A stretch of DNA of 64,000 nt. It comes from a virus. Location of the stretch: positions 1-64,000 of IMG/VR virus record IMGVR_UViG_3300025728_000009; one strand, 5' to 3'. Under the pieces are notes generated by a model. The model searched no databases, had not been told where the DNA came from, and saw only the letters and a program-made list of their open reading frames with translations. A program made the position numbers and the translations under genes. Positions 1 to 64,000 of this stretch are shown here, piece by piece. Numbering within the stretch: position 1 is the first letter of the stretch; each line of letters starts with the position of its first letter.

Positions 1-53
1 CCACTGCTTACCACTGCTTACCACTGCTTACCACTGCTTACCACTGCTTACCA
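1..53. repeat. 10-bp tandem repeat at window edge
   Basis: Five exact copies of CCACTGCTTA followed by CCA. On the minus strand the unit reads TAAGCAGTGG. The fourth copy supplies the stop codon of the first gene and the fifth copy encodes its last residues. It could be a real terminal or polymerase-slippage repeat, or an assembly or library artefact at a contig end. Confidence 0.95.
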
Positions 54-256
54 ATTAGATCAACTGGCTTAGGACGCAGAGCTTTAAGAATTTCATCGTA
101 ACTAGGATTCTTGTATTCCGCCCTATCAGGCGTCTTCTTATCAAACACAAGCTTCAAATGATCTTTAATCATCAACCATTGGTTTTCAGAGATGGTGTCT
201 GTGTCAGATAGTTCTACGAAGCCTTGAAGCCAGTATGTGAAGCTTTCGGAATTCAT
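38..256 (-). CDS. Small conserved phage protein
   Basis: 72 residues. The pattern SFTYWLQGF near the start and MIKDHLKLVFDK in the middle is one I recall from small hypothetical proteins of many tailed phages; no function is known to me. The last codons and the stop lie in the tandem repeat, so the C-terminus may be altered relative to relatives. A good promoter lies just upstream at 296-324. Soluble, no membrane segment or signal peptide. Confidence 0.8.
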   Translation of the reverse strand: MNSESFTYWLQGFVELSDTDTISENQWLMIKDHLKLVFDKKTPDRAEYKNPSYDEILKALRPKPVDLIGKQW

Positions 257-295
257 GATTTTACCCTCGTCCAGTTCTCGACTGGTTATATTTTG

Positions 296-324
296 AGTAT
301 GACATACTTATGACCGTCTGTCAA
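296..324 (-). promoter_or_regulatory. sigma70-like promoter
   Basis: On the minus strand TTGACA (324-319) and CATACT (301-296) are 17 bases apart, upstream of the 72-residue gene. The -35 box sits in a 20-base stretch, GTCTGTCAACAGTTATTATT on the plus strand, that also occurs at another promoter near 19570-19589. In both places it also carries the stop codon of the preceding gene. Confidence 0.75.
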
Positions 325-330
325 CAGTTA

Positions 331-507
331 TTATTCGTATTGAGGTAAAATAGTCTTATACATAGTAAAGTCTGTTTCTGTTAAGCTTTCAAAGGCCCAT
401 TCATTACGAAACACTTCAATACTATCTTCCAAATATTCTACTTCAATATCACATACACAATAATTATTAATACGCCCACATTGTGAGCAAAAGCAAATCT
501 CGCCCAT
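331..507 (-). CDS. Small Cys-rich protein, possible zinc knuckle
   Basis: 58 residues. Starts MGEICFCSQCG and has a further CVC, giving five cysteines in the first 25 residues (pattern CFCxxC...CxC), which suggests a small zinc-binding module. The C-terminal half is acidic. It ends just before the promoter of the next gene. Function unknown. Confidence 0.6.
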   Translation of the reverse strand: MGEICFCSQCGRINNYCVCDIEVEYLEDSIEVFRNEWAFESLTETDFTMYKTILPQYE

Positions 508-554
508 AATGTGGACTCCGTTAGTTGTTATTTCAAGTTGTTAGTAAACCACAG

Positions 555-758
555 TCAATCTTCTAAAGTCAAGTCTTCTTGAAAATATTTATTTAATTCT
601 TCAAGAATCTTAGTTCTGTAATCCCTATCACTCTCTAACCACTCAGTCATTTCTCTTTCTAAACCAATTAATTTTCCAAGATTATCTAGGTCAATTCCAG
701 TTGCTGTATATGGATTGCACTTCTCATATTCTCGCATCATTCTGTCATAGATGTTCAT
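555..758 (-). CDS. Hypothetical protein
   Basis: 67 residues, mostly charged and helical. The stretch with TGIDLDNLGKLIGL and DRDYRTKIL faintly resembles a segment seen in phage baseplate-associated proteins, but the match is short and the neighbours are not structural, so no role is assigned. Its ATG overlaps the stop of the polymerase-like gene (ATGA), so the two are translated from one message. Confidence 0.75.
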   Translation of the reverse strand: MNIYDRMMREYEKCNPYTATGIDLDNLGKLIGLEREMTEWLESDRDYRTKILEELNKYFQEDLTLED

Positions 759-2113
759 TTCTTATCCACCTTGCAGAATGTTGTATCACCTAATACTGTT
801 TCCCAAGCTGAAAACATGGCCTCCCTTAGATCATCCTCAACAGAAGCTTTTACCAAACAACTGTCATGATAAGCCAAAACTGTATGTCCCTTAGCCCCCA
901 TTGCACCAACAATACGCATCATAATCTTACTGTCAATGTTTTGAAGAACAATGCCCGCATCAGAAAAGAAACGATCTTTGATGAAATCATTATGACTTTG
1001 TACAGCCTCTAGAACAGCACAATAGTCTGTTTCTCCAATCAAAGCATAGAAGTCTTGATCTTCAATTGCTTTAGAGCGGTCTTGTTTTACCTTGTTACCA
1101 AGTGTCCATGCTGCACTATTCTTGTCGTTAGAGTTCATGCCAATCAAGATAGCTAACTTAGCTAATTGACGAACAGGATTGTGTTTCTTACCTGTCTTCT
1201 TTTCCCATTCTTCTTTCAATCGACCATCAACCTTGAGAAATGATAGGTCTGCATCATAGGGAGAGAAGTCTTTACCCATCACATCATAAATATTAAATCC
1301 ATTTGTCTTATACATCAACTGGTAGCAGATAGATGGGTGGATTGCAGAATAGTCCAGCTCTACAGATGACTCACCATCAATCATGAGAGAAGATGCACGA
1401 ACATGCTGTGGGAGTAGTTGTACACCACCACCAAGAGTATACAGACGACCACCACTATCCATATCACCACTAAAGATACGACGATAGGATACATCAGCAA
1501 TAGGAACACCATCAAATGTAATCGAACTGCCTTGTAGAGTGTCATTCATATCTCGTACCTCATTCTTAATTTCTTTAAAACCTTTGTGTCCACGAGTAGG
1601 CATCTGTTCTTTAGTCTCCCGATCACGAATGATAGCTAAATCATTCTCTTCCAATTCTTTCCAAAGATTGTAGGAAGTATTAACATTCTCCCACATCTCT
1701 TTTGTACGCTTCCTGAAGATCATACAAGATGCAATAGCTTCATCAGGAACAAGCTTCCCTTTCTCCATCTTCCAAGACTTGACATATCCTTTGTAAAGGT
1801 CAATATACCCTTTCTCTTCTAGGAAATCAACAAGAGATTTAACCTTTCTGTAATTGATACCTTGTTTTGTCTTGCTATATGCATTCCTATCCAAGCTAAA
1901 GACAAATCCATTAGCTTTCTTCTTGATTGCACGAGCAGAGTTAGACACCCACCATCTCACTGCATCTTCCCACTTGTATTTAGTATGTTCCATCACATCA
2001 TCTACTATCTTCTTGTAGTATTTAGATTCATGGTAATAGATATAGCTTCTTACACACTGTAGGTTGACAGCATAGACATCATACTCTGTCATATTACTTA
2101 ATTCATAGATCAA
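755..2113 (-). CDS. Divergent polymerase-like protein with N-terminal winged-helix-like segment
   Basis: 452 residues, TTG start after AAGGAG (an internal ATG at codon 8 lacks a site). Residues about 89-110 look like a winged helix (LVDFLEEKGYIDLYKG). The second half has three blocks in the order of family A DNA polymerases and single-subunit RNA polymerases: VELDYSAIHPS (251-261, like motif A), RQLAKLAILIGMNS (315-328, like motif B, invariant R and K) and AYHDSCLV (414-421, like motif C; HDS as in T7 RNA polymerase, HDE in DNA polymerases). A GGRLY block (221-225) precedes motif A. I recall similar unannotated proteins in other phages. Much shorter than either enzyme family, so primase, RNA polymerase or replication initiator are all possible. 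The window also has a full PolA, so this is not the main replicase. Confidence 0.6.
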   Translation of the reverse strand: MIYELSNMTEYDVYAVNLQCVRSYIYYHESKYYKKIVDDVMEHTKYKWEDAVRWWVSNSARAIKKKANGFVFSLDRNAYSKTKQGINYRKVKSLVDFLEEKGYIDLYKGYVKSWKMEKGKLVPDEAIASCMIFRKRTKEMWENVNTSYNLWKELEENDLAIIRDRETKEQMPTRGHKGFKEIKNEVRDMNDTLQGSSITFDGVPIADVSYRRIFSGDMDSGGRLYTLGGGVQLLPQHVRASSLMIDGESSVELDYSAIHPSICYQLMYKTNGFNIYDVMGKDFSPYDADLSFLKVDGRLKEEWEKKTGKKHNPVRQLAKLAILIGMNSNDKNSAAWTLGNKVKQDRSKAIEDQDFYALIGETDYCAVLEAVQSHNDFIKDRFFSDAGIVLQNIDSKIMMRIVGAMGAKGHTVLAYHDSCLVKASVEDDLREAMFSAWETVLGDTTFCKVDKK

Positions 2114-2279
2114 TCACTTATTCTCCTTATGATTGGTTAGTAAGAGGTGGAGATAGTAGTGGTGTTAGTAGATAGATGTATTGTAGTACACTAAATGCTC
2201 TACAGGCCACGGTTTATAAGGGTTTGTCCTCATTCTACTCGGTACTTTCTCTGTTTTGCCCTCAATTCATTCCACTAAG

Positions 2280-2306
2280 ACTATACCCTAGAAAGACCTA
2301 TGTCAA
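2280..2306 (-). promoter_or_regulatory. Probable promoter of the leftmost minus-strand operon
   Basis: On the minus strand TTGACA (2306-2301) and TATAGT (2285-2280) are 15 bases apart; a 17-base spacing to TAGTCT is the alternative. The leader to the TTG start is about 165 bases. The gap 2114-2434 between the diverging operons otherwise holds only a weak plus-strand candidate (TTGCTT, 17 bases, GAGAAT) just before 2435. Confidence 0.5.
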
Positions 2307-2434
2307 CCCTACACACCAAAATAATCCCTATTCCAAATCAACCTAACCACAGCTAAATTCTTTTAGCAATCCCCTTGCTTTCCACAACAAGACGTGCGAG
2401 AATGATTGCATCACTTAGAGAAGGAGGGTTTGCA

Positions 2435-2626
2435 ATGGAATATATGGTACTTTGTTACGAAGGTAAGCAACCAGCTCAGCCGTACCGTGAGCTTATCAAA
2501 GGTGGCTTGAAACGCTACCTGTTTACCTTAGAAGAAGCTACGAATATTGTAAATGACCTGTACACGCAGTATGGTGTGTTTGGCGACCAGTACAAAATTA
2601 TTAAATTTGAGGAGATTTCAAAATGA
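2435..2626 (+). CDS. Hypothetical protein, first gene of the left plus-strand operon
   Basis: 63 residues. The ATG at 2435 is preserved as start because AAGGAGGG lies 6-7 bases before it; an in-frame ATG at 2375 has no ribosome site. Contains YRELIKGGLKRYLFTLEEA and ends FEEISK. Stop overlaps the next start (ATGA). Function unknown. Confidence 0.8.
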   Translation: MEYMVLCYEGKQPAQPYRELIKGGLKRYLFTLEEATNIVNDLYTQYGVFGDQYKIIKFEEISK

Positions 2627-2799
2627 GTAACGAACGTTGGGTGACTGCACCGCAAGCAGTAGAAATTCTGAATGACGTCTTGGAGCATCTTGAATCTCTT
2701 TGTGATGCCTGTGAAGATTTTGAACAACTGAATAGTGCAATTGACAAACTGCTCCGAGAACATGGCGTCTTTGCTTGTGAAGTCTACGCACTGACTTAA
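2623..2799 (+). CDS. Hypothetical helical protein
   Basis: 58 residues starting MSNERWVTAPQ, acidic and probably all-helical with three cysteines. Overlaps the previous gene by four bases, with GAGGAG 9 bases upstream of its ATG. No recognised family. Confidence 0.7.
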   Translation: MSNERWVTAPQAVEILNDVLEHLESLCDACEDFEQLNSAIDKLLREHGVFACEVYALT

Positions 2800-2809
2800 G
2801 GGGCTGCAC

Positions 2810-3268
2810 ATGCGTTATTCAAAGAGTTCTTGGACAGCCAGTTACAGAGACACATGGTCGCTAGACCATACCCTATCCCCAATCATCTACGCCGGTCTTA
2901 AAAAGTTCCACGATGTCCTAGAACAAAAGAACCGCGAAGGAAAATGTCTAGGAGTCCCTAACGAATACTGCTCAGACTGTGAAACAGGCCCAACAGACCA
3001 AGAAGTACAAGATTGGCTAGACGACATCAAGAAGATGATGTATGCTTTCGAGAACAAAGAGCCTGATATGAGAGCGTATGATTTCTCTTTGGAGATGGTG
3101 CCTGTTCCGGGAGGCGTTGCTAAAGAAGGGATGTCAATACCTTATACGATTGAGAATACGAACCAAGCTGAAACTGACAGATATCGCGCTGATTGCAAGT
3201 CTCACGAACTTAGAGTTCAGGAAGGATTAGACCTATTCAGTTTGCGATTCAAAAACTTATGGTGGTAA
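2810..3268 (+). CDS. Conserved phage protein of unknown function
   Basis: 152 residues. The start (RDTWSLDHTLSPIIYAGLKKF) is the type found in a protein family carried by many large phages; function not known to me. Residues 110-152, from PYTIE to the terminal LWW, are repeated after the adjoining endonuclease gene at 3877-4008 (26 of 43 residues identical). This suggests that the endonuclease gene inserted near the 3' end of this gene and that one of the two tails is a replacement. Confidence 0.85.
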   Translation: MRYSKSSWTASYRDTWSLDHTLSPIIYAGLKKFHDVLEQKNREGKCLGVPNEYCSDCETGPTDQEVQDWLDDIKKMMYAFENKEPDMRAYDFSLEMVPVPGGVAKEGMSIPYTIENTNQAETDRYRADCKSHELRVQEGLDLFSLRFKNLWW

Positions 3269-3290
3269 GATTCATTTAGGGGTAATTTGA

Positions 3291-3893
3291 GTGACTAGAA
3301 AAATACTTTTTGGTATTGGTATAAACGATGCTGATTATAATGTGTATAAAACTGCTATGATAAATGGTAAACACACCATTATTTGGTGTTGTACTTACTA
3401 TAGACGTTGGTCGGATATGATCCGTAGGTGCTATAATCCAAAAACTATTAAAATAAGACCAAACTACAAAGATTGTTTTGTTTGTGATGAGTGGCTTTAT
3501 TTTTCTAATTTTAAACTTTGGATGGAACAGCAAGATTGGGAAGGTAAGGACTTAGATAAAGATTTACTTTATCCGGGCAACAAAATATATAGCCCAGAGA
3601 CGTGTGTTTTTGTGGATCGTAAAATAAATGCGTTCGTAACGGATAGATCGAACTCCCGTACCGAAGGTCTTATTGGTGCATCTTTTGAAAAGGAGACTGG
3701 TAGATTTAAAGCATCTTGTCAAGATGAAGGTAGGACTATAAACCTCGGTAGGTACAGTACTTCAGAAGAGGCACACAAAGCATGGCTTGCGTTTAAGTTA
3801 GAAAAAGCGTATAAATTAGCTGCTGAGCAAACAGACCCAAGAGTAGCTGAAGCTCTAATTGACAGATATGAAAATTATGCCATACACAATTGA
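3291..3893 (+). CDS. AP2-domain homing-type endonuclease
   Basis: 200 residues, GTG start. The N-terminal half has the pattern RWSDMIRRCYNP, a W-F-F-W cluster and LDKDLLYPGNKIYSPETC, typical of the putative HNH-like nucleases of phages that carry AP2 DNA-binding domains. The C-terminal part (about 125-180: LIGASFEKETGRFKA, then INLGRYSTSEEAHKAW) is an AP2-like domain. Such genes cut intron-less or gene-less alleles and spread by copying. It sits directly between two versions of the same 43-residue C-terminal tail. DNA cleavage and target are inferred. Confidence 0.8.
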   Translation: MTRKILFGIGINDADYNVYKTAMINGKHTIIWCCTYYRRWSDMIRRCYNPKTIKIRPNYKDCFVCDEWLYFSNFKLWMEQQDWEGKDLDKDLLYPGNKIYSPETCVFVDRKINAFVTDRSNSRTEGLIGASFEKETGRFKASCQDEGRTINLGRYSTSEEAHKAWLAFKLEKAYKLAAEQTDPRVAEALIDRYENYAIHN

Positions 3894-4008
3894 GTGTGAT
3901 AATCTGGAAGAGAAAGCTAGATATTATGCTGATTGTGATGAGCATGAGAGGTTGGTGCAAGAAGGGTTGAATCTATTGGCACTTCGATGGAAATCGCTTT
4001 GGTGGTAA
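3877..4008 (+). pseudogene. Displaced C-terminal fragment of the gene at 2810-3268
   Basis: 43 residues (MPYTIE... to LWW, TAA). It is 26/43 identical to the end of the 152-residue protein. It begins inside the last codons of the endonuclease gene in another frame, with an ATG but no clear ribosome site. The simplest reading is a remnant of the original 3' end of the upstream gene, separated by the mobile endonuclease gene. It could still be translated as a small protein. Confidence 0.75.
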
Positions 4009-4027
4009 ATTAATAGGGAGGAATAGA

Positions 4028-4312
4028 GTGAGTATGTCAGACAGCAGCAATAAAGAAATCATTCTTGAAGTGATGAAACTAGAAGGTGTGGACACATTCA
4101 TTTACCATATAAACGGTAAAGTCACCATACAAGCTCTTGTTGACATCGAGAAAGAATTATTAGAATATGAAGATGAGCTTCTTGAACAAGGTGATGGACT
4201 TTACAAGATTAGCTGCAACAGGAATCCCGGAGAATATACAGATTACGGGCAGTGTGTCTACAAACCGTATTGGGATTTGTACGTAGAAGAATACAAGGAG
4301 TTGAAGGAATGA
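4028..4312 (+). CDS. Hypothetical protein
   Basis: 94 residues. GTG start at 4028 with GGGAGG 7 bases before it; an ATG two codons later is the alternative. Acidic, with a central helix rich in Glu and Leu. Its stop overlaps the next start. No family recognised. Confidence 0.75.
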   Translation: MSMSDSSNKEIILEVMKLEGVDTFIYHINGKVTIQALVDIEKELLEYEDELLEQGDGLYKISCNRNPGEYTDYGQCVYKPYWDLYVEEYKELKE

Positions 4313-4551
4313 AGACCACACTTACACACTTCCATGAAGGCTCTTGGGTTGAACAAGAGATTAATGTTGTTGAACTGGTAGATGATGACCTGTACAAATG
4401 TGTAGATACTGATGGAAACCTTATAGGATATTTTCCTATAGAGAATATTGATCTTCTAGCAACATGTGGAGCATTTAATACAAATGATTGTACAACGTCG
4501 GAAGAATTGTGTAAGCTGCTTAAACCAAATACGAAAGGAGAAGATGAGTGA
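4309..4551 (+). CDS. Hypothetical protein
   Basis: 80 residues from the ATG at 4309 (MKTTLTHFHEG), which overlaps the preceding stop and follows AAGGAGTTGAAGGA. Beta-rich appearance, acidic. No function recognised. Confidence 0.75.
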   Translation: MKTTLTHFHEGSWVEQEINVVELVDDDLYKCVDTDGNLIGYFPIENIDLLATCGAFNTNDCTTSEELCKLLKPNTKGEDE

Positions 4552-4796
4552 AACAACAAGAGATACAGAAGATTAGGGCGCTGGACCCAACACAATGTAA
4601 TGGGACTTTTGCCTCTGTTTTGATGGACCCCAACATCAACCAAGCACATTATGCGGAGGTGTTGTATTATTTGTTGAGTAAAACTTTGGATGAGAAATCT
4701 TATTTAGAACGAGTCAGTAATGCTATGACTAGGGTGTTGCAGAGTAAAGGTTTGGTTCAGGAATTGAATGAGTGTCTTGAATTGGAGGAGAAATAA
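4548..4796 (+). CDS. Hypothetical helical protein
   Basis: 82 residues, GTG start overlapping the previous stop with AAAGGAG upstream. Predicted mostly helical (YLLSKTLDEKSYLERV, LVQELNECLELEEK). Its TAA overlaps the next ATG (TAATG). Confidence 0.75.
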   Translation: MKQQEIQKIRALDPTQCNGTFASVLMDPNINQAHYAEVLYYLLSKTLDEKSYLERVSNAMTRVLQSKGLVQELNECLELEEK

Positions 4797-5044
4797 TGGG
4801 TGAGTTACCTAAGATGAGAAAGTCTAATATGGAAATAAGTGTATCATTCCTTGCCGGAACATCCTTCCAAGATGCTAGTCAAGAAGCTAAAGATTATGCA
4901 ATAAAGAATAACCTTGCATACGTTCGGTTTGACTTCAACGGTATTCATTGTGCTATCAGTCAACGGGCAGATGTTGACAAAGCTTATGAGAAATTTATGA
5001 ATGCACTTAAGATTGATTCTAAGTATAAATTCTTTTGTGAATAA
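4796..5044 (+). CDS. Hypothetical protein, last gene before the phoH promoter
   Basis: 82 residues, TAATG-coupled to the gene before. Contains FLAGTSFQDASQEAKDYA and a beta-like YVRFDFNGIHCAIS segment. No recognised family. It is followed by a 129-base gap that carries the promoter for phoH. Confidence 0.75.
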   Translation: MGELPKMRKSNMEISVSFLAGTSFQDASQEAKDYAIKNNLAYVRFDFNGIHCAISQRADVDKAYEKFMNALKIDSKYKFFCE

Positions 5045-5136
5045 ATATGTGAAGGATTTGTTTAGAAAAAGCTTTACAAAGCAACACAGGTGTGAGACAT
5101 TAGGTACGTGGGAAGATGTGAAGCAAAGAAAGGCGG

Positions 5137-5142
5137 TATAAT
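5137..5142 (+). promoter_or_regulatory. Perfect -10 box upstream of phoH
   Basis: TATAAT at 5137-5142, 31 bases before the start codon at 5174. No TTGACA-like box lies 15-19 bases upstream, so this may be a phage-modified or activator-dependent promoter. It lies at the only gap of more than 100 bases in this part of the operon. Confidence 0.45.
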
Positions 5143-5173
5143 AGTTGTCTAATTAACTTAAGGAAACACTTAA

Positions 5174-5920
5174 ATGGCAAAACGTAATCAGGCTCAGATT
5201 GTTCAGGATCGTTGGGAGAAGAAATCCGACGTTGGACGGGTGATTAAAAGCAAGTTTCAAGATGAGAATTACCTAGCTACACCAGTTACTGCTAAAAATG
5301 ATGTGCAAAAATTGTTCTTGAATGCGCTTAAAGAGTTTGATGTCGTAGTATTCTCTGCACCTGCTGGTGTAGGTAAGTCCTACCTTACAATGAGTGAGGT
5401 TTCGGATTGGTTGAAGAAAGGTCTTTATGATAAGATTACTCTTTCTCGTGCAGTGATTCCAATGGGACGTAGTTTGGGTATGTTGCCTTCTACTTTGCAA
5501 CAAAAGTTTGAACCTTTCCTGATGCCGATGCTGGAAGTTCTCTGGAAGCGCTATGGGAAGAGTTATTACGAGAATTGCCTTGCAAATGGTTCAATAGAGC
5601 TGCTTGCACCCGAGTACGCTCGCGGTCGGTCTATCTCTGATATATGCGTGATAGATGAGGTCCAGTGTATGGCCCCAGATGAGCTTTACACTATGCTGAC
5701 TCGCATGGAATCGGGAGCTAAACTAATTCTTATTGGTGACGGCACTGGGCACCAAACAGATATTAAAGGTGTAAATGGTATTGAGTGGCTTACTAAGTTT
5801 GTGGACAAGAACCCAGAACTTCAGAAGCACATCAAAGTAATTACAGCAACTAGCGAAGATATTGTTCGCGGTGGTTTGTGCAAAGCGATGGTTAAAGCTA
5901 AAGAACGGGAGAGTAAATAA
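5174..5920 (+). CDS. phoH: PhoH-like ATPase
   Basis: 248 residues. Walker A is SAPAGVGKS (61-69), Walker B is CVIDEVQ near residue 157, and the segment SRAVIPMGRSLGMLP followed by a Phe-Pro-rich stretch is the PhoH signature. PhoH proteins are P-loop NTPases related to superfamily 1 helicases. They are very common in phages; the role in infection is unsettled (RNA handling or phosphate-starvation response). Translated together with the ClpP-like gene through a TAATG junction. Confidence 0.9.
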   Translation: MAKRNQAQIVQDRWEKKSDVGRVIKSKFQDENYLATPVTAKNDVQKLFLNALKEFDVVVFSAPAGVGKSYLTMSEVSDWLKKGLYDKITLSRAVIPMGRSLGMLPSTLQQKFEPFLMPMLEVLWKRYGKSYYENCLANGSIELLAPEYARGRSISDICVIDEVQCMAPDELYTMLTRMESGAKLILIGDGTGHQTDIKGVNGIEWLTKFVDKNPELQKHIKVITATSEDIVRGGLCKAMVKAKERESK

Positions 5921-6678
5921 TGCAGAAAGTTATGTCATCTGATACAAAAATGATGCCATTCATGGAGCCAAACAAACTCTTCATGACTGAATACCATGAC
6001 CATATTAAGTTTGAATACTACTTGGTTGGTAATATTGGTGATCCTGAAGAGTATCTAGAACTGTGCCATGCTTTGCGCAACTGTAGCGCCCAAGATCAGT
6101 TCATCATCCGACTAAATTCGTCAGGAGGTCAGGTGAGGTCCGGCAACCAAATAATCAACGCGCTGAAAGAATGCCCAGCAACAACCATTGGATTTATTGA
6201 AGCTGATTGTGGTTCCATGTCAACTTTTGTCTTCTTGGCGTGCGATACTTGGGGCGTCAGCCCTTACGCTGAATGGTTTGGGCACACAGTTTCGTCAGGT
6301 TCATGGGGCAAAGAGTGTGAGACGTTTGAGGCATCTCAGTTCTTGCGTAAACAAACACATAAACGGGTTATGGAAGAGTATAATTCATTCCTTTTTCCTG
6401 AAGAAATCGAATCTCTTTTGAAAGGTTCTGATATTTACTTGGATGCTGATCAGATCATGGAACGGCTGGAAACATTTGCAGAAGCCCGTGATTCACAGCC
6501 CTGTTCAAACCCTGACTGCCAAGAGTGCGGTGTTGAACGTGAACCAGAGCTTGACTTTTCAGATATCGTGAAACAAGCAGTAGCTGATGGGATTGCACAG
6601 CATGAAAAAGCGAAAGTAGCAGCTGAAAAGAAAGCTGCCCGCACAAAAGCTACAAAAGTAATCGAGAAATCTGAATAA
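5920..6678 (+). CDS. ClpP-like serine protease with Cys cluster
   Basis: 252 residues. Resembles the ClpP/crotonase fold: RLNSSGGQV (64-72), the nucleophile Ser99 in CGSMSTFVFL (compare GxASMA of ClpP), the His122 in WFGHTVSSG, and an acidic residue around 171-175. Phage ClpP-like proteins are often head maturation proteases, but no head genes are nearby; partnership with PhoH next door is more likely here. A Cys cluster (CSNPDCQEC, 195-203) and a Lys/Ala-rich tail follow the protease domain and are unusual for ClpP. Peptidase activity is inferred. Confidence 0.75.
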   Translation: MQKVMSSDTKMMPFMEPNKLFMTEYHDHIKFEYYLVGNIGDPEEYLELCHALRNCSAQDQFIIRLNSSGGQVRSGNQIINALKECPATTIGFIEADCGSMSTFVFLACDTWGVSPYAEWFGHTVSSGSWGKECETFEASQFLRKQTHKRVMEEYNSFLFPEEIESLLKGSDIYLDADQIMERLETFAEARDSQPCSNPDCQECGVEREPELDFSDIVKQAVADGIAQHEKAKVAAEKKAARTKATKVIEKSE

Positions 6679-6690
6679 TCACTTGACCCA

Positions 6691-6725
6691 GCTAATGTCC
6701 GAGCTTACACTAGACGGACATTAGC
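6691..6725 (+). promoter_or_regulatory. Perfect 11-bp hairpin between genes
   Basis: GCTAATGTCCG and its exact reverse complement flank a 13-base loop. No T-run follows, so it is not a normal intrinsic terminator. It may be an RNA processing or mRNA-stability site, or an operator. Confidence 0.6.
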
Positions 6726-6746
6726 AAACAAGGGAGAGAATTTAAA

Positions 6747-6932
6747 ATGAACCTACCACCAAATCTTGGGCCGGGAGTTTATGAACACTTTAAAAATATT
6801 TTAGATAGCATTCAGTTTGAACAGAAAGTTAGTAAAGGTAAAATTATCAGCCCTACTGGCATGGTAGTTTGGGAGGAGCCTGAAGAAGAGTATCAAGCTC
6901 GTATGAGTGAACTGTTTTACGAAGTTAAGTAA
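6747..6932 (+). CDS. Hypothetical protein
   Basis: 61 residues, GGGAGAG 9-10 bases upstream. Begins MNLPPNLGPGVYEHF and has an acidic stretch WEEPEEEYQ. No known family. Confidence 0.75.
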   Translation: MNLPPNLGPGVYEHFKNILDSIQFEQKVSKGKIISPTGMVVWEEPEEEYQARMSELFYEVK

Positions 6933-6941
6933 GGAGAGAAT

Positions 6942-7064
6942 ATGAAAGAACTTGATTACGATGAACGCTACGAGGATTATTTAGCAATCGTAGAACATTG
7001 TTTTGATGTTGAGCCAATGTGGTGTTATGATCTAGACTTAGAATACGCACAAGGAGAAATGTAA
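6942..7064 (+). CDS. Very small acidic protein
   Basis: 40 residues starting MKELDYDERY, strongly acidic with many Tyr. AAGGAGAG lies 4-5 bases before the ATG, and its TAA overlaps the next ATG, which supports it as real in spite of its size. Function unknown. Confidence 0.65.
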   Translation: MKELDYDERYEDYLAIVEHCFDVEPMWCYDLDLEYAQGEM

Positions 7065-7348
7065 TGACAAATGAAATTATTAACAAGTTTAACGAACACC
7101 TTGTAAAACCAGACTTGTTTCTGAACGACCCTTGGTTTGTACATAACAACGGTGCTGTAAGTTGGAATTCTGAAAATAATATTGAAGATTTGATTGAAGG
7201 TGATGGTCAAACTTATACAGAAGAGTCTTACGGTGAATCTATAGAGATTGATGGACATGTGCTATTCACTCTAGGAGATAGTTGCGGTGGTCAAGGACAA
7301 GTAATCTTTAACCTTAACAATAAAATTGATCCGAAGGATTTTGCATGA
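7064..7348 (+). CDS. Hypothetical protein
   Basis: 94 residues, acidic, with a glycine-rich segment GDSCGGQGQV near residue 75. Preceded by AAGGAG and coupled to genes on both sides by overlaps. No family recognised. Confidence 0.75.
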   Translation: MTNEIINKFNEHLVKPDLFLNDPWFVHNNGAVSWNSENNIEDLIEGDGQTYTEESYGESIEIDGHVLFTLGDSCGGQGQVIFNLNNKIDPKDFA

Positions 7349-7485
7349 ATCACAACGAAGAAGTAGTTATTGAAGGTTTGGAAAGTTCGCTAGATATTTG
7401 GCTCACAGCAGACCGTCAGGATGCAACAGAGACATTCGGAGAAGACCTTGTTTATGCTGTAGTGGAGGCATTAGATTATGAATGA
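7345..7485 (+). CDS. Very small acidic protein
   Basis: 46 residues starting MNHNEEVVIEG, acidic and helical. Overlaps the upstream stop by four bases and the downstream gene by eight, with AAGGAT before the start. Confidence 0.65.
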   Translation: MNHNEEVVIEGLESSLDIWLTADRQDATETFGEDLVYAVVEALDYE

Positions 7486-7735
7486 CATTCAGTTTAAAGT
7501 TTACCGAATTAAAGATATGCAAGAAAGGCTTATTTTAGAACTTAAAGGTATTCAAAACAACTGTCCTCATGAAGATAAAGAAGGTAAGTACAAAGGTGAC
7601 ATAGGGAACTGGTGTCCTGACGAAGATTCTTACTGGATTGACGCTAAGTGTTTAGACTGTGGTAAGACTTGGATGATTGATTCAGAGGGTCAGAAACAAG
7701 AATACCGTAATTTTAACGGAAAGAAAATTCAATGA
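7478..7735 (+). CDS. Small zinc-ribbon-like protein
   Basis: 85 residues. Helical start, then CPHE (29-32) and CLDCG (58-62), plus an intervening Cys, which could bind one zinc. GGAGG lies upstream in the previous gene. Likely nucleic acid or protein binding; function unknown. Confidence 0.7.
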   Translation: MNDIQFKVYRIKDMQERLILELKGIQNNCPHEDKEGKYKGDIGNWCPDEDSYWIDAKCLDCGKTWMIDSEGQKQEYRNFNGKKIQ

Positions 7736-7872
7736 CTGACTACGATAGATGGCTTGACCAAGATTTAGATGACTACTATGCAGACCTTGAAAATCCTTGG
7801 CCTGATGACGAACCAGCAATAGAACCAAACACTGATTACGATAACTACGACGGATGGGATGATATGCAATGA
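7732..7872 (+). CDS. Very acidic small protein
   Basis: 46 residues, more than a third Asp or Glu, with several Tyr and Trp (DQDLDDYYADLENPW). Charge pattern is like that of DNA-mimic proteins, but the size is small and no family is known. Coupled to both neighbours by ATGA overlaps. Confidence 0.65.
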   Translation: MTDYDRWLDQDLDDYYADLENPWPDDEPAIEPNTDYDNYDGWDDMQ

Positions 7873-8084
7873 TAGAAGAGCCTATTGGTCCATTGTGTGG
7901 GAAAGTAAATAAAATCATCCCTCATATACCCTATTATCTAGCTGAAGGAAACATTGTACAAAAGAAGTGGACAGAACCTTTCGTAGACAGAGTTGGAAAT
8001 AGGGCAATACTGACAAAAGTAGAAGTGCTTACGAAGAAAGGGAAGTTGGTGGATTACACAATTCAGGTGGCTTGGGAAGATTAG
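7869..8084 (+). CDS. Hypothetical protein
   Basis: 71 residues starting MIEEPIGPLCGKV, beta-rich, basic. Four-base overlap with the previous gene. No family recognised. Confidence 0.7.
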   Translation: MIEEPIGPLCGKVNKIIPHIPYYLAEGNIVQKKWTEPFVDRVGNRAILTKVEVLTKKGKLVDYTIQVAWED

Positions 8085-8092
8085 GAGTAGTT

Positions 8093-8368
8093 ATGGTAGA
8101 CAAGAAGAAAGAGATTAAAGTAAGTGTAATCACATATGAACAGTATATTGACTACGAATATATTGACGTCGCTAATTATTTCATTGTCTCGGCACTTCAG
8201 GAATATGTCTACTTTCATACGAACGACAGAATGCTGGCCCAAGAAAAATGCAACGAACTGTTCGGGGTATCGAAATATACCGTAAAAGCTTCCCGTATAA
8301 CCAAGACTAAAAGTAAGAGTGAGTCAGGTGGATTGTCGGCAACAGGAACTGCGAGTAGGCGTAAATGA
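8093..8368 (+). CDS. Conserved phage protein with basic Ser-rich tail
   Basis: 91 residues from the ATG at 8093, chosen because TAGGAG lies 5 bases before it. The core (YEQYIDYEYIDVANYFI) and the tail (KASRITKTKSKSESG, then SATGTASRRK) follow a pattern I recall in several large-phage hypothetical proteins. The basic tail could bind nucleic acid. Overlaps the dCMP deaminase start. Confidence 0.75.
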   Translation: MVDKKKEIKVSVITYEQYIDYEYIDVANYFIVSALQEYVYFHTNDRMLAQEKCNELFGVSKYTVKASRITKTKSKSESGGLSATGTASRRK

Positions 8369-8769
8369 AAGACAAACACATTCAGGCATATATGGAGTGT
8401 GCAGAGGCTTTTGCGAAATGTTCTGTATCCACCAGACTTTCTGTTGGTTCTGTAATTGTCAAGAACAACCGAATTATCTCCTGTGGTTACAATGCTTTAC
8501 CTGAGTTTCTGAACGGACCACTGGAAGATGAGTTCGGTAAGACCTTGCCAGAAACGAGGCATGCTGAAAAATCTGCACTGATGGGGTTGACAAAAAGCAA
8601 TGAGAGTGCAGTTGGGTCTGTTTTATTCTGCACACATGCCTGTTGCAAATTTTGTTCGATTGATATCATTGACAGCGGCATCACAAAGGTCTACTATCGT
8701 AATGAGTATCGCAGCACTGAAGGACTTGAGTATCTTCGTGCAAACAATGTAGAAGTAATCAAAATTTAA
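8365..8769 (+). CDS. dCMP deaminase
   Basis: 134 residues. Cytidine/deoxycytidylate deaminase fold: HAE (66-68) provides a zinc ligand and the proton-shuttle Glu, and CCKFC (93-97) supplies the two zinc Cys. The usual Pro before the first Cys is replaced by Cys93. Converts dCMP to dUMP, the substrate of the ThyX encoded at 50753. Full length for a phage enzyme. Confidence 0.9.
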   Translation: MKDKHIQAYMECAEAFAKCSVSTRLSVGSVIVKNNRIISCGYNALPEFLNGPLEDEFGKTLPETRHAEKSALMGLTKSNESAVGSVLFCTHACCKFCSIDIIDSGITKVYYRNEYRSTEGLEYLRANNVEVIKI

Positions 8770-8780
8770 AGGAGAGGAAA

Positions 8781-9680
8781 GTGAAACCATTCAAACCCAT
8801 GCTCGCAACAGCATGTGAAGATATAACAAAACTGAATTACCCTGTCATGGCATCACTTAAAATTGATGGTATCCGTGCATCTATCCACAATGGTGTGGTA
8901 ATGTCGCGCTCTATGAAGCCTATCCCAAGTAAAGCTGTACAAGCGAAGTTTGGTAAGCCCGAATACGAAGGTTATGATGGTGAGATTATCTATGGTCCGT
9001 ATCTAGATAAGAATGTATTTACACACAGCACCCGAGTATGCATGAGTCACGATCTTCCTGAAGGTTTCTCAATGTCAGAGATTAAGTTCTTTGTATTTGA
9101 TACAATTGGGGAAGGTAGTGCAATCGAGCGAAACAAAAAGATTCTTACAGGCTGGCCTGAAACAACTGGTGTCCATAAGCTGACGCACAGTATCATTGAA
9201 GATTCAGAAGCGCTGGATAAGTTTGAGGCAGATGCATTGTTTCGTGGTGCAGAAGGTGTGATGGTTAAGGCTATTAGTGGTGTTTACAAACAAGGACGAT
9301 CTACTCTCAAAGAGGGTTATCTTCTTAAAGTGAAACGCTTCACAGATTCAGAAGCAATTATTATCGGCTTCGAGGAAAAGATGCACAATGCCAATGAAGC
9401 CACAGTTGGTGAGCTTGGGCAGACTAAGCGCAGTAGCCACCTTGAGAATATGGTGCCTATGAATACTCTCGGTAGCTTGCATGTTCGGGATATTGTCACA
9501 GGTGTTGATTTTAACATTGGCACAGGTTTTAATGATGAGCTTCGTAAAGAGATTTGGGATAATCAAGCTGTTTGGTTGAATAAGATTGTGAAATACAAAC
9601 ACTTTATGATCGGGTCAGTTGAGAAGCCAAGATTTCCTGTGTTCCTCGGGGAAAGAATGCTAGAAGACATGTCTAATTAA
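8781..9680 (+). CDS. ATP-dependent DNA ligase
   Basis: 299 residues, GTG start after AAAGGAGAGG. Adenylation motif I is KIDG with Lys27; motif IV AEGVMVK and motif V LLKVKRF are present, followed by an OB-fold-like C-terminus. Length and layout match small T7-type ligases. Seals nicks in DNA during replication and repair. A second, RNA-type ligase is at 55770. Confidence 0.9.
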   Translation: MKPFKPMLATACEDITKLNYPVMASLKIDGIRASIHNGVVMSRSMKPIPSKAVQAKFGKPEYEGYDGEIIYGPYLDKNVFTHSTRVCMSHDLPEGFSMSEIKFFVFDTIGEGSAIERNKKILTGWPETTGVHKLTHSIIEDSEALDKFEADALFRGAEGVMVKAISGVYKQGRSTLKEGYLLKVKRFTDSEAIIIGFEEKMHNANEATVGELGQTKRSSHLENMVPMNTLGSLHVRDIVTGVDFNIGTGFNDELRKEIWDNQAVWLNKIVKYKHFMIGSVEKPRFPVFLGERMLEDMSN

Positions 9681-9693
9681 TAAGGAGAACAAA

Positions 9694-10116
9694 ATGTACA
9701 CTAAAGAATCTGATTGGAATCCTGATGAAATCGTAGACACACGGAAACTACAAATTTTCTCGCTTTGTCAAATGATGCGGGCGCTACATTATGAGTTTGT
9801 TGAATACAAAGGCTCCGCATCACGATTTGAAAGTAAGCATCACTCAAACAAAGGTCGTGAAGTGTTGTCGATCCCCAGCGCTATCAAACTTTACAACGGA
9901 TCACCAGCCAAGTGTGTATTCGGGCGTCCACCAGAGAAAATTAGCATCTGGAGTTTTTCGGACTACGCAATAGCTCAAGCTAAGGCTGCACGGATTTGCA
10001 AACAGGTGAAGCTCCAGTTCTGTACTCAGACCAATAGTTTTATAGTGCAGGATCATCGTATTCAGTTTGTGTTTGGCAGTTATTCTAAAACCTTCTTAGG
10101 TAATAAATATTTGTGA
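9694..10116 (+). CDS. Hypothetical protein
   Basis: 140 residues, slightly basic, with the segment LSIPSAIKLYNGSPAKCVFGRPP. AAGGAG upstream. No membrane segment, no recognised family. Confidence 0.8.
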   Translation: MYTKESDWNPDEIVDTRKLQIFSLCQMMRALHYEFVEYKGSASRFESKHHSNKGREVLSIPSAIKLYNGSPAKCVFGRPPEKISIWSFSDYAIAQAKAARICKQVKLQFCTQTNSFIVQDHRIQFVFGSYSKTFLGNKYL

Positions 10117-10124
10117 GGTGTGAG

Positions 10125-10310
10125 ATGGACAGGCAAATAGTGTACCTATTCGAACAAGGCGATTGGATGTATGCGTGTGAATATAGTCACGGCTTCCATT
10201 CAGAGAAAGGAAAGTACGTAGAAGTTATAATTGGCAGGGGATGGTCGTCTCGTGAAGTGACTGACATGCTTAAGTCTTACTACGAAGAGAATTTTGAAAA
10301 CTTATTTTAA
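10125..10310 (+). CDS. Hypothetical protein
   Basis: 61 residues from the ATG at 10125, with GAGG 6 bases upstream; a GTG four codons earlier is an alternative start. Aromatic-rich (DWMYACEYSHGF). Last gene before a terminator-like hairpin. Confidence 0.7.
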   Translation: MDRQIVYLFEQGDWMYACEYSHGFHSEKGKYVEVIIGRGWSSREVTDMLKSYYEENFENLF

Positions 10311-10315
10311 TTTGT

Positions 10316-10351
10316 GGCCTGTTTCCGTTGACTTGGAAGCGGGCCTTCTTT
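10316..10351 (+). terminator. Intrinsic terminator-like hairpin
   Basis: GGCCTGTTTCC pairs with GGAAGCGGGCC (two G-T pairs), with an 8-base loop, followed by TTCTTT. Lies between two genes of the left operon and would give partial termination. Confidence 0.6.
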
Positions 10352-10368
10352 ACAATTGGAGGATGACA

Positions 10369-10512
10369 ATGAGGCAATTCGAAGGATTATCTGATTTCTT
10401 TAGGAATGCTACAGATGAAGAAAAGAAAGAAGTTTATTTAGAAGTAATCGAGAAAGCAAAGGAGATAAAAGATGGCACTATGTCGCTGGTCCAGCATGAA
10501 CTTCACATGTGA
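10369..10512 (+). CDS. Small hypothetical protein
   Basis: 47 residues from the ATG at 10369, 6 bases after TGGAGG. Charged and helical (DEEKKEVYLEVIEKAKEI). Overlaps the next gene by 41 bases. Confidence 0.65.
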   Translation: MRQFEGLSDFFRNATDEEKKEVYLEVIEKAKEIKDGTMSLVQHELHM

Positions 10513-10825
10513 CTTATATTGCTACGAATCCGAACACAGCGGCTACGTCACACACGTAGCCAATCAACGTGTAATCGGAGATGTTCCAAAAGTAGATTAC
10601 ACACTATTTTCTAGTGAGAACAATTCCGAAGAAAACACCGAGAAGTTCTTTGAGCAATATAAAGCTCAGATGGATTTCTTGCATGATGCTGAGCGTAAGC
10701 CAATTGGTTTGAAGTATGATGGGCAGACGTTCTATGATGATAAAGAAACTTTCTTGTCTAGATTGAATATGCTACGAGGAGAAGGGTATAATTTTCCAGA
10801 GATTACTGAGGAGGATTTGGGGTGA
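10472..10825 (+). CDS. Conserved phage protein
   Basis: 117 residues. The start MALCRWSSMNFTCDLYCYE and the THVANQRVIGDVP segment follow a pattern I recall from many phage hypothetical proteins. AAAGGAG lies 7-8 bases before the ATG. Function unknown. Confidence 0.85.
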   Translation: MALCRWSSMNFTCDLYCYESEHSGYVTHVANQRVIGDVPKVDYTLFSSENNSEENTEKFFEQYKAQMDFLHDAERKPIGLKYDGQTFYDDKETFLSRLNMLRGEGYNFPEITEEDLG

Positions 10826-10995
10826 CACGTAAGCAATTGCACAAACAGCTTCAAATGATTCATAAGGATTTGACTAAAGTTGAAACACGAATGCAAAAGA
10901 TAGCTGTCAAACTAAACATTGATAGGCATGAACACTTAGAACACTGCCTTTGGGAAGTTGAAGAGCTGCTGAAAATGTTTGATAAGGAAGAGTAA
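10822..10995 (+). CDS. Small coiled-coil protein
   Basis: 57 residues, GTG start overlapping the previous stop, with GAGGAGG upstream. Basic N-terminus then heptad-like leucines (KQLHKQLQMIHKDL). Function unknown. Confidence 0.65.
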   Translation: MTRKQLHKQLQMIHKDLTKVETRMQKIAVKLNIDRHEHLEHCLWEVEELLKMFDKEE

Positions 10996-10996
10996 A

Positions 10997-11010
10997 CACA
11001 ATATATTGTG
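10997..11010. promoter_or_regulatory. 14-bp perfect palindrome, candidate operator
   Basis: CACAATATATTGTG directly follows a stop codon and precedes the gene at 11059. A near-identical palindrome, TCACAATATTGTGA, stands before the single-strand binding protein gene at 43571-43584. Confidence 0.45.
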
Positions 11011-11058
11011 GATTAAGTTGTATTTATTGACATTAGACACAACATGTAGGAGTTATGA

Positions 11059-11253
11059 ATGAACCTAGTTAAACAACGATTAGCTTGGGAGGTTAAGTAT
11101 TATCTTGGAGCACCACATGAGTTTAAAGCTTATGAGGATTATAAAAAGAATAGATTGTCTGAGCACTTCCGGCTGAATGCGGCACTTGAAGAATTTATGG
11201 AATATACAATATCCCTTGAAAATAAAATAACCGAGCTTACTAGCTCAAGGTAG
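11059..11253 (+). CDS. Hypothetical helical protein
   Basis: 64 residues, TAGGAG upstream. Predicted helical with a C-terminal coiled segment (YTISLENKITEL). No family recognised. Confidence 0.7.
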   Translation: MNLVKQRLAWEVKYYLGAPHEFKAYEDYKKNRLSEHFRLNAALEEFMEYTISLENKITELTSSR

Positions 11254-11259
11254 AAGGAA

Positions 11260-11541
11260 ATGAAACTCTCTGTAATCACCCTGACTTTATGCTTTACTCT
11301 AATCCTGACAGGCTGTACAATTCACCCACCAAAGCAACCTGTCATAGTTGGCCCCGGAACATTCTATGCTAAATGGCAGAAAGCTGTTCTTGAGAAGTGT
11401 TCTGACAAGGCTGCTGAGGTTACATTGGATATTGTTAGGGAGAAGTCTAAGGAAGGGATGATGTTTTCAGAGGGTGATGTTATTGCTATTCATAAGTATT
11501 TGACAGAGAAATGCTCTGTTAATTCGGGTATTACAATTTAA
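11260..11541 (+). CDS. Predicted lipoprotein
   Basis: 93 residues. Hydrophobic signal peptide ending in the lipobox LTGC (Cys19), so the mature protein would be lipidated and held in the outer or inner membrane facing the periplasm. Two further Cys in the mature part. Phage lipoproteins often block superinfection or serve in lysis; neither can be shown here. Confidence 0.8.
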   Translation: MKLSVITLTLCFTLILTGCTIHPPKQPVIVGPGTFYAKWQKAVLEKCSDKAAEVTLDIVREKSKEGMMFSEGDVIAIHKYLTEKCSVNSGITI

Positions 11542-11553
11542 TTGGAGAGAAAT

Positions 11554-11904
11554 ATGAGAGAACTACCACCACTAACAGAAGAACAGAAACAACTTGCACA
11601 AGAAGCACGCCGAGAGAAGATTATTGCCGGCGAATCACTTCGTCACGATTGGGCTGACGTAGATCACTGGCGAATGCTTGCTAAATCTATGGGTACTCGT
11701 CTCCCGCAGTCATATCAACCAGCAACTTCTACAAAATATATCCGTAAAATTGCAAAGAAAGTAGGCGTTGATATTAAACAGTGGATTGAATCTACAGGGT
11801 GTGATAACCTTGCTGAAATTAACAAGCTAAATCCTAATATCCCGGCCTACGCAATGACTGGGTGGTATTTGGAGTACGCTGAAGAGGTTAAATCAGATCG
11901 ATAA
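11554..11904 (+). CDS. Hypothetical protein
   Basis: 116 residues from the ATG at 11554 after TTGGAGAG. Hydrophilic, with helix-turn-helix-like spacing in TSTKYIRKIAKKVGVDIKQW that could bind DNA. Last gene before a strong promoter. Confidence 0.75.
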   Translation: MRELPPLTEEQKQLAQEARREKIIAGESLRHDWADVDHWRMLAKSMGTRLPQSYQPATSTKYIRKIAKKVGVDIKQWIESTGCDNLAEINKLNPNIPAYAMTGWYLEYAEEVKSDR

Positions 11905-11976
11905 GGTACTTTTCCTGCATAAAATTTATGGAAAGTGCTTGAAACAGCTAATCTGCGTCTCCGTATTCAAATGTTC

Positions 11977-12005
11977 TTGACGTGTGTTAAAACTACCTAT
12001 AAAAT
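11977..12005 (+). promoter_or_regulatory. sigma70-like promoter
   Basis: TTGACG (11977-11982), 17 bases, TAAAAT (12000-12005). It lies in a 130-base gap and would drive the PhaZ-like gene and its neighbours. Confidence 0.75.
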
Positions 12006-12038
12006 ATGCAGGAAACTCAATTAACTAAGAGGTGTAAA

Positions 12039-12215
12039 ATGTTCTTACTTATCTATTTTATCGTAACACTTATCTTCATTTACATTAACGCAACCGGATG
12101 CTACATCAGAGGTATACGCTACCCTTGGAGACAAGATATTATTCTTTGTCTTTTCTGGCCTTTCACTGCTGTTATAGGTATTCTTGCAATCATCGCTTCG
12201 GAGAGTAGGCCGTAG
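12039..12215 (+). CDS. Small membrane protein
   Basis: 58 residues from the ATG at 12039, chosen because AAGAGGTG precedes it and the upstream in-frame ATG lies at the -10 box. Two hydrophobic helices (about 2-15 and 34-52) with a short polar loop. Inner membrane protein of unknown role. Confidence 0.7.
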   Translation: MFLLIYFIVTLIFIYINATGCYIRGIRYPWRQDIILCLFWPFTAVIGILAIIASESRP

Positions 12216-12273
12216 ATGTTGTGTAAACGTTACTTTTAATTGCAATGTAACACAAACTGAACAGGAGATAAAA

Positions 12274-12468
12274 ATGATACATCACAATACAGAGGAAGGT
12301 GGGCACTTCTCAGTAGGGGTGTCTGCTGTAGGAGAACATATCCTTGTTCAGGTCCAAAATAAGTATGGCGATCAGGCTAGAGAAGCTTTGTGTCCATATG
12401 AGGCTGAACATTTAGCACTACTGATTATGGATTCCTTACAACAACTGAAACAGAGGAATAAACAATGA
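12274..12468 (+). CDS. Hypothetical protein
   Basis: 64 residues from the ATG at 12274 with CAGGAG before it. Contains GGHFSVGVSAVGEHILVQVQN, beta-like, then a helix. Overlaps the next start by four bases. Confidence 0.7.
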   Translation: MIHHNTEEGGHFSVGVSAVGEHILVQVQNKYGDQAREALCPYEAEHLALLIMDSLQQLKQRNKQ

Positions 12469-12653
12469 CCACAGAATATTCCCCTGAGAAACAATTGATC
12501 AAAGATTTCATCCGCTGGGCTAGTGATGTGCACAAGACTGCGCTTGTGCAATTCCCAGATGAATTTGCAGCAAGTCAATATGTCAATTATAGGTTCGTCA
12601 ACGTTGGAAATCTTATTGAGGAGTTTATGAATGACATTCAACGACAAGATTGA
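12465..12653 (+). CDS. Hypothetical protein
   Basis: 62 residues, acidic, helical. Coupled to the genes on both sides. No family recognised. Confidence 0.7.
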   Translation: MTTEYSPEKQLIKDFIRWASDVHKTALVQFPDEFAASQYVNYRFVNVGNLIEEFMNDIQRQD

Positions 12654-12753
12654 ACAACTAGATAAGCAATTAAAAGAGCTTCGCAAGGAATTGGAGAGTG
12701 ATCTTGCGAAATATAGGGATAGTGGTTATTTAATTAAGAGGAAATTGAGGTGA
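12631..12753 (+). CDS. Small basic coiled-coil protein
   Basis: 40 residues starting MTFNDKIEQLDKQLKELRK, a clear heptad pattern. Overlaps the previous gene and ends inside the start of the depolymerase gene, so it is translationally coupled to it. Confidence 0.6.
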   Translation: MTFNDKIEQLDKQLKELRKELESDLAKYRDSGYLIKRKLR

Positions 12754-13568
12754 ATATTCAAACAGTTCAGCTTGGGTCACAGTCAATCCGTATATCTATT
12801 AAACCGGGTAAGATTGGCACAACTCCTCTATTACTCTGCACAGGTATAGGTGCAAGTCTTGAACTACTTACTCCTTTTGTAGAAGCTTTGCACGAACTAA
12901 GCCCCGATACTGAAGTCATTACTTTCGACTATCCGGGAACTGGTGGTAGCTCTACTCCATCAATGCCTTATCGTTTTACTGGCTTAGCTCGCACTATCAC
13001 TCAGATGCTTGACTGTTTGGATTACGGACAAGTGGATGTACTCGGCATCAGTTGGGGTGGTTTCATCTCACAGACTCTGGCTTACGAATACCCACAAAGA
13101 GTACGAAAACTTATCCTCGCTGCTACCTGTAGTGGTGTATTGAGCGTTCCACCAAGTCTTAAAGTATTGAGTTTGATGTCTAGTCCTAAACGATACACAG
13201 ATAAAGATTACGCTGCCAGCATCGCCGCTGATATTTATGGCGGAAAGTTCCGCTCAGACGACGGCCTTGCAGCTCGACATGCTGAACGAATGGGTCAAAC
13301 TAAGTCTGATACGCCACACAGTCAACTTGGGTACTCTTATCAGCAGTTTGCCCTGTGGGGCTGGTCATCTCTTTGGTTCCTACATCAGATTAAACAACCC
13401 ACACTATTGCTCGGTGGCGACGACGATCCTCTGATTGCATTATGCAATATGAAAGTATTGAATCGAATGATTAAAAACTCTACGTTGCATGTCTTAGAAG
13501 GTGAGGGCCATCTTTTCCTTTTAACCGAACCAAAGGTAGTCCCTATAATCAATGAGTTCTTAAACTAA
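12750..13568 (+). CDS. phaZ: PhaZ-like intracellular polyhydroxyalkanoate depolymerase (alpha/beta hydrolase)
   Basis: 272 residues, GTG start after AGAGGA. Alpha/beta hydrolase: oxyanion region TGIGASLEL (31-39), nucleophile Ser101 in GISWGG, acidic residue in GDDDP (223-227), catalytic His254 in GEGHLFL. From memory, the order and wording of the blocks (FDYPGTGGSSTP, YRFTGLA, GISWGG, GGDDDPLI) follow the Pseudomonas mcl-PHA depolymerase PhaZ (about 283 residues) far more closely than other hydrolases. PhaZ releases 3-hydroxyacids from storage granules in the cytoplasm; there is no signal peptide here either. It is the only metabolic enzyme in a run of tiny unknown genes and points to a PHA-storing host such as Pseudomonas. 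A general esterase role is the main alternative. Confidence 0.85.
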   Translation: MNIQTVQLGSQSIRISIKPGKIGTTPLLLCTGIGASLELLTPFVEALHELSPDTEVITFDYPGTGGSSTPSMPYRFTGLARTITQMLDCLDYGQVDVLGISWGGFISQTLAYEYPQRVRKLILAATCSGVLSVPPSLKVLSLMSSPKRYTDKDYAASIAADIYGGKFRSDDGLAARHAERMGQTKSDTPHSQLGYSYQQFALWGWSSLWFLHQIKQPTLLLGGDDDPLIALCNMKVLNRMIKNSTLHVLEGEGHLFLLTEPKVVPIINEFLN

Positions 13569-13586
13569 AATATTGGAGAAAGAAGA

Positions 13587-13775
13587 GTGAAATACTACCA
13601 AGCTGTATATCAGACAGATGCACACGGATTCAATGTTGTATATTCTAAGAACATCTGGACAAGTGAGGCAGATGCACGGGAATACCTTTATGAGTTGAGT
13701 AAAATAATGGATGGAGAGGATTGGTCCTTTATGTATAGATCTTGGGTTACAGAACTATTCGTGGATACACCATAA
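13587..13775 (+). CDS. Hypothetical protein
   Basis: 62 residues, GTG start with TTGGAG upstream. Aromatic-rich (KYYQAVYQTDAHGFNVVY, SFMYRSW). TAATG junction to the next gene. Confidence 0.7.
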   Translation: MKYYQAVYQTDAHGFNVVYSKNIWTSEADAREYLYELSKIMDGEDWSFMYRSWVTELFVDTP

Positions 13776-13981
13776 TGAAACCACTAATCACTAAAGACTC
13801 TGGAGGAAGATATTGGTGTACAATTCCAGATGAGAAATATCCCGATGGAGATGATGCAACAGTGGGAGATTGGTTTGCTTATATGTCTTGTGGCTGTGGT
13901 GATAGTCCTGTAGAGGCTTATAAGGATTGGTTGGAAGATTGTTGTGATTCGTTGAGGAGATTTAATGATGGATTGGCATGA
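13775..13981 (+). CDS. Hypothetical protein
   Basis: 68 residues from the ATG at 13775 that overlaps the previous stop. Acidic with Cys pairs (SCGCG, DCC). No family recognised. Confidence 0.7.
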   Translation: MKPLITKDSGGRYWCTIPDEKYPDGDDATVGDWFAYMSCGCGDSPVEAYKDWLEDCCDSLRRFNDGLA

Positions 13982-14189
13982 ATGGCAAACTAAACATCAC
14001 TATACTTTGTTTGACTTAACTGCTGAACAAATATCAGCGGCTGAAAAGATCCTTGATAGGTTAGAACTCAAGCTTCAGGAAGAACAAGATTGGCATTGTT
14101 GGGAAGAACAAGACTTTATGGAGAATAGGTGTTTCTATGAGAATGATTTAGAGCATCTTTTGGAATTGCCACAGAAGGAGAAGATGTGA
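13965..14189 (+). CDS. Hypothetical acidic protein
   Basis: 74 residues, GAGGAG 8-9 bases before the ATG; the second ATG is equally possible. Trp- and Glu-rich (EEQDWHCWEEQDF). No family recognised. Confidence 0.7.
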   Translation: MMDWHEWQTKHHYTLFDLTAEQISAAEKILDRLELKLQEEQDWHCWEEQDFMENRCFYENDLEHLLELPQKEKM

Positions 14190-14347
14190 TGTACGATAAA
14201 CAACCACAAAGCTATGCTGATATGTTTAGTATGGCAATGCAAGAATTAAAGAAACAAACAGACTTATACTTTGAATTTAAGAAGAAAGAGTTTGATAAAC
14301 ACATAGAGGAGACTTATGGCAAGATTACCAAAGAAGACGGACAATGA
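14189..14347 (+). CDS. Small hypothetical protein
   Basis: 52 residues starting MYDKQPQSYADMF, basic, helical. Starts in the stop of the gene before (TGATG) with AAGGAG upstream and overlaps the next gene by 32 bases. Confidence 0.65.
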   Translation: MYDKQPQSYADMFSMAMQELKKQTDLYFEFKKKEFDKHIEETYGKITKEDGQ

Positions 14348-14849
14348 GATTGTAGCTGAGTGGCTTATTGAGAATAGATGGCGTAACAGCCTGAACACAG
14401 ACACTAAACAAAAGATGCCCGCCTTTGTAGAGGATGCTGTTATGGCAGCCGTATACATTGTTGCGGGTACTTCCAATGGTCAAGTTAACATCAGTCCAAA
14501 GCTTGTATTTAAGTGTTTAATGCTGAATGAAATCAGTGCTGAGTCTGTAGCCACTCGTGAAGTTGGTTATGAGATGAGTGATAGGCATGCAAGACGATTA
14601 GCTCAGACTGTACGCTTTGCACTAGATGGGATTAGGCATCGAATACAAGAATATGAAAATCTAATTACTGAAGAAGAGAAGGAGAAAATCAAATTGGAGA
14701 AAGACTTTATTAGAGCTTACTATCAAGGCGGTAAGAGTCCACTACATTCCCTACCAATGAAGGAACTGCCTTCTGAGATATTGCAGCTTAGGTTGGATGG
14801 GAAATATCTTGAGTATGGTGAAGCTGTTAGGGACTTTAGACTGAATTAA
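14316..14849 (+). CDS. Hypothetical protein, possible DNA-binding
   Basis: 177 residues, basic N-terminus MARLPKKTDNE. The segment VGYEMSDRHARRLAQTVRFALDGI (near 83-106) has helix-turn-helix-like spacing. GAGGAG precedes the start. No known family. Confidence 0.75.
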   Translation: MARLPKKTDNEIVAEWLIENRWRNSLNTDTKQKMPAFVEDAVMAAVYIVAGTSNGQVNISPKLVFKCLMLNEISAESVATREVGYEMSDRHARRLAQTVRFALDGIRHRIQEYENLITEEEKEKIKLEKDFIRAYYQGGKSPLHSLPMKELPSEILQLRLDGKYLEYGEAVRDFRLN

Positions 14850-14893
14850 TTACGGTCGGAGTATAGTAAAGAAATTAATAAAGGAAACAGGCA

Positions 14894-15109
14894 TTGAAAC
14901 GTGATGTAAAAATAGAAATGAGTGTACCAGCATACTACCGTAAGCTTGGTGATGATGTAGCTAATACACCAACTGGTAAAGGTCTTACGTTGGCTGAGTG
15001 TAAGAAACTTAAAGACAGCTATTACGAATACGCACTGAAAGTGGAACGTGAAGAACAGGAAGCTTTGAAAGGGTATAAGAAGAGAAGTTTTAAACGAGGA
15101 GGTAAATGA
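14894..15109 (+). CDS. Small basic protein
   Basis: 71 residues, TTG start after AAAGGAAA. Ends in a very basic tail (KGYKKRSFKRGGK), suggesting nucleic acid contact. Overlaps the HNH gene by four bases. Confidence 0.65.
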   Translation: MKRDVKIEMSVPAYYRKLGDDVANTPTGKGLTLAECKKLKDSYYEYALKVEREEQEALKGYKKRSFKRGGK

Positions 15110-16218
15110 TGGAAGGGTGGAAAGAAGTAGAAGGTTGGAACGGTAAATATGAGGTTAGTAATACAGGAGAAGTAAGGAACGCTTGGGACAACGTACCAGT
15201 AGCTAAAGTGATTGCTGGTATTCCTCAGTATTGGTATGTAAACCTTTCAGGTGAGTATGGTCGTGACTTGAAACGCCTACATATTCTTGTGGCTAAAGCA
15301 TTCATTCCTAATCCTGATAACCTACCTATGGTGGACCATGAAGATAGGGATAAGCTGAATAACAATCTTAGTAATCTTCGTTGGGTGACACGTAGTCAGA
15401 ATGGACGTAATCGAGAGACAAATATCATTGTTCAATACCACGGACAAGATAGACTCTTTATTGAGATGTGTGAAGAGTTGTTTGAAGATGACTGGTTTGT
15501 TGCTTATAAATATCTGTACCAACGGATGAAATACCATAATCTAGCTTTCTCTCGGGCACTTGAAGACTATTACAACCTACTTGAACATGGATTTGTTGGG
15601 AATACAGTGGAATGGAATGATGAAGTTGTCTATCTGAATGCCCTTTGCTCTGATTTTAATAAGGAGTACGCATCAGTAAAATCAAGGCTTTCACAAGGAT
15701 GGGATATTTGGAATGCTATCTATGGCATCAAACCTTATTGGACTTATAGTTTTGAGATAACAGATCAGTTAGGTGTTGGCCATTGGTACAGAGATGGCGA
15801 GATGTTTGAAACTAACCACCCTTCTTGTATGGGTACTTGGAAACGCCTTAAAGATGAAGGGAAAACGTTAGATGAAATATTAGCTTATGACGGTAAAGAC
15901 CACCTAAGGCAAACAGTTGAGGGTGTTAATGGTACTCTTGCTGAGTTGTGTAAGCACTTTAATAAGACGCTTTCTAACGTACAGACTAGGGTAGATAAGG
16001 GTATGAGTCTACGCGATGCACTACTTTCCCCTCCTGAGAGAGTTAAGAAAGTTACTATTGATGGTGTATCAGGTAGCCCAAAATATTGGTATGGAGAGTT
16101 TGGTCTTGATTATAAAACTGTAAAACACAAGAAAGACAAGTTGAAGTGTTCCTTTGAGGATATCTTAAAACACTTTGGCGTAGATCTTACTGGTAAAGTT
16201 ATCTCTTATACAGACTAA
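15106..16218 (+). CDS. HNH homing endonuclease with NUMOD4 motif
   Basis: 370 residues. N-terminal NUMOD4 (VEGWNGKYEVSNTGEVRN) followed by an HNH domain (LVAKAFIPNP, VDHEDRDKLNNNLSNLRWVT, about 60-97), as in phage intron-type enzymes such as I-HmuI. The long C-terminal part has repeated segments of the form LCxxFNKxxxxVxxRxxxGxxxxxA (near 180-205 and 285-310), likely modular DNA-recognition units. No intron is visible around it, so it is free-standing. Last gene of the operon, followed by a terminator. Confidence 0.88.
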   Translation: MMEGWKEVEGWNGKYEVSNTGEVRNAWDNVPVAKVIAGIPQYWYVNLSGEYGRDLKRLHILVAKAFIPNPDNLPMVDHEDRDKLNNNLSNLRWVTRSQNGRNRETNIIVQYHGQDRLFIEMCEELFEDDWFVAYKYLYQRMKYHNLAFSRALEDYYNLLEHGFVGNTVEWNDEVVYLNALCSDFNKEYASVKSRLSQGWDIWNAIYGIKPYWTYSFEITDQLGVGHWYRDGEMFETNHPSCMGTWKRLKDEGKTLDEILAYDGKDHLRQTVEGVNGTLAELCKHFNKTLSNVQTRVDKGMSLRDALLSPPERVKKVTIDGVSGSPKYWYGEFGLDYKTVKHKKDKLKCSFEDILKHFGVDLTGKVISYTD

Positions 16219-16236
16219 CACCACTTCTGTAATTTT

Positions 16237-16272
16237 AGAGGTCTTCTGTGAAAGCAAGACCTCTTTTCTTTT
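16237..16272 (+). terminator. Intrinsic terminator of the left plus-strand operon
   Basis: AGAGGTCTT and AAGACCTCT form a perfect 9-bp stem with a 10-base loop, followed by TTTCTTTT. Confidence 0.9.
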
Positions 16273-16468
16273 GCCTAGAATATCTGAGCAAGTATACCCT
16301 GTAAGCCTTGATTTTACTGGAGCTACCGGAGCAGTACTTAACAGATAATTTGTGGCACGTCACTGCCCCTATAGCTTTTGAGAAATATCGTACACGATTG
16401 ATTAGTCCACTAACCTTTAGCGCACAAGCTATTAGCGCAACCGACATTATCTGATCGATGTCCTATGC

Positions 16469-16492
16469 TGGTATTCCAAATGGTATTCCAAG
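16469..16492. repeat. Two 12-bp tandem copies
   Basis: TGGTATTCCAAA followed directly by TGGTATTCCAAG (11 of 12 identical). Confidence 0.8.
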
Positions 16493-16536
16493 CCAATAAC
16501 CCTACTAGACAATCTCCTTTAATAACAAGCACTTAC

Positions 16537-16646
16537 CTCTCCGGTTCAACTTCCCACTGATCAACTGAACCGAGTGTCTAGGTGATGTAGCTCGATAGCC
16601 ACCTTGTCAAGACCACCTATTAGACTACATGTACAGGGCTGGAGAG
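16537..16646. ncRNA. Candidate structured RNA
   Basis: CTCTCC at the left end pairs with GGAGAG at the right. Inside are a GGTTCA/TGAACC hairpin and a second arm with TCTAGGTG against CACCTATTAGA and ATGTAG against CTACAT. This is a branched fold of 110 bases. Strand of transcription is unknown and no known RNA class is recognised. Confidence 0.35.
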
Positions 16647-16906
16647 TGTAGTTGACGTGCTGTGTCAAGGGATTATTGGGTGATAGATAGTGTAAAGGAA
16701 TCGTTACGGTGTGGGAAGTGGGTGACAAGAAGGCTTGTGCTTAGCCATCAGAGATGGCTTCGCATATTGATAGTGGTTAGAAAGTAAACCAAAGAGTGTA
16801 GTTAGTGTAGTCATTAAGACTAGATTGGGCAAGGCTTTGCAGCTAATTAATACTATCAACAGAAAGGATAGTAGAAGTGGGTTATATTAATCTTGTTAAT
16901 AGACTA

Positions 16907-16925
16907 AGCCCCGCATCGCGGGGCT
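16907..16925 (-). terminator. Hairpin ending the minus-strand accessory region
   Basis: AGCCCCGC, loop ATC, GCGGGGCT: a perfect 8-bp GC-rich stem 30 bases downstream of the last minus-strand gene. The T-run is weak on both strands, so it may act in either direction. Confidence 0.65.
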
Positions 16926-16954
16926 ATAAATTAAACCTGCTAGAATGTGTTAGC

Positions 16955-17146
16955 TCAAACTCTCCGACCACTTAGCCCAATCTCTTTAAACATGCTAGTA
17001 GCTCTCTTTAGGTGCCACTCTGACAGGTTAAAGGCATACTTTACATCTTTGTCATACCCGTTAGGGTATCCCTTGGAGTCAACACTAGACACATATTGAA
17101 GGTCAAAGCTACCGGACATCAGTTTGAATTCACGTTGTACAAACAT
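16955..17146 (-). CDS. Hypothetical protein
   Basis: 63 residues from the ATG at 17146, just after the stop of the gene before. Contains SKGYPNGYDKDVKYAFNLSEW and a basic C-terminus. Last gene of the accessory region. Confidence 0.6.
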   Translation of the reverse strand: MFVQREFKLMSGSFDLQYVSSVDSKGYPNGYDKDVKYAFNLSEWHLKRATSMFKEIGLSGRRV

Positions 17147-17150
17147 ACTC

Positions 17151-17315
17151 TTACACTCCCATATCTTGTTGAAGAAGAATGCAATCACCGTATGCTTCTA
17201 CGATGTCTTGGAAGGCAGCTTGTGCGCTTACTGCTACTACTTTGTAGTCTTTACCAGATACGCCGTTGTCGAAGCTAACCATCAGGGTGAAAGTCTTGTA
17301 AGTGTTGGTAGTCAT
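17151..17315 (-). CDS. Small hypothetical protein
   Basis: 54 residues (MTTNTYKTFTLMVSFDNGVS...). The sequence AAACACAAGGA, which recurs before several genes in this region, provides the ribosome site. Own promoter at 17358-17386. Function unknown. Confidence 0.7.
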   Translation of the reverse strand: MTTNTYKTFTLMVSFDNGVSGKDYKVVAVSAQAAFQDIVEAYGDCILLQQDMGV

Positions 17316-17357
17316 TTTCGTATTCCTTGTGTTTGGTTGTTTGCTTCTGATGTGATA

Positions 17358-17392
17358 AGTATACGGAAACGGAGAAACCCCGTCAAGCGGGG
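17358..17392 (-). promoter_or_regulatory. Overlapping terminator and promoter
   Basis: On the minus strand CCCCG-CTTGA-CGGGG forms a 5-bp hairpin followed by TTTCT, and the same bases give TTGACG (17386-17381), then 17 bases, then TATACT (17363-17358). The -35 box thus lies in the loop and right arm of the terminator of the gene at 17411. Confidence 0.75.
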
Positions 17393-17410
17393 ATTTGATT
17401 TATTTTTAAA

Positions 17411-17575
17411 TTATTCTATCTGAGCACGGGCTAGCCAACCAAGCCAAAAGTATAGGTATTTATTGGCTTCCCATACACCATAGTCTGTCACAGAGTACAG
17501 GTGTCCAGTCCACACTACGTGCTTAGGTATAGGGTAAAGTGATTCAAATTTAAGTCTTTCTTTTTCAATCGTCAT
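17411..17575 (-). CDS. Conserved-looking small phage protein
   Basis: 54 residues from the ATG at 17575 with GGGTG upstream. Spaced aromatic residues (KYLYFWLGWLARA) follow a pattern common in small phage proteins. Overlaps the preceding gene by 11 bases. Confidence 0.65.
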   Translation of the reverse strand: MTIEKERLKFESLYPIPKHVVWTGHLYSVTDYGVWEANKYLYFWLGWLARAQIE

Positions 17576-17750
17576 TGTACAACACCCATTCATATTTACT
17601 TTTAGGATATTTCTTAAGCGCTTCGTGTTCTAATAGCTTGTCTTCATCCCAAACGTAACACAGCTCATTGTCAAGCTTCTTTCTAACATAGAAGAAGTAC
17701 AGTGTGTAATCAGCAAACTCTGACGTTTCGTATTCTACTTTTATCTTCAT
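17565..17750 (-). CDS. Hypothetical protein
   Basis: 61 residues, AGGAAC upstream. Mixed charge, aromatic-rich (YTLYFFYVRKK). Overlaps genes on both sides. Confidence 0.65.
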   Translation of the reverse strand: MKIKVEYETSEFADYTLYFFYVRKKLDNELCYVWDEDKLLEHEALKKYPKSKYEWVLYNDD

Positions 17751-17845
17751 TTACAATAGTTCCTGTGAAAGTGGCTTGACCATGCTCTACTACATTTAGG
17801 ACAGCAACTGCTATTGTCTGCCGGAACCCATATTTTAATAATCAA
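17747..17845 (-). CDS. Putative zinc-finger microprotein
   Basis: 32 residues, TTG start close to GAGGAG. Contains CCPKC, then HFH and a final YC, enough ligands for one zinc. Its TGA overlaps the next ATG, the usual coupling here, which supports it. Start codon is uncertain. Confidence 0.45.
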   Translation of the reverse strand: MIIKIWVPADNSSCCPKCSRAWSSHFHRNYCK

Positions 17846-17851
17846 TTCTCC

Positions 17852-18001
17852 TCATAATTTCTCAAACCTAACAGCACTATACTCTGCATAATCCTCTGTC
17901 ATACATAGGAATGATTTGTACATAAAGGCACGGAATGAATAGTCCCACAATACGACTTGTACGCCATTTAGTTGTTTGATGAATGGGGTGATTACGTTCA
18001 T
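17852..18001 (-). CDS. Small hypothetical protein
   Basis: 49 residues from the ATG at 18001 with AAGGACA upstream. Contains VQVVLWDYSFRAFMYKSF. No family recognised. Confidence 0.6.
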   Translation of the reverse strand: MNVITPFIKQLNGVQVVLWDYSFRAFMYKSFLCMTEDYAEYSAVRFEKL

Positions 18002-18011
18002 TATCTTGTCC

Positions 18012-18380
18012 TTAAGAGAAAGCTGCACCAATGAGGAAAGCACTAGCAACATAAGCTGTTGCATTTACAGTTACATTCTCGTATACACCAACAACCTTGT
18101 CAACAGCTTTACGAAAGAAAGACTTCTTCACAACTGCTACAGGATATGGGCAAGCTTTCAATACCATATCTGTTACGTCCTTACCAACTGAGCCATCTTC
18201 ATAGACAGCGTAGAATGTTGGGTCTTGGAAGTCTTCAAAAGAGCCATGCTTGACACACACCATAATCACTTGACCTTTGCGATTCTTTACTTTACCAACC
18301 AAGCCCATGTGAGCTTGTACACGGCAAGATTTGATTTTGATTTGCATGGAAGGGTGTAGGAGTGAAGTGGTAGTGATCAT
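18012..18380 (-). CDS. Hypothetical protein with C-terminal hydrophobic segment
   Basis: 122 residues. Soluble N-terminal part with KNRKGQVIMVCVKHG; the C-terminus (NATAYVASAFLIGAAFS) is hydrophobic and could insert in a membrane. Own promoter at 18449-18476. Confidence 0.7.
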   Translation of the reverse strand: MITTTSLLHPSMQIKIKSCRVQAHMGLVGKVKNRKGQVIMVCVKHGSFEDFQDPTFYAVYEDGSVGKDVTDMVLKACPYPVAVVKKSFFRKAVDKVVGVYENVTVNATAYVASAFLIGAAFS

Positions 18381-18448
18381 GGTTTTAATCTCTTCAGTCT
18401 TGAGAGGGGGAGGATTCCCCGTATCTATTTCCTCTCTTCTTGTGTTCT

Positions 18449-18476
18449 ATTGTACAGCTTCTGGTGTGGTGTGCAA
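18449..18476 (-). promoter_or_regulatory. sigma70-like promoter
   Basis: TTGCAC (18476-18471), 16 bases, TACAAT (18454-18449). It is preceded by TAAAATAATCC, shared with the promoter at 20069. Confidence 0.7.
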
Positions 18477-18498
18477 GGATTATTTTAGATAAAAGAAA

Positions 18499-18514
18499 AG
18501 GCCCCGTAGGGCCT
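18499..18514 (-). terminator. Intrinsic terminator
   Basis: AGGCCC and GGGCCT pair around a 4-base loop; on the minus strand TTTTCTTTTATC follows. The same T-tract style recurs at 22132, 33072 and 57949. Confidence 0.85.
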
Positions 18515-18534
18515 GTATTCTCTAGATGTATCTT

Positions 18535-18729
18535 TTACAAACCCATCAGCTCAATCTTAGCAAGATTAAGTGCATGACGCTTCATTACATTGTGTACGCT
18601 TTCAAAAGACTTAGCACCAACCAGACTACGCAATTCGTTATGTTGTTGCATTGTGCGGTATTGAGCCTTGATCTGTGCAAGCTTGATAGTAGCCAGAGTG
18701 TTCAGTTGTTCACGAGTGAAAGTGTTCAT
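18535..18729 (-). CDS. Hypothetical helical protein
   Basis: 64 residues from the ATG at 18729 with GAAGGAAA upstream. All-helical, basic (LATIKLAQIKAQYRTMQQH). Own promoter, own terminator. Confidence 0.7.
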   Translation of the reverse strand: MNTFTREQLNTLATIKLAQIKAQYRTMQQHNELRSLVGAKSFESVHNVMKRHALNLAKIELMGL

Positions 18730-18769
18730 TTTGATTTCCTTCTGAGAGGTTGTTTGCTTCAGTGGGATC

Positions 18770-18798
18770 ATTATCTGTCATTGATCACCTTGAGTCAA
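18770..18798 (-). promoter_or_regulatory. sigma70-like promoter
   Basis: TTGACT (18798-18793), 17 bases, GATAAT (18775-18770). The -35 box lies in the end of the preceding gene. Confidence 0.7.
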
Positions 18799-19026
18799 CA
18801 CCTTTTCACGAATTCTTTTCGTTCTTTCTAAACACCTTTCGTGTACAGTCTGCCGGGACTCTTTAGGCATCTCAAGGCGTAGCTGTAGCATCTCCTCAAG
18901 CTCTGCCTGTGTCATATGCATAATTTCTGCATAGCTCTTTTCTGGATAGTGTGCCATAGCTTCCATACGCTGTCTAGCAATAGCACCTAGCTCATCCATT
19001 CGTGTTGTGATCAGTTCTAGTTTCAT
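18778..19026 (-). CDS. Hypothetical helical protein
   Basis: 82 residues, rich in Glu, Met and Arg, helical throughout (MTQAELEEMLQLRLEMPKES). No family recognised. Confidence 0.7.
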   Translation of the reverse strand: MKLELITTRMDELGAIARQRMEAMAHYPEKSYAEIMHMTQAELEEMLQLRLEMPKESRQTVHERCLERTKRIREKVLTQGDQ

Positions 19027-19032
19027 AATTCA

Positions 19033-19326
19033 CTACTCCAAATAATCATAAATCACCGTAACATCTTCAGGCTTGTATTTAGCCACAACACCCTCTTCAC
19101 TCAAACTCCCTTCCACAAGGTCATAAGCCTGCACCTTCGTATTGAACACATATAGCTTATGCTTCTTCCTGTCGTATTTGTATAGAAGGGTTGTGTCAGA
19201 TGCTGGATTGGCGTTGTTACCAACACCCTCTGATTTGAGCCACACTGTATTGTCTTCGATGTAGGTGCAGATTAACTTCAGCTTGTCGAGTGTGTAGACA
19301 GCATCTGTTTTGAATTGGATAGTCAT
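19033..19326 (-). CDS. Hypothetical protein
   Basis: 97 residues, beta-rich (YTLDKLKLICTYIEDNTVWL; HKLYVFNTKVQAYDLV). No family recognised. Confidence 0.7.
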   Translation of the reverse strand: MTIQFKTDAVYTLDKLKLICTYIEDNTVWLKSEGVGNNANPASDTTLLYKYDRKKHKLYVFNTKVQAYDLVEGSLSEEGVVAKYKPEDVTVIYDYLE

Positions 19327-19331
19327 TATTG

Positions 19332-19520
19332 TTATTCTTCCTGATCATTTGACTGTAGAGTGTGTACAAGCTTCCATATAGGGAGTGACTCAAAGTCAAC
19401 CTTAGAGAAGTAAAGAGTCTTGAAGCCTTCTTTAACAACCTTGTAAGTCTTCAGGCTACGGTCGTAATCGATAACGTAGCCTTGACTCTTAGCTGCAAGC
19501 TTAAGGCCTTTCATTGTCAT
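19332..19520 (-). CDS. Hypothetical protein
   Basis: 62 residues from the ATG at 19520, chosen because TTGGAG lies 5-6 bases upstream and the in-frame ATGs further upstream overlap the -10 box. Contains GYVIDYDRSLKTYKVVKEGF. Confidence 0.65.
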   Translation of the reverse strand: MTMKGLKLAAKSQGYVIDYDRSLKTYKVVKEGFKTLYFSKVDFESLPIWKLVHTLQSNDQEE

Positions 19521-19548
19521 GCTCTCCAAGGTTTGTTTCTGTTTGACC

Positions 19549-19577
19549 ATTGTCACTCTTTCACAATGGTCTGTCAA
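19549..19577 (-). promoter_or_regulatory. sigma70-like promoter
   Basis: TTGACA (19577-19572), 17 bases, GACAAT (19554-19549). The bases around the -35 box match those at the promoter near 319-324. Confidence 0.65.
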
Positions 19578-19583
19578 CAGTTA

Positions 19584-20018
19584 TTATTCTTCCCAAACAA
19601 TCTTGACATCAGACCAAGGTACGAATCCGCAAGCTTTAGCATTGCGTGGGACATCCTGACGATAGGCTTCTGCAATCAGCTTGCGAGCTTCAGTTTTGTT
19701 AGAAGCTTCGATAACGCCGTATTGATCACCACCATACCACTCTTTACTTGTCAAGATGTACCGGAAAGTTTGTACACTCTTGTATACAGCTTTTGTAGTC
19801 TTAGTGACTTTAACAGCCTGAGCTTGCTTTGTACCTGTTTTGCTGGTAGTCAGGTTCACACCGTTGCAGAAAACAGGGATTGGATCAGCAACACCGTATT
19901 CAAGGATAGCAGCTTCACATTCAGCCTCAGTGCCGTAGAATGGTTCAGCGTTGACACCGTAGCCTGATAAGAAGACATAGCATTTACCGCTGTTCAGTTT
20001 GCCGATGTTTGCGTTCAT
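19584..20018 (-). CDS. Hypothetical protein
   Basis: 144 residues, basic, with a Lys/Thr-rich middle (KTGTKQAQAVKVTKTTKAV) and a C-terminal segment WSDVKIVWEE. Own promoter. No family recognised. Confidence 0.75.
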   Translation of the reverse strand: MNANIGKLNSGKCYVFLSGYGVNAEPFYGTEAECEAAILEYGVADPIPVFCNGVNLTTSKTGTKQAQAVKVTKTTKAVYKSVQTFRYILTSKEWYGGDQYGVIEASNKTEARKLIAEAYRQDVPRNAKACGFVPWSDVKIVWEE

Positions 20019-20068
20019 GTCTTGTACTCTTTGTCTTTAGAAGAGTCTTTCTCTTCCTTCTGTGTATG

Positions 20069-20096
20069 AGTATAGCAGCCTGACAAGGTAGGTCAA
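20069..20096 (-). promoter_or_regulatory. sigma70-like promoter
   Basis: TTGACC (20096-20091), 16 bases, TATACT (20074-20069), directly after the end of the gene before. Confidence 0.75.
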
Positions 20097-20104
20097 GGAT
20101 TATT

Positions 20105-20320
20105 TTAGTAATTTTCAGAATCTTTTCTTGGTCTCAGCTTGTATTTCGCGGCCTTGATTTCTGATATGATGGTGCAGCATTGCTGACATGTGACAACACC
20201 ACCAGCACTAACGATTTCGTGCTCCTCTTCAGCGTCACCAGAATCATATGCATCAAAAGCGTCTCCACACAAGGAGAACTCTGCACTAATTGGGTTAATT
20301 ACGCACTGTCTGATCTTCAT
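20105..20320 (-). CDS. Hypothetical protein with Cys cluster
   Basis: 71 residues, AAGGGG upstream. Acidic first half, then CQQCC near residue 46, which could bind metal together with upstream Cys. Function unknown. Confidence 0.65.
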   Translation of the reverse strand: MKIRQCVINPISAEFSLCGDAFDAYDSGDAEEEHEIVSAGGVVTCQQCCTIISEIKAAKYKLRPRKDSENY

Positions 20321-20353
20321 AGCTTAAACCCCTTGTTTTAATAGGTCTTACAT

Positions 20354-20434
20354 CTAAGGTAAAGTTAGCCAAATCAACGTAAGCAACACCAAGAAACCTA
20401 GACCAATATAGCTTAACATTCTAACCTGTAACAT
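20354..20434 (-). CDS. Membrane microprotein
   Basis: 26 residues: MLQVRMLSY then a single hydrophobic helix (IGLGFLVLLTLIWLTLP). Starts in the stop codon of the preceding gene (TGATG), with GGGAGGA upstream. Single-pass inner membrane peptide if made. Confidence 0.55.
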   Translation of the reverse strand: MLQVRMLSYIGLGFLVLLTLIWLTLP

Positions 20435-20604
20435 CACATATCCTCCCAGTTCATTCTCTTACTCTCCCTAATCCCTCTCCAAGCTTGCTTAACACAGCCA
20501 TGTTTATTGTGTCGTTCGCTGTGTTCGTCTGAAGAGCGGTCTAGAAGACGTTTGCTAGGACGTTTACGTTCGTATTTTTGGAATGTGTCTTGGGTGTAGT
20601 TCAT
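20434..20604 (-). CDS. Small basic hypothetical protein
   Basis: 56 residues (MNYTQDTFQKYERKRPSKR), many Arg, Lys and His, with one Cys and a C-terminal MNWEDM. Likely nucleic acid or protein binding; unknown. Confidence 0.65.
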   Translation of the reverse strand: MNYTQDTFQKYERKRPSKRLLDRSSDEHSERHNKHGCVKQAWRGIRESKRMNWEDM

Positions 20605-20605
20605 A

Positions 20606-20929
20606 TTATCGGCTCACTTCAACTGTTGCATGTGGATACATTGTACAGGCATTCAGATATTTACTGACAAACTTAACCAATCCTTCATAACTTCCCCAAC
20701 CATTCTCAGGGTTGAATGTCTTATAATGATCTTCGTTACAAACTAACTCTAGTAGACCTTCCTTCAAGAATGGAATCATTTGTTCTGCTGTTTCAAAGTC
20801 GTTTGCACTAGGATGCCACAACACTTTATACAGACCAGCAGCTTCTGCCATCTTGTTTAGGTTGTGAGTGATGTTGGCATCATACACATAGCCTTCTTCT
20901 TTGGTACTGAGATATACGTCTAAGCTCAT
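20606..20929 (-). CDS. Conserved protein of phages and bacteria
   Basis: 107 residues. The opening MSLDVYL, the block DANITHNLNKMAEAAGLYK and the FNPENGWGSYEGLVKFV segment form a pattern I recognise from a widespread family of unknown function. Full length for that family. Confidence 0.85.
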   Translation of the reverse strand: MSLDVYLSTKEEGYVYDANITHNLNKMAEAAGLYKVLWHPSANDFETAEQMIPFLKEGLLELVCNEDHYKTFNPENGWGSYEGLVKFVSKYLNACTMYPHATVEVSR

Positions 20930-20939
20930 TTCATTCTCC

Positions 20940-21302
20940 TTATTTCAATGTGTGAACAGCATTAACAATTACGTTCCAAACCTTCCCTTCACTACGATAT
21001 AATTTGAAGCTCGAAAAGCCTTGTGAGAGAAGCTGTTCGATAGTGGATAGGGCTGCGTTTAGGGTATCATACTGTGTATGTTGTGTGTTCATTTTATTTA
21101 GGCTTCCTTCCGACACAATTTCAAACCAGTGGTTGTAATCATCAACACCATAATCATCAAAGTAATGATTCTTACCCTGTTCATTTACTGTTTTAATGAA
21201 GACACCCTGACCACTCATTATATAGGTATTCCCTCGAATAAACGCTGTTTCACCTGTATCCATCACTAATGTCGTATGGCACACAACCAGAAATTCTTTC
21301 AT
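20940..21302 (-). CDS. Hypothetical protein
   Basis: 120 residues, beta-rich N-terminal part (FIRGNTYIMSGQGVFIKTV) and a helical, then beta C-terminal part. Ribosome site AGAGGTG just upstream. No family recognised. Confidence 0.7.
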   Translation of the reverse strand: MKEFLVVCHTTLVMDTGETAFIRGNTYIMSGQGVFIKTVNEQGKNHYFDDYGVDDYNHWFEIVSEGSLNKMNTQHTQYDTLNAALSTIEQLLSQGFSSFKLYRSEGKVWNVIVNAVHTLK

Positions 21303-21303
21303 C

Positions 21304-22044
21304 TCACACCTCTTTAAGTTCTTGCCAATATGCAGCTATGCTGCTTCTGGCCTTGTGACTGAATTGTACTGCCTTACGAATAGCTTTGCAAGAGAATTTC
21401 AACACACCTTTCAAACTATTTTCAGAAGATAATTCATCAATAAAACGTACACCAATTTCTTCGTATTCCCCTGAGGCATATCCGTCATTAGGTTGAGCGT
21501 TATTGTCATTTGTGTAGGGTGTTTCTACGCTATCTTCGTCTGTTTCTCCTGCTTTCTGAACAGGGGTGATAGCTTTCTTCAGCAGCTCTTCTGCACGACG
21601 TAGCTTCTTGAATGCTACCTCTCTGAACAAGGTGTACTCTTCAGCACTAAACTCACCAGCTTTAAAGGCTGCTTCTAGTTCGATTGCTTCTGAGCGGAGT
21701 TTGTCTACTCGGGAAGCTTGAGGCAAAATTCTGTTCTTAAGAGGAACTTTAGTGGTTCGTTTAGTTGGTACAGGATCACCATATGCAGCCAAGTTTGCCT
21801 TACCCGATGGCAGTGTATGAGCCAAACTAACAGTCTCATTGACAGCATGTAATTCTTCAGGAACATCATAGCTGTCTGTCAGTTGTTTACGCATATGCCA
21901 GTAATCGGCCCCGGAAAGGTCGCAGGTTTGCATGGTGATAGGATTCTTCCATTGCTTTCCATTACGTGATAGACAAGACCAATCATCATAGTCACCTAGA
22001 GTGGATGATTCACCGTAGCCTGACCTTCCTTTACCTTTCCACAT
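21304..22044 (-). CDS. Hypothetical protein, largest unknown of the accessory region
   Basis: 246 residues from the ATG at 22044 after AGAGGTGTG. Glycine/serine-rich start (MWKGKGRSGYGESSTLGDYD), a helical middle (KLRSEAIELEAAFKAGEFS, then EVAFKKLRRAEELLKKA) and a basic C-terminus. Own promoter at 22082-22110. No family recognised. Confidence 0.75.
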   Translation of the reverse strand: MWKGKGRSGYGESSTLGDYDDWSCLSRNGKQWKNPITMQTCDLSGADYWHMRKQLTDSYDVPEELHAVNETVSLAHTLPSGKANLAAYGDPVPTKRTTKVPLKNRILPQASRVDKLRSEAIELEAAFKAGEFSAEEYTLFREVAFKKLRRAEELLKKAITPVQKAGETDEDSVETPYTNDNNAQPNDGYASGEYEEIGVRFIDELSSENSLKGVLKFSCKAIRKAVQFSHKARSSIAAYWQELKEV

Positions 22045-22081
22045 GTCACACCTCTGAAGCTTTGTTTGTTTCGATGTGAGT

Positions 22082-22110
22082 ATTGTATATCTATCTACAT
22101 ACTTGTGCAA
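22082..22110 (-). promoter_or_regulatory. sigma70-like promoter
   Basis: TTGCAC (22110-22105), 17 bases, TACAAT (22087-22082), just downstream of a terminator. Confidence 0.75.
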
Positions 22111-22131
22111 TATTTATTTCAGACAAAAGAA

Positions 22132-22154
22132 AAGCCTCCTGATTAGGGAGGCTT
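22132..22154 (-). terminator. Intrinsic terminator
   Basis: AAGCCTCC and GGAGGCTT pair around a 7-base loop; on the minus strand TTTTCTTTTGTC follows. Confidence 0.9.
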
Positions 22155-22159
22155 GAGGC

Positions 22160-22303
22160 TTAAACCTTGGCATATTCTGCCTTAACATCTCTCCAACTAC
22201 CTGATGTACGGCTGTAGAAGGTGATCCACTCTTCACCTTCTTCGTCATAGGAAAGACGACCTATAACACCTTTGAATTGACCGCTGAGAATGAGAACTTT
22301 CAT
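22160..22303 (-). CDS. Small hypothetical protein
   Basis: 47 residues from the ATG at 22303 (MKVLILSGQFKGVIGRLSYD), CGGAG upstream. The start resembles short beta-barrel KOW/SH3-like domains (GQFKGVIGRL), only an impression. Confidence 0.65.
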   Translation of the reverse strand: MKVLILSGQFKGVIGRLSYDEEGEEWITFYSRTSGSWRDVKAEYAKV

Positions 22304-22308
22304 GGCTG

Positions 22309-22488
22309 TTACTCCGTGTGTTTGGTTTCTGTAGGGATAGTATGTACCCACTCCTGTATAACATCAATTACCGTTTGTCTGCTTTCAAGAATTCTTTGGT
22401 GTATTTCTTGAGGAGCTGTCACCGAGGATTCATTACCGGTGTATAGGATGTCATACCAATCCCCAATCCTGCGGATGTTTCTTATAAT
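22309..22488 (-). CDS. Probable small protein with non-standard start
   Basis: An open frame of 59 codons (IIRNIRRIGDWYDILYTGN...) fills the gap between two genes. It has no ATG or GTG near its beginning; an ATT 8 bases after AGGTG is the best candidate, an internal GTG at 22422 the alternative. Content looks coding. Confidence 0.4.
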   Translation of the reverse strand: MIRNIRRIGDWYDILYTGNESSVTAPQEIHQRILESRQTVIDVIQEWVHTIPTETKHTE

Positions 22489-22494
22489 CTTCTA

Positions 22495-22668
22495 TCACCT
22501 ACCCTCCACTTTAGGTCCACAAATAATACTCGCAGGCTTAACACCTGAATTCTTAATAGTTAGCTCTACACTCTCATAGCAAAGCTCTTTGGTTGGATAG
22601 TCAACTTGTATGATTCTGTCGCACAGTCCCCAAGTCAAGGTGGTGCATACTATCATTGTCCAGATCAT
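22495..22668 (-). CDS. Small hypothetical protein
   Basis: 57 residues starting MIWTMIVCTTLTWGLC, with a hydrophobic N-terminus that may be a signal peptide or membrane anchor, and two later Cys. Overlaps the gene before by four bases. Confidence 0.65.
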   Translation of the reverse strand: MIWTMIVCTTLTWGLCDRIIQVDYPTKELCYESVELTIKNSGVKPASIICGPKVEGR

Positions 22669-22859
22669 TTATCGTTCCACCCTTTCCATTGATTAATACG
22701 AGCAAGCTCCTCAAGTGCCGCTGTTTGGCGTTCTTGAAGCTGCCTGTCCTTACGCTTACGTTGGTTACTGGCACTTACTGCACAGCACACCCACAAGAGA
22801 ACGAATGGTGGGAAAATGATTGTGAGGACTAAGAACACACAATGCGATAGACCGTTCAT
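22665..22859 (-). CDS. Small membrane protein
   Basis: 64 residues from the ATG at 22859 after AAGGAGG. One long hydrophobic helix (CVFLVLTIIFPPFVLLWVCC) then a charged cytoplasmic-type tail with a coiled segment. Inner membrane, role unknown. Confidence 0.75.
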   Translation of the reverse strand: MNGLSHCVFLVLTIIFPPFVLLWVCCAVSASNQRKRKDRQLQERQTAALEELARINQWKGWNDK

Positions 22860-23020
22860 GACACAACCTCCTTTCCACACAGGTAATGAGTAAGGTATGC
22901 ACAGAACACAGCCCACACTTGATATGCGAAGATTGCCCACGTATCCACGTTGTTAAACCAGATACAATTTAGAATTATATTCATTACTACGAACATAAAG
23001 AAACATGCTTTACGACTCAT
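22856..23020 (-). CDS. Small membrane protein
   Basis: 54 residues (MSRKACFFMFVVMNIIL...), two hydrophobic segments joined by a polar NNVD turn. Overlaps both neighbours by four bases. Confidence 0.65.
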   Translation of the reverse strand: MSRKACFFMFVVMNIILNCIWFNNVDTWAIFAYQVWAVFCAYLTHYLCGKEVVS

Positions 23021-23181
23021 CCCTTAACCCTCAATTGATCAATCAACTTCCTAGCCCGCATAACATCCTCATCCGTCTCCATATTCACATATGTAACCTC
23101 TGCAAACAAGCTAATGATGCGCTCAAGAGAATTGACAAGACGTTTTGTAGATGTCTTTGTTGTGCGGTATTCGGTTGTCAT
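23017..23181 (-). CDS. Small hypothetical protein
   Basis: 54 residues (MTTEYRTTKTSTKRLVNSLE), helical. Coupled to both neighbours. Confidence 0.65.
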   Translation of the reverse strand: MTTEYRTTKTSTKRLVNSLERIISLFAEVTYVNMETDEDVMRARKLIDQLRVKG

Positions 23182-23333
23182 TGTCCTAGATCCGTATAGT
23201 CATTCATAAACGTGAATGAAGTTCTTTTCTCAATACCTCTGATCACTGTCCAGATAGACTCTACATCCGAGTACACAGTGAACCAGACGTTAGAACCGTT
23301 TGAGTGCAGGAACTTCAATAGGTAGTTACTCAT
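23178..23333 (-). CDS. Small hypothetical protein
   Basis: 51 residues from the ATG at 23333 after GGAGGA. Contains NYLLKFLHSNGSNVWFTVYS. No family recognised. Confidence 0.65.
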   Translation of the reverse strand: MSNYLLKFLHSNGSNVWFTVYSDVESIWTVIRGIEKRTSFTFMNDYTDLGQ

Positions 23334-23527
23334 ATGTCCTCCAATTCCTTCACAAAGTGGTTGGTCCACTGACTAGGACCATAGGGTAAGAAGTAGTGGA
23401 AGCCAAACTCAGTGGTCTTAGAAATGGTGCCGTCTGCATTCATTTTGAAGTTATACTCTTCACCAGCCTTGAAGGCCACCCGACCATCGCTGTTCATAAC
23501 CACATCACGTACACATTTAAGTTTCAT
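23330..23527 (-). CDS. Hypothetical beta-rich protein
   Basis: 65 residues from the ATG at 23527 after GGGAG. The pattern KCVRD, FKAGEEYNFK and a terminal amphipathic segment resembles small phage proteins with a single beta-barrel. Similar layout is seen in the protein at 20940. Confidence 0.65.
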   Translation of the reverse strand: MKLKCVRDVVMNSDGRVAFKAGEEYNFKMNADGTISKTTEFGFHYFLPYGPSQWTNHFVKELEDI

Positions 23528-23622
23528 GCTACTAACTCCCAAATTTTAATAGCTCCGTGGATTAGGGCAGCCCATAAGATAAGGCTAAGCCCTGTCCAGA
23601 TTAGTAAAGGTTTGATGGGCAT
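23524..23622 (-). CDS. Membrane microprotein
   Basis: 32 residues: MPIKP, then a hydrophobic helix (LLIWTGLSLILWAALIHGAI). Overlaps the next gene by four bases and starts just after the preceding stop. Confidence 0.6.
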   Translation of the reverse strand: MPIKPLLIWTGLSLILWAALIHGAIKIWELVA

Positions 23623-23623
23623 G

Positions 23624-23791
23624 TTACACAGTCTCTACACGTTTCTTGCCGAAGCGGCATGCACCGTAAGCCAAGTCACGCTTGTCAACCGAACGGATAG
23701 CTGCTTTGAATGACATTGGTTTGCTCACTACAGCGCCGGTATGGCGGTCGATTACTACGTAGAGGTCTTTGATGGTGGATTCAGTGTTCAT
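23624..23791 (-). CDS. Small hypothetical protein
   Basis: 55 residues (MNTESTIKDLYVVIDRHTGA), basic C-terminus. AAGGAATC upstream in the AAACACACAAGGA leader type. Own promoter at 23830-23858. Confidence 0.7.
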   Translation of the reverse strand: MNTESTIKDLYVVIDRHTGAVVSKPMSFKAAIRSVDKRDLAYGACRFGKKRVETV

Positions 23792-23829
23792 AGTCTTGAT
23801 TCCTTGTGTGTTTCGTTGTCTGTGATGTA

Positions 23830-23858
23830 ACTATAATGCCTTCTGAACAGTCCGTCAA
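23830..23858 (-). promoter_or_regulatory. sigma70-like promoter
   Basis: TTGACG (23858-23853), 17 bases, TATAGT (23835-23830), directly after the end of the preceding gene. Confidence 0.75.
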
Positions 23859-23872
23859 GGATTTATTTTCAA

Positions 23873-24346
23873 TTATTTTGCACAAACTTCGTAAACCACA
23901 CCTCCACTCGTCCATGTTCCGCTGCCATCCTTATGACGAACCTGTAAGCTTTGTACACATTCAGCACCTGCGCCTAGGCTCGTTGCTTTGTTCCAAGCAT
24001 CCTTCAAGAAACGATAGTAGAACGGACCTTTAGTATTCTTGTGCGAATAGTTAGGAGGATAGACAACCCATGAGATTGTAATCTGTGCTGCTTTACTAGA
24101 TGGGTAATGTCCTTTCTCGTTCTTAATGTACTGAGTGTTAATGATTAGGTCTTTCTCATAAGCTTCTTCTGCACGTACAGGCGCTTTATAGAGATATCCT
24201 GTCTTAATTTCTTCTTCAACGCCTTCAATAATCACTCTGCAACGTTTGTCACCATCATAATAGACAATCGTCACCTCACGAATAGGCGCCTCTTCTCCTG
24301 AGATATCACCCAGTTCAAGGATTGGGTAGTCTGTATATGCTTTCAT
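23873..24346 (-). CDS. Hypothetical protein
   Basis: 157 residues from the ATG at 24346 after AGAGG; upstream in-frame codons overlap the promoter. Mixed alpha/beta with IREVTIVYYDGDKRCRVIIE and a Gly-rich C-terminus (GSGTWTSGGVVYE). No family recognised. Confidence 0.75.
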   Translation of the reverse strand: MKAYTDYPILELGDISGEEAPIREVTIVYYDGDKRCRVIIEGVEEEIKTGYLYKAPVRAEEAYEKDLIINTQYIKNEKGHYPSSKAAQITISWVVYPPNYSHKNTKGPFYYRFLKDAWNKATSLGAGAECVQSLQVRHKDGSGTWTSGGVVYEVCAK

Positions 24347-24377
24347 GTTAACCTCTGTGTTTGGTTTGTATGTGCTA

Positions 24378-24412
24378 ATTATAGACGTGAAAAAGCCCCG
24401 GTCAAGGGGCTT
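24378..24412 (-). promoter_or_regulatory. Overlapping terminator and promoter
   Basis: On the minus strand AAGCCCC-TTGACC-GGGGCTT is a perfect 7-bp hairpin followed by TTT. Its 6-base loop is exactly the -35 box TTGACC (24405-24400); TATAAT (24383-24378) lies 16 bases further. It ends the gene at 24432 and starts the gene at 23873. Confidence 0.85.
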
Positions 24413-24431
24413 GAGTAAATCTTTTTTACAT

Positions 24432-24821
24432 CTATTCACTCGGTTTCAATATCGCTTTGCAGCTATCCCCGATCACCACTAGCTTAGAACGGTTCTCAAT
24501 ACCACTATGACTGATCACATCTGTAAGCTCAACGATCCCTTCGACAACTTCAACAAAAGCTTCTAGCCTGCGTTTCAGGAAATCAATTTCAGCCTGCTGC
24601 AAATCGAACAATTCGTCCATCAACTGAATGCGTTCTGCTGTGTCGTCTGTTTGTACTGGAGCATCTACAACAAACTGTTCATAAACTTCCGCTGAAGGTA
24701 GCGGAACCAATGGAGTAACCGTGTATTCAGTATCCTCCATAGCCCAAGCAGCCTCATTGATGTTTCTAATGAACAAACTGCGATTGTCTCTTTCCACTAA
24801 ATACCCGAGAATTGTTTTCAT
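24432..24821 (-). CDS. Hypothetical protein with coiled coil
   Basis: 129 residues. Acidic; a coiled-coil stretch (LMDELFDLQQAEIDFLKRRL) near 67-86. C-terminus contains GDSCKAILKPSE. No family recognised. Confidence 0.75.
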   Translation of the reverse strand: MKTILGYLVERDNRSLFIRNINEAAWAMEDTEYTVTPLVPLPSAEVYEQFVVDAPVQTDDTAERIQLMDELFDLQQAEIDFLKRRLEAFVEVVEGIVELTDVISHSGIENRSKLVVIGDSCKAILKPSE

Positions 24822-24822
24822 C

Positions 24823-25029
24823 TCAATTCTCCCTTTTTATTGACTTAAATGCGTCAGCCAAAAGACGCTTGGTTCTGCGCTTGCCGTCTTTGAGGCGAAA
24901 CACACTGTACCCTTTGTTGCTATCTAGCTTTGTAATTGTACCGAGGAACAAGCCTGAATCATTAAAGACTCTGCGAACCTTGCTGCCAGTTACAGGGCTA
25001 AAGCTAGATTTGATTTGTGTAGTAGTCAT
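24823..25029 (-). CDS. Small basic protein with structured leader
   Basis: 68 residues from the ATG at 25029, AAGGTG 8 bases upstream. Very basic (DGKRRTKRLLADAFKSIKR), beta-rich in the middle. Possibly nucleic acid binding. Its mRNA would carry a 120-base leader with a strong hairpin. Confidence 0.7.
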   Translation of the reverse strand: MTTTQIKSSFSPVTGSKVRRVFNDSGLFLGTITKLDSNKGYSVFRLKDGKRRTKRLLADAFKSIKREN

Positions 25030-25058
25030 GATCTTCACACCTTAAAGAGTAAGATAAC

Positions 25059-25121
25059 CAACCTAGAGAACCATTTCTTTAGGCTTGTCTCCATGTCTGT
25101 CAGATGGCTACTTCTAGGTTG
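25059..25121 (-). promoter_or_regulatory. Structured 5' leader
   Basis: CAACCTAGA and TCTAGGTTG pair perfectly across 45 bases, with an internal CCAT/ATGG arm. It lies between the promoter at 25151 and the gene start at 25029, so it would be in the mRNA leader. Purpose unknown; translational control is a guess. Confidence 0.45.
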
Positions 25122-25150
25122 CCGTCTCTGTTTCTCCCTTTCATGATTGA

Positions 25151-25179
25151 ATTGTAAAAGATGGCTTACGTCCTGTCAA
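25151..25179 (-). promoter_or_regulatory. sigma70-like promoter
   Basis: TTGACA (25179-25174), 17 bases, TACAAT (25156-25151). Confidence 0.8.
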
Positions 25180-25208
25180 CCTGTATTTTGACACGTTTTG
25201 AAATTATT

Positions 25209-25454
25209 TTACAGATCGTAGATAAGTCCTTGTGTGCAAAGGTGTTCTTCAATCTTTGCAAGCTCAAGGTAATACTGGAATTCACCCGCATCGTACTCAG
25301 GGATAGCAAACTCATGCCAAAGCCACGCCTGAAAGTGAGCAAGCAATGTGTCCAAACTCAAATTCAACAGATTACGACAATCCACCAAAGCTTGGTTGTA
25401 CACATTAGGATTGTGCAGGGTTTCCAGTGCATTCATAATTTCTTGGTTGTTCAT
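25209..25454 (-). CDS. Hypothetical protein
   Basis: 81 residues, TAGGAG upstream. Acidic, helical (MNNQEIMNALETLHNPNVY). No family recognised. It is separated from the upstream operon by the HNH gene. Confidence 0.7.
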   Translation of the reverse strand: MNNQEIMNALETLHNPNVYNQALVDCRNLLNLSLDTLLAHFQAWLWHEFAIPEYDAGEFQYYLELAKIEEHLCTQGLIYDL

Positions 25455-25506
25455 TTGTAATGCTCCTACGTTGGTTGTGTTACGTTCTTGGGACGCTTTG
25501 TCAGTA

Positions 25507-25534
25507 AGGTTACACCTTCTAGGTCCATTTGCAA
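25507..25534 (-). promoter_or_regulatory. Promoter-like element, second copy
   Basis: TTGCAA (25534-25529), 16 bases, TAACCT (25512-25507). The 28-base element matches 21 of 28 bases of the promoter at 26098-26125 on the far side of the HNH gene. Confidence 0.5.
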
Positions 25535-25551
25535 CGGGGTGTCAGGAATAT

Positions 25552-26055
25552 TTACAGCTGGTCCCACACCCTATCCCTCCAAAAGCCATATTTCTTTTCA
25601 GCTGTCATCCGTGCGAAAATTGCATCCTCCTTGTATTCGAATCTCCCTAAAGCAATCAACCTACCTTCTGCATAAATGTAGGCGTACCATTTGCCGGTTT
25701 CTTCCAGCCTGACTCCTACAACCCCCGACTTGTTATTCTTCTGTAAATCGACATTTCTCTTATTTACGGAACTATTTGAATCCCGGAGGTTTTCCCACTT
25801 ATTGTTAGTTTTATCTAAATCCCTGTGATCAACAAGACCCTTTGGCCACTCTCCACTCATATACAGAAAGGCTAGCCTGTGGGCCGAGTAAGTTTTCTTA
25901 CCCAGTCTGATTCTTATGTAGTAGTTACTTTCCTTGTTACCTTGAACATCACCTTTCTTACCGTTTTTAGAATCTACAAGTCTAGTGAATAATCCGGTCT
26001 GAGGGTCATATTCAAAATTTAACCTCAGTCTTTCTAAAACATCTTCTGCTTTCAT
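25552..26055 (-). CDS. HNH homing endonuclease with AP2 domain
   Basis: 167 residues. HNH_3-type core (AHRLAFLYMSGEWP, LVDHRDLDKTNNKWENLR; about 58-92) followed by an AP2-like DNA-binding domain (SGVVGVRLEETGKWYAYI, then IALGRFEYKEDAIFA). Free-standing mobile endonuclease between two accessory genes, flanked by two related promoter elements. Confidence 0.88.
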   Translation of the reverse strand: MKAEDVLERLRLNFEYDPQTGLFTRLVDSKNGKKGDVQGNKESNYYIRIRLGKKTYSAHRLAFLYMSGEWPKGLVDHRDLDKTNNKWENLRDSNSSVNKRNVDLQKNNKSGVVGVRLEETGKWYAYIYAEGRLIALGRFEYKEDAIFARMTAEKKYGFWRDRVWDQL

Positions 26056-26097
26056 TTTTGTTTCCTATAATATTCCTGTACTATTTTATTATTGATG

Positions 26098-26125
26098 AGT
26101 TTACAGATTTTGGATCCATGTGCAA
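26098..26125 (-). promoter_or_regulatory. sigma70-like promoter
   Basis: TTGCAC (26125-26120), 16 bases, TAAACT (26103-26098), upstream of the HNH gene. Confidence 0.6.
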
Positions 26126-26161
26126 GCTAAATGTGTAAAATAATTGAACTATTTCAGTTGG

Positions 26162-26695
26162 CTATTTATTGATCAATCCTTGAAGCTTTTCAGCTTGTGT
26201 CTGAAGCTCAGAAATCTTGGTCAACATCTGTTGCAATTGCTTCTGTTCTGGTGTCTGTTCAACACGCTCCCAAACAAGCTTACGTTGGTTACTGATTTCC
26301 ATCACATTGTAAATTGGTGGGGTATGTACTTTCATAATGTCAAGATCCTTACTTTCTCGACAAGTCATATCCTCATTCCAAGCATCATTTGCCCAGCCGA
26401 TAGCTCCAATCAATACGAGACAGAAGCCACCATAGTAACCATCTGTTAGCACCATGTAGGTGTGGCCGTTTCGCAATTCAACATGCATACCGCTTTTCAG
26501 GTCCGACTTCTTCATAATTTTCTCCTCATTAATAATTTCTACATCATATTTGTCAAAATAGCTACCGTGGCTTTCATTTGAAACTAATTTATACCCCCAG
26601 TATGTTCCATCGAAAGGAGTGACCTCGAAGGTTTGTCCAACCTTATCAGCATACCAATAACTCTTCAAGCCTGCTTTAATTACTTTAACTTTCAT
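26162..26695 (-). CDS. Hypothetical protein with C-terminal coiled coil
   Basis: 177 residues. Two beta-rich repeats of the small-barrel type (KVIKAGLKSYWYADKVGQTF and LKSGMHVELRNGHTYMVL), then a coiled coil (MLTKISELQTQAEKLQ). The second start-like MKKSDL at residue 61 suggests a fusion of two small proteins. Confidence 0.75.
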   Translation of the reverse strand: MKVKVIKAGLKSYWYADKVGQTFEVTPFDGTYWGYKLVSNESHGSYFDKYDVEIINEEKIMKKSDLKSGMHVELRNGHTYMVLTDGYYGGFCLVLIGAIGWANDAWNEDMTCRESKDLDIMKVHTPPIYNVMEISNQRKLVWERVEQTPEQKQLQQMLTKISELQTQAEKLQGLINK

Positions 26696-27012
26696 ATCTT
26701 CTCCACAATCTTTGTGTTCAAATGTGTGACCAGCTCTGTAAAACTAAAGTCACCCCGTTCATGTCGCTTACGCAAATTCCCTTGTGCTGTATGGTGACAG
26801 ATAAGGGGAGGTGCGTGTTTCCCTACTTCCACACTAAATCCTTCCAGTCCATAATAGATTTCATCTAATCCTGACCAACCAAACGGAGATGGATAGAGGT
26901 CTTCATATTCTTGTTTGGTGATAATGCTGGCGATTGTGTATTCACCATTCCCTTCCGGGTAATTCTGTGCTTGGCGTATGACTATTTCACCTATTGAGAA
27001 TAGTTGTTTCAT
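26692..27012 (-). CDS. Hypothetical protein
   Basis: 106 residues from the ATG at 27012 after GGAGAA. Contains SIGEIVIRQAQNYPEGNGEYTI... (beta) and a basic CHHTAQGNLRKRHERG stretch. No family recognised. Confidence 0.7.
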   Translation of the reverse strand: MKQLFSIGEIVIRQAQNYPEGNGEYTIASIITKQEYEDLYPSPFGWSGLDEIYYGLEGFSVEVGKHAPPLICHHTAQGNLRKRHERGDFSFTELVTHLNTKIVEKI

Positions 27013-27013
27013 G

Positions 27014-27208
27014 CTATTCTCCAATAACATCATAAGTAGTCTCTGCACTATAAGGACGAACAGTCCACTTAGCAATCAGCTTCTTTTCATATTGATATTT
27101 GTGTCCATTGTCAACATAAATCCACTCATCATCCTCAGTGATATCAATCACAGGATCTACCCAGTCTCTTGAGCCATCTTTAAACTCTACAACGAATTCA
27201 TTATGCAT
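27014..27208 (-). CDS. Hypothetical protein
   Basis: 64 residues, beta-rich, acidic (FVVEFKDGSRDWVDPVIDIT). Overlaps the preceding gene. Confidence 0.7.
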   Translation of the reverse strand: MHNEFVVEFKDGSRDWVDPVIDITEDDEWIYVDNGHKYQYEKKLIAKWTVRPYSAETTYDVIGE

Positions 27209-27386
27209 TATTCAGTACCTCTTCTAATACAAACTGTTCACAGGCAGACAACCAATCAAAGCGTGCCACTCGCAGCTCTTCCTTCCTAACGATGTATTCC
27301 AAGCTATTATCTAGCGAACTTTTCGAGCTTTGATAGGCACTTTTACATGCTTCTAGCCGTTCTAGCAACTCAGACAAGTGCTTCAT
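27201..27386 (-). CDS. Hypothetical helical protein
   Basis: 61 residues, helical with coiled character (LSELLERLEACKSAYQSSK). Coupled to both neighbours. Confidence 0.65.
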   Translation of the reverse strand: MKHLSELLERLEACKSAYQSSKSSLDNSLEYIVRKEELRVARFDWLSACEQFVLEEVLNNA

Positions 27387-27586
27387 GGGGTTGCCACCTT
27401 AACAGCTAAAATGAACGGCCAATTGTCGTAAGTTAGCCAACTGAATAGGACAGCGAACACAGAAGGAATAAGCATTTCTGCACCAACTTTACCAGAGAAG
27501 CCTGCTGACACATAGGAACCTACCAAAGTAACTGCCCACAGCCAGATGGAAATTACAAGAAGTACACACCATCCTAGAATTATCAT
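27383..27586 (-). CDS. Small membrane protein
   Basis: 67 residues with two hydrophobic helices (about 2-25 and 37-60) joined by GFSGKVGAEM. Inner membrane; role unknown. Confidence 0.7.
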   Translation of the reverse strand: MIILGWCVLLVISIWLWAVTLVGSYVSAGFSGKVGAEMLIPSVFAVLFSWLTYDNWPFILAVKVATP

Positions 27587-27820
27587 TTATTTACTCTCCT
27601 TAGCTTTGTCTGCGTCTATCGCTAAGTCAATCAACCGAACAAGCTCTGTACTTGCCGTGCTAATCTCAGCCTGTGCATCAAAGAACAGCACCCACTCATC
27701 GGACAAGTCTTCGAATCGAACACCACTGTGAATGATGAATTGAGTCCAGCGGTGGCAGTTGGCAACGATTTCATCCGTCAATTTCTTAGAGACTGTTGCT
27801 GATTTCCGTGGAATTTTCAT
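27587..27820 (-). CDS. Hypothetical helical protein
   Basis: 77 residues; basic start (MKIPRKSATVSKKL), acidic helical remainder. No family recognised. Confidence 0.7.
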   Translation of the reverse strand: MKIPRKSATVSKKLTDEIVANCHRWTQFIIHSGVRFEDLSDEWVLFFDAQAEISTASTELVRLIDLAIDADKAKESK

Positions 27821-28059
27821 TTGATTACTCCTGTTGCTTCATCCAAAGCATCTTTAAGTTCCCACATGTTCTTCTGATACAAAGCTGCTATATTAGTCAA
27901 CTCCTCAATCTGCTTATTGGCAGCGTCAAAGGCTGACAAGAAAACTACAGGCTTTCCCCAAAGCCTTCCGGCCTCTTCATTTTGAGTCCAACCGTAGTCA
28001 TCTGATGCAGCGTTCGGAAGAACATAACCAATAATCTCCACATCACTATTAATCTTCAT
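27817..28059 (-). CDS. Hypothetical protein
   Basis: 80 residues from the ATG at 28059 after AAGGAGAA. Contains WTQNEEAGRLWGKPVVFLS and a helical C-terminus. Conserved-looking but not recognised. Confidence 0.7.
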   Translation of the reverse strand: MKINSDVEIIGYVLPNAASDDYGWTQNEEAGRLWGKPVVFLSAFDAANKQIEELTNIAALYQKNMWELKDALDEATGVIK

Positions 28060-28069
28060 AACATTCTCC

Positions 28070-28456
28070 TTACCAATCAATATCAATTGTGTACGTACCA
28101 GCTTCAATCAGTTCCATTCGGTAAAGACTGTTTGCAACCATTTGTACATCTGGATAGAAGTTACGACCCCAGAACAGATCAAGGAAACGTTTGTCTTCTG
28201 GATCACCATTCCACTCTTTAGGGTCACGAGCAAGCCATGCATCAAAGCTTACACCCATTTCCTCCCCGTTGATTTCTTCAGGAACCGTATCATTCTCATA
28301 GTCATCTGCACCATCAGGAATTGTCAGTGTAACACGTTGACGTTCTTTACAACCATCTTGTTGCTGAAAGCTGTAAGGGCGACCATATGTAGTTTCTACC
28401 AAACTATCCCAATCACCTACGCCAATGACTTGTTCTGTTCGTGTTGTGATTTTCAT
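28070..28456 (-). CDS. Hypothetical protein
   Basis: 128 residues, acidic, AGGAGAA upstream. Segments QRVTLTIPDGADDYEND and FDAWLARDPKEWNGDPEDKR. No family recognised. Driven by the promoter at 28526-28554. Confidence 0.75.
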   Translation of the reverse strand: MKITTRTEQVIGVGDWDSLVETTYGRPYSFQQQDGCKERQRVTLTIPDGADDYENDTVPEEINGEEMGVSFDAWLARDPKEWNGDPEDKRFLDLFWGRNFYPDVQMVANSLYRMELIEAGTYTIDIDW

Positions 28457-28525
28457 AACATTCTCCTAAATAATTTGTTTTACAAGATACAGCCCTTGTA
28501 TCCCTCTGTTGTGTGCATGGCTGTA

Positions 28526-28554
28526 AGATTAGCTGATTAGATTGAGTGAGTCAA
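28526..28554 (-). promoter_or_regulatory. sigma70-like promoter inside a gene end
   Basis: TTGACT (28554-28549), 17 bases, TAATCT (28531-28526). The -35 box lies within the coding end of the preceding small gene and the -10 box overlaps its stop codon. Confidence 0.7.
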
Positions 28555-28708
28555 GGGTTTCTTCAAGATAAAAGCGACATTCCTCGATGATTTTGATCGA
28601 TACAGCCATGCAAATGTAAGGTTGATAGCGTGGCAAGGGTTCGATGAGGAAGCGCTTGCATGTGTCTCTTTTTGTGCAGTCTGTTCCCTCACATTTACTG
28701 ATTGTCAT
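28529..28708 (-). CDS. Small Cys-rich protein
   Basis: 59 residues. CEGTDCTKRDTCKRF gives a C-x4-C-x5-C arrangement like that of small phage proteins thought to bind zinc; two more Cys follow. Function unknown. Confidence 0.7.
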   Translation of the reverse strand: MTISKCEGTDCTKRDTCKRFLIEPLPRYQPYICMAVSIKIIEECRFYLEETLDSLNLIS

Positions 28709-28877
28709 AAATCACCAGGGGTTTAATTACAAATTTTGTTTGTTCGTTAAAAGTAAATCCTTTGTACTTTGCCCAAGAATTGAAACTAGACTTTGCTCCG
28801 CTCATTGATTCATACAGAGAGCCCCATCGCATTCCTGTCTCGGTGTCAATGATTATATAGCCTTGAATGTCACTCAT
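28695..28877 (-). CDS. Hypothetical protein
   Basis: 60 residues (MSDIQGYIIIDTETGMRWGS). Beta-hairpin start then a helix. Coupled to both neighbours. Confidence 0.65.
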   Translation of the reverse strand: MSDIQGYIIIDTETGMRWGSLYESMSGAKSSFNSWAKYKGFTFNEQTKFVIKPLVIYDNQ

Positions 28878-29128
28878 ACAAACCTCTCTATTGGAATGTC
28901 CTGATATCTTTGTGGAAGATTACCACACATTTCTAACCACTCACCACAAACTTCTCTCACATCTACAGATTCTAGATGATGATTGTTGATAAGTTCTGCC
29001 CAATCCTGTGTATGTAAAGAATGGTGTTCGGTCCATAGAGTGTAATTCTCATTACCGTCGTCAAGATAGATTCCTGACCAGTCACCGTGGCTGCTGTTTA
29101 CAACTATTACTTTCTTTTGGATTGTCAC
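28874..29128 (-). CDS. Hypothetical protein
   Basis: 84 residues, acidic, His-rich. ATGA overlap with both neighbours. No family recognised. Confidence 0.65.
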   Translation of the reverse strand: MTIQKKVIVVNSSHGDWSGIYLDDGNENYTLWTEHHSLHTQDWAELINNHHLESVDVREVCGEWLEMCGNLPQRYQDIPIERFV

Positions 29129-29331
29129 TTGGACTCCTCCAACTCTTTAATTTTAGCGTGTAGCTGCTGCACATACTTCTCCCAGTAATAACTGCTATCA
29201 TTCCAACCGTTGCAATATTTGTAACATGCGCCTAGATTATTTTCATAAGGAATTTCTATTGGTGCAGTATTCTTAATAGAAAGCTCCGCACCACCCGGAA
29301 TATTTATATTGTCCCATTCTGGCAGTTTCAA
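29125..29331 (-). CDS. Hypothetical protein
   Basis: 68 residues with a Tyr/Trp-rich middle (ACYKYCNGWNDSSYYWEKYV) and a C-terminal coiled segment. No family recognised. Confidence 0.65.
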   Translation of the reverse strand: MKLPEWDNINIPGGAELSIKNTAPIEIPYENNLGACYKYCNGWNDSSYYWEKYVQQLHAKIKELEESK

Positions 29332-29660
29332 TTCTTAACCCTCACTCCACAGTTATCGCAGGTTAGCATACCATCCATATCATCGTAAATAGACATTTCT
29401 TTCATTGTGCCTTTGTGGCAGACTGCACAGTTCCCTTCTTTGTAGAATTTCCAATTTCTAATGTTAACCATATCTTCTACACTAATACCAAGTGTACGGT
29501 ATGCACCTTTTCGTCGCCAGACAGACCAACCCCAAACACAGGGCTTACCTGATTTATTGTTGATCTTAACTTTAGTTTCAGTTTCATCAGGAGCAATACC
29601 AATCAAAGGAATGTCCCAATAATCAGAGTTAAAAGGATCTATGAGTTGCTTGGCTGTCAT
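29328..29660 (-). CDS. Zinc-ribbon protein
   Basis: 110 residues. The C-terminal part has CAVC (77-80) and CDNC (101-104), a standard four-Cys zinc ribbon. N-terminal part unrecognised. Likely binds nucleic acid or a host protein. Confidence 0.7.
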   Translation of the reverse strand: MTAKQLIDPFNSDYWDIPLIGIAPDETETKVKINNKSGKPCVWGWSVWRRKGAYRTLGISVEDMVNIRNWKFYKEGNCAVCHKGTMKEMSIYDDMDGMLTCDNCGVRVKN

Positions 29661-29812
29661 TCTTCCTCTCCCAAATCAAACTCAAGTGACTCAATAATTT
29701 TCTCAATCTCATCTGTTACACTATAATCGTATTGCAATTCTTTTTCCAACAAATGTTTAGCCTGTTGCAGAAGGGTGATAGTGTGTTGGATAGTTTGTTT
29801 ATGTTGGGTCAT
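29657..29812 (-). CDS. Small helical protein
   Basis: 51 residues (MTQHKQTIQHTITLLQQAKH), coiled-coil-like with an acidic C-terminus. Overlaps both neighbours by four bases. Confidence 0.6.
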   Translation of the reverse strand: MTQHKQTIQHTITLLQQAKHLLEKELQYDYSVTDEIEKIIESLEFDLGEEE

Positions 29813-29946
29813 TTAGTAGCCTCCTTATTTGGATAGGTCTCTTCATCTTCTTGTGCCTGAATCCAAGCCAGAGCAAAGTCACTATACGTAATCAAGCCTT
29901 CCGAGTACTGTTTGTTCAGCTCTTCTTCACGTTCATCAATTGTCAT
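29809..29946 (-). CDS. Small acidic protein
   Basis: 45 residues (MTIDEREEELNKQYSEGLIT), helical. Next gene's AAGGAGG ribosome site lies in its 3' end. Confidence 0.6.
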   Translation of the reverse strand: MTIDEREEELNKQYSEGLITYSDFALAWIQAQEDEETYPNKEATK

Positions 29947-29947
29947 C

Positions 29948-30136
29948 TCATTTCTCCTCAAAACTATAACAATGGTTCATCCTATCATGATTTCTGATAT
30001 ACGTACATGTCAAGTGATTCAGTTTACCACCTACATCATTCGTATATTTAGGTGCTGTACACCTCCACTCAAATAGCTTTATGTATCGCCATTGCGTTGT
30101 TAGGGAGCGATGTTTGCAATCGGAGCATTTGTTCAT
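29948..30136 (-). CDS. Small Cys-rich protein
   Basis: 62 residues with CSDCKH near the start and three more Cys (RCTAP, TCTY, HCYSF), spacing compatible with one or two metal sites. Pattern of this kind is widespread in phage hypothetical proteins. Confidence 0.7.
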   Translation of the reverse strand: MNKCSDCKHRSLTTQWRYIKLFEWRCTAPKYTNDVGGKLNHLTCTYIRNHDRMNHCYSFEEK

Positions 30137-30137
30137 T

Positions 30138-30392
30138 TCAATTATCTTTAGTCCCGAGTTGTAGAGTTCGTTTATTGTAATAGGAAGCTTCAGGTTTTAC
30201 AAACTGATTGCCTCGAAAGTCTGTGTAATCAAAGTGCTTCCCACAACCATATTCCTCGTCTGCTGTGAACTCTTCAACAGATACATTTCCGCCTTGATCA
30301 TAATAACCAGTTCCAGACGAATGTACCAATACTTCTACAGTCGCTTCTTGGTCTTGTGTGAGCAACCACTCACGAAATTCTGCTACGTTCAT
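30138..30392 (-). CDS. Hypothetical protein
   Basis: 84 residues, starts MNVAEFREWLLTQDQEATVEV, acidic. The form 'helix then VEVLVHSSG' recalls small conserved phage proteins; function unknown. Confidence 0.7.
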   Translation of the reverse strand: MNVAEFREWLLTQDQEATVEVLVHSSGTGYYDQGGNVSVEEFTADEEYGCGKHFDYTDFRGNQFVKPEASYYNKRTLQLGTKDN

Positions 30393-30712
30393 TTCTTACT
30401 CCTATATTCTTCAGGCCAAGGTATGTCACAATGACGACACTTTCTAAATCCCCACATGTGTAGACCATTAGTCTGTTTACAGATTGAATAGTCATCTGGT
30501 GGATACTCCTCAATATAAACAGGCTTAGCTTTAGCCTCATACTGTGTCTTCAAATGTTCCAACTGATCAGTAGCAAACTCACCTCGATAATCGCCACCAA
30601 CATATTCTGCGAAGTTACCTACTCCGTAGGTACGGATAGCATTTTCAAATACATCCATTCCTGTTGTGGCTTCTACTAGTGGTAGAGCGTTTGGTGCGTA
30701 TTCGTCTGTCAT
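30389..30712 (-). CDS. Hypothetical protein with C-terminal Cys pair
   Basis: 107 residues. Ends with WGFRKCRHCDIPWP, a CxxC that with Cys82 could bind zinc. No family recognised. Confidence 0.65.
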   Translation of the reverse strand: MTDEYAPNALPLVEATTGMDVFENAIRTYGVGNFAEYVGGDYRGEFATDQLEHLKTQYEAKAKPVYIEEYPPDDYSICKQTNGLHMWGFRKCRHCDIPWPEEYRSKK

Positions 30713-30921
30713 TTTGAAACCTCGTTAATAACTGTAACTTTCAATTTACTAAAGTCTTCTGCACACCCAGCTATAAGTCTTGGGCCTAACCACGTAGGAA
30801 CTGTTACGCTGAAATAATAACCTTTCTTCTGAGCGCAATCAATCATGATTTTATGGTAATCTGGAGATTGAAGGTTGCAGCCTGAAAGTAATATGGCAAT
30901 CATTACTAGAAGGACTTTCAC
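30709..30921 (-). CDS. Predicted lipoprotein
   Basis: 70 residues. Signal peptide MKVLLVMIAILLSGC with lipobox LSGC (Cys15). Mature part has two Cys (DCAQKKG, AGCAEDF), which could form a disulfide in the periplasm. Role unknown; superinfection exclusion is one option. Confidence 0.75.
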   Translation of the reverse strand: MKVLLVMIAILLSGCNLQSPDYHKIMIDCAQKKGYYFSVTVPTWLGPRLIAGCAEDFSKLKVTVINEVSK

Positions 30922-31151
30922 TTATCCATTTCCTTCAACAATTCCAATAACTGCATCTCAAGACCAGCAGATTCAGCATAAGCACCGACTGCTTGAAGGT
31001 CATCAATACCTTCTTGAACCAAATCAATCAGCTTCTGTTTGTAGTCTGGTACACATGGTTCTTGTTCCCATCCACATTTTGTGCAGTCATGTCCATCTAC
31101 GAAAGCTTCGCAGCGTTGACATAGGATGTTTCCCACAGGATTAAAAGCCAT
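30918..31151 (-). CDS. Zinc-finger protein with helical tail
   Basis: 77 residues. CQRC (11-14) and CTKCG (23-27) form a short zinc ribbon, followed by a long helix (KLIDLVQEGIDDLQAV). GAGGAG precedes the ATG at 31151; a GTG one codon earlier is possible. Confidence 0.65.
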   Translation of the reverse strand: MAFNPVGNILCQRCEAFVDGHDCTKCGWEQEPCVPDYKQKLIDLVQEGIDDLQAVGAYAESAGLEMQLLELLKEMDK

Positions 31152-31231
31152 CACTTATACTCCTCAATTCCAGTATGCAAAACATAACATTTCCCGCTAG
31201 TTTTGTCCACTCCAATCACACAAACATGCAT
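31151..31231 (-). CDS. Possible microprotein
   Basis: 26 codons (MHVCVIGVDKTSGKCYVLHT...). Overlaps the previous gene and its TGA overlaps the next start. AAGGGGG sits very close to the ATG, so the start is doubtful, and it may not be a gene. Confidence 0.4.
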   Translation of the reverse strand: MHVCVIGVDKTSGKCYVLHTGIEEYK

Positions 31232-31397
31232 CCCCCTTACCTAGCTCATCAGGATAGTGTCCAACCTTAATTAGTAGCTCTTTTCCCGCTAAGTCTTGCC
31301 ATTTGAAGATGGATTTGTCTAAGCTTTGTTGAATATCAAATGAATAATTACCTGTGTAGACCTCTCCATCCCATTGTTCGTACTGTTGCTCTTTCAT
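31197..31397 (-). CDS. Hypothetical protein
   Basis: 66 residues from the ATG at 31397 after GAGGG. Contains FKWQDLAGKELLIKVG and two Cys at the end (ACLCDWSG). No family recognised. Confidence 0.65.
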   Translation of the reverse strand: MKEQQYEQWDGEVYTGNYSFDIQQSLDKSIFKWQDLAGKELLIKVGHYPDELGKGDACLCDWSGQN

Positions 31398-31609
31398 TCT
31401 GCCCTCTTCATATTGCACAAATACATAAATTCATCTTTATACATGTCTTTAACTTCTTCTGTGAAGTCCTCATTACCAAACTCATGTGTCCACACTGACC
31501 TGCCAAAGCGACTCTCTACGTCTGCATGAAAGACTGAGAAATCACACATTACAATACCTGTATAGCCAGTGATAACGATTGCTTGGTATTTACTCAGCAT
31601 TTCACTCAT
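31394..31609 (-). CDS. Conserved phage protein
   Basis: 71 residues from the ATG at 31609. The block AIVITGYTGIVMCDFSVFHAD and the segment SVWTHEF are a pattern I recall from many phage and prophage proteins of unknown function. Overlaps both neighbours. Confidence 0.75.
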   Translation of the reverse strand: MSEMLSKYQAIVITGYTGIVMCDFSVFHADVESRFGRSVWTHEFGNEDFTEEVKDMYKDEFMYLCNMKRAE

Positions 31610-31796
31610 AATCTTTCTCTCCTCCCTGCTGCCTATCTTCATAATCACTAAATTCACACAACAGATTGTAGTATGCATCAAAGCTTACATATTGTCCAAA
31701 CTCTGCTGTAATTTTCTGTACAGATGCTTGACCAAAGTCATGATATTCTACTTTAAAATTATAACGTCTTGGATTGCTGTGTTCAAGACTGCTCAT
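31602..31796 (-). CDS. Hypothetical protein
   Basis: 64 residues, acidic and Tyr-rich (FDAYYNLLCEFSDYED). No family recognised. Confidence 0.65.
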   Translation of the reverse strand: MSSLEHSNPRRYNFKVEYHDFGQASVQKITAEFGQYVSFDAYYNLLCEFSDYEDRQQGGEKDYE

Positions 31797-32026
31797 TTTC
31801 CAATTTCCTCGTGATAGTCAGAATGTCGATTGCAGCCACACCACATAAGATAATATAAAGCTTTCACTTCGTCTGTCTGATTGTTTGGAATGGTTAAGTC
31901 ACCACCATCTATGCACAAACAACCCGATTCGAAGTAATCAACTAGAAACTTGATATCCTTGGTGGCAGGTAGCTCTTTCTTACGCTTATCAAATACCTGA
32001 AGTGTTGACTCTAGCATTGTGTTCAT
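31793..32026 (-). CDS. Hypothetical protein
   Basis: 77 residues with GCLCIDGGDLTIP and LYYLMWCGCNRH; four Cys in all. No family recognised. Confidence 0.65.
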   Translation of the reverse strand: MNTMLESTLQVFDKRKKELPATKDIKFLVDYFESGCLCIDGGDLTIPNNQTDEVKALYYLMWCGCNRHSDYHEEIGK

Positions 32027-32517
32027 TTATTCAACTCCCCAATCTGTTCATTAATCCGTGTAATAGTCCATTCAGCACTTCTCAAATCTTCATGTGCTCG
32101 CTGAAGTTGTCCTTCAAGTTTCTTCAATACTGCTGTCTTACTCACATCACTCCCTTTAAGCTTAGCCCACTTCTTTGTACACTGATACCCTACAAACACA
32201 ACACCCTCATAATCATCTTTAGCGTATTCATGCACAAATTCGTAATCATTCAGATTGCAGATGAACTCTAAGTCGAATGACTCCGCATTCACATATTTCG
32301 AATATTCACGAGCCAAGCCTTCGTGTGTGAAGATGTTTGTGTCTTCTTTTCCATCCTTGAAAGGCCAATAGTTGTATGTGTCGATTAGAACTATGTCACC
32401 GTGTCTGTCTGTACGAGCTACCGCACGTCTGTCTCTGCACCAATACGGATCTGATGATGGACCAAGGTTAGGTTTCCAAGTGTATTGGAAGTAATCGCCG
32501 TCTTTGATCTGTGTCAT
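32023..32517 (-). CDS. Hypothetical protein with C-terminal coiled coil
   Basis: 164 residues. Acidic, Tyr/Trp-rich N-terminal part and a coiled-coil end (AVLKKLEGQLQRAHEDL). No family recognised. Confidence 0.7.
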   Translation of the reverse strand: MTQIKDGDYFQYTWKPNLGPSSDPYWCRDRRAVARTDRHGDIVLIDTYNYWPFKDGKEDTNIFTHEGLAREYSKYVNAESFDLEFICNLNDYEFVHEYAKDDYEGVVFVGYQCTKKWAKLKGSDVSKTAVLKKLEGQLQRAHEDLRSAEWTITRINEQIGELNK

Positions 32518-32858
32518 TTCAAACTCCTAAGCCAATTAATTTTACTCTCTTCAGTCTCACCATTCAATTCAGTCCAGACATTGACAATCTCTTCAGTTCT
32601 CATGTCACAGAAATCTTTTGGTGGTGACATAATTAGAGTCTTATCTGTCCAATTGAGAATACCACCTTCATAGCGATCTTGCCAATAAAACATTTTACCT
32701 TCGCTGTAATCAGCTATACCGTGACAATGATAACCATCCATGCTTAGGTAAGTTAGATTAGGATAGAGTTTATTAAGAACAAGGAAAGCTAGCCATTGAG
32801 GTTTATCATCGCTTGGAAATAGTGATTGTTCTACAAAGTGATAGGCTAGATCGCTCAT
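32514..32858 (-). CDS. Hypothetical protein
   Basis: 114 residues, mixed alpha/beta, no Cys cluster. Overlaps both neighbours by four bases. No family recognised. Confidence 0.7.
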   Translation of the reverse strand: MSDLAYHFVEQSLFPSDDKPQWLAFLVLNKLYPNLTYLSMDGYHCHGIADYSEGKMFYWQDRYEGGILNWTDKTLIMSPPKDFCDMRTEEIVNVWTELNGETEESKINWLRSLK

Positions 32859-33022
32859 TGTTTAATTCCTGCAATTTTGAATTCCACATTCTCAGCCACA
32901 GCCTTAAACCTGTCAAGCACTGACATAAATTGATACCCTCCAGCTTTGCTCCACACGAGGACAACAGCATTTCCTAGATGTTTGCGTAAAACGTAGGGTT
33001 CGAAGTTTTCAATTGAGTACAT
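32855..33022 (-). CDS. Small hypothetical protein
   Basis: 55 residues (MYSIENFEPYVLRKHLGNAV). First gene after the promoter at 33054-33082, GAGGAAAA upstream. Its stop overlaps the next ATG. Confidence 0.7.
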   Translation of the reverse strand: MYSIENFEPYVLRKHLGNAVVLVWSKAGGYQFMSVLDRFKAVAENVEFKIAGIKQ

Positions 33023-33053
33023 TTAGTTTTCCTCTGTGTTTTCTGTTGCTTGA

Positions 33054-33087
33054 ATTTTAGACAAAAGAAAAGGGCCTGTCAAGGCCC
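33054..33087 (-). promoter_or_regulatory. Overlapping terminator and promoter, clearest example
   Basis: On the minus strand GGGCC-TTGACA-GGCCC-TTTTCTTTT is an intrinsic terminator whose 6-base loop is exactly the consensus -35 box (33082-33077). TAAAAT (33059-33054) follows at 17 bases. It terminates the endonuclease gene at 33092 and starts the operon below. Confidence 0.9.
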
Positions 33088-33091
33088 AATA

Positions 33092-34309
33092 TCACGCAAG
33101 GTTGAAAATTTCTTTAATCTTAGGCTTTTCAAGCACCTCCAAGCTCATGCACTCAAACATCCCACCCTTAAACGGCACCAAAGGGTTGTAGTGAAACTCC
33201 CTGAATTCCTTGTGTAGTTCGGCTTCCATCTCTAAGACTGAAAGATGTTTGTCTTGCACTGTTGACAGGATTTCAACATCGTAGTACCTTCCTATCGACC
33301 ACATCCTTTCCCTCATATTGAAGGATCTACCAATCTTGATAAAAGATTCCTCTTTATTATACAAGTTTATGAGGTATAGATTGTCATCTTCGTCTGCACG
33401 ACCTTCGTATTCACCATACCCGTTATTTACGGCTGAGGATTTATATCTGCAAGACCCACCACAACCCCTACCTCTCAGGAAGTTGTTAATGGACGTGGAG
33501 TTTTCATGCCCTTCTGCACACAACCAATCAAACTTACTTGTCTGCCTGATATCATCAGTGTTGAAACCAATAAATGTAAAGCCTTGTGCAGTTACAAGGT
33601 TATTCATCTTAAGTTCATATTGTGCTGAAGTTAAAGGTGGATTATCTTTACATCGACAAGGTAGATTACCAGCCTTAAGGCTTGCATATGAGGCATTAAA
33701 AACACCATTGCAAAGACCAGCCTTTGTATACTCATCTTCTTTACAAATAGGACAGCTAACAAACCATCTTTCATACCTACCAGTGGAACCGGGCACAGGA
33801 TCTCTTTCAAACGTCGTACCGCTAACAAAGGAGCCTGTAGATAAAAACAAATCAATATAGTGTTCTATAGGTTTTACTTTGTTTTTAGATATGAGTCCAT
33901 CAAGACCAACACACCTTTTATTGTCATCTGAGCCGCCTAAGAATGAATTTATCCTCGGAAGAGTTACTACATCATTAGTTCTTAAGTCTACAGCCTTGAT
34001 CTTAGTATTAATCTTACCGTTATATTCCCCATCCCAACCTATGAATTTATAATCCCTCTTAATGCACTCCCGTATTACCAATATCTTATTTTGTTCTTCT
34101 GTTAGGTACGGAGTTCTGGCACAAAGACAAGAACATGATCCTTTACTTAGGCTGTGTGCATGAGAGGTAATTGATCCTAGTGGGAATAGTTCAGTATCTA
34201 AAGAGCACTTACTACAAGAGACAATCCACTTATCTTTCCCTATCTTACTAACTAATGTCATTATTGAATCTCTTACTTCAAACTGATCACCTTCATTGCG
34301 TACTGTCAT
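33092..34309 (-). CDS. GIY-YIG-type (T5orf172-like) endonuclease with zinc-ribbon repeats
   Basis: 405 residues. Three Cys-rich units (CSKC...CSCLC near 34-63; CPIC...CRC near 185-220; C...CGGSC near 265-285) look like repeated zinc ribbons for DNA recognition. The C-terminal 100 residues carry NLYLINLYNKEESFIKIGRS followed by R and a Glu in MEAELHKEF, as in GIY-YIG nucleases of the T5orf172 group. The residues corresponding to the GIY and YIG motifs are YLI and KIG. Mobile endonuclease by inference; it lies directly downstream of a long structured non-coding stretch. Confidence 0.75.
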   Translation of the reverse strand: MTVRNEGDQFEVRDSIMTLVSKIGKDKWIVSCSKCSLDTELFPLGSITSHAHSLSKGSCSCLCARTPYLTEEQNKILVIRECIKRDYKFIGWDGEYNGKINTKIKAVDLRTNDVVTLPRINSFLGGSDDNKRCVGLDGLISKNKVKPIEHYIDLFLSTGSFVSGTTFERDPVPGSTGRYERWFVSCPICKEDEYTKAGLCNGVFNASYASLKAGNLPCRCKDNPPLTSAQYELKMNNLVTAQGFTFIGFNTDDIRQTSKFDWLCAEGHENSTSINNFLRGRGCGGSCRYKSSAVNNGYGEYEGRADEDDNLYLINLYNKEESFIKIGRSFNMRERMWSIGRYYDVEILSTVQDKHLSVLEMEAELHKEFREFHYNPLVPFKGGMFECMSLEVLEKPKIKEIFNLA

Positions 34310-34865
34310 ACTTATTCTTTAATTCTCTTATGTATTTAGTTATTATTTATATTAGATTTATATTATTCAACTGAGTTTAGATAACTCCAAGCGAGATTAC
34401 CCCTACCCATAGCCATAAGAGAAACAATATTCTCCCATAAGACTTAGGTAGGGGTCACGCTTGAAATTATCCTCGCTCTTTCCTGTGAAGCAGCTTTACG
34501 CTGTATTCAACTTGAGATGAGAAAAATAGTCTTTCGACTCTACTAATATGCACAGGTACATTTAGTAGCCAAGGAAGGTCTTTAATAAGATTACCTTCTC
34601 GAATCACTTTTATAGGCTCTTACAGCCCCGCTAACAAGACCTGATTCTTTCGACTAGTCTTTGCTATGTGTTAGCTCCCCGGTTAGCTTTAAGCTCTGGC
34701 TGCCCGTTGCAGTTGTGTCCGCCACCAGAACCGATGACATTCTAATGTGCTGTCGCTTAGAAGAAGGTCATGTATAAATATTACGCCTTTATTTCCTCAA
34801 TTGCAACCTTTCTGACATGATATGTTTTTATAGCAAATCAAGAAAGCGATAACCTAGAGGAATAC
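34310..34865 (-). ncRNA. Structured non-coding region upstream of the endonuclease gene
   Basis: About 555 bases without a convincing gene but rich in pairing. Clearest is 34388-34463: CAAGCG and CCCCTACC on one side against GGTAGGGG and CGCTTG on the other. Others: GAAGGT/ACCTTC, CTACTAA/TTAGTAG, GCTAACA/TGTTAGC, an AGTC-GAAA-GACT tetraloop hairpin, and GAGTT/AACTC at 34371-34385. Together with the adjoining endonuclease this suggests a group I intron or other ribozyme, but I could not place the conserved core, so the class stays open. A 28-codon reading frame inside is not convincing. Confidence 0.5.
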
Positions 34866-35003
34866 CTAATCTTCCCCCTCCAACACCCTCAACACCTCTT
34901 CAAGATCCTCCCTACTCAGCCACAGAGGATGCTCATCATTAGTGTGATAGATGATAATTGCATTACCTACCTTGTCCCAATCTGTACCGTTGTCTGTGTT
35001 CAT
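34866..35003 (-). CDS. Small acidic protein
   Basis: 45 residues (MNTDNGTDWDKVGNAIIIYH, ends GED). Starts in the stop of the gene before. It is the last gene before the structured region, and might be a 5' exon if that region were an intron. Confidence 0.65.
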   Translation of the reverse strand: MNTDNGTDWDKVGNAIIIYHTNDEHPLWLSREDLEEVLRVLEGED

Positions 35004-35161
35004 TGCATATCCTGCCAAATCTTCTTCAAATGTTTCTTCTTCACATCAGGGAATGCTTGGATAATGTCCTCAAGAAAAACCCTGTGAAAAGACTTAAAGT
35101 GTAATTCAGCTACAAACTGTTCCACTTCTTCAGTTAACGCATCAAATTTCTCTTGTTTCAT
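35000..35161 (-). CDS. Small hypothetical protein
   Basis: 53 residues (MKQEKFDALTEEVEQFVAEL), helical with a basic patch near the end. ATGA overlap at both ends. Confidence 0.65.
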   Translation of the reverse strand: MKQEKFDALTEEVEQFVAELHFKSFHRVFLEDIIQAFPDVKKKHLKKIWQDMQ

Positions 35162-35424
35162 TTCACTCTCCGAATATTAGCCCACTGTTCAGCACCAAAC
35201 TGATCACGCTTAAACTCACCAGATATCTCGCCCTCAAAGGTAATGTCAAGCTTCATGTTTGTTCGTACTGACTTCTTGTAAACAGATTGAAAGGTTGTCC
35301 CTACAGATGCATAATCTGATACCCAAGGACTGCTTTCTTCACGAATCTCGGACATGTTGATTGGCTCAACCGCAAAATCTTCTGGCAAGCTTTCAATCCA
35401 AGCGATAAATTCTTTCTTGTTCAT
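35158..35424 (-). CDS. Hypothetical protein
   Basis: 88 residues from the ATG at 35424 after GGGAGAAG. Starts MNKKEFIAWIESLPEDFAVE, then a beta-like C-terminal half. No family recognised. Confidence 0.7.
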   Translation of the reverse strand: MNKKEFIAWIESLPEDFAVEPINMSEIREESSPWVSDYASVGTTFQSVYKKSVRTNMKLDITFEGEISGEFKRDQFGAEQWANIRRVK

Positions 35425-35615
35425 CACTCTTCTCCCTTCCAAATCACATTAAACCTCGGACAAACATCAGACAGCTTCCTCACATACGTATCATAATCCA
35501 TAAAATTCCCTACGATAAAGAAAATCCCTTGGGAGTTCATCACTACCATTTGATTCTCCCCAAGCTTAAGTTTCTCTCCAGAAGAGGTGTCAATAATTTT
35601 AAATTTCTTTTTCAT
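35424..35615 (-). CDS. Hypothetical protein
   Basis: 63 residues, basic start (MKKKFKIIDTSSGEKL), beta-rich. Coupled to both neighbours. Confidence 0.7.
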   Translation of the reverse strand: MKKKFKIIDTSSGEKLKLGENQMVVMNSQGIFFIVGNFMDYDTYVRKLSDVCPRFNVIWKGEE

Positions 35616-35806
35616 TCTTTACTCTCCACAAATACACCTTGTCGACTAGGTTTACTAGACAGAGAACGATAATTCTCATCGATAGCAACCATGAACTGTC
35701 CACCTTCCATGTAAAAGCCATCGTCAAGGGTTTCAATCTCCCAAGTCAACCCTTCGAACTTCCAATCCATTTCTACCCCAACATCTGGTACGAATTTGTA
35801 AGTCAT
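35612..35806 (-). CDS. Hypothetical protein, first gene of the minus-strand accessory region
   Basis: 64 residues, acidic, GAGGAG upstream. Contains LTWEIETLDDGFYMEGGQFM. No family recognised. Own promoter at 35836-35863. Confidence 0.7.
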   Translation of the reverse strand: MTYKFVPDVGVEMDWKFEGLTWEIETLDDGFYMEGGQFMVAIDENYRSLSSKPSRQGVFVESKE

Positions 35807-35835
35807 GATTTTGTCTCCTCAATTAATGTAGGCCA

Positions 35836-35863
35836 ATCATAACAGATCAGGAGCTGAAGTCAA
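35836..35863 (-). promoter_or_regulatory. sigma70-like promoter of the accessory region
   Basis: TTGACT (35863-35858), 16 bases, TATGAT (35841-35836). It diverges from the replication operon promoter 75 bases away. Confidence 0.8.
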
Positions 35864-35937
35864 GAGGGGATAGCGAATAAATTCGCATAGATGATGAATA
35901 AATTTACTGAGAGAGCAGGGGGAGAATTTTGTTGGGG

Positions 35938-35965
35938 TTGACAGAGGAGGAGAACGTGTTAGGAT
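35938..35965 (+). promoter_or_regulatory. sigma70-like promoter of the replication operon
   Basis: TTGACA (35938-35943), 16 bases, TAGGAT (35960-35965), upstream of the gene at 36002. Confidence 0.7.
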
Positions 35966-36001
35966 AGGTGTCATTGAAAGCAAACCTAACGAGGAAATGT
36001 A

Positions 36002-36301
36002 ATGGACGCTAAATGGGACAACAAACCACCAGTAATCAACGAGGAGGGTCAGCTACAATACCAAGCCTATCTAAACACAGGTACAATGCTAATTCTACGT
36101 GAAGCTTTGGATCATGACCACCCAGAAAACCTTTACAACCACCTGAAATCTCACGGCATTAAACCTGAAGATTATGGTGTCAAGCACCCTATTGACGAGA
36201 TTGCGGAAGAAGAGTATCGTGGAGTCAGTCGAGAAGAGCTTATTGTTGAGCTAGTCAAAGCCAAGCGTGAACTTGACGCAGCATATCGGGCAGGCTACTA
36301 A
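36002..36301 (+). CDS. Hypothetical protein
   Basis: 99 residues, GAGGAAA upstream. Contains EGQLQYQAYLNTGTMLILRE and a C-terminal helix (EELIVELVKAKRELDAAYRA). Followed by an 84-base gap with an AATGTC-GCT-GACATT hairpin. Confidence 0.75.
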   Translation: MDAKWDNKPPVINEEGQLQYQAYLNTGTMLILREALDHDHPENLYNHLKSHGIKPEDYGVKHPIDEIAEEEYRGVSREELIVELVKAKRELDAAYRAGY

Positions 36302-36385
36302 GCCCTCAATGTCGCTGACATTTCGAAGAAACAATACACGTATGTGGTGTATGCAAGATTAATTTAAATATAGGGATGGAGAAAG

Positions 36386-36646
36386 ATGAATCACGAAGAC
36401 GTAGATTATCCAGAGTATCACTACCAAGGCATGGGTTGTGGCCTTGAGGATCGTGGAATTACAGATCGTTATGAAGCTATGCAGTATGGTTGGGATGAGG
36501 CTATTGAGCGGTGTGCTGCTGAGGTTGTTGAGCCTTTATTGGAATTGATTAGGGTCCAAGAGATTAACAATATCGAAGCAAACACAGCGATTCGTGCTGA
36601 GCGGGATTACTACAAAGCGGCTTTTGAAGAGGTGTTGAATAAATGA
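36386..36646 (+). CDS. Hypothetical acidic protein
   Basis: 86 residues. Contains GLEDRGITDRYEAMQYGWDEA, then a helix. TGGAGAAAG upstream. Common type in phage early regions; function unknown. Confidence 0.7.
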   Translation: MNHEDVDYPEYHYQGMGCGLEDRGITDRYEAMQYGWDEAIERCAAEVVEPLLELIRVQEINNIEANTAIRAERDYYKAAFEEVLNK

Positions 36647-36867
36647 AACCAGACGGAAGCTTGACAGAATTAGAAATGTGGTCATACTGGCGGGATGATA
36701 AAGGTCACACTTATGCATTGGAATCTCAGTATGCTGATTTATTGCATGAGGATTTTATTCTTAAGAATTGTATGTTTCAGATTGCAATGGCTAAGAAGAT
36801 GATTGATGAGCGTATGCAGCAACTGGCTGAGACTGAAAATAAACTGAATGGTTGGGAGGATTACTAA
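36643..36867 (+). CDS. Hypothetical protein
   Basis: 74 residues, helical C-terminal half with coiled character. Overlaps the previous gene by four bases. Confidence 0.7.
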   Translation: MKPDGSLTELEMWSYWRDDKGHTYALESQYADLLHEDFILKNCMFQIAMAKKMIDERMQQLAETENKLNGWEDY

Positions 36868-36868
36868 T

Positions 36869-37090
36869 ATGAACGATGTAGTAGGCTATGAAGTGGTGCT
36901 ATTCCAACCAGAACAAGACGGCATTGCAATCTTCCATAGCACATCCTTGGAAGAATGTAAAGATTTTGCAACCAAAGAACGAGAGCAATTTAACACTTTT
37001 GTTGAGAATGGTTTTCCTGTAGAGTCATTGCCAGAGTTTGTGGTAGTGGCTTATTATAGTGATCAGAGTTCTGAGTGTTTGGAGGATTGA
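36869..37090 (+). CDS. Hypothetical protein
   Basis: 73 residues from the ATG at 36869 after GGGAGGA. Acidic; EVVLFQPEQDGIAIFHSTSL suggests a small alpha/beta domain. Confidence 0.7.
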   Translation: MNDVVGYEVVLFQPEQDGIAIFHSTSLEECKDFATKEREQFNTFVENGFPVESLPEFVVVAYYSDQSSECLED

Positions 37091-37092
37091 TG

Positions 37093-37275
37093 ATGAGTAT
37101 CGAAGACGTTACAGAAGACCGTAAAGCAATCCTAGCCTGTGAGCTAGAACAGTACATTAGTCGTTTCCTTGATAAACAATGGACAGTGAGCGATGCTATT
37201 GATATGATCACTGAAGATGACGATGAGAAACGATTCTTGCAATCTGCTGGGTATGACTTTAAGGTGTACTACTAA
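37093..37275 (+). CDS. Hypothetical protein
   Basis: 60 residues (MSIEDVTEDRKAI). GGAGG lies 7 bases before this ATG and 4 before the in-frame ATG at 37090, so the later one is preferred. Acidic, helical. Confidence 0.65.
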   Translation: MSIEDVTEDRKAILACELEQYISRFLDKQWTVSDAIDMITEDDDEKRFLQSAGYDFKVYY

Positions 37276-37538
37276 TGGCTATGTTCAACATTGCGAAAAA
37301 CTACAGGCAGCATTCCCCAGAAGAGTTGAGGGATATGGCCTATCGCGGGATTCTTGAGGCTAATGGTCTTGACCTCGGGGACTTCTTAGAATACATCTTT
37401 CAAGACTTCTACACTCAGCAAGATATTGACAAGATAGTAAAAGAAGCTGTAGAAGAAGATCGTGATTCGTATTCACGAGTGGAGAGTCTTAAACAGAATA
37501 TTCGTGAGGCTATTGAGATTCTGAAAGATAGTCTGTAG
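37275..37538 (+). CDS. Hypothetical protein
   Basis: 87 residues, TAATG junction. Helical and acidic (DIDKIVKEAVEEDRDSY). No family recognised. Confidence 0.7.
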   Translation: MAMFNIAKNYRQHSPEELRDMAYRGILEANGLDLGDFLEYIFQDFYTQQDIDKIVKEAVEEDRDSYSRVESLKQNIREAIEILKDSL

Positions 37539-37579
37539 GATTAGAGGTTGTGGCGAAGAATATTGATTAGGAGATTGGT

Positions 37580-37642
37580 GTGAGTGGGCGAAACAAGTTC
37601 GCTGTCATTCAATCGCCATTGGGCTTTAAGATCAAAAACTAA
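37580..37642 (+). CDS. Possible leader peptide before the helicase
   Basis: 20 codons (GTG start, MSGRNKFAVIQSPLGFKIKN). AGGAG lies 6 bases before the GTG. It ends 13 bases before the TTG chosen as helicase start, so it may help load ribosomes there. Could be chance. Confidence 0.35.
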   Translation: MSGRNKFAVIQSPLGFKIKN

Positions 37643-37655
37643 ATTGGAGAGTAGC

Positions 37656-39302
37656 TTGTCCTATTTCAAAAAGCTAAAGGAGCGAGAAGTGGAAGTTTTT
37701 AATAAAGAAACAGTTGATGACGTTAAGAAGTATACGTCTGTAGATGCACCTGAGCGTGGTATTCGTAAAGCTACACTTGAGCGATTCGGCGTTAAGGTTG
37801 CACTGTCTGAGAAAGATGGTAAGACACCAGAAGCTTTCTACTTCCCTTCATACAATCAGAAAGGGAAAGTTGTAGGCTACACAAAACAAGATGTAACTAA
37901 AGGAAAGGATGAGAAAGGCCATTGGACGGCTGTTGGCAGCGTTTCTATTGGCAATAAGTTGTTTGGCCAAGAAGTTGCTGAAAACACTAACCGCAAGCGT
38001 ACCAATCTGATTACGACCGAAGGCCAATGGGACTGTCTTAGTGTATGGCAAGCAGCAGTGGAGAACGTAAAAGGTACGAAGTTTGAAGGTCTTGAACCAC
38101 TAGTTGTCTCTATTCCGCTTGGCACTGCTAACGCTGTAGAAGCTTTGCTTCACAACGAGGAATACGTAAAGAGCCATGATTCTTTGACTATTTTCTTTGA
38201 TGATGATTACTGCACACCAGCAGAGACAAAGAAAGGGGTTATGAAGGGCCACGAAGCTCGTGAAGCTGTTGCTAGTGCATTAGTAGGTTCAGGGCTGTCT
38301 TTGATGACGGTAGTTCCGGCTGATGGCTTTAAGGATGCTTCTGATTACTTGCAAGCTAATCGTTCTGAAGATTTGGCTAAACTTATTCAGTTTGGTAAAC
38401 GTGCATACTCTGCTGAAAAGATTGTTAAAGCATCTGACATTAGTATTGAGGAATTGCTTGAGCCACGTCCCGAGGGCGTGTACGTTAACGAGTTTCCAAA
38501 GTTGATGGATAAACTGCATGGTTTTCGTATGCGTGAACTTGTACTATTGACAAGTCCTAGTGGTGTGGGCAAATCCACTGTGACATCCATTTTTGCTAGT
38601 TCTTTTATGGAATCTGGTGAAAAGCTTGGAATGATCTATCTGGAAGAATCAAACAAAGAGACAATGCAACGACTGATTGCAGCTAAACTGAAAGTAAGTT
38701 ATCTGAAGTTTAAAGATAAACCTCTTGAGTGTGCAACACTGGAGCAGATCACACAGGCTCGAAATGAAATTGTAGATAATGATTTGCTTGTTATGTTAGG
38801 CCACTTTGGCAGTTTGCCAGTTAGTGAACTGATGAACAAAGTAAAACATATGCACTTGGTTGAAGGTTGTAAATACATTCTTATTGACCACTTGAGTATG
38901 GTTGTATCTGGGAGTCATGTAACAGATGAACGCAAAGAATTGGATATTGTAATGACTGAGTTGGCAGCATTCTGTGCTGCAAATGATGTTTGTGTGATTG
39001 CAGTATCTCACATTAACCGAAGTGCAGCAGAGCAATTCAAAGCACCGAAAGGTAATGAAGACAAACCGTTTTGGGTTAAGGTGACAAAGGAAATGATGCG
39101 TGGTAGTGCGGCTCTTGAACAATTGAGCTTTGTTATCATTGGTTTGGAACCACAGATTATGCCAGACCGCTCACGCGGTAATGTTCGACTAACTGTTCTG
39201 AAGAATCGACCTTGGAGTTACTTGGGAGTTGCGGATGAATTTACTATTGATGAAAACACTTGGGCAGTATTGCTTGCTCAGGAAGTTCCAGATGATTTTT
39301 GA
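37656..39302 (+). CDS. Primase-helicase of the T7 gp4/Twinkle type
   Basis: 548 residues from the TTG at 37656, chosen because TTGGAG lies 7-8 bases upstream; a GTG at 37584 would add 24 residues. N-terminal TOPRIM domain: TTEGQWDCLSVW supplies the Glu and IFFDDDYC the Asp pair. C-terminal RecA-like hexameric helicase: Walker A SPSGVGKST (about residue 300), IYLEES, Walker B ILIDHLSMV, sensor AVSHINR, and the RGSAALEQL segment. No N-terminal zinc-binding domain is present, so priming may use a different route or be weak. First core replication gene, followed by a mobile AP2 gene and then the polymerase. Confidence 0.92.
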   Translation: MSYFKKLKEREVEVFNKETVDDVKKYTSVDAPERGIRKATLERFGVKVALSEKDGKTPEAFYFPSYNQKGKVVGYTKQDVTKGKDEKGHWTAVGSVSIGNKLFGQEVAENTNRKRTNLITTEGQWDCLSVWQAAVENVKGTKFEGLEPLVVSIPLGTANAVEALLHNEEYVKSHDSLTIFFDDDYCTPAETKKGVMKGHEAREAVASALVGSGLSLMTVVPADGFKDASDYLQANRSEDLAKLIQFGKRAYSAEKIVKASDISIEELLEPRPEGVYVNEFPKLMDKLHGFRMRELVLLTSPSGVGKSTVTSIFASSFMESGEKLGMIYLEESNKETMQRLIAAKLKVSYLKFKDKPLECATLEQITQARNEIVDNDLLVMLGHFGSLPVSELMNKVKHMHLVEGCKYILIDHLSMVVSGSHVTDERKELDIVMTELAAFCAANDVCVIAVSHINRSAAEQFKAPKGNEDKPFWVKVTKEMMRGSAALEQLSFVIIGLEPQIMPDRSRGNVRLTVLKNRPWSYLGVADEFTIDENTWAVLLAQEVPDDF

Positions 39303-39311
39303 GGATCAAAA

Positions 39312-39953
39312 ATGGCTGAAGATTTAAGCGGAAGAAAATATAATCGTTGGACTATAATTAGCCTTGCAGAGCGGAAAGGAAATCGGGCATATTGGAATTG
39401 TATATGTGATTGTGGGAAAGAAAAAGTAGTCCGTGGGGATCAAATCAAAGATGGTCGCTCACAGTCTTGTGGTTGCCTCAGAGCTGAACGCTCCTACAGG
39501 ACACATGGAATGTGGAAGAGTAAGATTTACAGGGTTTGGGGCTCAATGGTTTCAAGAACTACAAATCCAAACGATCCAGCGTGGCCCTACTACGGTGGAA
39601 TTGGTTGTGGATTAGACCAAGAGGAATGGAAGCAATTTGAAAATTTCTACAGGGATATGGGAGAAAGCTATAAAGAAGGGTTGACTTTAGAACGAGAAGA
39701 TCCTAAACTTGGTTACTCAAAAGAGAACTGTGTTTGGGAAACATGGAAAGTTCAAAGTTTCAACAAGAAAATGGATAAACGTAATAAATCTGGACGTACT
39801 GGTGTTGTGCTTATTGAGGCTACTGGTAAATGGAAAGCACGTATAGGTTTTGAAGGTAAAGACATCAATTTAGGTTACTATGCAACCTTCGAAGAGGCTT
39901 GTGCTGCAAGAGCCGAAGGTGAGCTTAAATATTTTGGAAGAACAAAGGAGTAA
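39312..39953 (+). CDS. AP2-domain mobile-type protein
   Basis: 213 residues. N-terminal zinc-type segment (WNCICDCGKEKVV ... SCGCL), a middle block RVWGSMVSRTTNPND with ENFYRDMGES and LEREDPKLGYSKENCVW, and a C-terminal AP2-like domain (SGRTGVVLIEATGKWKARI, then LGYYATFEEACAARA). Related to the proteins at 3291 and 25552. Sits between helicase and polymerase, a usual site of homing insertion next to conserved genes. Nuclease activity inferred. Confidence 0.8.
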   Translation: MAEDLSGRKYNRWTIISLAERKGNRAYWNCICDCGKEKVVRGDQIKDGRSQSCGCLRAERSYRTHGMWKSKIYRVWGSMVSRTTNPNDPAWPYYGGIGCGLDQEEWKQFENFYRDMGESYKEGLTLEREDPKLGYSKENCVWETWKVQSFNKKMDKRNKSGRTGVVLIEATGKWKARIGFEGKDINLGYYATFEEACAARAEGELKYFGRTKE

Positions 39954-39956
39954 AAA

Positions 39957-42395
39957 GTGGATATTACTTGGGACCGGGAAACAACAGGTCTTTTGAATCA
40001 AGAGGCTATCGATTACACCACCAGCCCATTCAAGCTGAAAGAGACTTTCAAGACTCATTGCACTGTTGTGGAAGAACATCAGACTGGTAAGATTATTGCC
40101 TTCTATGATGGTCCTGAATATACTCTTGATGGTCGCCGTTACGAAGAGGTGATTGAAGGGCAGACTTACATTCTTGAAAATTACCAACCGATTGAGTTTG
40201 AGAAACGATCTATTGCTGAGTTTAAGGATTACGTCCTAAACAACCCACTACATAAAGTGGTGGCTCACAACCAGATCAACTTTGACTTAATGGTTGGTAA
40301 GATTGAAGAAGATATGGACTTCACCATTGAACAAGATACTTGGTGTGGTAAGCCTGTATTGTTTGAGGATACACTTGTAATCAGTAAAGCGCTCAACCCA
40401 GATCGTCTTGGTGGTCACAGCTTGGATTCCTTGTCTGAGAAGGCTGGACTTCGTAAGTATTCGTTTCGTAAACACATGCATGAGTCTATTCGATTCAAGC
40501 ACTTTGCAGCGGACATGCTATTTTATTGCATCATCGACGTGCTGGCTAATACCAAAGTTTACAAGATGTTGGAAGTTGAGAAAGGTGATTGGGATTGGTC
40601 AGACGCTATTAGCCTTGAGAAGGCTGTTGCTGAGATTATCACTCGACAGGAACACCGAGGGTTTGACTTCAAGACAGAACGAGCTATTGAACTTGTTCGA
40701 GATTTGGATATCAAACTTGAGGCTTTGCGTAGTGAAGTAGAACCTGTGTTGCCGCCTAAGCCTTTGGCAAAGACACGAATGGACTTCTACACACCTAGTG
40801 AAAAGCAGTTCAAGAAGTCGGGCGAACTGAATGAAAACATTAAGAAGTTTGTAGCTAAACACGAAGGAACAATCAGCGAAGATAATGTTGCAACAATATT
40901 TGGTAAAGAATACTCTCTGCCAATGCCTGCTGTACCATTGTTGACAGAAGTTCCGTCTACTTTGAAAGACACGACTCACATTAAAGAGTGGTTGGTTTCT
41001 AAGTTTGGCTGGAATCCCTCAGCATGGAAAGAGCGGGATTTGACGTGTGATGCAAAGAAGAATCGTCTTACACAAGAAAAGTTTGAAGCTGCTGTAGATC
41101 GGTATGTTGACCAAACATTAGCAAGTCCTTTTTGCAAGTATCGTCTTGAACACCTTAACCTTAATAAGAACAATATTAAGGCAAAGTTATTGGCAAAAGG
41201 TTGTGCTAAAAGCTTCAAAGTTCTAACCAACCCCACACTGACGGTAGGACAGGAGAAAGAGATTTGCCCCGGACTTATTGCGCTAGAAAGTAGCTTTCCA
41301 CACGCAAGAAAGCTTGCTGACTTCCTTACTTATAGTCACCGCCGTAATAGCATTCTTGGTGGTGGTTATGATCCAGAAGAGGATGATGAGGAGTTTGAAA
41401 GCGGGTTTATGCCGAACGTGAGGGAAGATGGACGTATTCCAACACCAGCAGATACTTGCGGGGCTGGGACCAGCAGATTCAAGCATCGTTTAGTAGCCAA
41501 CATTCCTCGTAATTCCTCGCTTTATGGCGAAGAAATGCGTAGTTTGTTTGGTGTTGGTAAAGGATATGTACAACTTGGTTACGATTTCGACTCGTTAGAA
41601 GCAAAAATAGAAAGCTCGTATGTTTTTCGTTATAAGGGCGGACCTGAGTACGGTATCAGTCTCACAGCAGAGAAGCCGAATGACTGTCACTCTGTACTAG
41701 CACGGAGGATTACTGAGATTATCGGTAAGGAGTTTCCTCGTGGAAGTGCAAAATCTGTTAAATACGGTTGCAGTTACAACGCACAGGTTGCCCGAGTAGC
41801 TAAAATTGTTGGCTGTGATCTTGAAACAGCTCAAATCATCTTTGATGAATTTTGGACTTTGGCTAACCCTCTCAAAGAACTCAAAGATCGTATGCAACAA
41901 TATTGGGAAACAACAGGACAGAAGAAGTTCCTTCTTGGGATTGATAAGCGTAAACTTCCAATTCGCTCAAAAGGCAATGTGATCAACAGTGCCTTCCAGT
42001 CAGCAGGCGTAATTTGTGCAAAACGAGCGATGGTTATTCATGATCGCAAGCTTAAAGCCGAAGGAATGTCTGTAGATTTCTTTAAGGATGATTGGAAGAA
42101 CAAGAAATATTGCCAGCAAATGATTGCTTACCACGATGAGGCACAATTAGAGTTGACACGAGAGCTGGTTAAGTTTAAACTCTTTGACACAGAGAAAGAA
42201 GCGAAGGAATTTTCTGAAGAAGGAAAAATCTGGAGCGATGTTGGACATGCAAAAGACGGACGTTTCTTCCGTTCATGGTGTCGAGCAGGTGAACTTGCAG
42301 CAGAATCTGTAAAAGAAGCTGGACAATACTATAAATTGAACGTAGAATTGACAGCAGGCTATGTGATTGGAAGCGGATGGGATAATTGTCACTAA
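39957..42395 (+). CDS. Family A DNA polymerase (T7-like)
   Basis: 812 residues, GTG start after AAAGGAG. N-terminal 3'-5' exonuclease with DRE at 6-8 (Exo I), VAHNQINFDL near 102 (Exo II) and a later Tyr-Asp pair near YCIIDVLAN (Exo III). Polymerase domain: motif A GYDFDSLEAKI (about 541-551), motif B RGSAKSVKYGCSY (about 595), motif C AYHDEAQ (about 724-730). Length is close to T7 gp5 plus about 100 residues. The main replicative polymerase, working with the helicase, SSB and exonucleases encoded nearby. Confidence 0.95.
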   Translation: MDITWDRETTGLLNQEAIDYTTSPFKLKETFKTHCTVVEEHQTGKIIAFYDGPEYTLDGRRYEEVIEGQTYILENYQPIEFEKRSIAEFKDYVLNNPLHKVVAHNQINFDLMVGKIEEDMDFTIEQDTWCGKPVLFEDTLVISKALNPDRLGGHSLDSLSEKAGLRKYSFRKHMHESIRFKHFAADMLFYCIIDVLANTKVYKMLEVEKGDWDWSDAISLEKAVAEIITRQEHRGFDFKTERAIELVRDLDIKLEALRSEVEPVLPPKPLAKTRMDFYTPSEKQFKKSGELNENIKKFVAKHEGTISEDNVATIFGKEYSLPMPAVPLLTEVPSTLKDTTHIKEWLVSKFGWNPSAWKERDLTCDAKKNRLTQEKFEAAVDRYVDQTLASPFCKYRLEHLNLNKNNIKAKLLAKGCAKSFKVLTNPTLTVGQEKEICPGLIALESSFPHARKLADFLTYSHRRNSILGGGYDPEEDDEEFESGFMPNVREDGRIPTPADTCGAGTSRFKHRLVANIPRNSSLYGEEMRSLFGVGKGYVQLGYDFDSLEAKIESSYVFRYKGGPEYGISLTAEKPNDCHSVLARRITEIIGKEFPRGSAKSVKYGCSYNAQVARVAKIVGCDLETAQIIFDEFWTLANPLKELKDRMQQYWETTGQKKFLLGIDKRKLPIRSKGNVINSAFQSAGVICAKRAMVIHDRKLKAEGMSVDFFKDDWKNKKYCQQMIAYHDEAQLELTRELVKFKLFDTEKEAKEFSEEGKIWSDVGHAKDGRFFRSWCRAGELAAESVKEAGQYYKLNVELTAGYVIGSGWDNCH

Positions 42396-42465
42396 ACCAA
42401 AATATCGCTTGTAATGTCTGAATAAACGTGTCAGAATAGATGCAATCAAAAATAAATGAGGAGAG

Positions 42466-42933
42466 ATGATGAAAGAGCTTGTAGGTAAGACAATCAAAGA
42501 AATATATGTCAATGAAGATCAATCTCTGTTGAAATTCGTCACGGATCAAGTCGAATTGATTTACGAAACCGAAGGTGACTGTTGTTCTGAGACATGGTTT
42601 GCTGATATCATCTTCAATTGGAAATTCTTCACAACACCAGTTACGGATGTTACCGAACTAGATGTACCTGATTGGCTAGACCGTCTAATTAATAAAGACG
42701 GACGTACTCGACAAGAGTTTGATCAACTGTATGGCTACAATATCAAAGCTAATATCGTTGGCGGTAATGCTTACTACGGTAACAATGGCACAAGCTGTGA
42801 TATCATCTTCCGTAACTCAAGCAACGGTTATTACGGCGGCAGTTGTGACTTGATGAATCAGACTTCTAAATGGGGCCAAGAGAAGCTTGAGAAAGCTGAG
42901 TGGACACAAATCACTGAAGATTGGCAAGCATAA
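42466..42933 (+). CDS. Conserved phage protein (DUF7448-like)
   Basis: 155 residues, GAGGAGAG upstream; two adjoining ATGs possible. Pattern LVGKTIKEIYVN, then EGDCCSETWFADI, matches a family common next to phage replication genes, function unknown. C-terminal half rich in Gly, Tyr and Asn. Confidence 0.75.
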   Translation: MMKELVGKTIKEIYVNEDQSLLKFVTDQVELIYETEGDCCSETWFADIIFNWKFFTTPVTDVTELDVPDWLDRLINKDGRTRQEFDQLYGYNIKANIVGGNAYYGNNGTSCDIIFRNSSNGYYGGSCDLMNQTSKWGQEKLEKAEWTQITEDWQA

Positions 42934-42958
42934 ATTAATTTAAACTGGGAGAAACAAA

Positions 42959-43132
42959 ATGATTACAAAGTTCAACTACACCATTCAAAATGAAGATCAA
43001 ATCTTCTGCGACAATATCGACTCACGACATTCTGCACGCAACCGTCTACGGGAAGTTAAGTCTCTCGGATTCAAGACAGCTAAGATTGTCCGAGAAGAAT
43101 TTGTTAAGATCAGTGAGAAGGTGGTTCGGTAA
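42959..43132 (+). CDS. Small basic protein
   Basis: 57 residues (MITKFNYTIQNEDQIF), basic second half (SARNRLREVKSLGFKTAKI). GGGAG upstream. Possibly nucleic acid binding. Confidence 0.7.
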   Translation: MITKFNYTIQNEDQIFCDNIDSRHSARNRLREVKSLGFKTAKIVREEFVKISEKVVR

Positions 43133-43133
43133 G

Positions 43134-43316
43134 ATGGGCAGCATCAAGACCAAAGAAACAGAAAGTATTAACGGAATGGTTGTAGTTATTGAATATGAAT
43201 TCTCTGACTACAAAGATTACCTTGACTTGCTTGAGCGACGTAGTAATATGCTGAAGGATGCTATTGACTCAGGTATTATGAATGTTAATGTAAAGAAACG
43301 GGAGACGAAACATTGA
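43134..43316 (+). CDS. Small hypothetical protein
   Basis: 60 residues from the ATG at 43134, directly after the previous stop. Mixed charge. The TTG start of the next gene overlaps its stop. Confidence 0.65.
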   Translation: MGSIKTKETESINGMVVVIEYEFSDYKDYLDLLERRSNMLKDAIDSGIMNVNVKKRETKH

Positions 43317-43522
43317 GTAAAAGTAAATCTGTAAGCTTCCCAATCTTCGGAATTCTAGGTCTGATCTTTGTAACACTGAAGTTGGCTGAGATTGGAACTG
43401 TAGCAACATGGAGCTGGCTTTGGGTATTGAGTCCATTTTGGTTGCCACTTGCTGTAGTCCTAGCTATTGCAGCCGTTGTTGGGCTGATTGCAATTACGAT
43501 TGCATATTTGGATAAGAAGTAA
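43313..43522 (+). CDS. Conserved small membrane protein
   Basis: 69 residues, TTG start after GGGAGACG. Two hydrophobic helices; the wording FPIFGILGLIFVTLKLAEIG and WSWLWVLSPFWLPLA follows a pattern I recall from many phages. Inner membrane; function unknown. Confidence 0.8.
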   Translation: MSKSKSVSFPIFGILGLIFVTLKLAEIGTVATWSWLWVLSPFWLPLAVVLAIAAVVGLIAITIAYLDKK

Positions 43523-43570
43523 ATAAAGAATTTGTCGGAAGGCAGATAATGATTCGTAAGAATCAATCCC

Positions 43571-43584
43571 TCACAATATTGTGA
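43571..43584. promoter_or_regulatory. 14-bp perfect palindrome before the SSB gene
   Basis: TCACAATATTGTGA, 36 bases before the start codon. Related to CACAATATATTGTG at 10997. A GATTC-GTAA-GAATC hairpin lies just upstream and TATAC-like bases just downstream, so it could be an operator over a promoter. Confidence 0.45.
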
Positions 43585-43620
43585 ACTAAATAATATACAC
43601 AACTAAATAGAGAAAATTAA

Positions 43621-44322
43621 ATGACTACGCAAGTAAGCACTTCTGTAATTGTAAAGCAACTCCCTAAGTCTGGTACTTTGGAAACCTTCAACGTTTATGT
43701 ATTGAACGCTCCTGTGTTCTATGCTGCTGTACATACTCCGAAATCTAAGTACCAGAGCACAGACAAAGAGTTTAGTCTGACAGCGTTTGTGGATGAAGCA
43801 ACTAAGGACAAATTGCTGGATGAAGTGATGTTGAATAAAGGCTTTGCACTTGTAGGCAAGGACAAGACAACTAAGCCACCACGCCGCATCAAATATCCTT
43901 TGTCTAAGGACGTTGAGGAGGGTAAGACCAACTACGATGTTGTAGAAGGTATGTACGGTTTTGGTTTGGCTAAGCCTGAGTTCAGCAAGAAAGGGAACGC
44001 TATGTCTGTAAATGTTATTGACAAAGAAGGTCAAGCGTTCACTCAGGATATTGGTAACGGTTCTGTTTGTACTCTGAAACTGTTCGGCTATCGTAATCCT
44101 GAAGGTCAACTGACTGTTACACTGGATACTGTTCAAGTTGTTGAGCACATTCCATATGAAAGTAAAGGTGGTGACGGTAATGTTGTGGACGATGTACTTG
44201 GTACTTATGCAGTGAAAAAGGTTGAGGCTAAACCTGCTGAAGAGGAAGCTCCAGCACCAAAGCCTAAAGCTGCAAAACAACCTGAACCAGGAGAGTTTGA
44301 CGAAGAACAATTGCCGTTCTGA
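43621..44322 (+). CDS. Single-stranded DNA-binding protein (T7 gp2.5 type)
   Basis: 233 residues. OB-fold-like core with TFNVYVLNAPVFYAAVHTP and a central aromatic-rich stretch, then a Pro/Ala/Lys-rich linker (near 205-222) and an acidic tail ending in Phe (EFDEEQLPF). The acidic tail with terminal Phe is the hallmark of phage SSBs that contact polymerase and helicase. Assignment rests mainly on tail and context. Confidence 0.8.
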   Translation: MTTQVSTSVIVKQLPKSGTLETFNVYVLNAPVFYAAVHTPKSKYQSTDKEFSLTAFVDEATKDKLLDEVMLNKGFALVGKDKTTKPPRRIKYPLSKDVEEGKTNYDVVEGMYGFGLAKPEFSKKGNAMSVNVIDKEGQAFTQDIGNGSVCTLKLFGYRNPEGQLTVTLDTVQVVEHIPYESKGGDGNVVDDVLGTYAVKKVEAKPAEEEAPAPKPKAAKQPEPGEFDEEQLPF

Positions 44323-44370
44323 TCTAACATTAAGGCTCAAGGATGGGCCACTTATTTAAGGAGAATAAAC

Positions 44371-44604
44371 ATGGGTGAAGGTAATCTAAACCTCACACTT
44401 GAAGAGATTCAAGCACTACAAAAGATTCTTGGGTTTGTTCTGTATCACACAAGCGAGGAGTTGTATTCAGTAGCTGGTAAACTTGAGAAGTTGAGTAACC
44501 CAGACGAAGTTAACTATGACTCTGTTGTGTTTTATAAGAATGATGATTCAGGTAGTCCAAGTAAAGAATATCAACATCGTAACTTTTCGATTGCAATTAA
44601 ATAA
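44371..44604 (+). CDS. Hypothetical protein
   Basis: 77 residues, AAGGAGAA upstream. Contains NLTLEEIQALQKILGFVLYH. Acidic; no family recognised. Confidence 0.7.
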   Translation: MGEGNLNLTLEEIQALQKILGFVLYHTSEELYSVAGKLEKLSNPDEVNYDSVVFYKNDDSGSPSKEYQHRNFSIAIK

Positions 44605-44617
44605 TTAGGAGATTCAC

Positions 44618-44866
44618 ATGAAAGAACGTCAATCGCTTTATGATCGTGCATACCAATTGGCTCAAGAAGCAATCACCAACAAAGAAGATGTAAAAGAGCT
44701 TGCTGGTGAATTTACATACGACAAAGAATATAACACGGACGGTTTTGATAAAGCTGAAGTGAAGAATATTGTTAAGGCAGCTCAAGCAAAAGCTAAGCAA
44801 GACAATCTTGCAGAGAAAGTTGAAGAGTTGAATAAACTTCAACAGATTCAGGAAGCTTATAGCTGA
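44618..44866 (+). CDS. Hypothetical helical protein
   Basis: 82 residues, TAGGAGA upstream. Helical, highly charged (AQAKAKQDNLAEKVEELNK). Followed by a terminator. Confidence 0.7.
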   Translation: MKERQSLYDRAYQLAQEAITNKEDVKELAGEFTYDKEYNTDGFDKAEVKNIVKAAQAKAKQDNLAEKVEELNKLQQIQEAYS

Positions 44867-44879
44867 GTAATTTAATATT

Positions 44880-44902
44880 GAGGGCGAAAGCCCTCTTTGT
44901 TT
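44880..44902 (+). terminator. Intrinsic terminator
   Basis: GAGGGC-GAAA-GCCCTC followed by TTTGTTT. The ribosome site of the next gene begins right after it. Confidence 0.9.
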
Positions 44903-44916
44903 AAGAGGAGATTAAA

Positions 44917-45228
44917 ATGAATAATCTTTATAGTTTTTACGTTGATTGTGGTCGTATGGGCAGCCTGGATGGTTTGTTTATTGCTACACAGGAAGAAGTA
45001 GATAAAGCCATCGGTAAAGAGATGTACTTTGGTGAAGTTCTAGGTAAACACTCTGATGTACAAGGAACGCTAGAAGCTCATGAGATTAAGCTAGTATCCC
45101 GCGATCAGGATAAAGTTGAGTGGCTGCTTGATTTACTTGGTGAAAATGTAAGCGGTTTTAATCCTCTGGACTATATCCAAGATTCTGATGAGGATGACGA
45201 AGAAGAGGAATATGAGGATGACGAGTAA
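44917..45228 (+). CDS. Hypothetical protein with acidic tail
   Basis: 103 residues, AGAGGAG upstream. The last 20 residues are almost all Asp and Glu. Core contains GRMGSLDGLFIATQEEVD, a pattern shared with small phage proteins. Overlaps the exonuclease start. Confidence 0.75.
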   Translation: MNNLYSFYVDCGRMGSLDGLFIATQEEVDKAIGKEMYFGEVLGKHSDVQGTLEAHEIKLVSRDQDKVEWLLDLLGENVSGFNPLDYIQDSDEDDEEEEYEDDE

Positions 45229-46300
45229 ACAATACACAGCAATCATTGACGTTGACACTCTCATAATCCATGCTGCATTGGCTGGACAAGAAACAAGTGT
45301 TCTGGTCACACATAAAGAGACCAATTGGAGTAAAGTCTTTAACAACCAAACGGCCTTCTTTGGGCACTTTAAAAAGAAAGAGGGAGGATGGCTTGCTGGA
45401 GTAAATGTAAATAAGATTGAAAAAGGTCTTGATCCTGTCTCACCGGATGCTTTTGAAATTACACCAATTGTCACAAAGCTTGATGATCAGTACACAGAAG
45501 ATGGAACTGTAATCACAGCAGAGACAGTTGTTAAAGGCAGGTTCAAGAATAAGATTGAAGCTATCACTAATCAAGATTGGTGCAAAGACTTTAAGATTTG
45601 TTTTGGTACTGGTAAGAACTTTCGCTATGATATTGCACAGACTCAACCTTATAAGAATGAACGTCCTGTGAAACCTTTGTTGTACGAAGTTGTCAAAGAG
45701 TATATGCTTTGGAAGTACAAAGATAAGATGGTCATTGTTGATCAGGTCGAGACAGATGAGATTGTTACACAGGAACTCTGGAAAGGCTGGATCAAAGCTA
45801 AACGAGACTTTAATAAGCTTGATGTTGTCGGTGTGTGGTGTGATAAAGATTTGGCTCAGTTCGCTCAGCTTCACTACAACTTTGATAAACCAGAACTTGG
45901 CTTAGTAAAGATCGAACCACTAGAAGCAATTAAGAACCTAGCCGTACAACACCTTAAAGGTGATACAATCGACTCTGTACCCGGACTCCCAGCATTGCCA
46001 GAAGAAATGTATAAAGAGTATTCTCTGCGTAAAACTAAAGGTATTGGGGAGACTACAGCACGAGGCGTACTAGCATCAGCAAACTCTCCTAAAGAGGTTT
46101 TTGAACGTGTTATTGCCGCATACAAAGGGCACTACGGAGAGGAAAAACAACCATTCACATCATTCCGTGGTGAAGAGTCTGAGAGGGATTGGTTGGATCA
46201 TTTGAATGAACAGTTTAGACTTCTTAGAATGCGTACTGATGTGACTAAGGATGTTGGGCATGTTAAAGACTTTCTAAAAGCAATGGAGATTAATGTATGA
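45218..46300 (+). CDS. 5'-3' exonuclease / flap endonuclease (PIN-like FEN)
   Basis: 360 residues from the ATG at 45218 (another two codons earlier). Starts with AIIDVDTLIIHAA (first metal-binding Asp pair), has YKNERPVKP and VETDEIVTQE (acidic cluster) and a helix-hairpin-helix (GDTIDSVPGLP ... TKGIGETTA, about 255-290), the layout of phage 5' nucleases such as T4 RNase H and T5 D15. Removes RNA primers and flaps and may degrade host DNA. Confidence 0.88.
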   Translation: MTSKQYTAIIDVDTLIIHAALAGQETSVLVTHKETNWSKVFNNQTAFFGHFKKKEGGWLAGVNVNKIEKGLDPVSPDAFEITPIVTKLDDQYTEDGTVITAETVVKGRFKNKIEAITNQDWCKDFKICFGTGKNFRYDIAQTQPYKNERPVKPLLYEVVKEYMLWKYKDKMVIVDQVETDEIVTQELWKGWIKAKRDFNKLDVVGVWCDKDLAQFAQLHYNFDKPELGLVKIEPLEAIKNLAVQHLKGDTIDSVPGLPALPEEMYKEYSLRKTKGIGETTARGVLASANSPKEVFERVIAAYKGHYGEEKQPFTSFRGEESERDWLDHLNEQFRLLRMRTDVTKDVGHVKDFLKAMEINV

Positions 46301-46638
46301 ATAAGATTACCGAAGATTACCTGCTGGAATACGTATCAGACGTTGGTGAGTTTGAAAAAGAGCATCGTAAATATTCTTCTTTCTACTGCACTGTTACACA
46401 CCGAATCACCCAAGAAGATGTCGAAGCTTTGGCTGAAGATGACGTAGATGCAAGTGACTTCCTGAACGTATTGATTACACGTAATGGTATGTGGAGTGAT
46501 AGTGACGGTACAGATTGGGATAGTGTTACTTACGAGAAGCTGCAAGAATATCAAGAGCTTGTTCCAGAAGTTGTGATTGCGGAACATTGGGTGACTAAGT
46601 ATAAGACTTCGGCTTTTAAGCCTGTGTTTGTAGAATGA
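46297..46638 (+). CDS. Hypothetical acidic protein
   Basis: 113 residues, overlaps the exonuclease stop. Acidic with repeated AEDDVDASDF. No family recognised. Confidence 0.7.
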   Translation: MNKITEDYLLEYVSDVGEFEKEHRKYSSFYCTVTHRITQEDVEALAEDDVDASDFLNVLITRNGMWSDSDGTDWDSVTYEKLQEYQELVPEVVIAEHWVTKYKTSAFKPVFVE

Positions 46639-46648
46639 GAGGTCTTGA

Positions 46649-47242
46649 GTGATCCCATCACAAGCTGACATAGACAAACGTAAAAAGAACTTAGAAAAAC
46701 TCTTAAAGCAAATTGATAAAGAGACAGGGAAGTCAATTGAGTGTAAGATGCTTACTGTTGTTCGTGGCGCTATCCGTAAATCTTGGATGTCAAGTCCTAC
46801 AAAACTCTCTTATCTAGAGCTGGGCATTGAACCAGACATGGACGACACAAACCGTAGGAAGTGGAAATGCCAGTGCGAGATTTGCAAAGAATGGTTTAAG
46901 CTTGCTGATATTCAGATCGACCACATTGATGGGCATAATACTTTCACACAGAAGTCAGATTTTGAAAGTTATTTTGACAGCATCTTGATGGTAGGGTATG
47001 ATGGACTCCAGCGGCTTTGTATAGATTGCCATGCTGTGAAGACTTATGCTGACGCTCACAGCCTTACTTTCGAGCAAGCTGAGAAGGAGAAAGGTGTAAT
47101 TAAGATTATTAACCTTACAGCAGCAGCACAGAAGAAGTGGCTGAAAGATAAGGGTGTTAAACCGGGATCTAATGAAGAGATTAGACGTAATCAAATTCGT
47201 AATGTTTTAGAACAGGAGAAAGATAATGATCGATGTAATTAG
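46649..47242 (+). CDS. HNH nuclease
   Basis: 197 residues, GTG start after GAGG. CQCEICKEWF (first Cys pair), IQIDHIDGHNT (His-Asp-His core) and LCIDCHAVKT (second Cys pair), about 70-128: an HNH domain with a structural zinc. No AP2 or NUMOD segment; this type is a fixed member of replication modules in many phages, so it may act in DNA processing and not as a homing enzyme. Confidence 0.85.
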   Translation: MIPSQADIDKRKKNLEKLLKQIDKETGKSIECKMLTVVRGAIRKSWMSSPTKLSYLELGIEPDMDDTNRRKWKCQCEICKEWFKLADIQIDHIDGHNTFTQKSDFESYFDSILMVGYDGLQRLCIDCHAVKTYADAHSLTFEQAEKEKGVIKIINLTAAAQKKWLKDKGVKPGSNEEIRRNQIRNVLEQEKDNDRCN

Positions 47243-47423
47243 AAAGATTTACTACGGTGATACAGGTTCCGGTGATTTTGCAGAAGTAACAGTTGACTCA
47301 ATTGCTAACTATGCTGTCTTACTGGGTAACGAATCTATTACTGGTGATAAACGAACTGTCATTTATAAATCAGACATTGACAATCTTGTTGAAGCACTTC
47401 GTGAACTACAGGGGTATTTGTGA
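47226..47423 (+). CDS. Hypothetical protein
   Basis: 65 residues (MIDVIRKIYYGDTGSGDFAE), AGGAGAA upstream in the previous gene. No family recognised. Confidence 0.7.
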   Translation: MIDVIRKIYYGDTGSGDFAEVTVDSIANYAVLLGNESITGDKRTVIYKSDIDNLVEALRELQGYL

Positions 47424-47638
47424 TGACTGACAAGAAACCTAAAGTTAACACCTTGGCCTACACCGAGCTTTCCATTCAAATTGCAACTCTTTCAGCCAAA
47501 GTTGATAAGCTGCTTGAGTTGGCTATGAAGCAACAACAGCCTGTGAAGTATTGGGTATGTTCTGAAGATGGATCTCCCGGTAAATGGGAAGAAAAGAATC
47601 TTTCTGATGATGAACAATTTGGAGAATCTTTTAAATGA
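47420..47638 (+). CDS. Hypothetical protein
   Basis: 72 residues, four-base overlap before and after. A helical N-terminal half with leucine heptads (ATLSAKVDKLLELAMK). No family recognised. Confidence 0.65.
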   Translation: MMTDKKPKVNTLAYTELSIQIATLSAKVDKLLELAMKQQQPVKYWVCSEDGSPGKWEEKNLSDDEQFGESFK

Positions 47639-47721
47639 ACTATTGGACAGCAACATTAACAGCAGAACTTATTCAGTTTGGTGCATTTTTTAATATCTGG
47701 TGCTCAATCTTGGGGATTTAG
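47635..47721 (+). CDS. Membrane microprotein
   Basis: 28 residues (MNYWTATLTAELIQFGAFFN...), mostly hydrophobic. ATGA overlap with the previous gene. Confidence 0.5.
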   Translation: MNYWTATLTAELIQFGAFFNIWCSILGI

Positions 47722-47723
47722 TA

Positions 47724-47945
47724 ATGGGAGAATTAGTTGATCTATTTCCAAACAAACAAGTTACGGATAAACCAGTTCAACACACTATATCTAAGTTAGA
47801 CTTCTGGAAAGGTAGGAATGAGATTATAAGTCGTGACTTTCATTCGTTCAGCGTGTATCAGAAACAAGAGACACTTGATACAGTATTAACAATCAATAAC
47901 CAACTCTATGAATTGGTATTAAAACTTAAAGGGGAATTGGATTGA
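47724..47945 (+). CDS. Hypothetical protein
   Basis: 73 residues from the ATG at 47724, after GGGG. Helical C-terminus (VLTINNQLYELVLKLKGEL). Overlaps the exonuclease start. Confidence 0.65.
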   Translation: MGELVDLFPNKQVTDKPVQHTISKLDFWKGRNEIISRDFHSFSVYQKQETLDTVLTINNQLYELVLKLKGELD

Positions 47946-48877
47946 TTAGTAAAGAATGGCACAGTGAAGCATTGAGTCTTCGTGATAAAGGTTTTAGTGG
48001 TCGAGCGATTGCTAATATCATTGGTAAGAGCAAGACTCAAGTTAATGATCTTTTTAAGTTTATGTTTGATAGTCGGCAAGAAGTGAATCTACATGCTCCT
48101 GATATCAAAGGGCCAAAGATTCTATTTATCGACATTGAGACGAAGCCCATCCTTGCCCACGTATGGCGATTGTTTGACCAGAACGTAGGCTTGAATCAAA
48201 TCCAAGAAGACTGGGCGATACTCAGCTACTGCGCTAAATGGAAAGGTTCAGAAGATGTAATTTATGAGGATCTTGAAGGTTCACAAGACTTTGAAGATGA
48301 CAGTAAACTTCTAGGCAGTCTTTGGAAACTCCTTAATGAAGCAGATATTGTGGTTGGTCAAAACAGTAAACGCTTCGATACAAAAAAGGTGGCAGCGAGA
48401 TTGGTTATGAACGGCTATCCAAAGCCAAGCACTTATCGTCAGATTGATACGATGATTATTGCAAAGGCTCAGTTTGGTCTGACCAGCAACAAACTCCAAT
48501 ATTTAACGGATAAGTTGTGTACTCAGCATAAGAAATTGGATCACGGTAAGTTTGCCGGTCATTTACTTTGGTCTGAGTGCATGAAGAACAACCCCGCAGC
48601 TTGGGCAGAAATGCGTGAATACAATATTGCCGATGTCCTGAGTCTAGAAGAACTCTACGATTTGCTCAGTTCGTGGGACAACACACTTCCTAACTTTGAT
48701 GTGTATGTAGATGAAATTCTAGATATGTCTGTGTGGGAAGAGGATGGTTTCCATTACTCGAACGTAGGTAAATATAAGCGGTATCGGAATAAAATTACTG
48801 GTGTTCAACGGCGTTCTCGTGTTAATCTATTGCCGAAGGAAAAGAGGGACAGCTTGTTGTCTAATATTGCAGGGTAA
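47942..48877 (+). CDS. DEDD-family 3'-5' exonuclease with N-terminal helix-turn-helix
   Basis: 311 residues, TTG start after GGGG. Residues 10-40 form a helix-turn-helix (DKGFSGRAIANIIGKSKTQV). The RNase H-like core has FIDIETKP (about 62-69, DxE), VVGQNSKRFD (about 138-147) and YNIADVLSLEELY (about 228-240), the Exo I-III motifs of DEDD nucleases. Probably trims DNA or RNA ends; the fused DNA-binding segment is noteworthy. Confidence 0.85.
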   Translation: MISKEWHSEALSLRDKGFSGRAIANIIGKSKTQVNDLFKFMFDSRQEVNLHAPDIKGPKILFIDIETKPILAHVWRLFDQNVGLNQIQEDWAILSYCAKWKGSEDVIYEDLEGSQDFEDDSKLLGSLWKLLNEADIVVGQNSKRFDTKKVAARLVMNGYPKPSTYRQIDTMIIAKAQFGLTSNKLQYLTDKLCTQHKKLDHGKFAGHLLWSECMKNNPAAWAEMREYNIADVLSLEELYDLLSSWDNTLPNFDVYVDEILDMSVWEEDGFHYSNVGKYKRYRNKITGVQRRSRVNLLPKEKRDSLLSNIAG

Positions 48878-48879
48878 AT

Positions 48880-49188
48880 ATGAGCATTCACAACCGAGTA
48901 CACGAAGCACACCGCTACACAGTCTTAGCTCAATTCAAAGAAAATAAATATCTTCCACAAACACCAGAGGGTCTGTTAGAATTCTTGTTTGATGAGGATA
49001 GTGAATACAGGATTTATTACTATGATGATCCATATACAAAGAACACAATTGGTCAACGATTGAATACTATGTGGATGCTTCCTCTCTGGTTTGTATGTGC
49101 CCCTTTCTTGTGGGTGTTTACAGGTGATACGGGGATTAATCAACACAGTAAGCTTGGTAAGTGGATTAGTAAGATGACAGGAGCTTAA
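48880..49188 (+). CDS. Hypothetical membrane-associated protein
   Basis: 102 residues with one hydrophobic helix (MLPLWFVCAPFLWVF, about 65-80). Remaining parts polar. No family recognised. Confidence 0.7.
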   Translation: MSIHNRVHEAHRYTVLAQFKENKYLPQTPEGLLEFLFDEDSEYRIYYYDDPYTKNTIGQRLNTMWMLPLWFVCAPFLWVFTGDTGINQHSKLGKWISKMTGA

Positions 49189-49189
49189 T

Positions 49190-49342
49190 ATGGATTTTCG
49201 ATTGTATGAACGAGTGAATACACTAGAGAAAGAACTTGACGATATGCGTTTGCTCGTTCATACTCTCAAACAAGAACAAAGCAATATGCTTGAACAAATT
49301 AAAAGATTGAAGGAGATTAATAGTGATGGCAGCGGAAAGTAA
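49190..49342 (+). CDS. Small coiled-coil protein
   Basis: 50 residues (MDFRLYERVNTLEKELDDMR), clear heptads. Overlaps the next gene, whose AAGGAG lies within it. Confidence 0.65.
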   Translation: MDFRLYERVNTLEKELDDMRLLVHTLKQEQSNMLEQIKRLKEINSDGSGK

Positions 49343-49898
49343 CGAGTTTCAAATTGGAGATATCATAAAAACTAAAGACTTGGCTTGGGATCAGTACGCA
49401 AAAGAACTCCAGCGATTTGGATTTATGCGTGGTGCTACCTACGAAGTGTCTGGTGTATATAATAAAGGATTGACTATTTCTATTAAAGGAAGCTGGTCAA
49501 GCTATTACGCAAAATACTTTGAGTTGCATTGGGGAACTAAGGCAGAGAATGAATCCTCTATCGCACGCCCTGTACTTGAGGAACGTAAAGTTGGCAAAGT
49601 CCAGATGGACTTGTTCGATTCAGGCTTCCCCAATGCAATCACTGAAGTTGCAAAGGTAATGACATGGGCTGCTGAGAATAAAGGCTATAAACCTCATGAT
49701 TGGAAAGGTCTTCCAAACGCCGAAACTGAATTCTCTGCTGCTGCTAGTCGTCATCGGGTAAAGGGTTTTATCCAGAAAGCTGAAGGTGTTGCAGCTATTG
49801 ACAGGACGGATGAAGAGAGTAATATTGTCCACTTGGCTCATACTGCATTTAATATTCTTGCTGAACTTGAACTTGTTTTAACTGGTAAAATCAAATGA
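49326..49898 (+). CDS. dATP/dGTP diphosphohydrolase-like protein
   Basis: 190 residues from the ATG at 49326 (GTG one codon earlier possible). The first 70 residues are a small beta domain. The C-terminal half has FPNAITEVAKVMTWAAENKGY, HDWKGLPNAE, ASRHRVKGF and DEESNIVHLAHTAFN, the order of conserved blocks in the phage dATP/dGTP diphosphohydrolase family (formerly DUF5664). That family would hydrolyse dATP or dGTP to monophosphates. Works with the MazG-like gene two genes on. Confidence 0.75.
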   Translation: MAAESNEFQIGDIIKTKDLAWDQYAKELQRFGFMRGATYEVSGVYNKGLTISIKGSWSSYYAKYFELHWGTKAENESSIARPVLEERKVGKVQMDLFDSGFPNAITEVAKVMTWAAENKGYKPHDWKGLPNAETEFSAAASRHRVKGFIQKAEGVAAIDRTDEESNIVHLAHTAFNILAELELVLTGKIK

Positions 49899-50113
49899 AA
49901 CAAAGTAGAATAGATTCAGTTAAAGAAGTGGTATGCAATACTGGTGTAGGAATGGTGGGATCATGGCTTATTACAATGGCTTGCCTGATGTTCTTCACTA
50001 CACCAGTTGGGATTGCAACATCCACGACTCTAGGATGCACTTGCTGGAGTTTGATGAGAGGTTATGTTGTGAGACGATATTTTGATTCAAAGCTAGAAAC
50101 ACAAATTAATTAA
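49895..50113 (+). CDS. Small membrane protein (DUF7220-like)
   Basis: 72 residues, two hydrophobic helices (about 18-35 and 37-55), then YVVRRYFDSK. Layout matches a small phage membrane protein family that ends in an Arg-rich RRYF-type motif. Overlaps the gene before. Confidence 0.7.
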   Translation: MKQSRIDSVKEVVCNTGVGMVGSWLITMACLMFFTTPVGIATSTTLGCTCWSLMRGYVVRRYFDSKLETQIN

Positions 50114-50122
50114 GGAGAAGTT

Positions 50123-50608
50123 GTGAAAGATTTGCCAAAGCTTTACAAGAACATCGTAGATTGGAACAAGAAGGCAGGTAGCCGATATGAACCATTTGAT
50201 ACAGTGGAGTGGTGGAGTAAGATGGAACTTCAATCAAACCTCCTGAAAGAAGAGTCTAGTGAAGTTGGTGAAGCTGTAGAGTATTGTGATGCTGAAAACC
50301 TTCTAGCTGAAGCCTGTGATGTTTTTGTAATCTGGTCTTACCTTGCTAACCAGTTGGAGAAAGCTGGTTATGATGTCCAAGGTGCAATTGAAGAGATTGG
50401 TCGGGTAAATAACACAAAGATTTTCAATACTTATTCTGAAGCTTCTGATACACTAACGTGGTATGAATCTAAAGGCGAGGAAGGCTATTATATTGAAGAG
50501 TCTTACTTGAACAATCTTCCTTACTACACTGTTCGGAACAAGAATGGTAAAGTAGTTAAACCAAAGGACTTTGTTAAGGTAGTTTTGAAGGGGTATGTAC
50601 CTAAATGA
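50123..50608 (+). CDS. MazG-like NTP pyrophosphohydrolase
   Basis: 161 residues, GTG start after AAGGAGAA. LLKEESSEVGEAVEY (about 40-54) followed by LAEACDVFVIWSYL gives the EExxE ... ExxD metal site of all-alpha NTP pyrophosphohydrolases, and RVNNTKIF matches the substrate helix end. C-terminal 50 residues end in KVVKPKDFVK. Cleaves (d)NTPs to monophosphate and pyrophosphate or lowers ppGpp; substrate not shown. Confidence 0.8.
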   Translation: MKDLPKLYKNIVDWNKKAGSRYEPFDTVEWWSKMELQSNLLKEESSEVGEAVEYCDAENLLAEACDVFVIWSYLANQLEKAGYDVQGAIEEIGRVNNTKIFNTYSEASDTLTWYESKGEEGYYIEESYLNNLPYYTVRNKNGKVVKPKDFVKVVLKGYVPK

Positions 50609-50760
50609 ACAAAGAACAAACAATGAATTGGAAGCTTGACGTAACAACAAAAGAATATTATTATCGTCTGGTTGACACAGGACATGCGTGGGAGTTCTAC
50701 CCAGAATTGCCGGGTAGTTGGGAAGAATGTAAAGTAATTTTGGAGGAAGAGAATGAGTGA
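50605..50760 (+). CDS. Small hypothetical protein
   Basis: 51 residues (MNKEQTMNWKLDVTTKEYYY), acidic C-terminus carrying the thyX ribosome site GGAGG. Overlaps both neighbours. Confidence 0.65.
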   Translation: MNKEQTMNWKLDVTTKEYYYRLVDTGHAWEFYPELPGSWEECKVILEEENE

Positions 50761-51724
50761 CCAAGTAAGTGCAAAAGTAATTGCTCACAGTAAAGCCAAG
50801 GAGACAGGTAAAGAAGTCATTACATTTGAGCTTGAGTTTCCACGGATTGTTTTGGCTGAGTTCAATACACACAATGCTCTGTCAAAGAATTCCAGTTCCT
50901 CCCGTGCTATTCCTGTACAAACGATGTTGGCACAAGTACGAGATGATCCGGCAATGCCTGTACGCTTCGGAAAGAAGAATAAAGGCATGCAAGATGCTGG
51001 AGAGCATGATGGGTTAGTTGACCTTTGGAATGATTACTTAGATGATTCTGAGGCTTATGGTGCAGAAGATGCTTGGCGAATGGCTGCCCAAAGTGCAGCA
51101 AGTTTTGCAGGTGCATTTGACGAAGCCGGTTATGCTAAACAAATCTGTAATCGTTTGATTGAACCGTTCCAACGAATGAAAGTTGTAATGACTGCTACAG
51201 AGCTAGCAAATTTTCTTTGGTTGCGTGATCATCCAGCAGCAGATCCAACTATCGAAGCTTTGGCACAGAAGATTAAGAAAGCTTATATTAACTCTGGAGC
51301 GGTTGAACTTGATGTAGGTGACTGGCATGTACCTTATTTTTGTGGGAGTTGGGGTAAGGGTGTTTGGAAGAAAGGGCTTGAAGTAGAAAGCCTTCAAGAC
51401 GCTTTGGACATTAGCGCTAGTTGTGCAGCACAAGTTTCTTACAGGAAGTTAGATGATAGTGCAGAAAAGGCTAAGTCTGTTGTTGATCGGTTGAACTTGG
51501 GTGTTGACATTACTGAGCCAATGCATGTTTCTCCAACGGAACACCAATGTACACCAATTGGTCAGCCAGATTTATATGGTAAAGTTAATCACCCTTTCAA
51601 TCCAAACACTTGGCAAGAAGGTGTGACACACGTTAAAAAGAATGGTACACTTTGTTCAGGCAACCTAGAAGGGTTTGTTCAGTACCGGAAACTTATTCCC
51701 GGTAATTGCTACGGAGAGAAATAA
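50753..51724 (+). CDS. thyX: Flavin-dependent thymidylate synthase ThyX
   Basis: 323 residues. THNALSKNSSSSRAIP (about 39-54) is the degenerate ThyX signature (the usual RHRxxSxNxxSxRY), and NRLIEPFQRMKVVMTATELANF (about 133-154) is the helix with the substrate-binding residues. Makes dTMP from dUMP using FAD, NADPH and methylene-THF. Supplies the polymerase together with dCMP deaminase (8365) and NrdA/NrdB. Longer than typical ThyX by about 80 residues, as in many phage versions. Confidence 0.88.
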   Translation: MSDQVSAKVIAHSKAKETGKEVITFELEFPRIVLAEFNTHNALSKNSSSSRAIPVQTMLAQVRDDPAMPVRFGKKNKGMQDAGEHDGLVDLWNDYLDDSEAYGAEDAWRMAAQSAASFAGAFDEAGYAKQICNRLIEPFQRMKVVMTATELANFLWLRDHPAADPTIEALAQKIKKAYINSGAVELDVGDWHVPYFCGSWGKGVWKKGLEVESLQDALDISASCAAQVSYRKLDDSAEKAKSVVDRLNLGVDITEPMHVSPTEHQCTPIGQPDLYGKVNHPFNPNTWQEGVTHVKKNGTLCSGNLEGFVQYRKLIPGNCYGEK

Positions 51725-51725
51725 A

Positions 51726-51926
51726 ATGAGCTTTGAAAACAATAGTGACTCGCCAATTGAATTCTTTATTTTGGAAGTTGCATCACTGATGGCAATTAGG
51801 GAGGGTATTGCTCACCGAGAGGCACATGTAAAGATTCTTGAAACATTATCAGAGTGGGTTTTCTTATATGAGTCAGGCTTGACCGCAAAGCTTTCTTATA
51901 ATAAATTTCGGAGTAGTAGTGTATGA
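51726..51926 (+). CDS. Hypothetical protein
   Basis: 66 residues from the ATG at 51726, GGAGA upstream. Helical (FFILEVASLMAIREGIAHRE). No family recognised. Confidence 0.65.
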   Translation: MSFENNSDSPIEFFILEVASLMAIREGIAHREAHVKILETLSEWVFLYESGLTAKLSYNKFRSSSV

Positions 51927-52090
51927 AAGAACTTATCATTGATTCAGTAGATGATGGTTGTGAAGGGTTTCTGCGAATCGTTGTAGATGGGGAAAAGATT
52001 CAGTCCGACTGTCCTTATAACTTCTTTGACCAGCTTCTTACGGCACTTGGCTTTAATGCAGTTTATAATAATATTGAGGAAGACGTATGA
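51923..52090 (+). CDS. Small acidic protein
   Basis: 55 residues (MKELIIDSVDDGCEGFLRIV). ATGA overlaps at both ends. No family recognised. Confidence 0.65.
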   Translation: MKELIIDSVDDGCEGFLRIVVDGEKIQSDCPYNFFDQLLTALGFNAVYNNIEEDV

Positions 52091-52458
52091 TTGGTTACAG
52101 CCTAAGCTTGTCAGATATGTTGTTGGTAGAAGGTTTCAAAGAGGCTTTTGGGGAAGACAATAAAGAACTAATTAATAAGTATCTTTATGATAACGGGATG
52201 GATTGCACTCTTGGTGTAGATGAGGTAGTATGCCGACATCGTAATCTTCGCGGGCAAGTTGTTAATTGCCTTCGTTGGGAAGCACACGAGCGGGATGATC
52301 CAAACTGGATGTCTGGGGATGGTTGCTCTTGGGATAATAAAATTGAGAACAGCAGCCTTGACCTTCGCATTCAACTAAAGAATATGGGCAAGATTTTGAA
52401 TACTGGAGACTTCTGTGATTATGCTGAACGTCATGGTATTCAGTCGGATAGTAAATAA
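52087..52458 (+). CDS. Hypothetical protein
   Basis: 123 residues, GAGGAAG upstream. Contains GMDCTLGVDEVVCRHRNLRG and a His/Asp-rich ERDDPNWMSGDG. No family recognised. Confidence 0.7.
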   Translation: MIGYSLSLSDMLLVEGFKEAFGEDNKELINKYLYDNGMDCTLGVDEVVCRHRNLRGQVVNCLRWEAHERDDPNWMSGDGCSWDNKIENSSLDLRIQLKNMGKILNTGDFCDYAERHGIQSDSK

Positions 52459-52472
52459 TTAAGGGGAATGTT

Positions 52473-54641
52473 TTGAAAGTAACAAAACGAACTGGGGTGT
52501 CGGAAGTTTTTGAAGTAGAGAAGATTAAGAAAGTTGTTCATTGGGCGTGTGAGGGTTTGGAGGTCAATCCTCTGGCCCTTGAATCTAAGTTTGATGAGTT
52601 CCTTTTTGATGGAATTAGCTCTAAACAACTTCAAGCCAATATTATTGACAATGCTAAGACTCTAGCAACTCCACAAGAACCTGACTGGGTATTTGTTGCT
52701 GGTCGTCTTGAGACTATGAATCGTTGGGCTGAAACACGGACTTATGAAATCCCGTTCCTTGAGTTCGTGAAAGAACAAGAAGTGCTTGGTTTCTGGACTC
52801 ATGAAATGTTCAAACAATATTCTGATGAGGACATTGAAGAGCTTGGTGAGTACATTGTACAAGAGCGTGACCTTGACCATTCAATTGCATCTGTTCTGAC
52901 AGCGAAGAGTAAATATCTTCTACCTAATGAATGTATCCAACACATGTTCATGGGTAACGCAATGATTATTGCTGGGCCTGAAGAACAAGATAAAGTTGGT
53001 TTTGCTAAGAAAGTATATGATGCATTGAGCGAACGTAAGATCAGCCTTGCAACCCCTTGGCTTAGTAACCTTCGTAACGCTGGTAATATTAGTAGCTGCT
53101 TCATTATTTCGGTTGATGATAATATCCATTCGATTTATGACAACCTGAAGAATGCGGCTCTGGTAAGTAAGAATGGTGGTGGACTAGGTGTGGACCTTGC
53201 TCGTGTTCGTTGCCGTGGTAGTAAGTTGATGGGGCAAGAGGGTGGAAGTGGTGGTATTATTGGATGGGTAAAACTGTTTAACGATACAGCAGTCAGTGTG
53301 AATCAGGGTGGTAAACGAGCTGGCGCTTTCACCGTAGCTGTGCCTATTTGGCACGGGGATGTGGATGTCTACTTGGATGTACAGACTGAAGCTGGTGATC
53401 AACGCCTTAAAGCCCATGACATCAAAACTCAAGTTGGTATCTATGACTTGTTCATGGAAACAAAGAATGATTCAACTAAAGAGTGGTATACATTCTGCCC
53501 TTATGAAGTAGAAGAGAAACTCGGTATTCAGTTGTTCTCTGTGTTTGGTGAAGAGTTTAATCAAGCTTATAACACTTGTGTACTTGCAGCAGATCAAGGG
53601 AAGCTCAAGACGGTTCGTAAACACAATGCTAAAGAACTGTGGAAGAAAGTGTTGCGTGTTCAGTTTGAAACAGGGATGCCTTATGTTGCTTTCTTAGATG
53701 AGATCAACAAGCATAATCCAAACAAACATATTGGCAACATCCCTTGTGTAAACCTTTGCACTGAATCGTTTAGTGTTGTGATTCCAGACAAACTTAGCCA
53801 TACATGCAACTTGGCAAGTTTGGTCGTTGGTCGTATTACTCTGGAGCAACTGGTAGAGTCTGCAGCACTGGCAACACGGATTCTGGATAATGGTATTGCG
53901 CTGACTAAGGCACCAACGAAAGAGAGTGAAGATCATAATAACCTTCTTCGCACAATTGGTGTTGGGATTCAGGGATATGCTGACCTAATTGCTCGGGAAA
54001 ATAAGAGCTTTCTAGACGTTGAGTTCGCAAGCTTGGTGGCAGAGTCAATTGAGTACGGATGCGTCTCTGAGAGTGTAAAACTCGCTAAAGAACGTGGTCC
54101 TTATCCGGCTTTTGAAGGTAGCGAGTGGAGTAATGGTAATCGAGTATCTACTTTCATCAGTAATGCAAGTGGTCGTTACGATTGGGTAGAACAACAGAAC
54201 CAGATTGATTTGTTTGGTATTCGGAATAGTCAACTAACTAGCCCAGCACCGAACACAAGCACTTCAATTTTCATGGATGCTGCTGCTAGTATGATGCCTG
54301 TGTACAGTGCCTTCTTTTATGAAGATAACCGTGACGGTTTGAATCCAGTTACATCAATGTACTTGAAAGAGAATCCACTTAGCTACGCTCGTGATATTAC
54401 TAAATTCAAACCTTGGGATTTGACGAAAACAGTTGGTGCAATGCAGAAATGGATTGACACAGGAATCTCAGCAGAGTATGTGATGGATAAAAACCAAACA
54501 GGCTTCAGTGCTAAATGGTTGTGGGATACTCATGAAAGTGCTTGGACCAACAAGAATAAAGCTGTATACTACATCCGCACCGTGAAGCAAGGTGAACGAT
54601 TAATTAAAGATGCAGTGGACTGTGTAGGCTGCGCTGGGTGA
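52473..54641 (+). CDS. nrdA: Class Ia ribonucleotide reductase, large subunit
   Basis: 722 residues, TTG start after AAGGGGAA. N-terminal degenerate ATP-cone (residues 1-90), then the 10-stranded barrel. Key residues seen: Cys in NISSCFI (near 208), NLCTE with the thiyl-radical Cys, the P-type loop SPAPNTSTS, and the C-terminal CVGC pair that regenerates the active site. Reduces NDPs to dNDPs with NrdB, whose gene follows after 14 bases. Confidence 0.96.
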   Translation: MKVTKRTGVSEVFEVEKIKKVVHWACEGLEVNPLALESKFDEFLFDGISSKQLQANIIDNAKTLATPQEPDWVFVAGRLETMNRWAETRTYEIPFLEFVKEQEVLGFWTHEMFKQYSDEDIEELGEYIVQERDLDHSIASVLTAKSKYLLPNECIQHMFMGNAMIIAGPEEQDKVGFAKKVYDALSERKISLATPWLSNLRNAGNISSCFIISVDDNIHSIYDNLKNAALVSKNGGGLGVDLARVRCRGSKLMGQEGGSGGIIGWVKLFNDTAVSVNQGGKRAGAFTVAVPIWHGDVDVYLDVQTEAGDQRLKAHDIKTQVGIYDLFMETKNDSTKEWYTFCPYEVEEKLGIQLFSVFGEEFNQAYNTCVLAADQGKLKTVRKHNAKELWKKVLRVQFETGMPYVAFLDEINKHNPNKHIGNIPCVNLCTESFSVVIPDKLSHTCNLASLVVGRITLEQLVESAALATRILDNGIALTKAPTKESEDHNNLLRTIGVGIQGYADLIARENKSFLDVEFASLVAESIEYGCVSESVKLAKERGPYPAFEGSEWSNGNRVSTFISNASGRYDWVEQQNQIDLFGIRNSQLTSPAPNTSTSIFMDAAASMMPVYSAFFYEDNRDGLNPVTSMYLKENPLSYARDITKFKPWDLTKTVGAMQKWIDTGISAEYVMDKNQTGFSAKWLWDTHESAWTNKNKAVYYIRTVKQGERLIKDAVDCVGCAG

Positions 54642-54655
54642 ATTAAGGAGAAAAG

Positions 54656-55675
54656 ATGAAGTTGAAAGCAACCCCGCTGTTCAATGAGAACGGCGGTGAT
54701 GGATACGAGGACCAAGAGATTATCAATGGTAATCCAACGGGTATTGCAAACCTTAATAATGTACGCTACTCGTGGGTAAATCCTTTGTACCGCACTATGG
54801 TTGGCAACTTCTGGGTTCCGCAGAAAGTGAGTCTGGTTGAGGATCGAATTACTTTATCTGAGTTGGATGAACAAGAAGAGGAAGCTGTTCGTAAGACACT
54901 TTCATTCTTGATCTTTCTTGATTCTTTCCAAGTTAATAACCTACCTAACGTGGCAGAGTTCATTACTTGTCCGGGTGTTAAGAACCTTCTTGCGGTACAG
55001 GCTTTTCAAGAAGTGATTCACAGTGAAACTTATCAGTATATCTTGGAAGCTCTATATCCAAGCATGAAGCGTGACGAGATTTACAACATGTGGCGTACCC
55101 ATGAACCACTGCGTAAACGTATTAAGTTTATCTCTGACATTGCACAGAAGTTTGTAGATAACAAAGATAAAGATTCATTTATTGATGTGGTGATTGCTAA
55201 CTTTATTCTTGAGGGTTTGTACTTCTATCAGGGGTTTGGTTACTTCCATCAGCTTGCACACCGTAAGAAGTTGGTGCAGACAGACAAGGAAATCACATAC
55301 ATCCAAACAGATGAACTGACTCACATGGGTATTTTTATTAATATCTTGAAAGAGTTGGGTGTTGAGCAATACAAGGAACGTATTATTGACATGTTCAAGC
55401 AAGCTGTTGAACAAGAGATTGAATGGTGTCATGATGTTTATGGGGATAAGATACTTGGTATCTCTAAGAAATCATCTGAGCAATATGTGAAGTGGTTGTG
55501 TAATGATCGCCTTGGTCGGTTGGGTATTCCAGAGGTTTATGAGGGTGTTGATAATCCTTACAAGCATATTGAGAATGCTTCAAAGCAAGGTGCTACCCGA
55601 GGTAATTTTTTTGAATCCTCTGCAATCACTAGCTATGACACATCTGAATCTGTGGATGGTTGGGATGATTTGTAA
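54656..55675 (+). CDS. nrdB: Class Ia ribonucleotide reductase, small subunit
   Basis: 339 residues, AAGGAGAA upstream. Diiron ligands visible: Asp in IFLDSFQ, Glu and His in FQEVIHSETY, Glu in ILEGLYF, Glu and His in QTDELTHMG. The Tyr in HSETYQYIL is the likely radical site. C-terminal acidic Trp-Asp-Asp-Leu tail would dock on NrdA. Confidence 0.96.
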   Translation: MKLKATPLFNENGGDGYEDQEIINGNPTGIANLNNVRYSWVNPLYRTMVGNFWVPQKVSLVEDRITLSELDEQEEEAVRKTLSFLIFLDSFQVNNLPNVAEFITCPGVKNLLAVQAFQEVIHSETYQYILEALYPSMKRDEIYNMWRTHEPLRKRIKFISDIAQKFVDNKDKDSFIDVVIANFILEGLYFYQGFGYFHQLAHRKKLVQTDKEITYIQTDELTHMGIFINILKELGVEQYKERIIDMFKQAVEQEIEWCHDVYGDKILGISKKSSEQYVKWLCNDRLGRLGIPEVYEGVDNPYKHIENASKQGATRGNFFESSAITSYDTSESVDGWDDL

Positions 55676-55683
55676 AATAAAAT

Positions 55684-55751
55684 TTGACATAGCTTTGAAA
55701 GAAGCCTAAACTGAGGACCAGAGCATCTCTGCCTTGGTCCTTTTCTTTGTT
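55684..55751 (+). promoter_or_regulatory. Promoter directly followed by terminator hairpin
   Basis: TTGACA (55684-55689), 17 bases, TAAACT (55707-55712). Two bases later AGGACCA (55714-55720) pairs with TGGTCCT (55735-55741), followed by TTTCTTTG. A start about 7 bases after the -10 box would fall inside the left arm, so only read-through transcripts from nrdB could form the whole terminator. Confidence 0.75.
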
Positions 55752-55769
55752 TAAAATAGGAGAAATATT

Positions 55770-57749
55770 ATGGAATTCAAACGCTTCAGTTCACTAGAGA
55801 ATAGCTACCGTCAGAACCTCATTGACAAAGTTCAATATGAAGGTAAAGATGGTGGTCTGTGGATGGCTACCGAAAAGCTACACGGCTGCTTTCAGGATAA
55901 GACCAAAGTAACTCTACCTGATGGCAGTTATAAGACTATTCAAGAAATTGTAGAGTCCAAATACAGTGGTGAGGTTCTGGGTGTAGATAAAGAAGGCAAG
56001 CTTGTCCCAACCAAAGTTGTTAACTGGTATGAAAACGGGAATACAACTGAGTGGCTTAAAGTAACCTTCCAGACTTATGGTGGTAAGGGCGGTAACAGTC
56101 GTGCTGTAAAATGTACACCAAACCATAAGTTCTTTTCTCAAGGACAATATCTACCAATGTCGGAGTTGGTTGTTGGAGACTCTGTGGAGTACACCTATTC
56201 CGGTTGCTCTTTGAGTTTTATTCAAGAGCAAGTTCTCATTGGTAAGATGCTAGGAGATGGTTCTCTGACAAACTCCTCTGTGGCTTTTGGTCATAAAGAG
56301 TTGCACGAGGACTATACTGATTTTACCCTTAAATGTCTTGGTTCCTTGGCAGGTAAACGTCAGGCTGATACAATGTCGGGATATGGCACAACCATCAGCC
56401 GTGGTCGTAGTATCTCTACAGAAGAAATTGATAAGCTGTTTGAATCGTGGAGTAAGTCTGTTGGTCATGTGCCCAAACTCACTTTGACGCCAATTAGTCT
56501 TGCTTTCTGGTACTTGGATGATGGCAGTGTTTGCTTGAATGACAATCAGAAACCTCGTGCAAGCTTTGCTACCTGTGGTTTTACAAAAGAGTCTTGTCTT
56601 AACTTGAAAGCAAGCCTTGCAAATCTGGGTATTACTTCAGAAGTGAATGGCGAAGAGGGGCGTTTGAGGGTTACTTTGTCAGCAGACTCAACAGATTTGT
56701 TGTTCTCTTATATTTGCAACTTGGTTCCTGAATCTATGCAGTACAAGTTGCCCCCACAGTTTAGAATTCAAGGGTCTGGTGCAGGTTTTGTGGAACAAGC
56801 TACCCACGATTTCACATCTCGTAAATCTTATGCTGTTATTAAAAGTATTGAACAAGTCTGTGAAGATAAACAGCGGTACGATATCGAGACTGAAACTCAC
56901 AACTACTTTGCCAACAATCTGCACGTACATAATTGTAACTTTAGCTTCTGGTGTGATGGTAAGGAAGTAAAGTTTGCATCTCGTACACAGTTTGTTGATG
57001 GGACATTCTTTAATTGTCAAGCCGTTATGAATCAGTATTCCCAAGGCGTACTTGATGGATTCCCATACTTCGCTAAAGAAGGTCAGATACTGGTAATTTA
57101 TGGGGAGTTGTTTGGTGGTAACATTCAGAAAGAAGTAGAGTACGGAGAGAAAGACTTTAAAGCTTTCGATGTTGTAATTGACGGACAACCCGTTCAAAAA
57201 CAATCGGCAATTAATATTGCAGACTCTTGTGGTATTGAGTTTGTCCCTGTCATCCATACTGGTACATTAGCCGAGTGTTTAACTCTGTCAAACACGTTTA
57301 AGTCCACATTGACACCAGAGGGTTACAAAGAAGAGAACACGTCTGAAGGCTTGGTAATTGAGCCTGTAGAGCCTAATTGGTTTAACAATGGAAGTCGTAT
57401 CTACTTCAAAAATAAGACAGAAGGGTTTAGTGAGAAGAAACGTAAACCAAAAGAACATATTGTGTTTGAGTTGTCTGATGAAGAATCAGAGTTGATGAAT
57501 GAGCTTCTGACTTACAACACTATTCAACGTGTGTCTAATGTAATCAGCAAGATTGGTCAAGTAACCAATAAAGACTTTGGTAAGATTCTTGGCCTCACTA
57601 CACAAGACTTGCTTGAAGAGTTCACCAAGGAAACTGAACAAGATCCTAAGCAGATTGCTGAAAGTAATTGGAAATCTTTCCTGAAGCTGCTACAATCAGA
57701 AGTAGGTAAAGAGGTTCGTAGTCAATTTGTTGTGGCTTTGGAGGATTGA
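55770..57749 (+). CDS. Rnl2-type RNA ligase interrupted by an intein
   Basis: 659 residues as translated. Residues 1-39 and 389-659 join to a 310-residue ligase. Motif I KLHG (Lys36) lies right before the intein; CNFSF follows it, as in the EKxHGxNFSF block of T4 Rnl2. Motif III IYGELFGG, motif IV SEGLVIEP and motif V YFKNKTEG are present. T4 Rnl2-type enzymes seal nicks in RNA or RNA/DNA; here the target may be tRNA or mRNA broken by host defences. The ligase can only be active after protein splicing, because the intein sits beside the nucleotidyl Lys. Confidence 0.9.
   Translation: MEFKRFSSLENSYRQNLIDKVQYEGKDGGLWMATEKLHGCFQDKTKVTLPDGSYKTIQEIVESKYSGEVLGVDKEGKLVPTKVVNWYENGNTTEWLKVTFQTYGGKGGNSRAVKCTPNHKFFSQGQYLPMSELVVGDSVEYTYSGCSLSFIQEQVLIGKMLGDGSLTNSSVAFGHKELHEDYTDFTLKCLGSLAGKRQADTMSGYGTTISRGRSISTEEIDKLFESWSKSVGHVPKLTLTPISLAFWYLDDGSVCLNDNQKPRASFATCGFTKESCLNLKASLANLGITSEVNGEEGRLRVTLSADSTDLLFSYICNLVPESMQYKLPPQFRIQGSGAGFVEQATHDFTSRKSYAVIKSIEQVCEDKQRYDIETETHNYFANNLHVHNCNFSFWCDGKEVKFASRTQFVDGTFFNCQAVMNQYSQGVLDGFPYFAKEGQILVIYGELFGGNIQKEVEYGEKDFKAFDVVIDGQPVQKQSAINIADSCGIEFVPVIHTGTLAECLTLSNTFKSTLTPEGYKEENTSEGLVIEPVEPNWFNNGSRIYFKNKTEGFSEKKRKPKEHIVFELSDEESELMNELLTYNTIQRVSNVISKIGQVTNKDFGKILGLTTQDLLEEFTKETEQDPKQIAESNWKSFLKLLQSEVGKEVRSQFVVALED
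55887..56933 (+). mobile_element. Intein with LAGLIDADG homing endonuclease
   Basis: 349 residues (Cys40-Asn388 of the ligase). N-terminal splice block CFQDKTKVTLPDG and TPNHKFF (block B, with the His); C-terminal blocks RYDIETETHNYFANNLHVHN followed by the +1 Cys. The penultimate His and terminal Asn are intact, so splicing should work. Two dodecapeptide motifs, LIGKMLGDGS (156-165) and LAFWYLDDGS (244-253), both with their acidic residues, mark an active-looking endonuclease. Confidence 0.92.
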
Positions 57750-57751
57750 AA

Positions 57752-57928
57752 ATGAAAGGTTATGAAGACATTGCGGCCACTCTCGCCCTACTAATTGTTG
57801 TACTTGTAGGTGGTTACGTGTATCTAAACAGCGAAGTAATCAAACAACAAAGAGAAGAGTTACGTACAGCACCAAAGAAACATGTAGAGTCGAAGACTTT
57901 CGAGTCGTTGGTAAAAGTCACTGAATAA
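57752..57928 (+). CDS. Small membrane protein
   Basis: 58 residues from the ATG at 57752 after GGAGG. One helix (TLALLIVVLVGGYVYL) and a basic cytoplasmic or periplasmic tail. Last gene of the operon. Confidence 0.7.
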   Translation: MKGYEDIAATLALLIVVLVGGYVYLNSEVIKQQREELRTAPKKHVESKTFESLVKVTE

Positions 57929-57948
57929 CTTTATTCAAGACAAAAGAA

Positions 57949-57975
57949 AGCCCGAGAGACTCACGTCCTCGGGCT
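57949..57975 (-). terminator. Terminator between convergent operons
   Basis: AGCCCGAG and CTCGGGCT pair around an 11-base loop. The minus strand continues TTCTTTTGTC, the tract shared with 22132 and 33072. Probably ends both the lysis operon and, less strongly, the replication operon. Confidence 0.9.
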
Positions 57976-58030
57976 TAATCATATCTGAGATAAGCTGTTG
58001 GCTCAGCTTTCTGTGCCTAGTGGCTTCTTA

Positions 58031-58387
58031 TTATTGTTCTTTGCCGCTGTATATAACAGCGTTAGAATTATTATTGTTTATAATCTTTGGATTATTTTTG
58101 TATGTTGATTGCATGGTTTTCATCTGCATCTCAAGTATATATACACGTTGATCCGTACTCACTTGATAATCATCTTGCCTTTCAGAAACCTTATTCAACC
58201 TTGTCTCTAGATAATCCACATTATTAGCTACGACTTTCATAACCTCTTGCTGAACCAAAGTGAGCTTCTGAGCATAATTATTAGCTCCAGCATTCTCACT
58301 TGCGTTATTCATCAAGATTGTTATTAGAATTGTAGATAAAAGAAGGTAGGCTATTGTCCCTGCTCGATCCAGTATTTTCCAAAACAA
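58031..58387 (-). CDS. Membrane-anchored coiled-coil protein
   Basis: 118 residues, TTG start after GGAGG. One helix (IAYLLLSTILITILM, about 12-26) then a long coiled coil (about 45-95). Topology like an inner membrane lysis accessory protein. No family recognised. Confidence 0.65.
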   Translation of the reverse strand: MFWKILDRAGTIAYLLLSTILITILMNNASENAGANNYAQKLTLVQQEVMKVVANNVDYLETRLNKVSERQDDYQVSTDQRVYILEMQMKTMQSTYKNNPKIINNNNSNAVIYSGKEQ

Positions 58388-58400
58388 CTAGACCTCCGAC

Positions 58401-58682
58401 TTACTTCCGTGATTTTAAAGTTCCGAAATACAAATCAAGCCTCGCCAAGAGGTCGGATCGCATCCCTTCAATATTAGTAACCAATCTTTGCTCTGTATCC
58501 TTGAGCTGCTGATTACTTACTTTGTCTGTATAGAGGAATAGCACTCTACTTTCTAACTCTTTGTTTTGTGTTCGGATGTCTTGAATAACAAGAATGCCAA
58601 GGGCCATCACAACTGAGATAAGACCTAACGCGAGCCTTTCCCACAAAGCAGAAATACGATTGTTCGCGCTATCATTTGACAT
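58401..58682 (-). CDS. Membrane-anchored protein near lysis genes
   Basis: 93 residues from the ATG at 58682. One helix (LALGLISVVMALGILVI, about 16-32), then coiled coil. Similar build to the protein at 58031, so the two may be distant duplicates. Overlaps the o-spanin gene by 11 bases. Confidence 0.65.
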   Translation of the reverse strand: MSNDSANNRISALWERLALGLISVVMALGILVIQDIRTQNKELESRVLFLYTDKVSNQQLKDTEQRLVTNIEGMRSDLLARLDLYFGTLKSRK

Positions 58683-58962
58683 TGTATAATCCCATCTGAG
58701 CCTTCTTATTCTTGCGGATAGCTTCCATCTGCTTTTCCCACAAACCAATACAACCAACATTCTTGTTTTGTGCAAGAGCTAGATCAATCAGACTTTCACC
58801 AGCAGGCTTAGCTTTGCAAGGGCTGGCCAACAAAGCATCACTTGGAAACACATTCACTATCGGTTGGGTAGACGGCACAGTATCCCTCCCGAAGCATCCC
58901 GATAAGACTAGTAGAGAGCATCCCATCATCAGGCAACACATTAGTTTCTTTAAGGTTTTCAT
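58672..58962 (-). CDS. Rz1: Rz1-like outer membrane spanin lipoprotein
   Basis: 96 residues. Signal peptide with lipobox LSGC (Cys23). The mature part (SDALLASPCKAKPAG ... GCIGLWEKQMEAI) has the Leu-Leu, Cys and C-terminal helix spacing of Rz1-type proteins. Its start lies inside the Rz-like gene in another frame, the classic nested arrangement. Joins the inner membrane spanin to fuse the membranes at lysis. Confidence 0.8.
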   Translation of the reverse strand: MKTLKKLMCCLMMGCSLLVLSGCFGRDTVPSTQPIVNVFPSDALLASPCKAKPAGESLIDLALAQNKNVGCIGLWEKQMEAIRKNKKAQMGLYNVK

Positions 58963-59278
58963 TCTTAATTATCTCTTGTTTTACATGAGGCTTTCTTAGC
59001 TGCTCAATCTTGTCAGATACTTCGTTAGTTTTAGTTTCTGCTACTTTCTTCTCAGCCTCAACTTCAACCACCGAAGCACTATCTGTTTCACAAGACAAAT
59101 GCTTCAAGTTGAGGGACTTTTCATACTCTGCAATCGTTTCCTTGGATTCTTTGAGTGCGTATATAGCCACAGCTTTATCGTTACTGAGAGAGTAGGAAAG
59201 ATAGCCAAATCCTAAAGTGCTTATAGATAAGCCAAGGATGATGTAGAACGTTATTGAATTGAATAGGTTGAACATCAT
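58838..59278 (-). CDS. Rz: Rz-like inner membrane spanin
   Basis: 146 residues. N-terminal anchor (ITFYIILGLSISTLGFGYL), then a long charged coiled-coil periplasmic part (LKESKETIAEYEKSL; EAEKKVAETKTNEVSDKIEQ). C-terminal Cys pair. Overlaps the Rz1-like gene by 125 bases. Confidence 0.8.
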   Translation of the reverse strand: MMFNLFNSITFYIILGLSISTLGFGYLSYSLSNDKAVAIYALKESKETIAEYEKSLNLKHLSCETDSASVVEVEAEKKVAETKTNEVSDKIEQLRKPHVKQEIIKNENLKETNVLPDDGMLSTSLIGMLREGYCAVYPTDSECVSK

Positions 59279-59295
59279 CCTTTCCTTATTATCTA

Positions 59296-60591
59296 TTAGG
59301 TTTCCATCAACCCGCTAATCCAAAGATTAGAAAGTGCAAAATCCCACTGAGACATGTCTATTTGCACATGGCCGATATGAACGTGTAACTTACCTGCCGG
59401 TGTTTGGTCGAGCGCGGTAAACCCCCTATCAAAATAAAACCCCATGTCTGTTGGAGTACCTACCGGAATAGAGCCGTCAGACAGTTTACGGAATTTAACT
59501 TGAAATCCTGTACCAGTAGACGCAAGTACCAGCGGCACATAGTCTACAGCAGCATTACCATAAGCCGTTACAACAGGCTGCACATTACCATTGATAGTAG
59601 GGTGAGTTACTGTTAAAATCCCCGTACCTGTATCATAGGTAGATGTAATAAGAGAGTTGAACGGGGAGTTTGATGTCCCCCACACAGACCCAGTGTAGTT
59701 AATCCTGCCAGCCATACGACGCAAGAGGAAGAGAGTTGTCAACCCAGAAGAAGGTGTTCTGACATCAAAGGGTATCCTAAGTTCAGCAGAAGAACTATCT
59801 GTGTAAGCTTGAACAATAGCCTTGAGGTTTGTTTGCAGTTGAGGGTGTGTAATAGTAATCAACCCACTTCCTGCCACAGATACACTAAAGCGGCTAGCAC
59901 CAAAGAACCTGGAGTCTGGTGTAATAGTGTTGGTTGCAAGGTCGATTGTAAATGAACAAGGAACACCAGCCCTAACAAATGCTTGTGTAGCGCCTACAGA
60001 TCCGCCCACAGTCACACCGCAGGCCGCCGCCCGCTCATCTGGTGCAACAATCAAGGTGCCGATTTTACTACCTAGATAATCCAACTCAAGTTCTGTGCCA
60101 CCAACAACACCTGTAAAATTTACTGGGATGTGGGCGCTGTCACTAATTATCTGCCAGTTGGGGTTGATCGCTGTATCCCGACGCACTGTTGCAGCAATGA
60201 CGTTGTACTTCTTATCATCATTACCTTTTACCTTATCATCTTCTAAGGATGTAACTCGTGTTGCCAAGGAGTTGCTAGAAGGGATCTCAGCCCAAGACCC
60301 GGAGTACAGCCACCTTTTCCCAGTAGTTGTTTCATTAACCTCCATACCACTTTGAGGGGTAATAAATAGCCAAGATCCACCAATTCTTACGTAGAACTTA
60401 TTGTCAGTCGTAAGTACAACAGAGTTCCCCTCACTTGGACTACCCGGAAGGGCTGCTACAAACGAATCAACAGCTCCCTTTCCGAGAAAAGAGAGGGCTT
60501 TGAAGTTAGAGTTGATAGGATCACCCCAGCTAGCCTCACCAGTAGTCCAACCATAGTTAATGCCGAAAAACGGACTTGTAGTAGCTGGCAT
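59296..60591 (-). CDS. Tail fibre-like protein with DUF2793-type N-terminus
   Basis: 431 residues. N-terminus (GINYGWTTGEASWGDPINSN) is the GW-GE-W anchor also found in the tailspike at 61386; FYVRIGGSWLFITPQSGM and TGKRWLYSG follow, as in DUF2793 fibre proteins. The remainder is beta-rich repeats (GLITITHPQLQTNLKAIVQAY and GILTVTHPTINGNVQPVVTAY are related repeats). Probably a receptor-binding fibre; placed among lysis genes. Confidence 0.78.
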   Translation of the reverse strand: MPATTSPFFGINYGWTTGEASWGDPINSNFKALSFLGKGAVDSFVAALPGSPSEGNSVVLTTDNKFYVRIGGSWLFITPQSGMEVNETTTGKRWLYSGSWAEIPSSNSLATRVTSLEDDKVKGNDDKKYNVIAATVRRDTAINPNWQIISDSAHIPVNFTGVVGGTELELDYLGSKIGTLIVAPDERAAACGVTVGGSVGATQAFVRAGVPCSFTIDLATNTITPDSRFFGASRFSVSVAGSGLITITHPQLQTNLKAIVQAYTDSSSAELRIPFDVRTPSSGLTTLFLLRRMAGRINYTGSVWGTSNSPFNSLITSTYDTGTGILTVTHPTINGNVQPVVTAYGNAAVDYVPLVLASTGTGFQVKFRKLSDGSIPVGTPTDMGFYFDRGFTALDQTPAGKLHVHIGHVQIDMSQWDFALSNLWISGLMET

Positions 60592-60843
60592 TTAGCCTCC
60601 TTGATTCTCTTCTAAATTATCAGTGGTGAATTGTTTAATGAACTTACCCACTGTGCCAAGACTGGCTACAACACCCATTGCGATAATAATATAAACGGGA
60701 CTTAGGGAAACCAGACCCATACCAAAAGCTAAACTTACACCATAAGACAATGCGATAAGAATGTTGGCCACTAGACTTAAGAAAGAATAAGTACGAAGGT
60801 GTTGTTTTGGGTTATCAACTAATTTTGGTTTACTTAATTTCAT
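60592..60843 (-). CDS. Holin
   Basis: 83 residues. Basic N-terminus (MKLSKPKLVDNPKQHLRTYS) and two hydrophobic helices (about 22-42 and 48-66), then a charged tail. Size and position next to the endolysin fit a class II holin. Confidence 0.78.
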   Translation of the reverse strand: MKLSKPKLVDNPKQHLRTYSFLSLVANILIALSYGVSLAFGMGLVSLSPVYIIIAMGVVASLGTVGKFIKQFTTDNLEENQGG

Positions 60844-61381
60844 TTACTAAATCCTTTACTTCTTGTGGGACATCACCTATACACCATTTCCATTCTTTAG
60901 TTGCTCTGTTGATCAAACCATTCATGATAACCTTTTTACCTTCAGAGTTTTTTCCATGAACCCATTTGGTCAATTCATCACAAACAAGCTCATGTTTACC
61001 GGCATTGAAATATCTAAGCATGGTGCTTGACTGTAAGTTTCCAATACCCTTGTTGAAGGTGAAGTCTAGCAATGCTCCATATTCCCAATCTGATTTAAAC
61101 GGAACTTTAGTCACTGAGCGAAGTTGTTTGTCATGTTTGATAAGATCTTCAGCAAATTTCTGAATGCATTGATCGTAAGTGAGGTTTTGACCAAGTTTAA
61201 CGTCCGGTCCAGTGTGACCTAGACAATTCGTGGGCACGCCACCGGTATCTAGATAGGTCTTTAATACTGGTTGCCCATTGGGTGCTTCAGAGGGAGCAGT
61301 TAAGAAGGCACCAGCCAAAGCCAAGGAGCTAGCAAGACCAACCCCAAGAAGCTTTTTATACAAATTAGAGTTGGTGCTCAT
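60830..61381 (-). CDS. Endolysin, phage lysozyme family (GH24), with signal or SAR segment
   Basis: 183 residues from the ATG at 61381 after GAGGGA. Residues 10-30 (LGVGLASSLALAGAFLTAP) are a signal-anchor-type helix. TYLDTGGVPTNCLGHTG is the GH24 region with the catalytic Asp and Thr positions; DFTFNKGIGNLQSSTMLR and GLINRATKEWKW are later blocks. The usual catalytic Glu nine residues before the Asp is not there; a Glu four residues earlier (APSEAP) might serve. Cleaves peptidoglycan; export by the signal segment is inferred. Confidence 0.8.
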   Translation of the reverse strand: MSTNSNLYKKLLGVGLASSLALAGAFLTAPSEAPNGQPVLKTYLDTGGVPTNCLGHTGPDVKLGQNLTYDQCIQKFAEDLIKHDKQLRSVTKVPFKSDWEYGALLDFTFNKGIGNLQSSTMLRYFNAGKHELVCDELTKWVHGKNSEGKKVIMNGLINRATKEWKWCIGDVPQEVKDLVNEIK

Positions 61382-61385
61382 TATC

Positions 61386-63041
61386 TTAATTCCCTCTTTG
61401 TACTGCACATGAAAGTGTACCGGATGACAAGTCTACAGGAGAGCCACTAAGATTGAGCAGTGTCACAGTTACAGTGTCTGTTGCAGTAACTGCTGCCACC
61501 ATTACCAGACCACCAATATCTAAACTGAAAGAGGCTGTGGCTTTATCTGTGAGCTTGGCACCACTAACTGTAACTGTAGTCTGAGCTATTGCACCAGATG
61601 CAATGGAAGGTGGATCATAAGTTTTACTACCTGTCAGATAGAGGGCATTGTTACCACCATTTCTGCAACCACGTACAATACTATTAGTACCTAGGTCTGT
61701 AACAACTCCACCAGTATTGCTGCGGTTGAATATCAAATCTGTAGCTGAACAACCTGCTGCACCAACATCAATCAGTACAGTTTTGTGCCGACCGCCTCTG
61801 ACTTGGCAGAGTGTAGCTGTTGTACCAAAGATAATCTCGTTGTCAGAGTCACATGAGATAACCTCAATACCACTTCCTAGTGCATAAACATCGCCCACAC
61901 CGTTTGCTTCGAAGTCTGTTCCAAAGAACCGATCACCACTGGCACCTATTGGAGCAAACACACCATACTGTGAACATGCTTCAGATGTACCACCAATGAA
62001 GATATTCCCCAGAGTGTTGACCAAATGAATCCCTACATCTGGACCTTCAATGATAGGATTAGGGAAGTAACAGTAGGAAGTTTGTTCATTCACCAAACGC
62101 TTGTCTAGCATAACCCCGACTGCTGGCTTAGAGCCCAGATACCAACCTTCTTCGTTAACTGAGACTGCAACATCAATTTCAGTACATACGGCAAACTCAA
62201 CAAGTACACCGGCTGATGCAGTACCAGCACCACGAACCGAAGCACCGATTTTAGAGTGGTGAACACCGCGAACGTAAACAGCATTCAGTGCAGTAGATGG
62301 ACACTCAATGATGAATTTATTTCCCGCACCAAACTTCATGTTATACACAAGATCAGGAGCTGTTGGGCCAGCATCAAGAATTACTGCATTACCCACGCCG
62401 GAATATCGTAAGCGAACTTCGCCGCGAGCCTCAATCATCGAATCTTGAATAGCCCAGTTTGGAGAGACTGTATATTCGTAGATTCCAGCAGGGAATACGA
62501 GAAGTGTTGGAGTTGTTTGAGCAGCAATGTAGTTACGTGCTGCAAGAAAGGCTGCGTCCCAGTCGAGTTGTCCAACCACTTTAAAATCAATAATGCTGAT
62601 TTCTTCACGAAGTCGGTCAAAGACTTTACGCCCCAAGAAACCAATTTTGTTGGCTCCCTTAGCGACATCTGTAGAGTTATTTAGATTTGATTCTAAGTTA
62701 GCTACGGTTGTGGACAGATCAGTATTGCTGGGGATAAGAAGAAGTGAAGTACCGTTAAACTGGTAATATTGACCAGTGGTTCTCAAAGTCACCACAAACC
62801 ATTTAGGTGTTGGACTAGAATACCGCTGGCCACCTACATCAAAATAAAGTCTATTATCTGTAGTGTTAAAATGAGCTGTGCCAGTTGAATAGGCTGGAAG
62901 GGTGGCTGTAATACTGTCAATGTTTTTATCAAACATGTAGGAGAACTTGACAAGGTTTTCATCCATCCCCAAGTTCCAGTTTGACTCCCCAAGAGCCCAC
63001 CCAAATTTCCCCTCTAAGAAGGGCGATGTTTGTTGAGTCAT
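61386..63041 (-). CDS. Tailspike / beta-helix receptor-binding protein
   Basis: 551 residues. N-terminal anchor (GKFGWALGESNWNLGMDEN) as in the 431-residue fibre. A head segment (REEISIIDFKVVGQLDWDAAF, about 144-165) of the type that starts right-handed beta-helix tailspikes, then about 300 residues of helix coils. C-terminal domain (about 475-551: GAIAQTTVTVSGAKL ... VDLSSGTLSCAVQR) is a common trimeric end domain. May bind or cleave surface polysaccharide; catalytic residues not identified. Confidence 0.82.
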   Translation of the reverse strand: MTQQTSPFLEGKFGWALGESNWNLGMDENLVKFSYMFDKNIDSITATLPAYSTGTAHFNTTDNRLYFDVGGQRYSSPTPKWFVVTLRTTGQYYQFNGTSLLLIPSNTDLSTTVANLESNLNNSTDVAKGANKIGFLGRKVFDRLREEISIIDFKVVGQLDWDAAFLAARNYIAAQTTPTLLVFPAGIYEYTVSPNWAIQDSMIEARGEVRLRYSGVGNAVILDAGPTAPDLVYNMKFGAGNKFIIECPSTALNAVYVRGVHHSKIGASVRGAGTASAGVLVEFAVCTEIDVAVSVNEEGWYLGSKPAVGVMLDKRLVNEQTSYCYFPNPIIEGPDVGIHLVNTLGNIFIGGTSEACSQYGVFAPIGASGDRFFGTDFEANGVGDVYALGSGIEVISCDSDNEIIFGTTATLCQVRGGRHKTVLIDVGAAGCSATDLIFNRSNTGGVVTDLGTNSIVRGCRNGGNNALYLTGSKTYDPPSIASGAIAQTTVTVSGAKLTDKATASFSLDIGGLVMVAAVTATDTVTVTLLNLSGSPVDLSSGTLSCAVQRGN

Positions 63042-63050
63042 ATTAAATCC

Positions 63051-63416
63051 TTATTTCTTGTCTGGGGCAGTTGGTCGAGACTCTTTGTTAGGGAACCCAG
63101 TGGTCTCAGGAAGCCCACGAAGAAGCTTCCTATATTCCCGCCATTCAGCCACAGTCCCCTTGGCTTTAGGATCAGAGTCCTGAACCTTATTAAGCTCAGA
63201 ATCGGCCCTAACAAGCTCTGCATCTCTCCAAGATTTTTCCCTACTTTCTAGAACTTCTTTTGTTTCTTGTACCCAATAGAAGCCACCATTATCATAGGTC
63301 ATACCAACTCGGGCGTGAGGTGGGGCACTCTTCATAATAAGAGAGGGGTGGTATCTGCCTTCAGGATCAATATCCGTAAGTTCAATAACTTTGTCTGAAA
63401 GAATAATAGCCCACAT
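63051..63416 (-). CDS. Tail fibre assembly chaperone-like protein
   Basis: 121 residues from the ATG at 63416, AGGTGG upstream. Opening MWAIILSDKVIELTDIDPEG and YDNGGFYWV, and a C-terminal WREYRKLLRGLPETTGFP, match phage tail fibre assembly proteins. Lies between the glycine-rich fibre and the tailspike, so it may fold either. Confidence 0.75.
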   Translation of the reverse strand: MWAIILSDKVIELTDIDPEGRYHPSLIMKSAPPHARVGMTYDNGGFYWVQETKEVLESREKSWRDAELVRADSELNKVQDSDPKAKGTVAEWREYRKLLRGLPETTGFPNKESRPTAPDKK

Positions 63417-63418
63417 AT

Positions 63419-64000
63419 TTACCACCTAATAATCACAAGACCGTTTTTACCAGCGCCACCAGCAGCACCGCCTGTACCACCACTACCACCGCATCCAAAA
63501 CCGGTTGCGACAAGACCTGTGAGAGTTCCACCTTCTACTGAGGCACCGCCGCCATCACCACCACCTTTACCGCTGATAGTTGTAGTGGTGAAAGTTGCTC
63601 GTTGGAAGCCCGGACCTTTGGTGTCGTTAACATCACCACCAATACCGACACCACCATCACCACGATCTTGTCCAGATGCAGAAGTGGCCCCAAGACCACC
63701 AGTAGCACTACAGAAAGCACCAAAAGAAGAGTTACCACCAGATTGTGCAGGAGTTCCCCCACCAACTGTCGCTCCATTACCACCAGCACCAACTGTCACT
63801 GAAACGGATGTTACTCCAGTAAGATCTTGTAGTTTTGTGGCAATGCCGCCTGCACCACCACCACCACCTGCTGTAGCGTTTGAACCACCACCAGCACCGC
63901 CTGCAAGTACATACACCTCTGCTTTTTTAAGGCCAAGTTTGAGGATAGAAGGAACAGTCCAACTTGAAACACCTGCTGTAGAAAAGACAACAAGGCCCGG
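63419..64000 (-). CDS. Glycine-rich tail fibre protein, 3' part only
   Basis: The frame is open from 64000 to 63419: 193 visible residues, 5' end outside the window. It begins (in frame) with VSSWTVPSILKLGLKKAEVY then long glycine stretches (GGAGGGSNATAGGGGGAGG) and ends GLVIIRW. This is the glycine-rich fibre tip found in many phages, often the site of host-range change. Confidence 0.85.
   Translation of the reverse strand, partial: PGLVVFSTAGVSSWTVPSILKLGLKKAEVYVLAGGAGGGSNATAGGGGGAGGIATKLQDLTGVTSVSVTVGAGGNGATVGGGTPAQSGGNSSFGAFCSATGGLGATSASGQDRGDGGVGIGGDVNDTKGPGFQRATFTTTTISGKGGGDGGGASVEGGTLTGLVATGFGCGGSGGTGGAAGGAGKNGLVIIRW

Follow-up and report, generated by a model that had tools for sequence, protein, structure and literature searches.

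A phage-encoded homologue of the Pseudomonas mcl-PHA depolymerase PhaZ belongs to a clade shared by different phages

Why should a phage encode an enzyme resembling the one with which Pseudomonas degrades its own intracellular mcl-PHA? This question is raised by a gene (phaZ, encoding an intracellular-type mcl-PHA depolymerase homologue) at 12750..13568 (+ strand) of the stretch of DNA analyzed here, hereafter the window, which comprises bases 1-64000 of the 91,285-bp IMG/VR virus record IMGVR_UViG_3300025728_000009. The ORF is intact and encodes 272 amino acids from a GTG start, the position of which aligns with the starts in the closest phage relatives, and directly 5' of the GTG lies a ribosome-binding region of the AGAGG/GAGG type (AGAGGAAATTGAG, 12737..12749, +), with similar purine-rich sequence present in relatives L093-L099. 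Upstream is a small gene of unknown function (12465..12653, +), which has no Pfam match and also precedes phaZ in six related phages (62-67% identity), and the next small gene after phaZ begins at 13587 with its own ribosome-binding sequence. All of this falls within a co-directional run of small genes (approximately 2.8-16 kb) that also encodes PhoH, a dCMP-deaminase-like protein, an ATP-dependent DNA ligase and an HNH endonuclease, and the record carries phage genes on either side of phaZ (terminase at 84.5 kb, PhoH, RNR, RNA ligase, and DNA ligase). The local G+C content at phaZ is 44%, compared with 41% in the window, and is near the phage average. Scanning for promoters and terminators yielded no more than expected by chance.

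Three other loci in the window deserve mention in their own right. A large NUMOD4/HNH homing-endonuclease-like protein is encoded just downstream of the phaZ region (15106-16218, +), with relatives in L091, L131, and phage M1; a T4 Rnl2-type RNA ligase gene (55770-57749, +) is split by an intein that carries a LAGLIDADG endonuclease domain; and a ClpP/NfeD-like serine-protease-type protein, supported by only a weak Pfam match, adjoins PhoH (5920-6678, +).

Membership of the window protein in the PhaZ family is strongly supported. It scores 308.8 bits against TIGR02240, the NCBIfam equivalog for poly(3-hydroxyalkanoate) depolymerase (cut-off 250.6), and models of other families reach at most 93 bits on it, far under their own cut-offs. 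The TIGR02240 cut-off was also passed by all eight virus records tested. Because matches above this cut-off are rare in bacterial samples (2 of 274 genomes drawn evenly from the class, 20 of 295 from the order, and none of the 14 controls), the match is not that of a generic alpha/beta hydrolase, an assignment ruled out by the equivalog cut-off together with the control genomes. A short-chain PHB depolymerase was likewise ruled out (NF050089, 52.8 vs. a cut-off of 300). The window protein is 54-57% identical to genomic copies of Pseudomonas PhaZ, and 364 of 400 Pseudomonas genomes contain a match to it at E <= 1e-60. The family assignment is thus shown; activity on mcl-PHA is inferred, as there are no enzyme data.

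The catalytic triad is intact. Aligned with P. putida PhaZ, in an alignment that exactly reproduces the Pseudomonas numbering, the nucleophile Ser101 (GISWGGF; codon 13050..13052, +) corresponds to Ser102, Asp226, the final D of GDDDP (codon 13425..13427, +), to Asp221, and His254 (GEGHLF; codon 13509..13511, +) to His248, and the three residues are invariant in 33 of 33 rows of the clade described below. The lid-linked residues GIG, YGG, GY..Q, and WxS are invariant or nearly so. An AlphaFold2 model of the window protein (pLDDT 92.4, pTM 0.91) places helices over residues 137-202, where the lid sits (133-192 in P. putida KT2440 numbering), and confidently predicts a lidded alpha/beta hydrolase, although one ten-residue block, 181-190, has a mean pLDDT of only 68. 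These results bear out most of a preliminary description of the locus: its claims of a 272-residue ORF with GISWGG, GDDDP, and GEGHLF motifs, of a triad region with Ser101 and His254 (to which the alignment adds Asp226), and of likeness to Pseudomonas PhaZ all held, the tree check that it proposed went in its favor, the structural model was confident, and the signal peptide that it reported missing is not evident, judged by eye only. The recurrent phage clade and the change at Asn35, however, were absent from it.

Phage proteins of this clade carry several near-fixed changes relative to Pseudomonas PhaZ, namely F105 (31/33 rows; codon 13062..13064, +), which is Ala106 in Pseudomonas PhaZ, P135 (32/33), S136 (30/33), and M181 (31/33). 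A further change is confined to the window protein and two others (L091 and L092), in which Thr occupies the place of Asn35, a position that is Asn in all other sampled rows of the family, including the other phage copies. In the window protein the loop therefore reads CTGIG rather than FNGIG, with Gly-Ile-Gly retained and Thr31 (codon 12840..12842, +) at the Asn35 place. The FNGIG loop and Asn35 are reported to be needed for the activity of P. putida PhaZ, with Asn35 mutants being inactive, in a statement on earlier mutants (PMC12504323). The lid hinge is changed as well, being a few residues longer than in Pseudomonas PhaZ through a short insertion, and a single hinge change, S184F, reportedly turns P. 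putida PhaZ from a PHA depolymerase into a better esterase of small esters (PMC12504323). Thr31 leaves the window protein inside the PhaZ family, but it weakens the direct transfer of known P. putida PhaZ enzymology to this protein, and a shift in substrate preference is possible. That the protein is functional is inferred from selection, i.e., from sequence alone and without enzyme data.

An alignment-based profile scan of viral contigs recovered 60 loci, 57 of them within the phage clade; L147, L149, and L150 fall outside and were left out of the 57. No match at the PhaZ level was found in 50,697 named phage records (INPHARED, tblastn). Judged by shared neighboring proteins, the carriers form several groups that otherwise share little or nothing. 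In the group to which the window belongs (L091-L099, including seven records of 81-93 kb), phaZ occupies a conserved place. Other groups are L100/L101 (283 and 228 kb), L131/L148 (104 kb), L104/L105 (up to 91 kb), a large group of about 48 kb comprising L110 and relatives, a second group of up to about 48 kb (L107-L109, L112, L120, and relatives), and L139-L146, in addition to single contigs such as L138 (307 kb), L111, and L113. Virion or tail genes lie near phaZ in L105, L106, L119, and L101. The phaZ of L100 occupies a site held in Noxifer by the hypothetical gene gp081, with collinear flanking genes, and because of this replacement we regard phaZ as exchangeable cargo. One member of the 48-kb group, L133, has a phaZ (2085-2714) whose ORF breaks at 209 amino acids though the match is full length, which reflects either a frameshift or a sequencing error.

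The terminases and other phage genes point to likely hosts. The terminase of the window phage is 53% identical to those of PAK_P5/PS24-type Pseudomonas phages, that of L131 is 78% identical to phiPMW (a P. putida phage), that of L100 is 90% identical to Noxifer (a jumbo phage of P. fluorescens), and that of L138 is 66% identical to phiPA3 (likewise a jumbo phage). The RNR genes of the window share 74% DNA identity with Pseudomonas phage vB_PsaM_M1, and the Pseudomonas host suggested in the preliminary description is therefore supported independently by terminase and RNR relatives. The hosts of both ~48-kb groups are less certain, since their terminases match phages of other gammaproteobacteria (54-76%). 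Integrases occur in 4 of 34 carrier records but gave no match in the window phage, the other members of its group, or the jumbo records; therefore, virulent and temperate carriers both probably exist. The earlier view of the window phage as virulent is likely correct, though unproven, and does not extend to those carriers with an integrase. None of the 29 phage records tested encodes PHA synthase (phaC) or a member of the Pfam phasin family, which favors a role in breakdown over one in storage.

A maximum-likelihood tree built from 71 proteins unites 31 phage rows and two Pseudomonas rows (L003 and L011) in one clade (support 97/91), which is sister to the canonical chromosomal PhaZ of Pseudomonas, with a joint support of 97/94. 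A single clade thus spans different phages, and the window protein falls within it rather than outside the PhaZ lineage. The two bacterial members come from a P. silesiensis megaplasmid (L003, 2977-3870) and from P. lini (L011, 5001-5807). Strict monophyly of the phage copies without them was rejected (AU p 0.003), indicating that phaZ has moved between phages and bacteria too, although the direction of each transfer is unsettled. The phage-type clade is absent from 398 of the 400 Pseudomonas genomes sampled, and one of the 400 has an additional chromosomal copy that shares 67% identity with the L100 protein; rare, closer bacterial copies are not excluded by the scan of the bacterial collection. 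Within the phages, median dN/dS is 0.07-0.16 (Nei-Gojobori, four phage groups), and it is 0.11 between L091 and L092, the nearest sister copies, which share the Thr31 of the window protein. Hence, phaZ has been under long-term purifying selection in phages.

Two further observations concern copies at the margins of this tree. Pseudomonas chromosomes or the megaplasmid contain isolated second copies of phaZ that are related to the phage clade (the above copies of L011 and L003, and L226, 1417-2307); these copies lie apart from the pha operons, and no prophage is obvious in their surroundings. L147 (IMGVR_UViG_2974641675_000001), a record of 280 kb in which the large terminase is strongly matched, encodes a PhaZ that lies outside the main phage clade and may represent a second, independent acquisition.

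Taken together, we consider it likely that the phage PhaZ cuts host mcl-PHA during infection and thereby fuels phage production, although PHA activity, expression, and a benefit to the phage are all inferred. In this model, the infecting phage would make a serine hydrolase resembling Pseudomonas PhaZ, which would act in the cytoplasm, attack PHA granules directly, and convert mcl-PHA to (R)-3-hydroxyacids. These would pass to the host acyl-CoA synthetase and then to beta-oxidation, supplying phage production with acetyl-CoA, energy, and reducing power, while the cytoplasm would also be freed of the granules that fill it. The entry of PHA breakdown products into acyl-CoA metabolism is established for Pseudomonas. 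Besides the family membership, triad, lid fold, selection, shared clade, and missing synthase and phasin genes shown above, the host fit supports this reading, in that terminase relatives have Pseudomonas hosts, in which the PHA system is near-universal. Granule degradation feeding beta-oxidation had already been put forward in the preliminary description, and it remains an inference, as does the timing of expression. Counting against PHA breakdown are Thr31 at the place of Asn35, the changed lid hinge with its insertion, and the PhaZ of the host itself, alongside which an additional copy has no obvious advantage.

One alternative is that the enzymes of the phage clade have shifted to a different ester, each acting as a soluble lipase, thioesterase, or acyl-hydrolase for which PHA is no longer the main substrate; candidate substrates include host lipids, 3-hydroxyacyl esters (e.g., rhamnolipid precursors), and signal molecules. 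In its favor are near-fixed signature changes, among them the replacement of Ala by Phe directly behind the nucleophile elbow (KT106), that of Gly-Lys (136-137) by Pro-Ser, and V182M close to the lid hinge. Asn35Thr in the window subclade also favors it, as does the precedent of S184F, whose reported effect is a shift toward small esters. However, the PHA depolymerase equivalog still matches the whole protein, with other esterase models scoring much lower, the lid-linked motifs are conserved, and the taxonomically clear carriers are related to Pseudomonas phages, which fits a PHA substrate. We regard this alternative as unlikely.

Less likely still is that phaZ is passenger cargo, i.e., a moron of lysogenizing or persisting phages that shifts the PHA balance of the host without a role in lytic growth. 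The gene lies on the opposite strand amid tail or head genes in L105, L119, and L106, some carriers have integrases, and the solitary Pseudomonas copies show that phaZ is able to enter hosts. By contrast, no integrase was matched in the window phage, in related phages, or in the jumbo records, phaZ in the window group sits at a conserved place in a co-directional run of small genes, and purifying selection is strong in presumably virulent groups. Contamination or misassembly, with a bacterial phaZ joined to phage contigs, can be all but dismissed: the carriers are all metagenome records and no cultivated INPHARED phage has phaZ, but the gene recurs in 57 further contigs from several phage groups, with neighbors conserved within groups, and belongs to a distinct clade almost absent from the sampled Pseudomonas genomes, with local G+C near the phage average. 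Beyond the preferred reading, in which phage PhaZ degrades host mcl-PHA, we lean, if only narrowly, toward a bolder version: a dedicated lineage of phage PHA depolymerases, largely from one Pseudomonas-type source, was adapted to infection and traded among unrelated phages, including relatives of Noxifer and phiPA3, to tap the host carbon store, occasionally re-entering bacterial chromosomes.

Compared with known systems, the window protein shares its fold, size, triad, GxSWGG elbow, and GIG and YGG motifs with the intracellular mcl-PHA depolymerase of P. putida KT2440 (TIGR02240), and neither has an evident signal peptide. It differs in being phage-encoded without adjoining PHA synthase genes, in having F105, P135, S136, M181, Thr for Asn35, and the hinge insertion, and in a shorter C-terminus. 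The best PDB match by both sequence and fold is to the esterases Est1 (6eb3, 8v16; 28-29% identity, TM about 0.85), which are not named PHA depolymerases and are far more distant than Pseudomonas PhaZ. The Bacillus short-chain PHB depolymerase PhaZ (8ynv, 8ynw) is also an alpha/beta hydrolase acting on a PHA (TMq 0.76-0.78), but at 18% identity it belongs to a separate family. Phage auxiliary metabolic genes for PHA metabolism (phaC, phbB, fadD, and others) were reported from PHA-producing mixed cultures (PMC12013262). Those genes likewise touch host PHA metabolism, but they lie on the synthesis side and were inferred from metagenomes, whereas phaZ of the window lies on the breakdown side and is part of a phage clade; neither "phaZ" nor "depolymerase" appears in the main text of that study. 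We found no description of a phage phaZ, nor any report of phages tapping carbon-storage granules, in the open-licence literature searched (preprints excluded). Therefore, while the enzyme family and phage metabolic genes are known, a phage-associated PhaZ clade shared across different phages appears to be new.

Carbon-storage granules can form a large part of the Pseudomonas cell. The presence of phaZ in several otherwise different groups suggests that phages may repeatedly raid this carbon store, with the activity itself being inferred, and enzyme work could draw on the phage clade as a natural collection of PhaZ variants that have diverged under selection. The finding would also be relevant to PHA bioprocesses under phage attack. 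More broadly, the shared depolymerase clade predicts that PHA-rich hosts constitute a special, recurrent phage niche, and it would connect infection by phages with carbon turnover in habitats rich in Pseudomonas.
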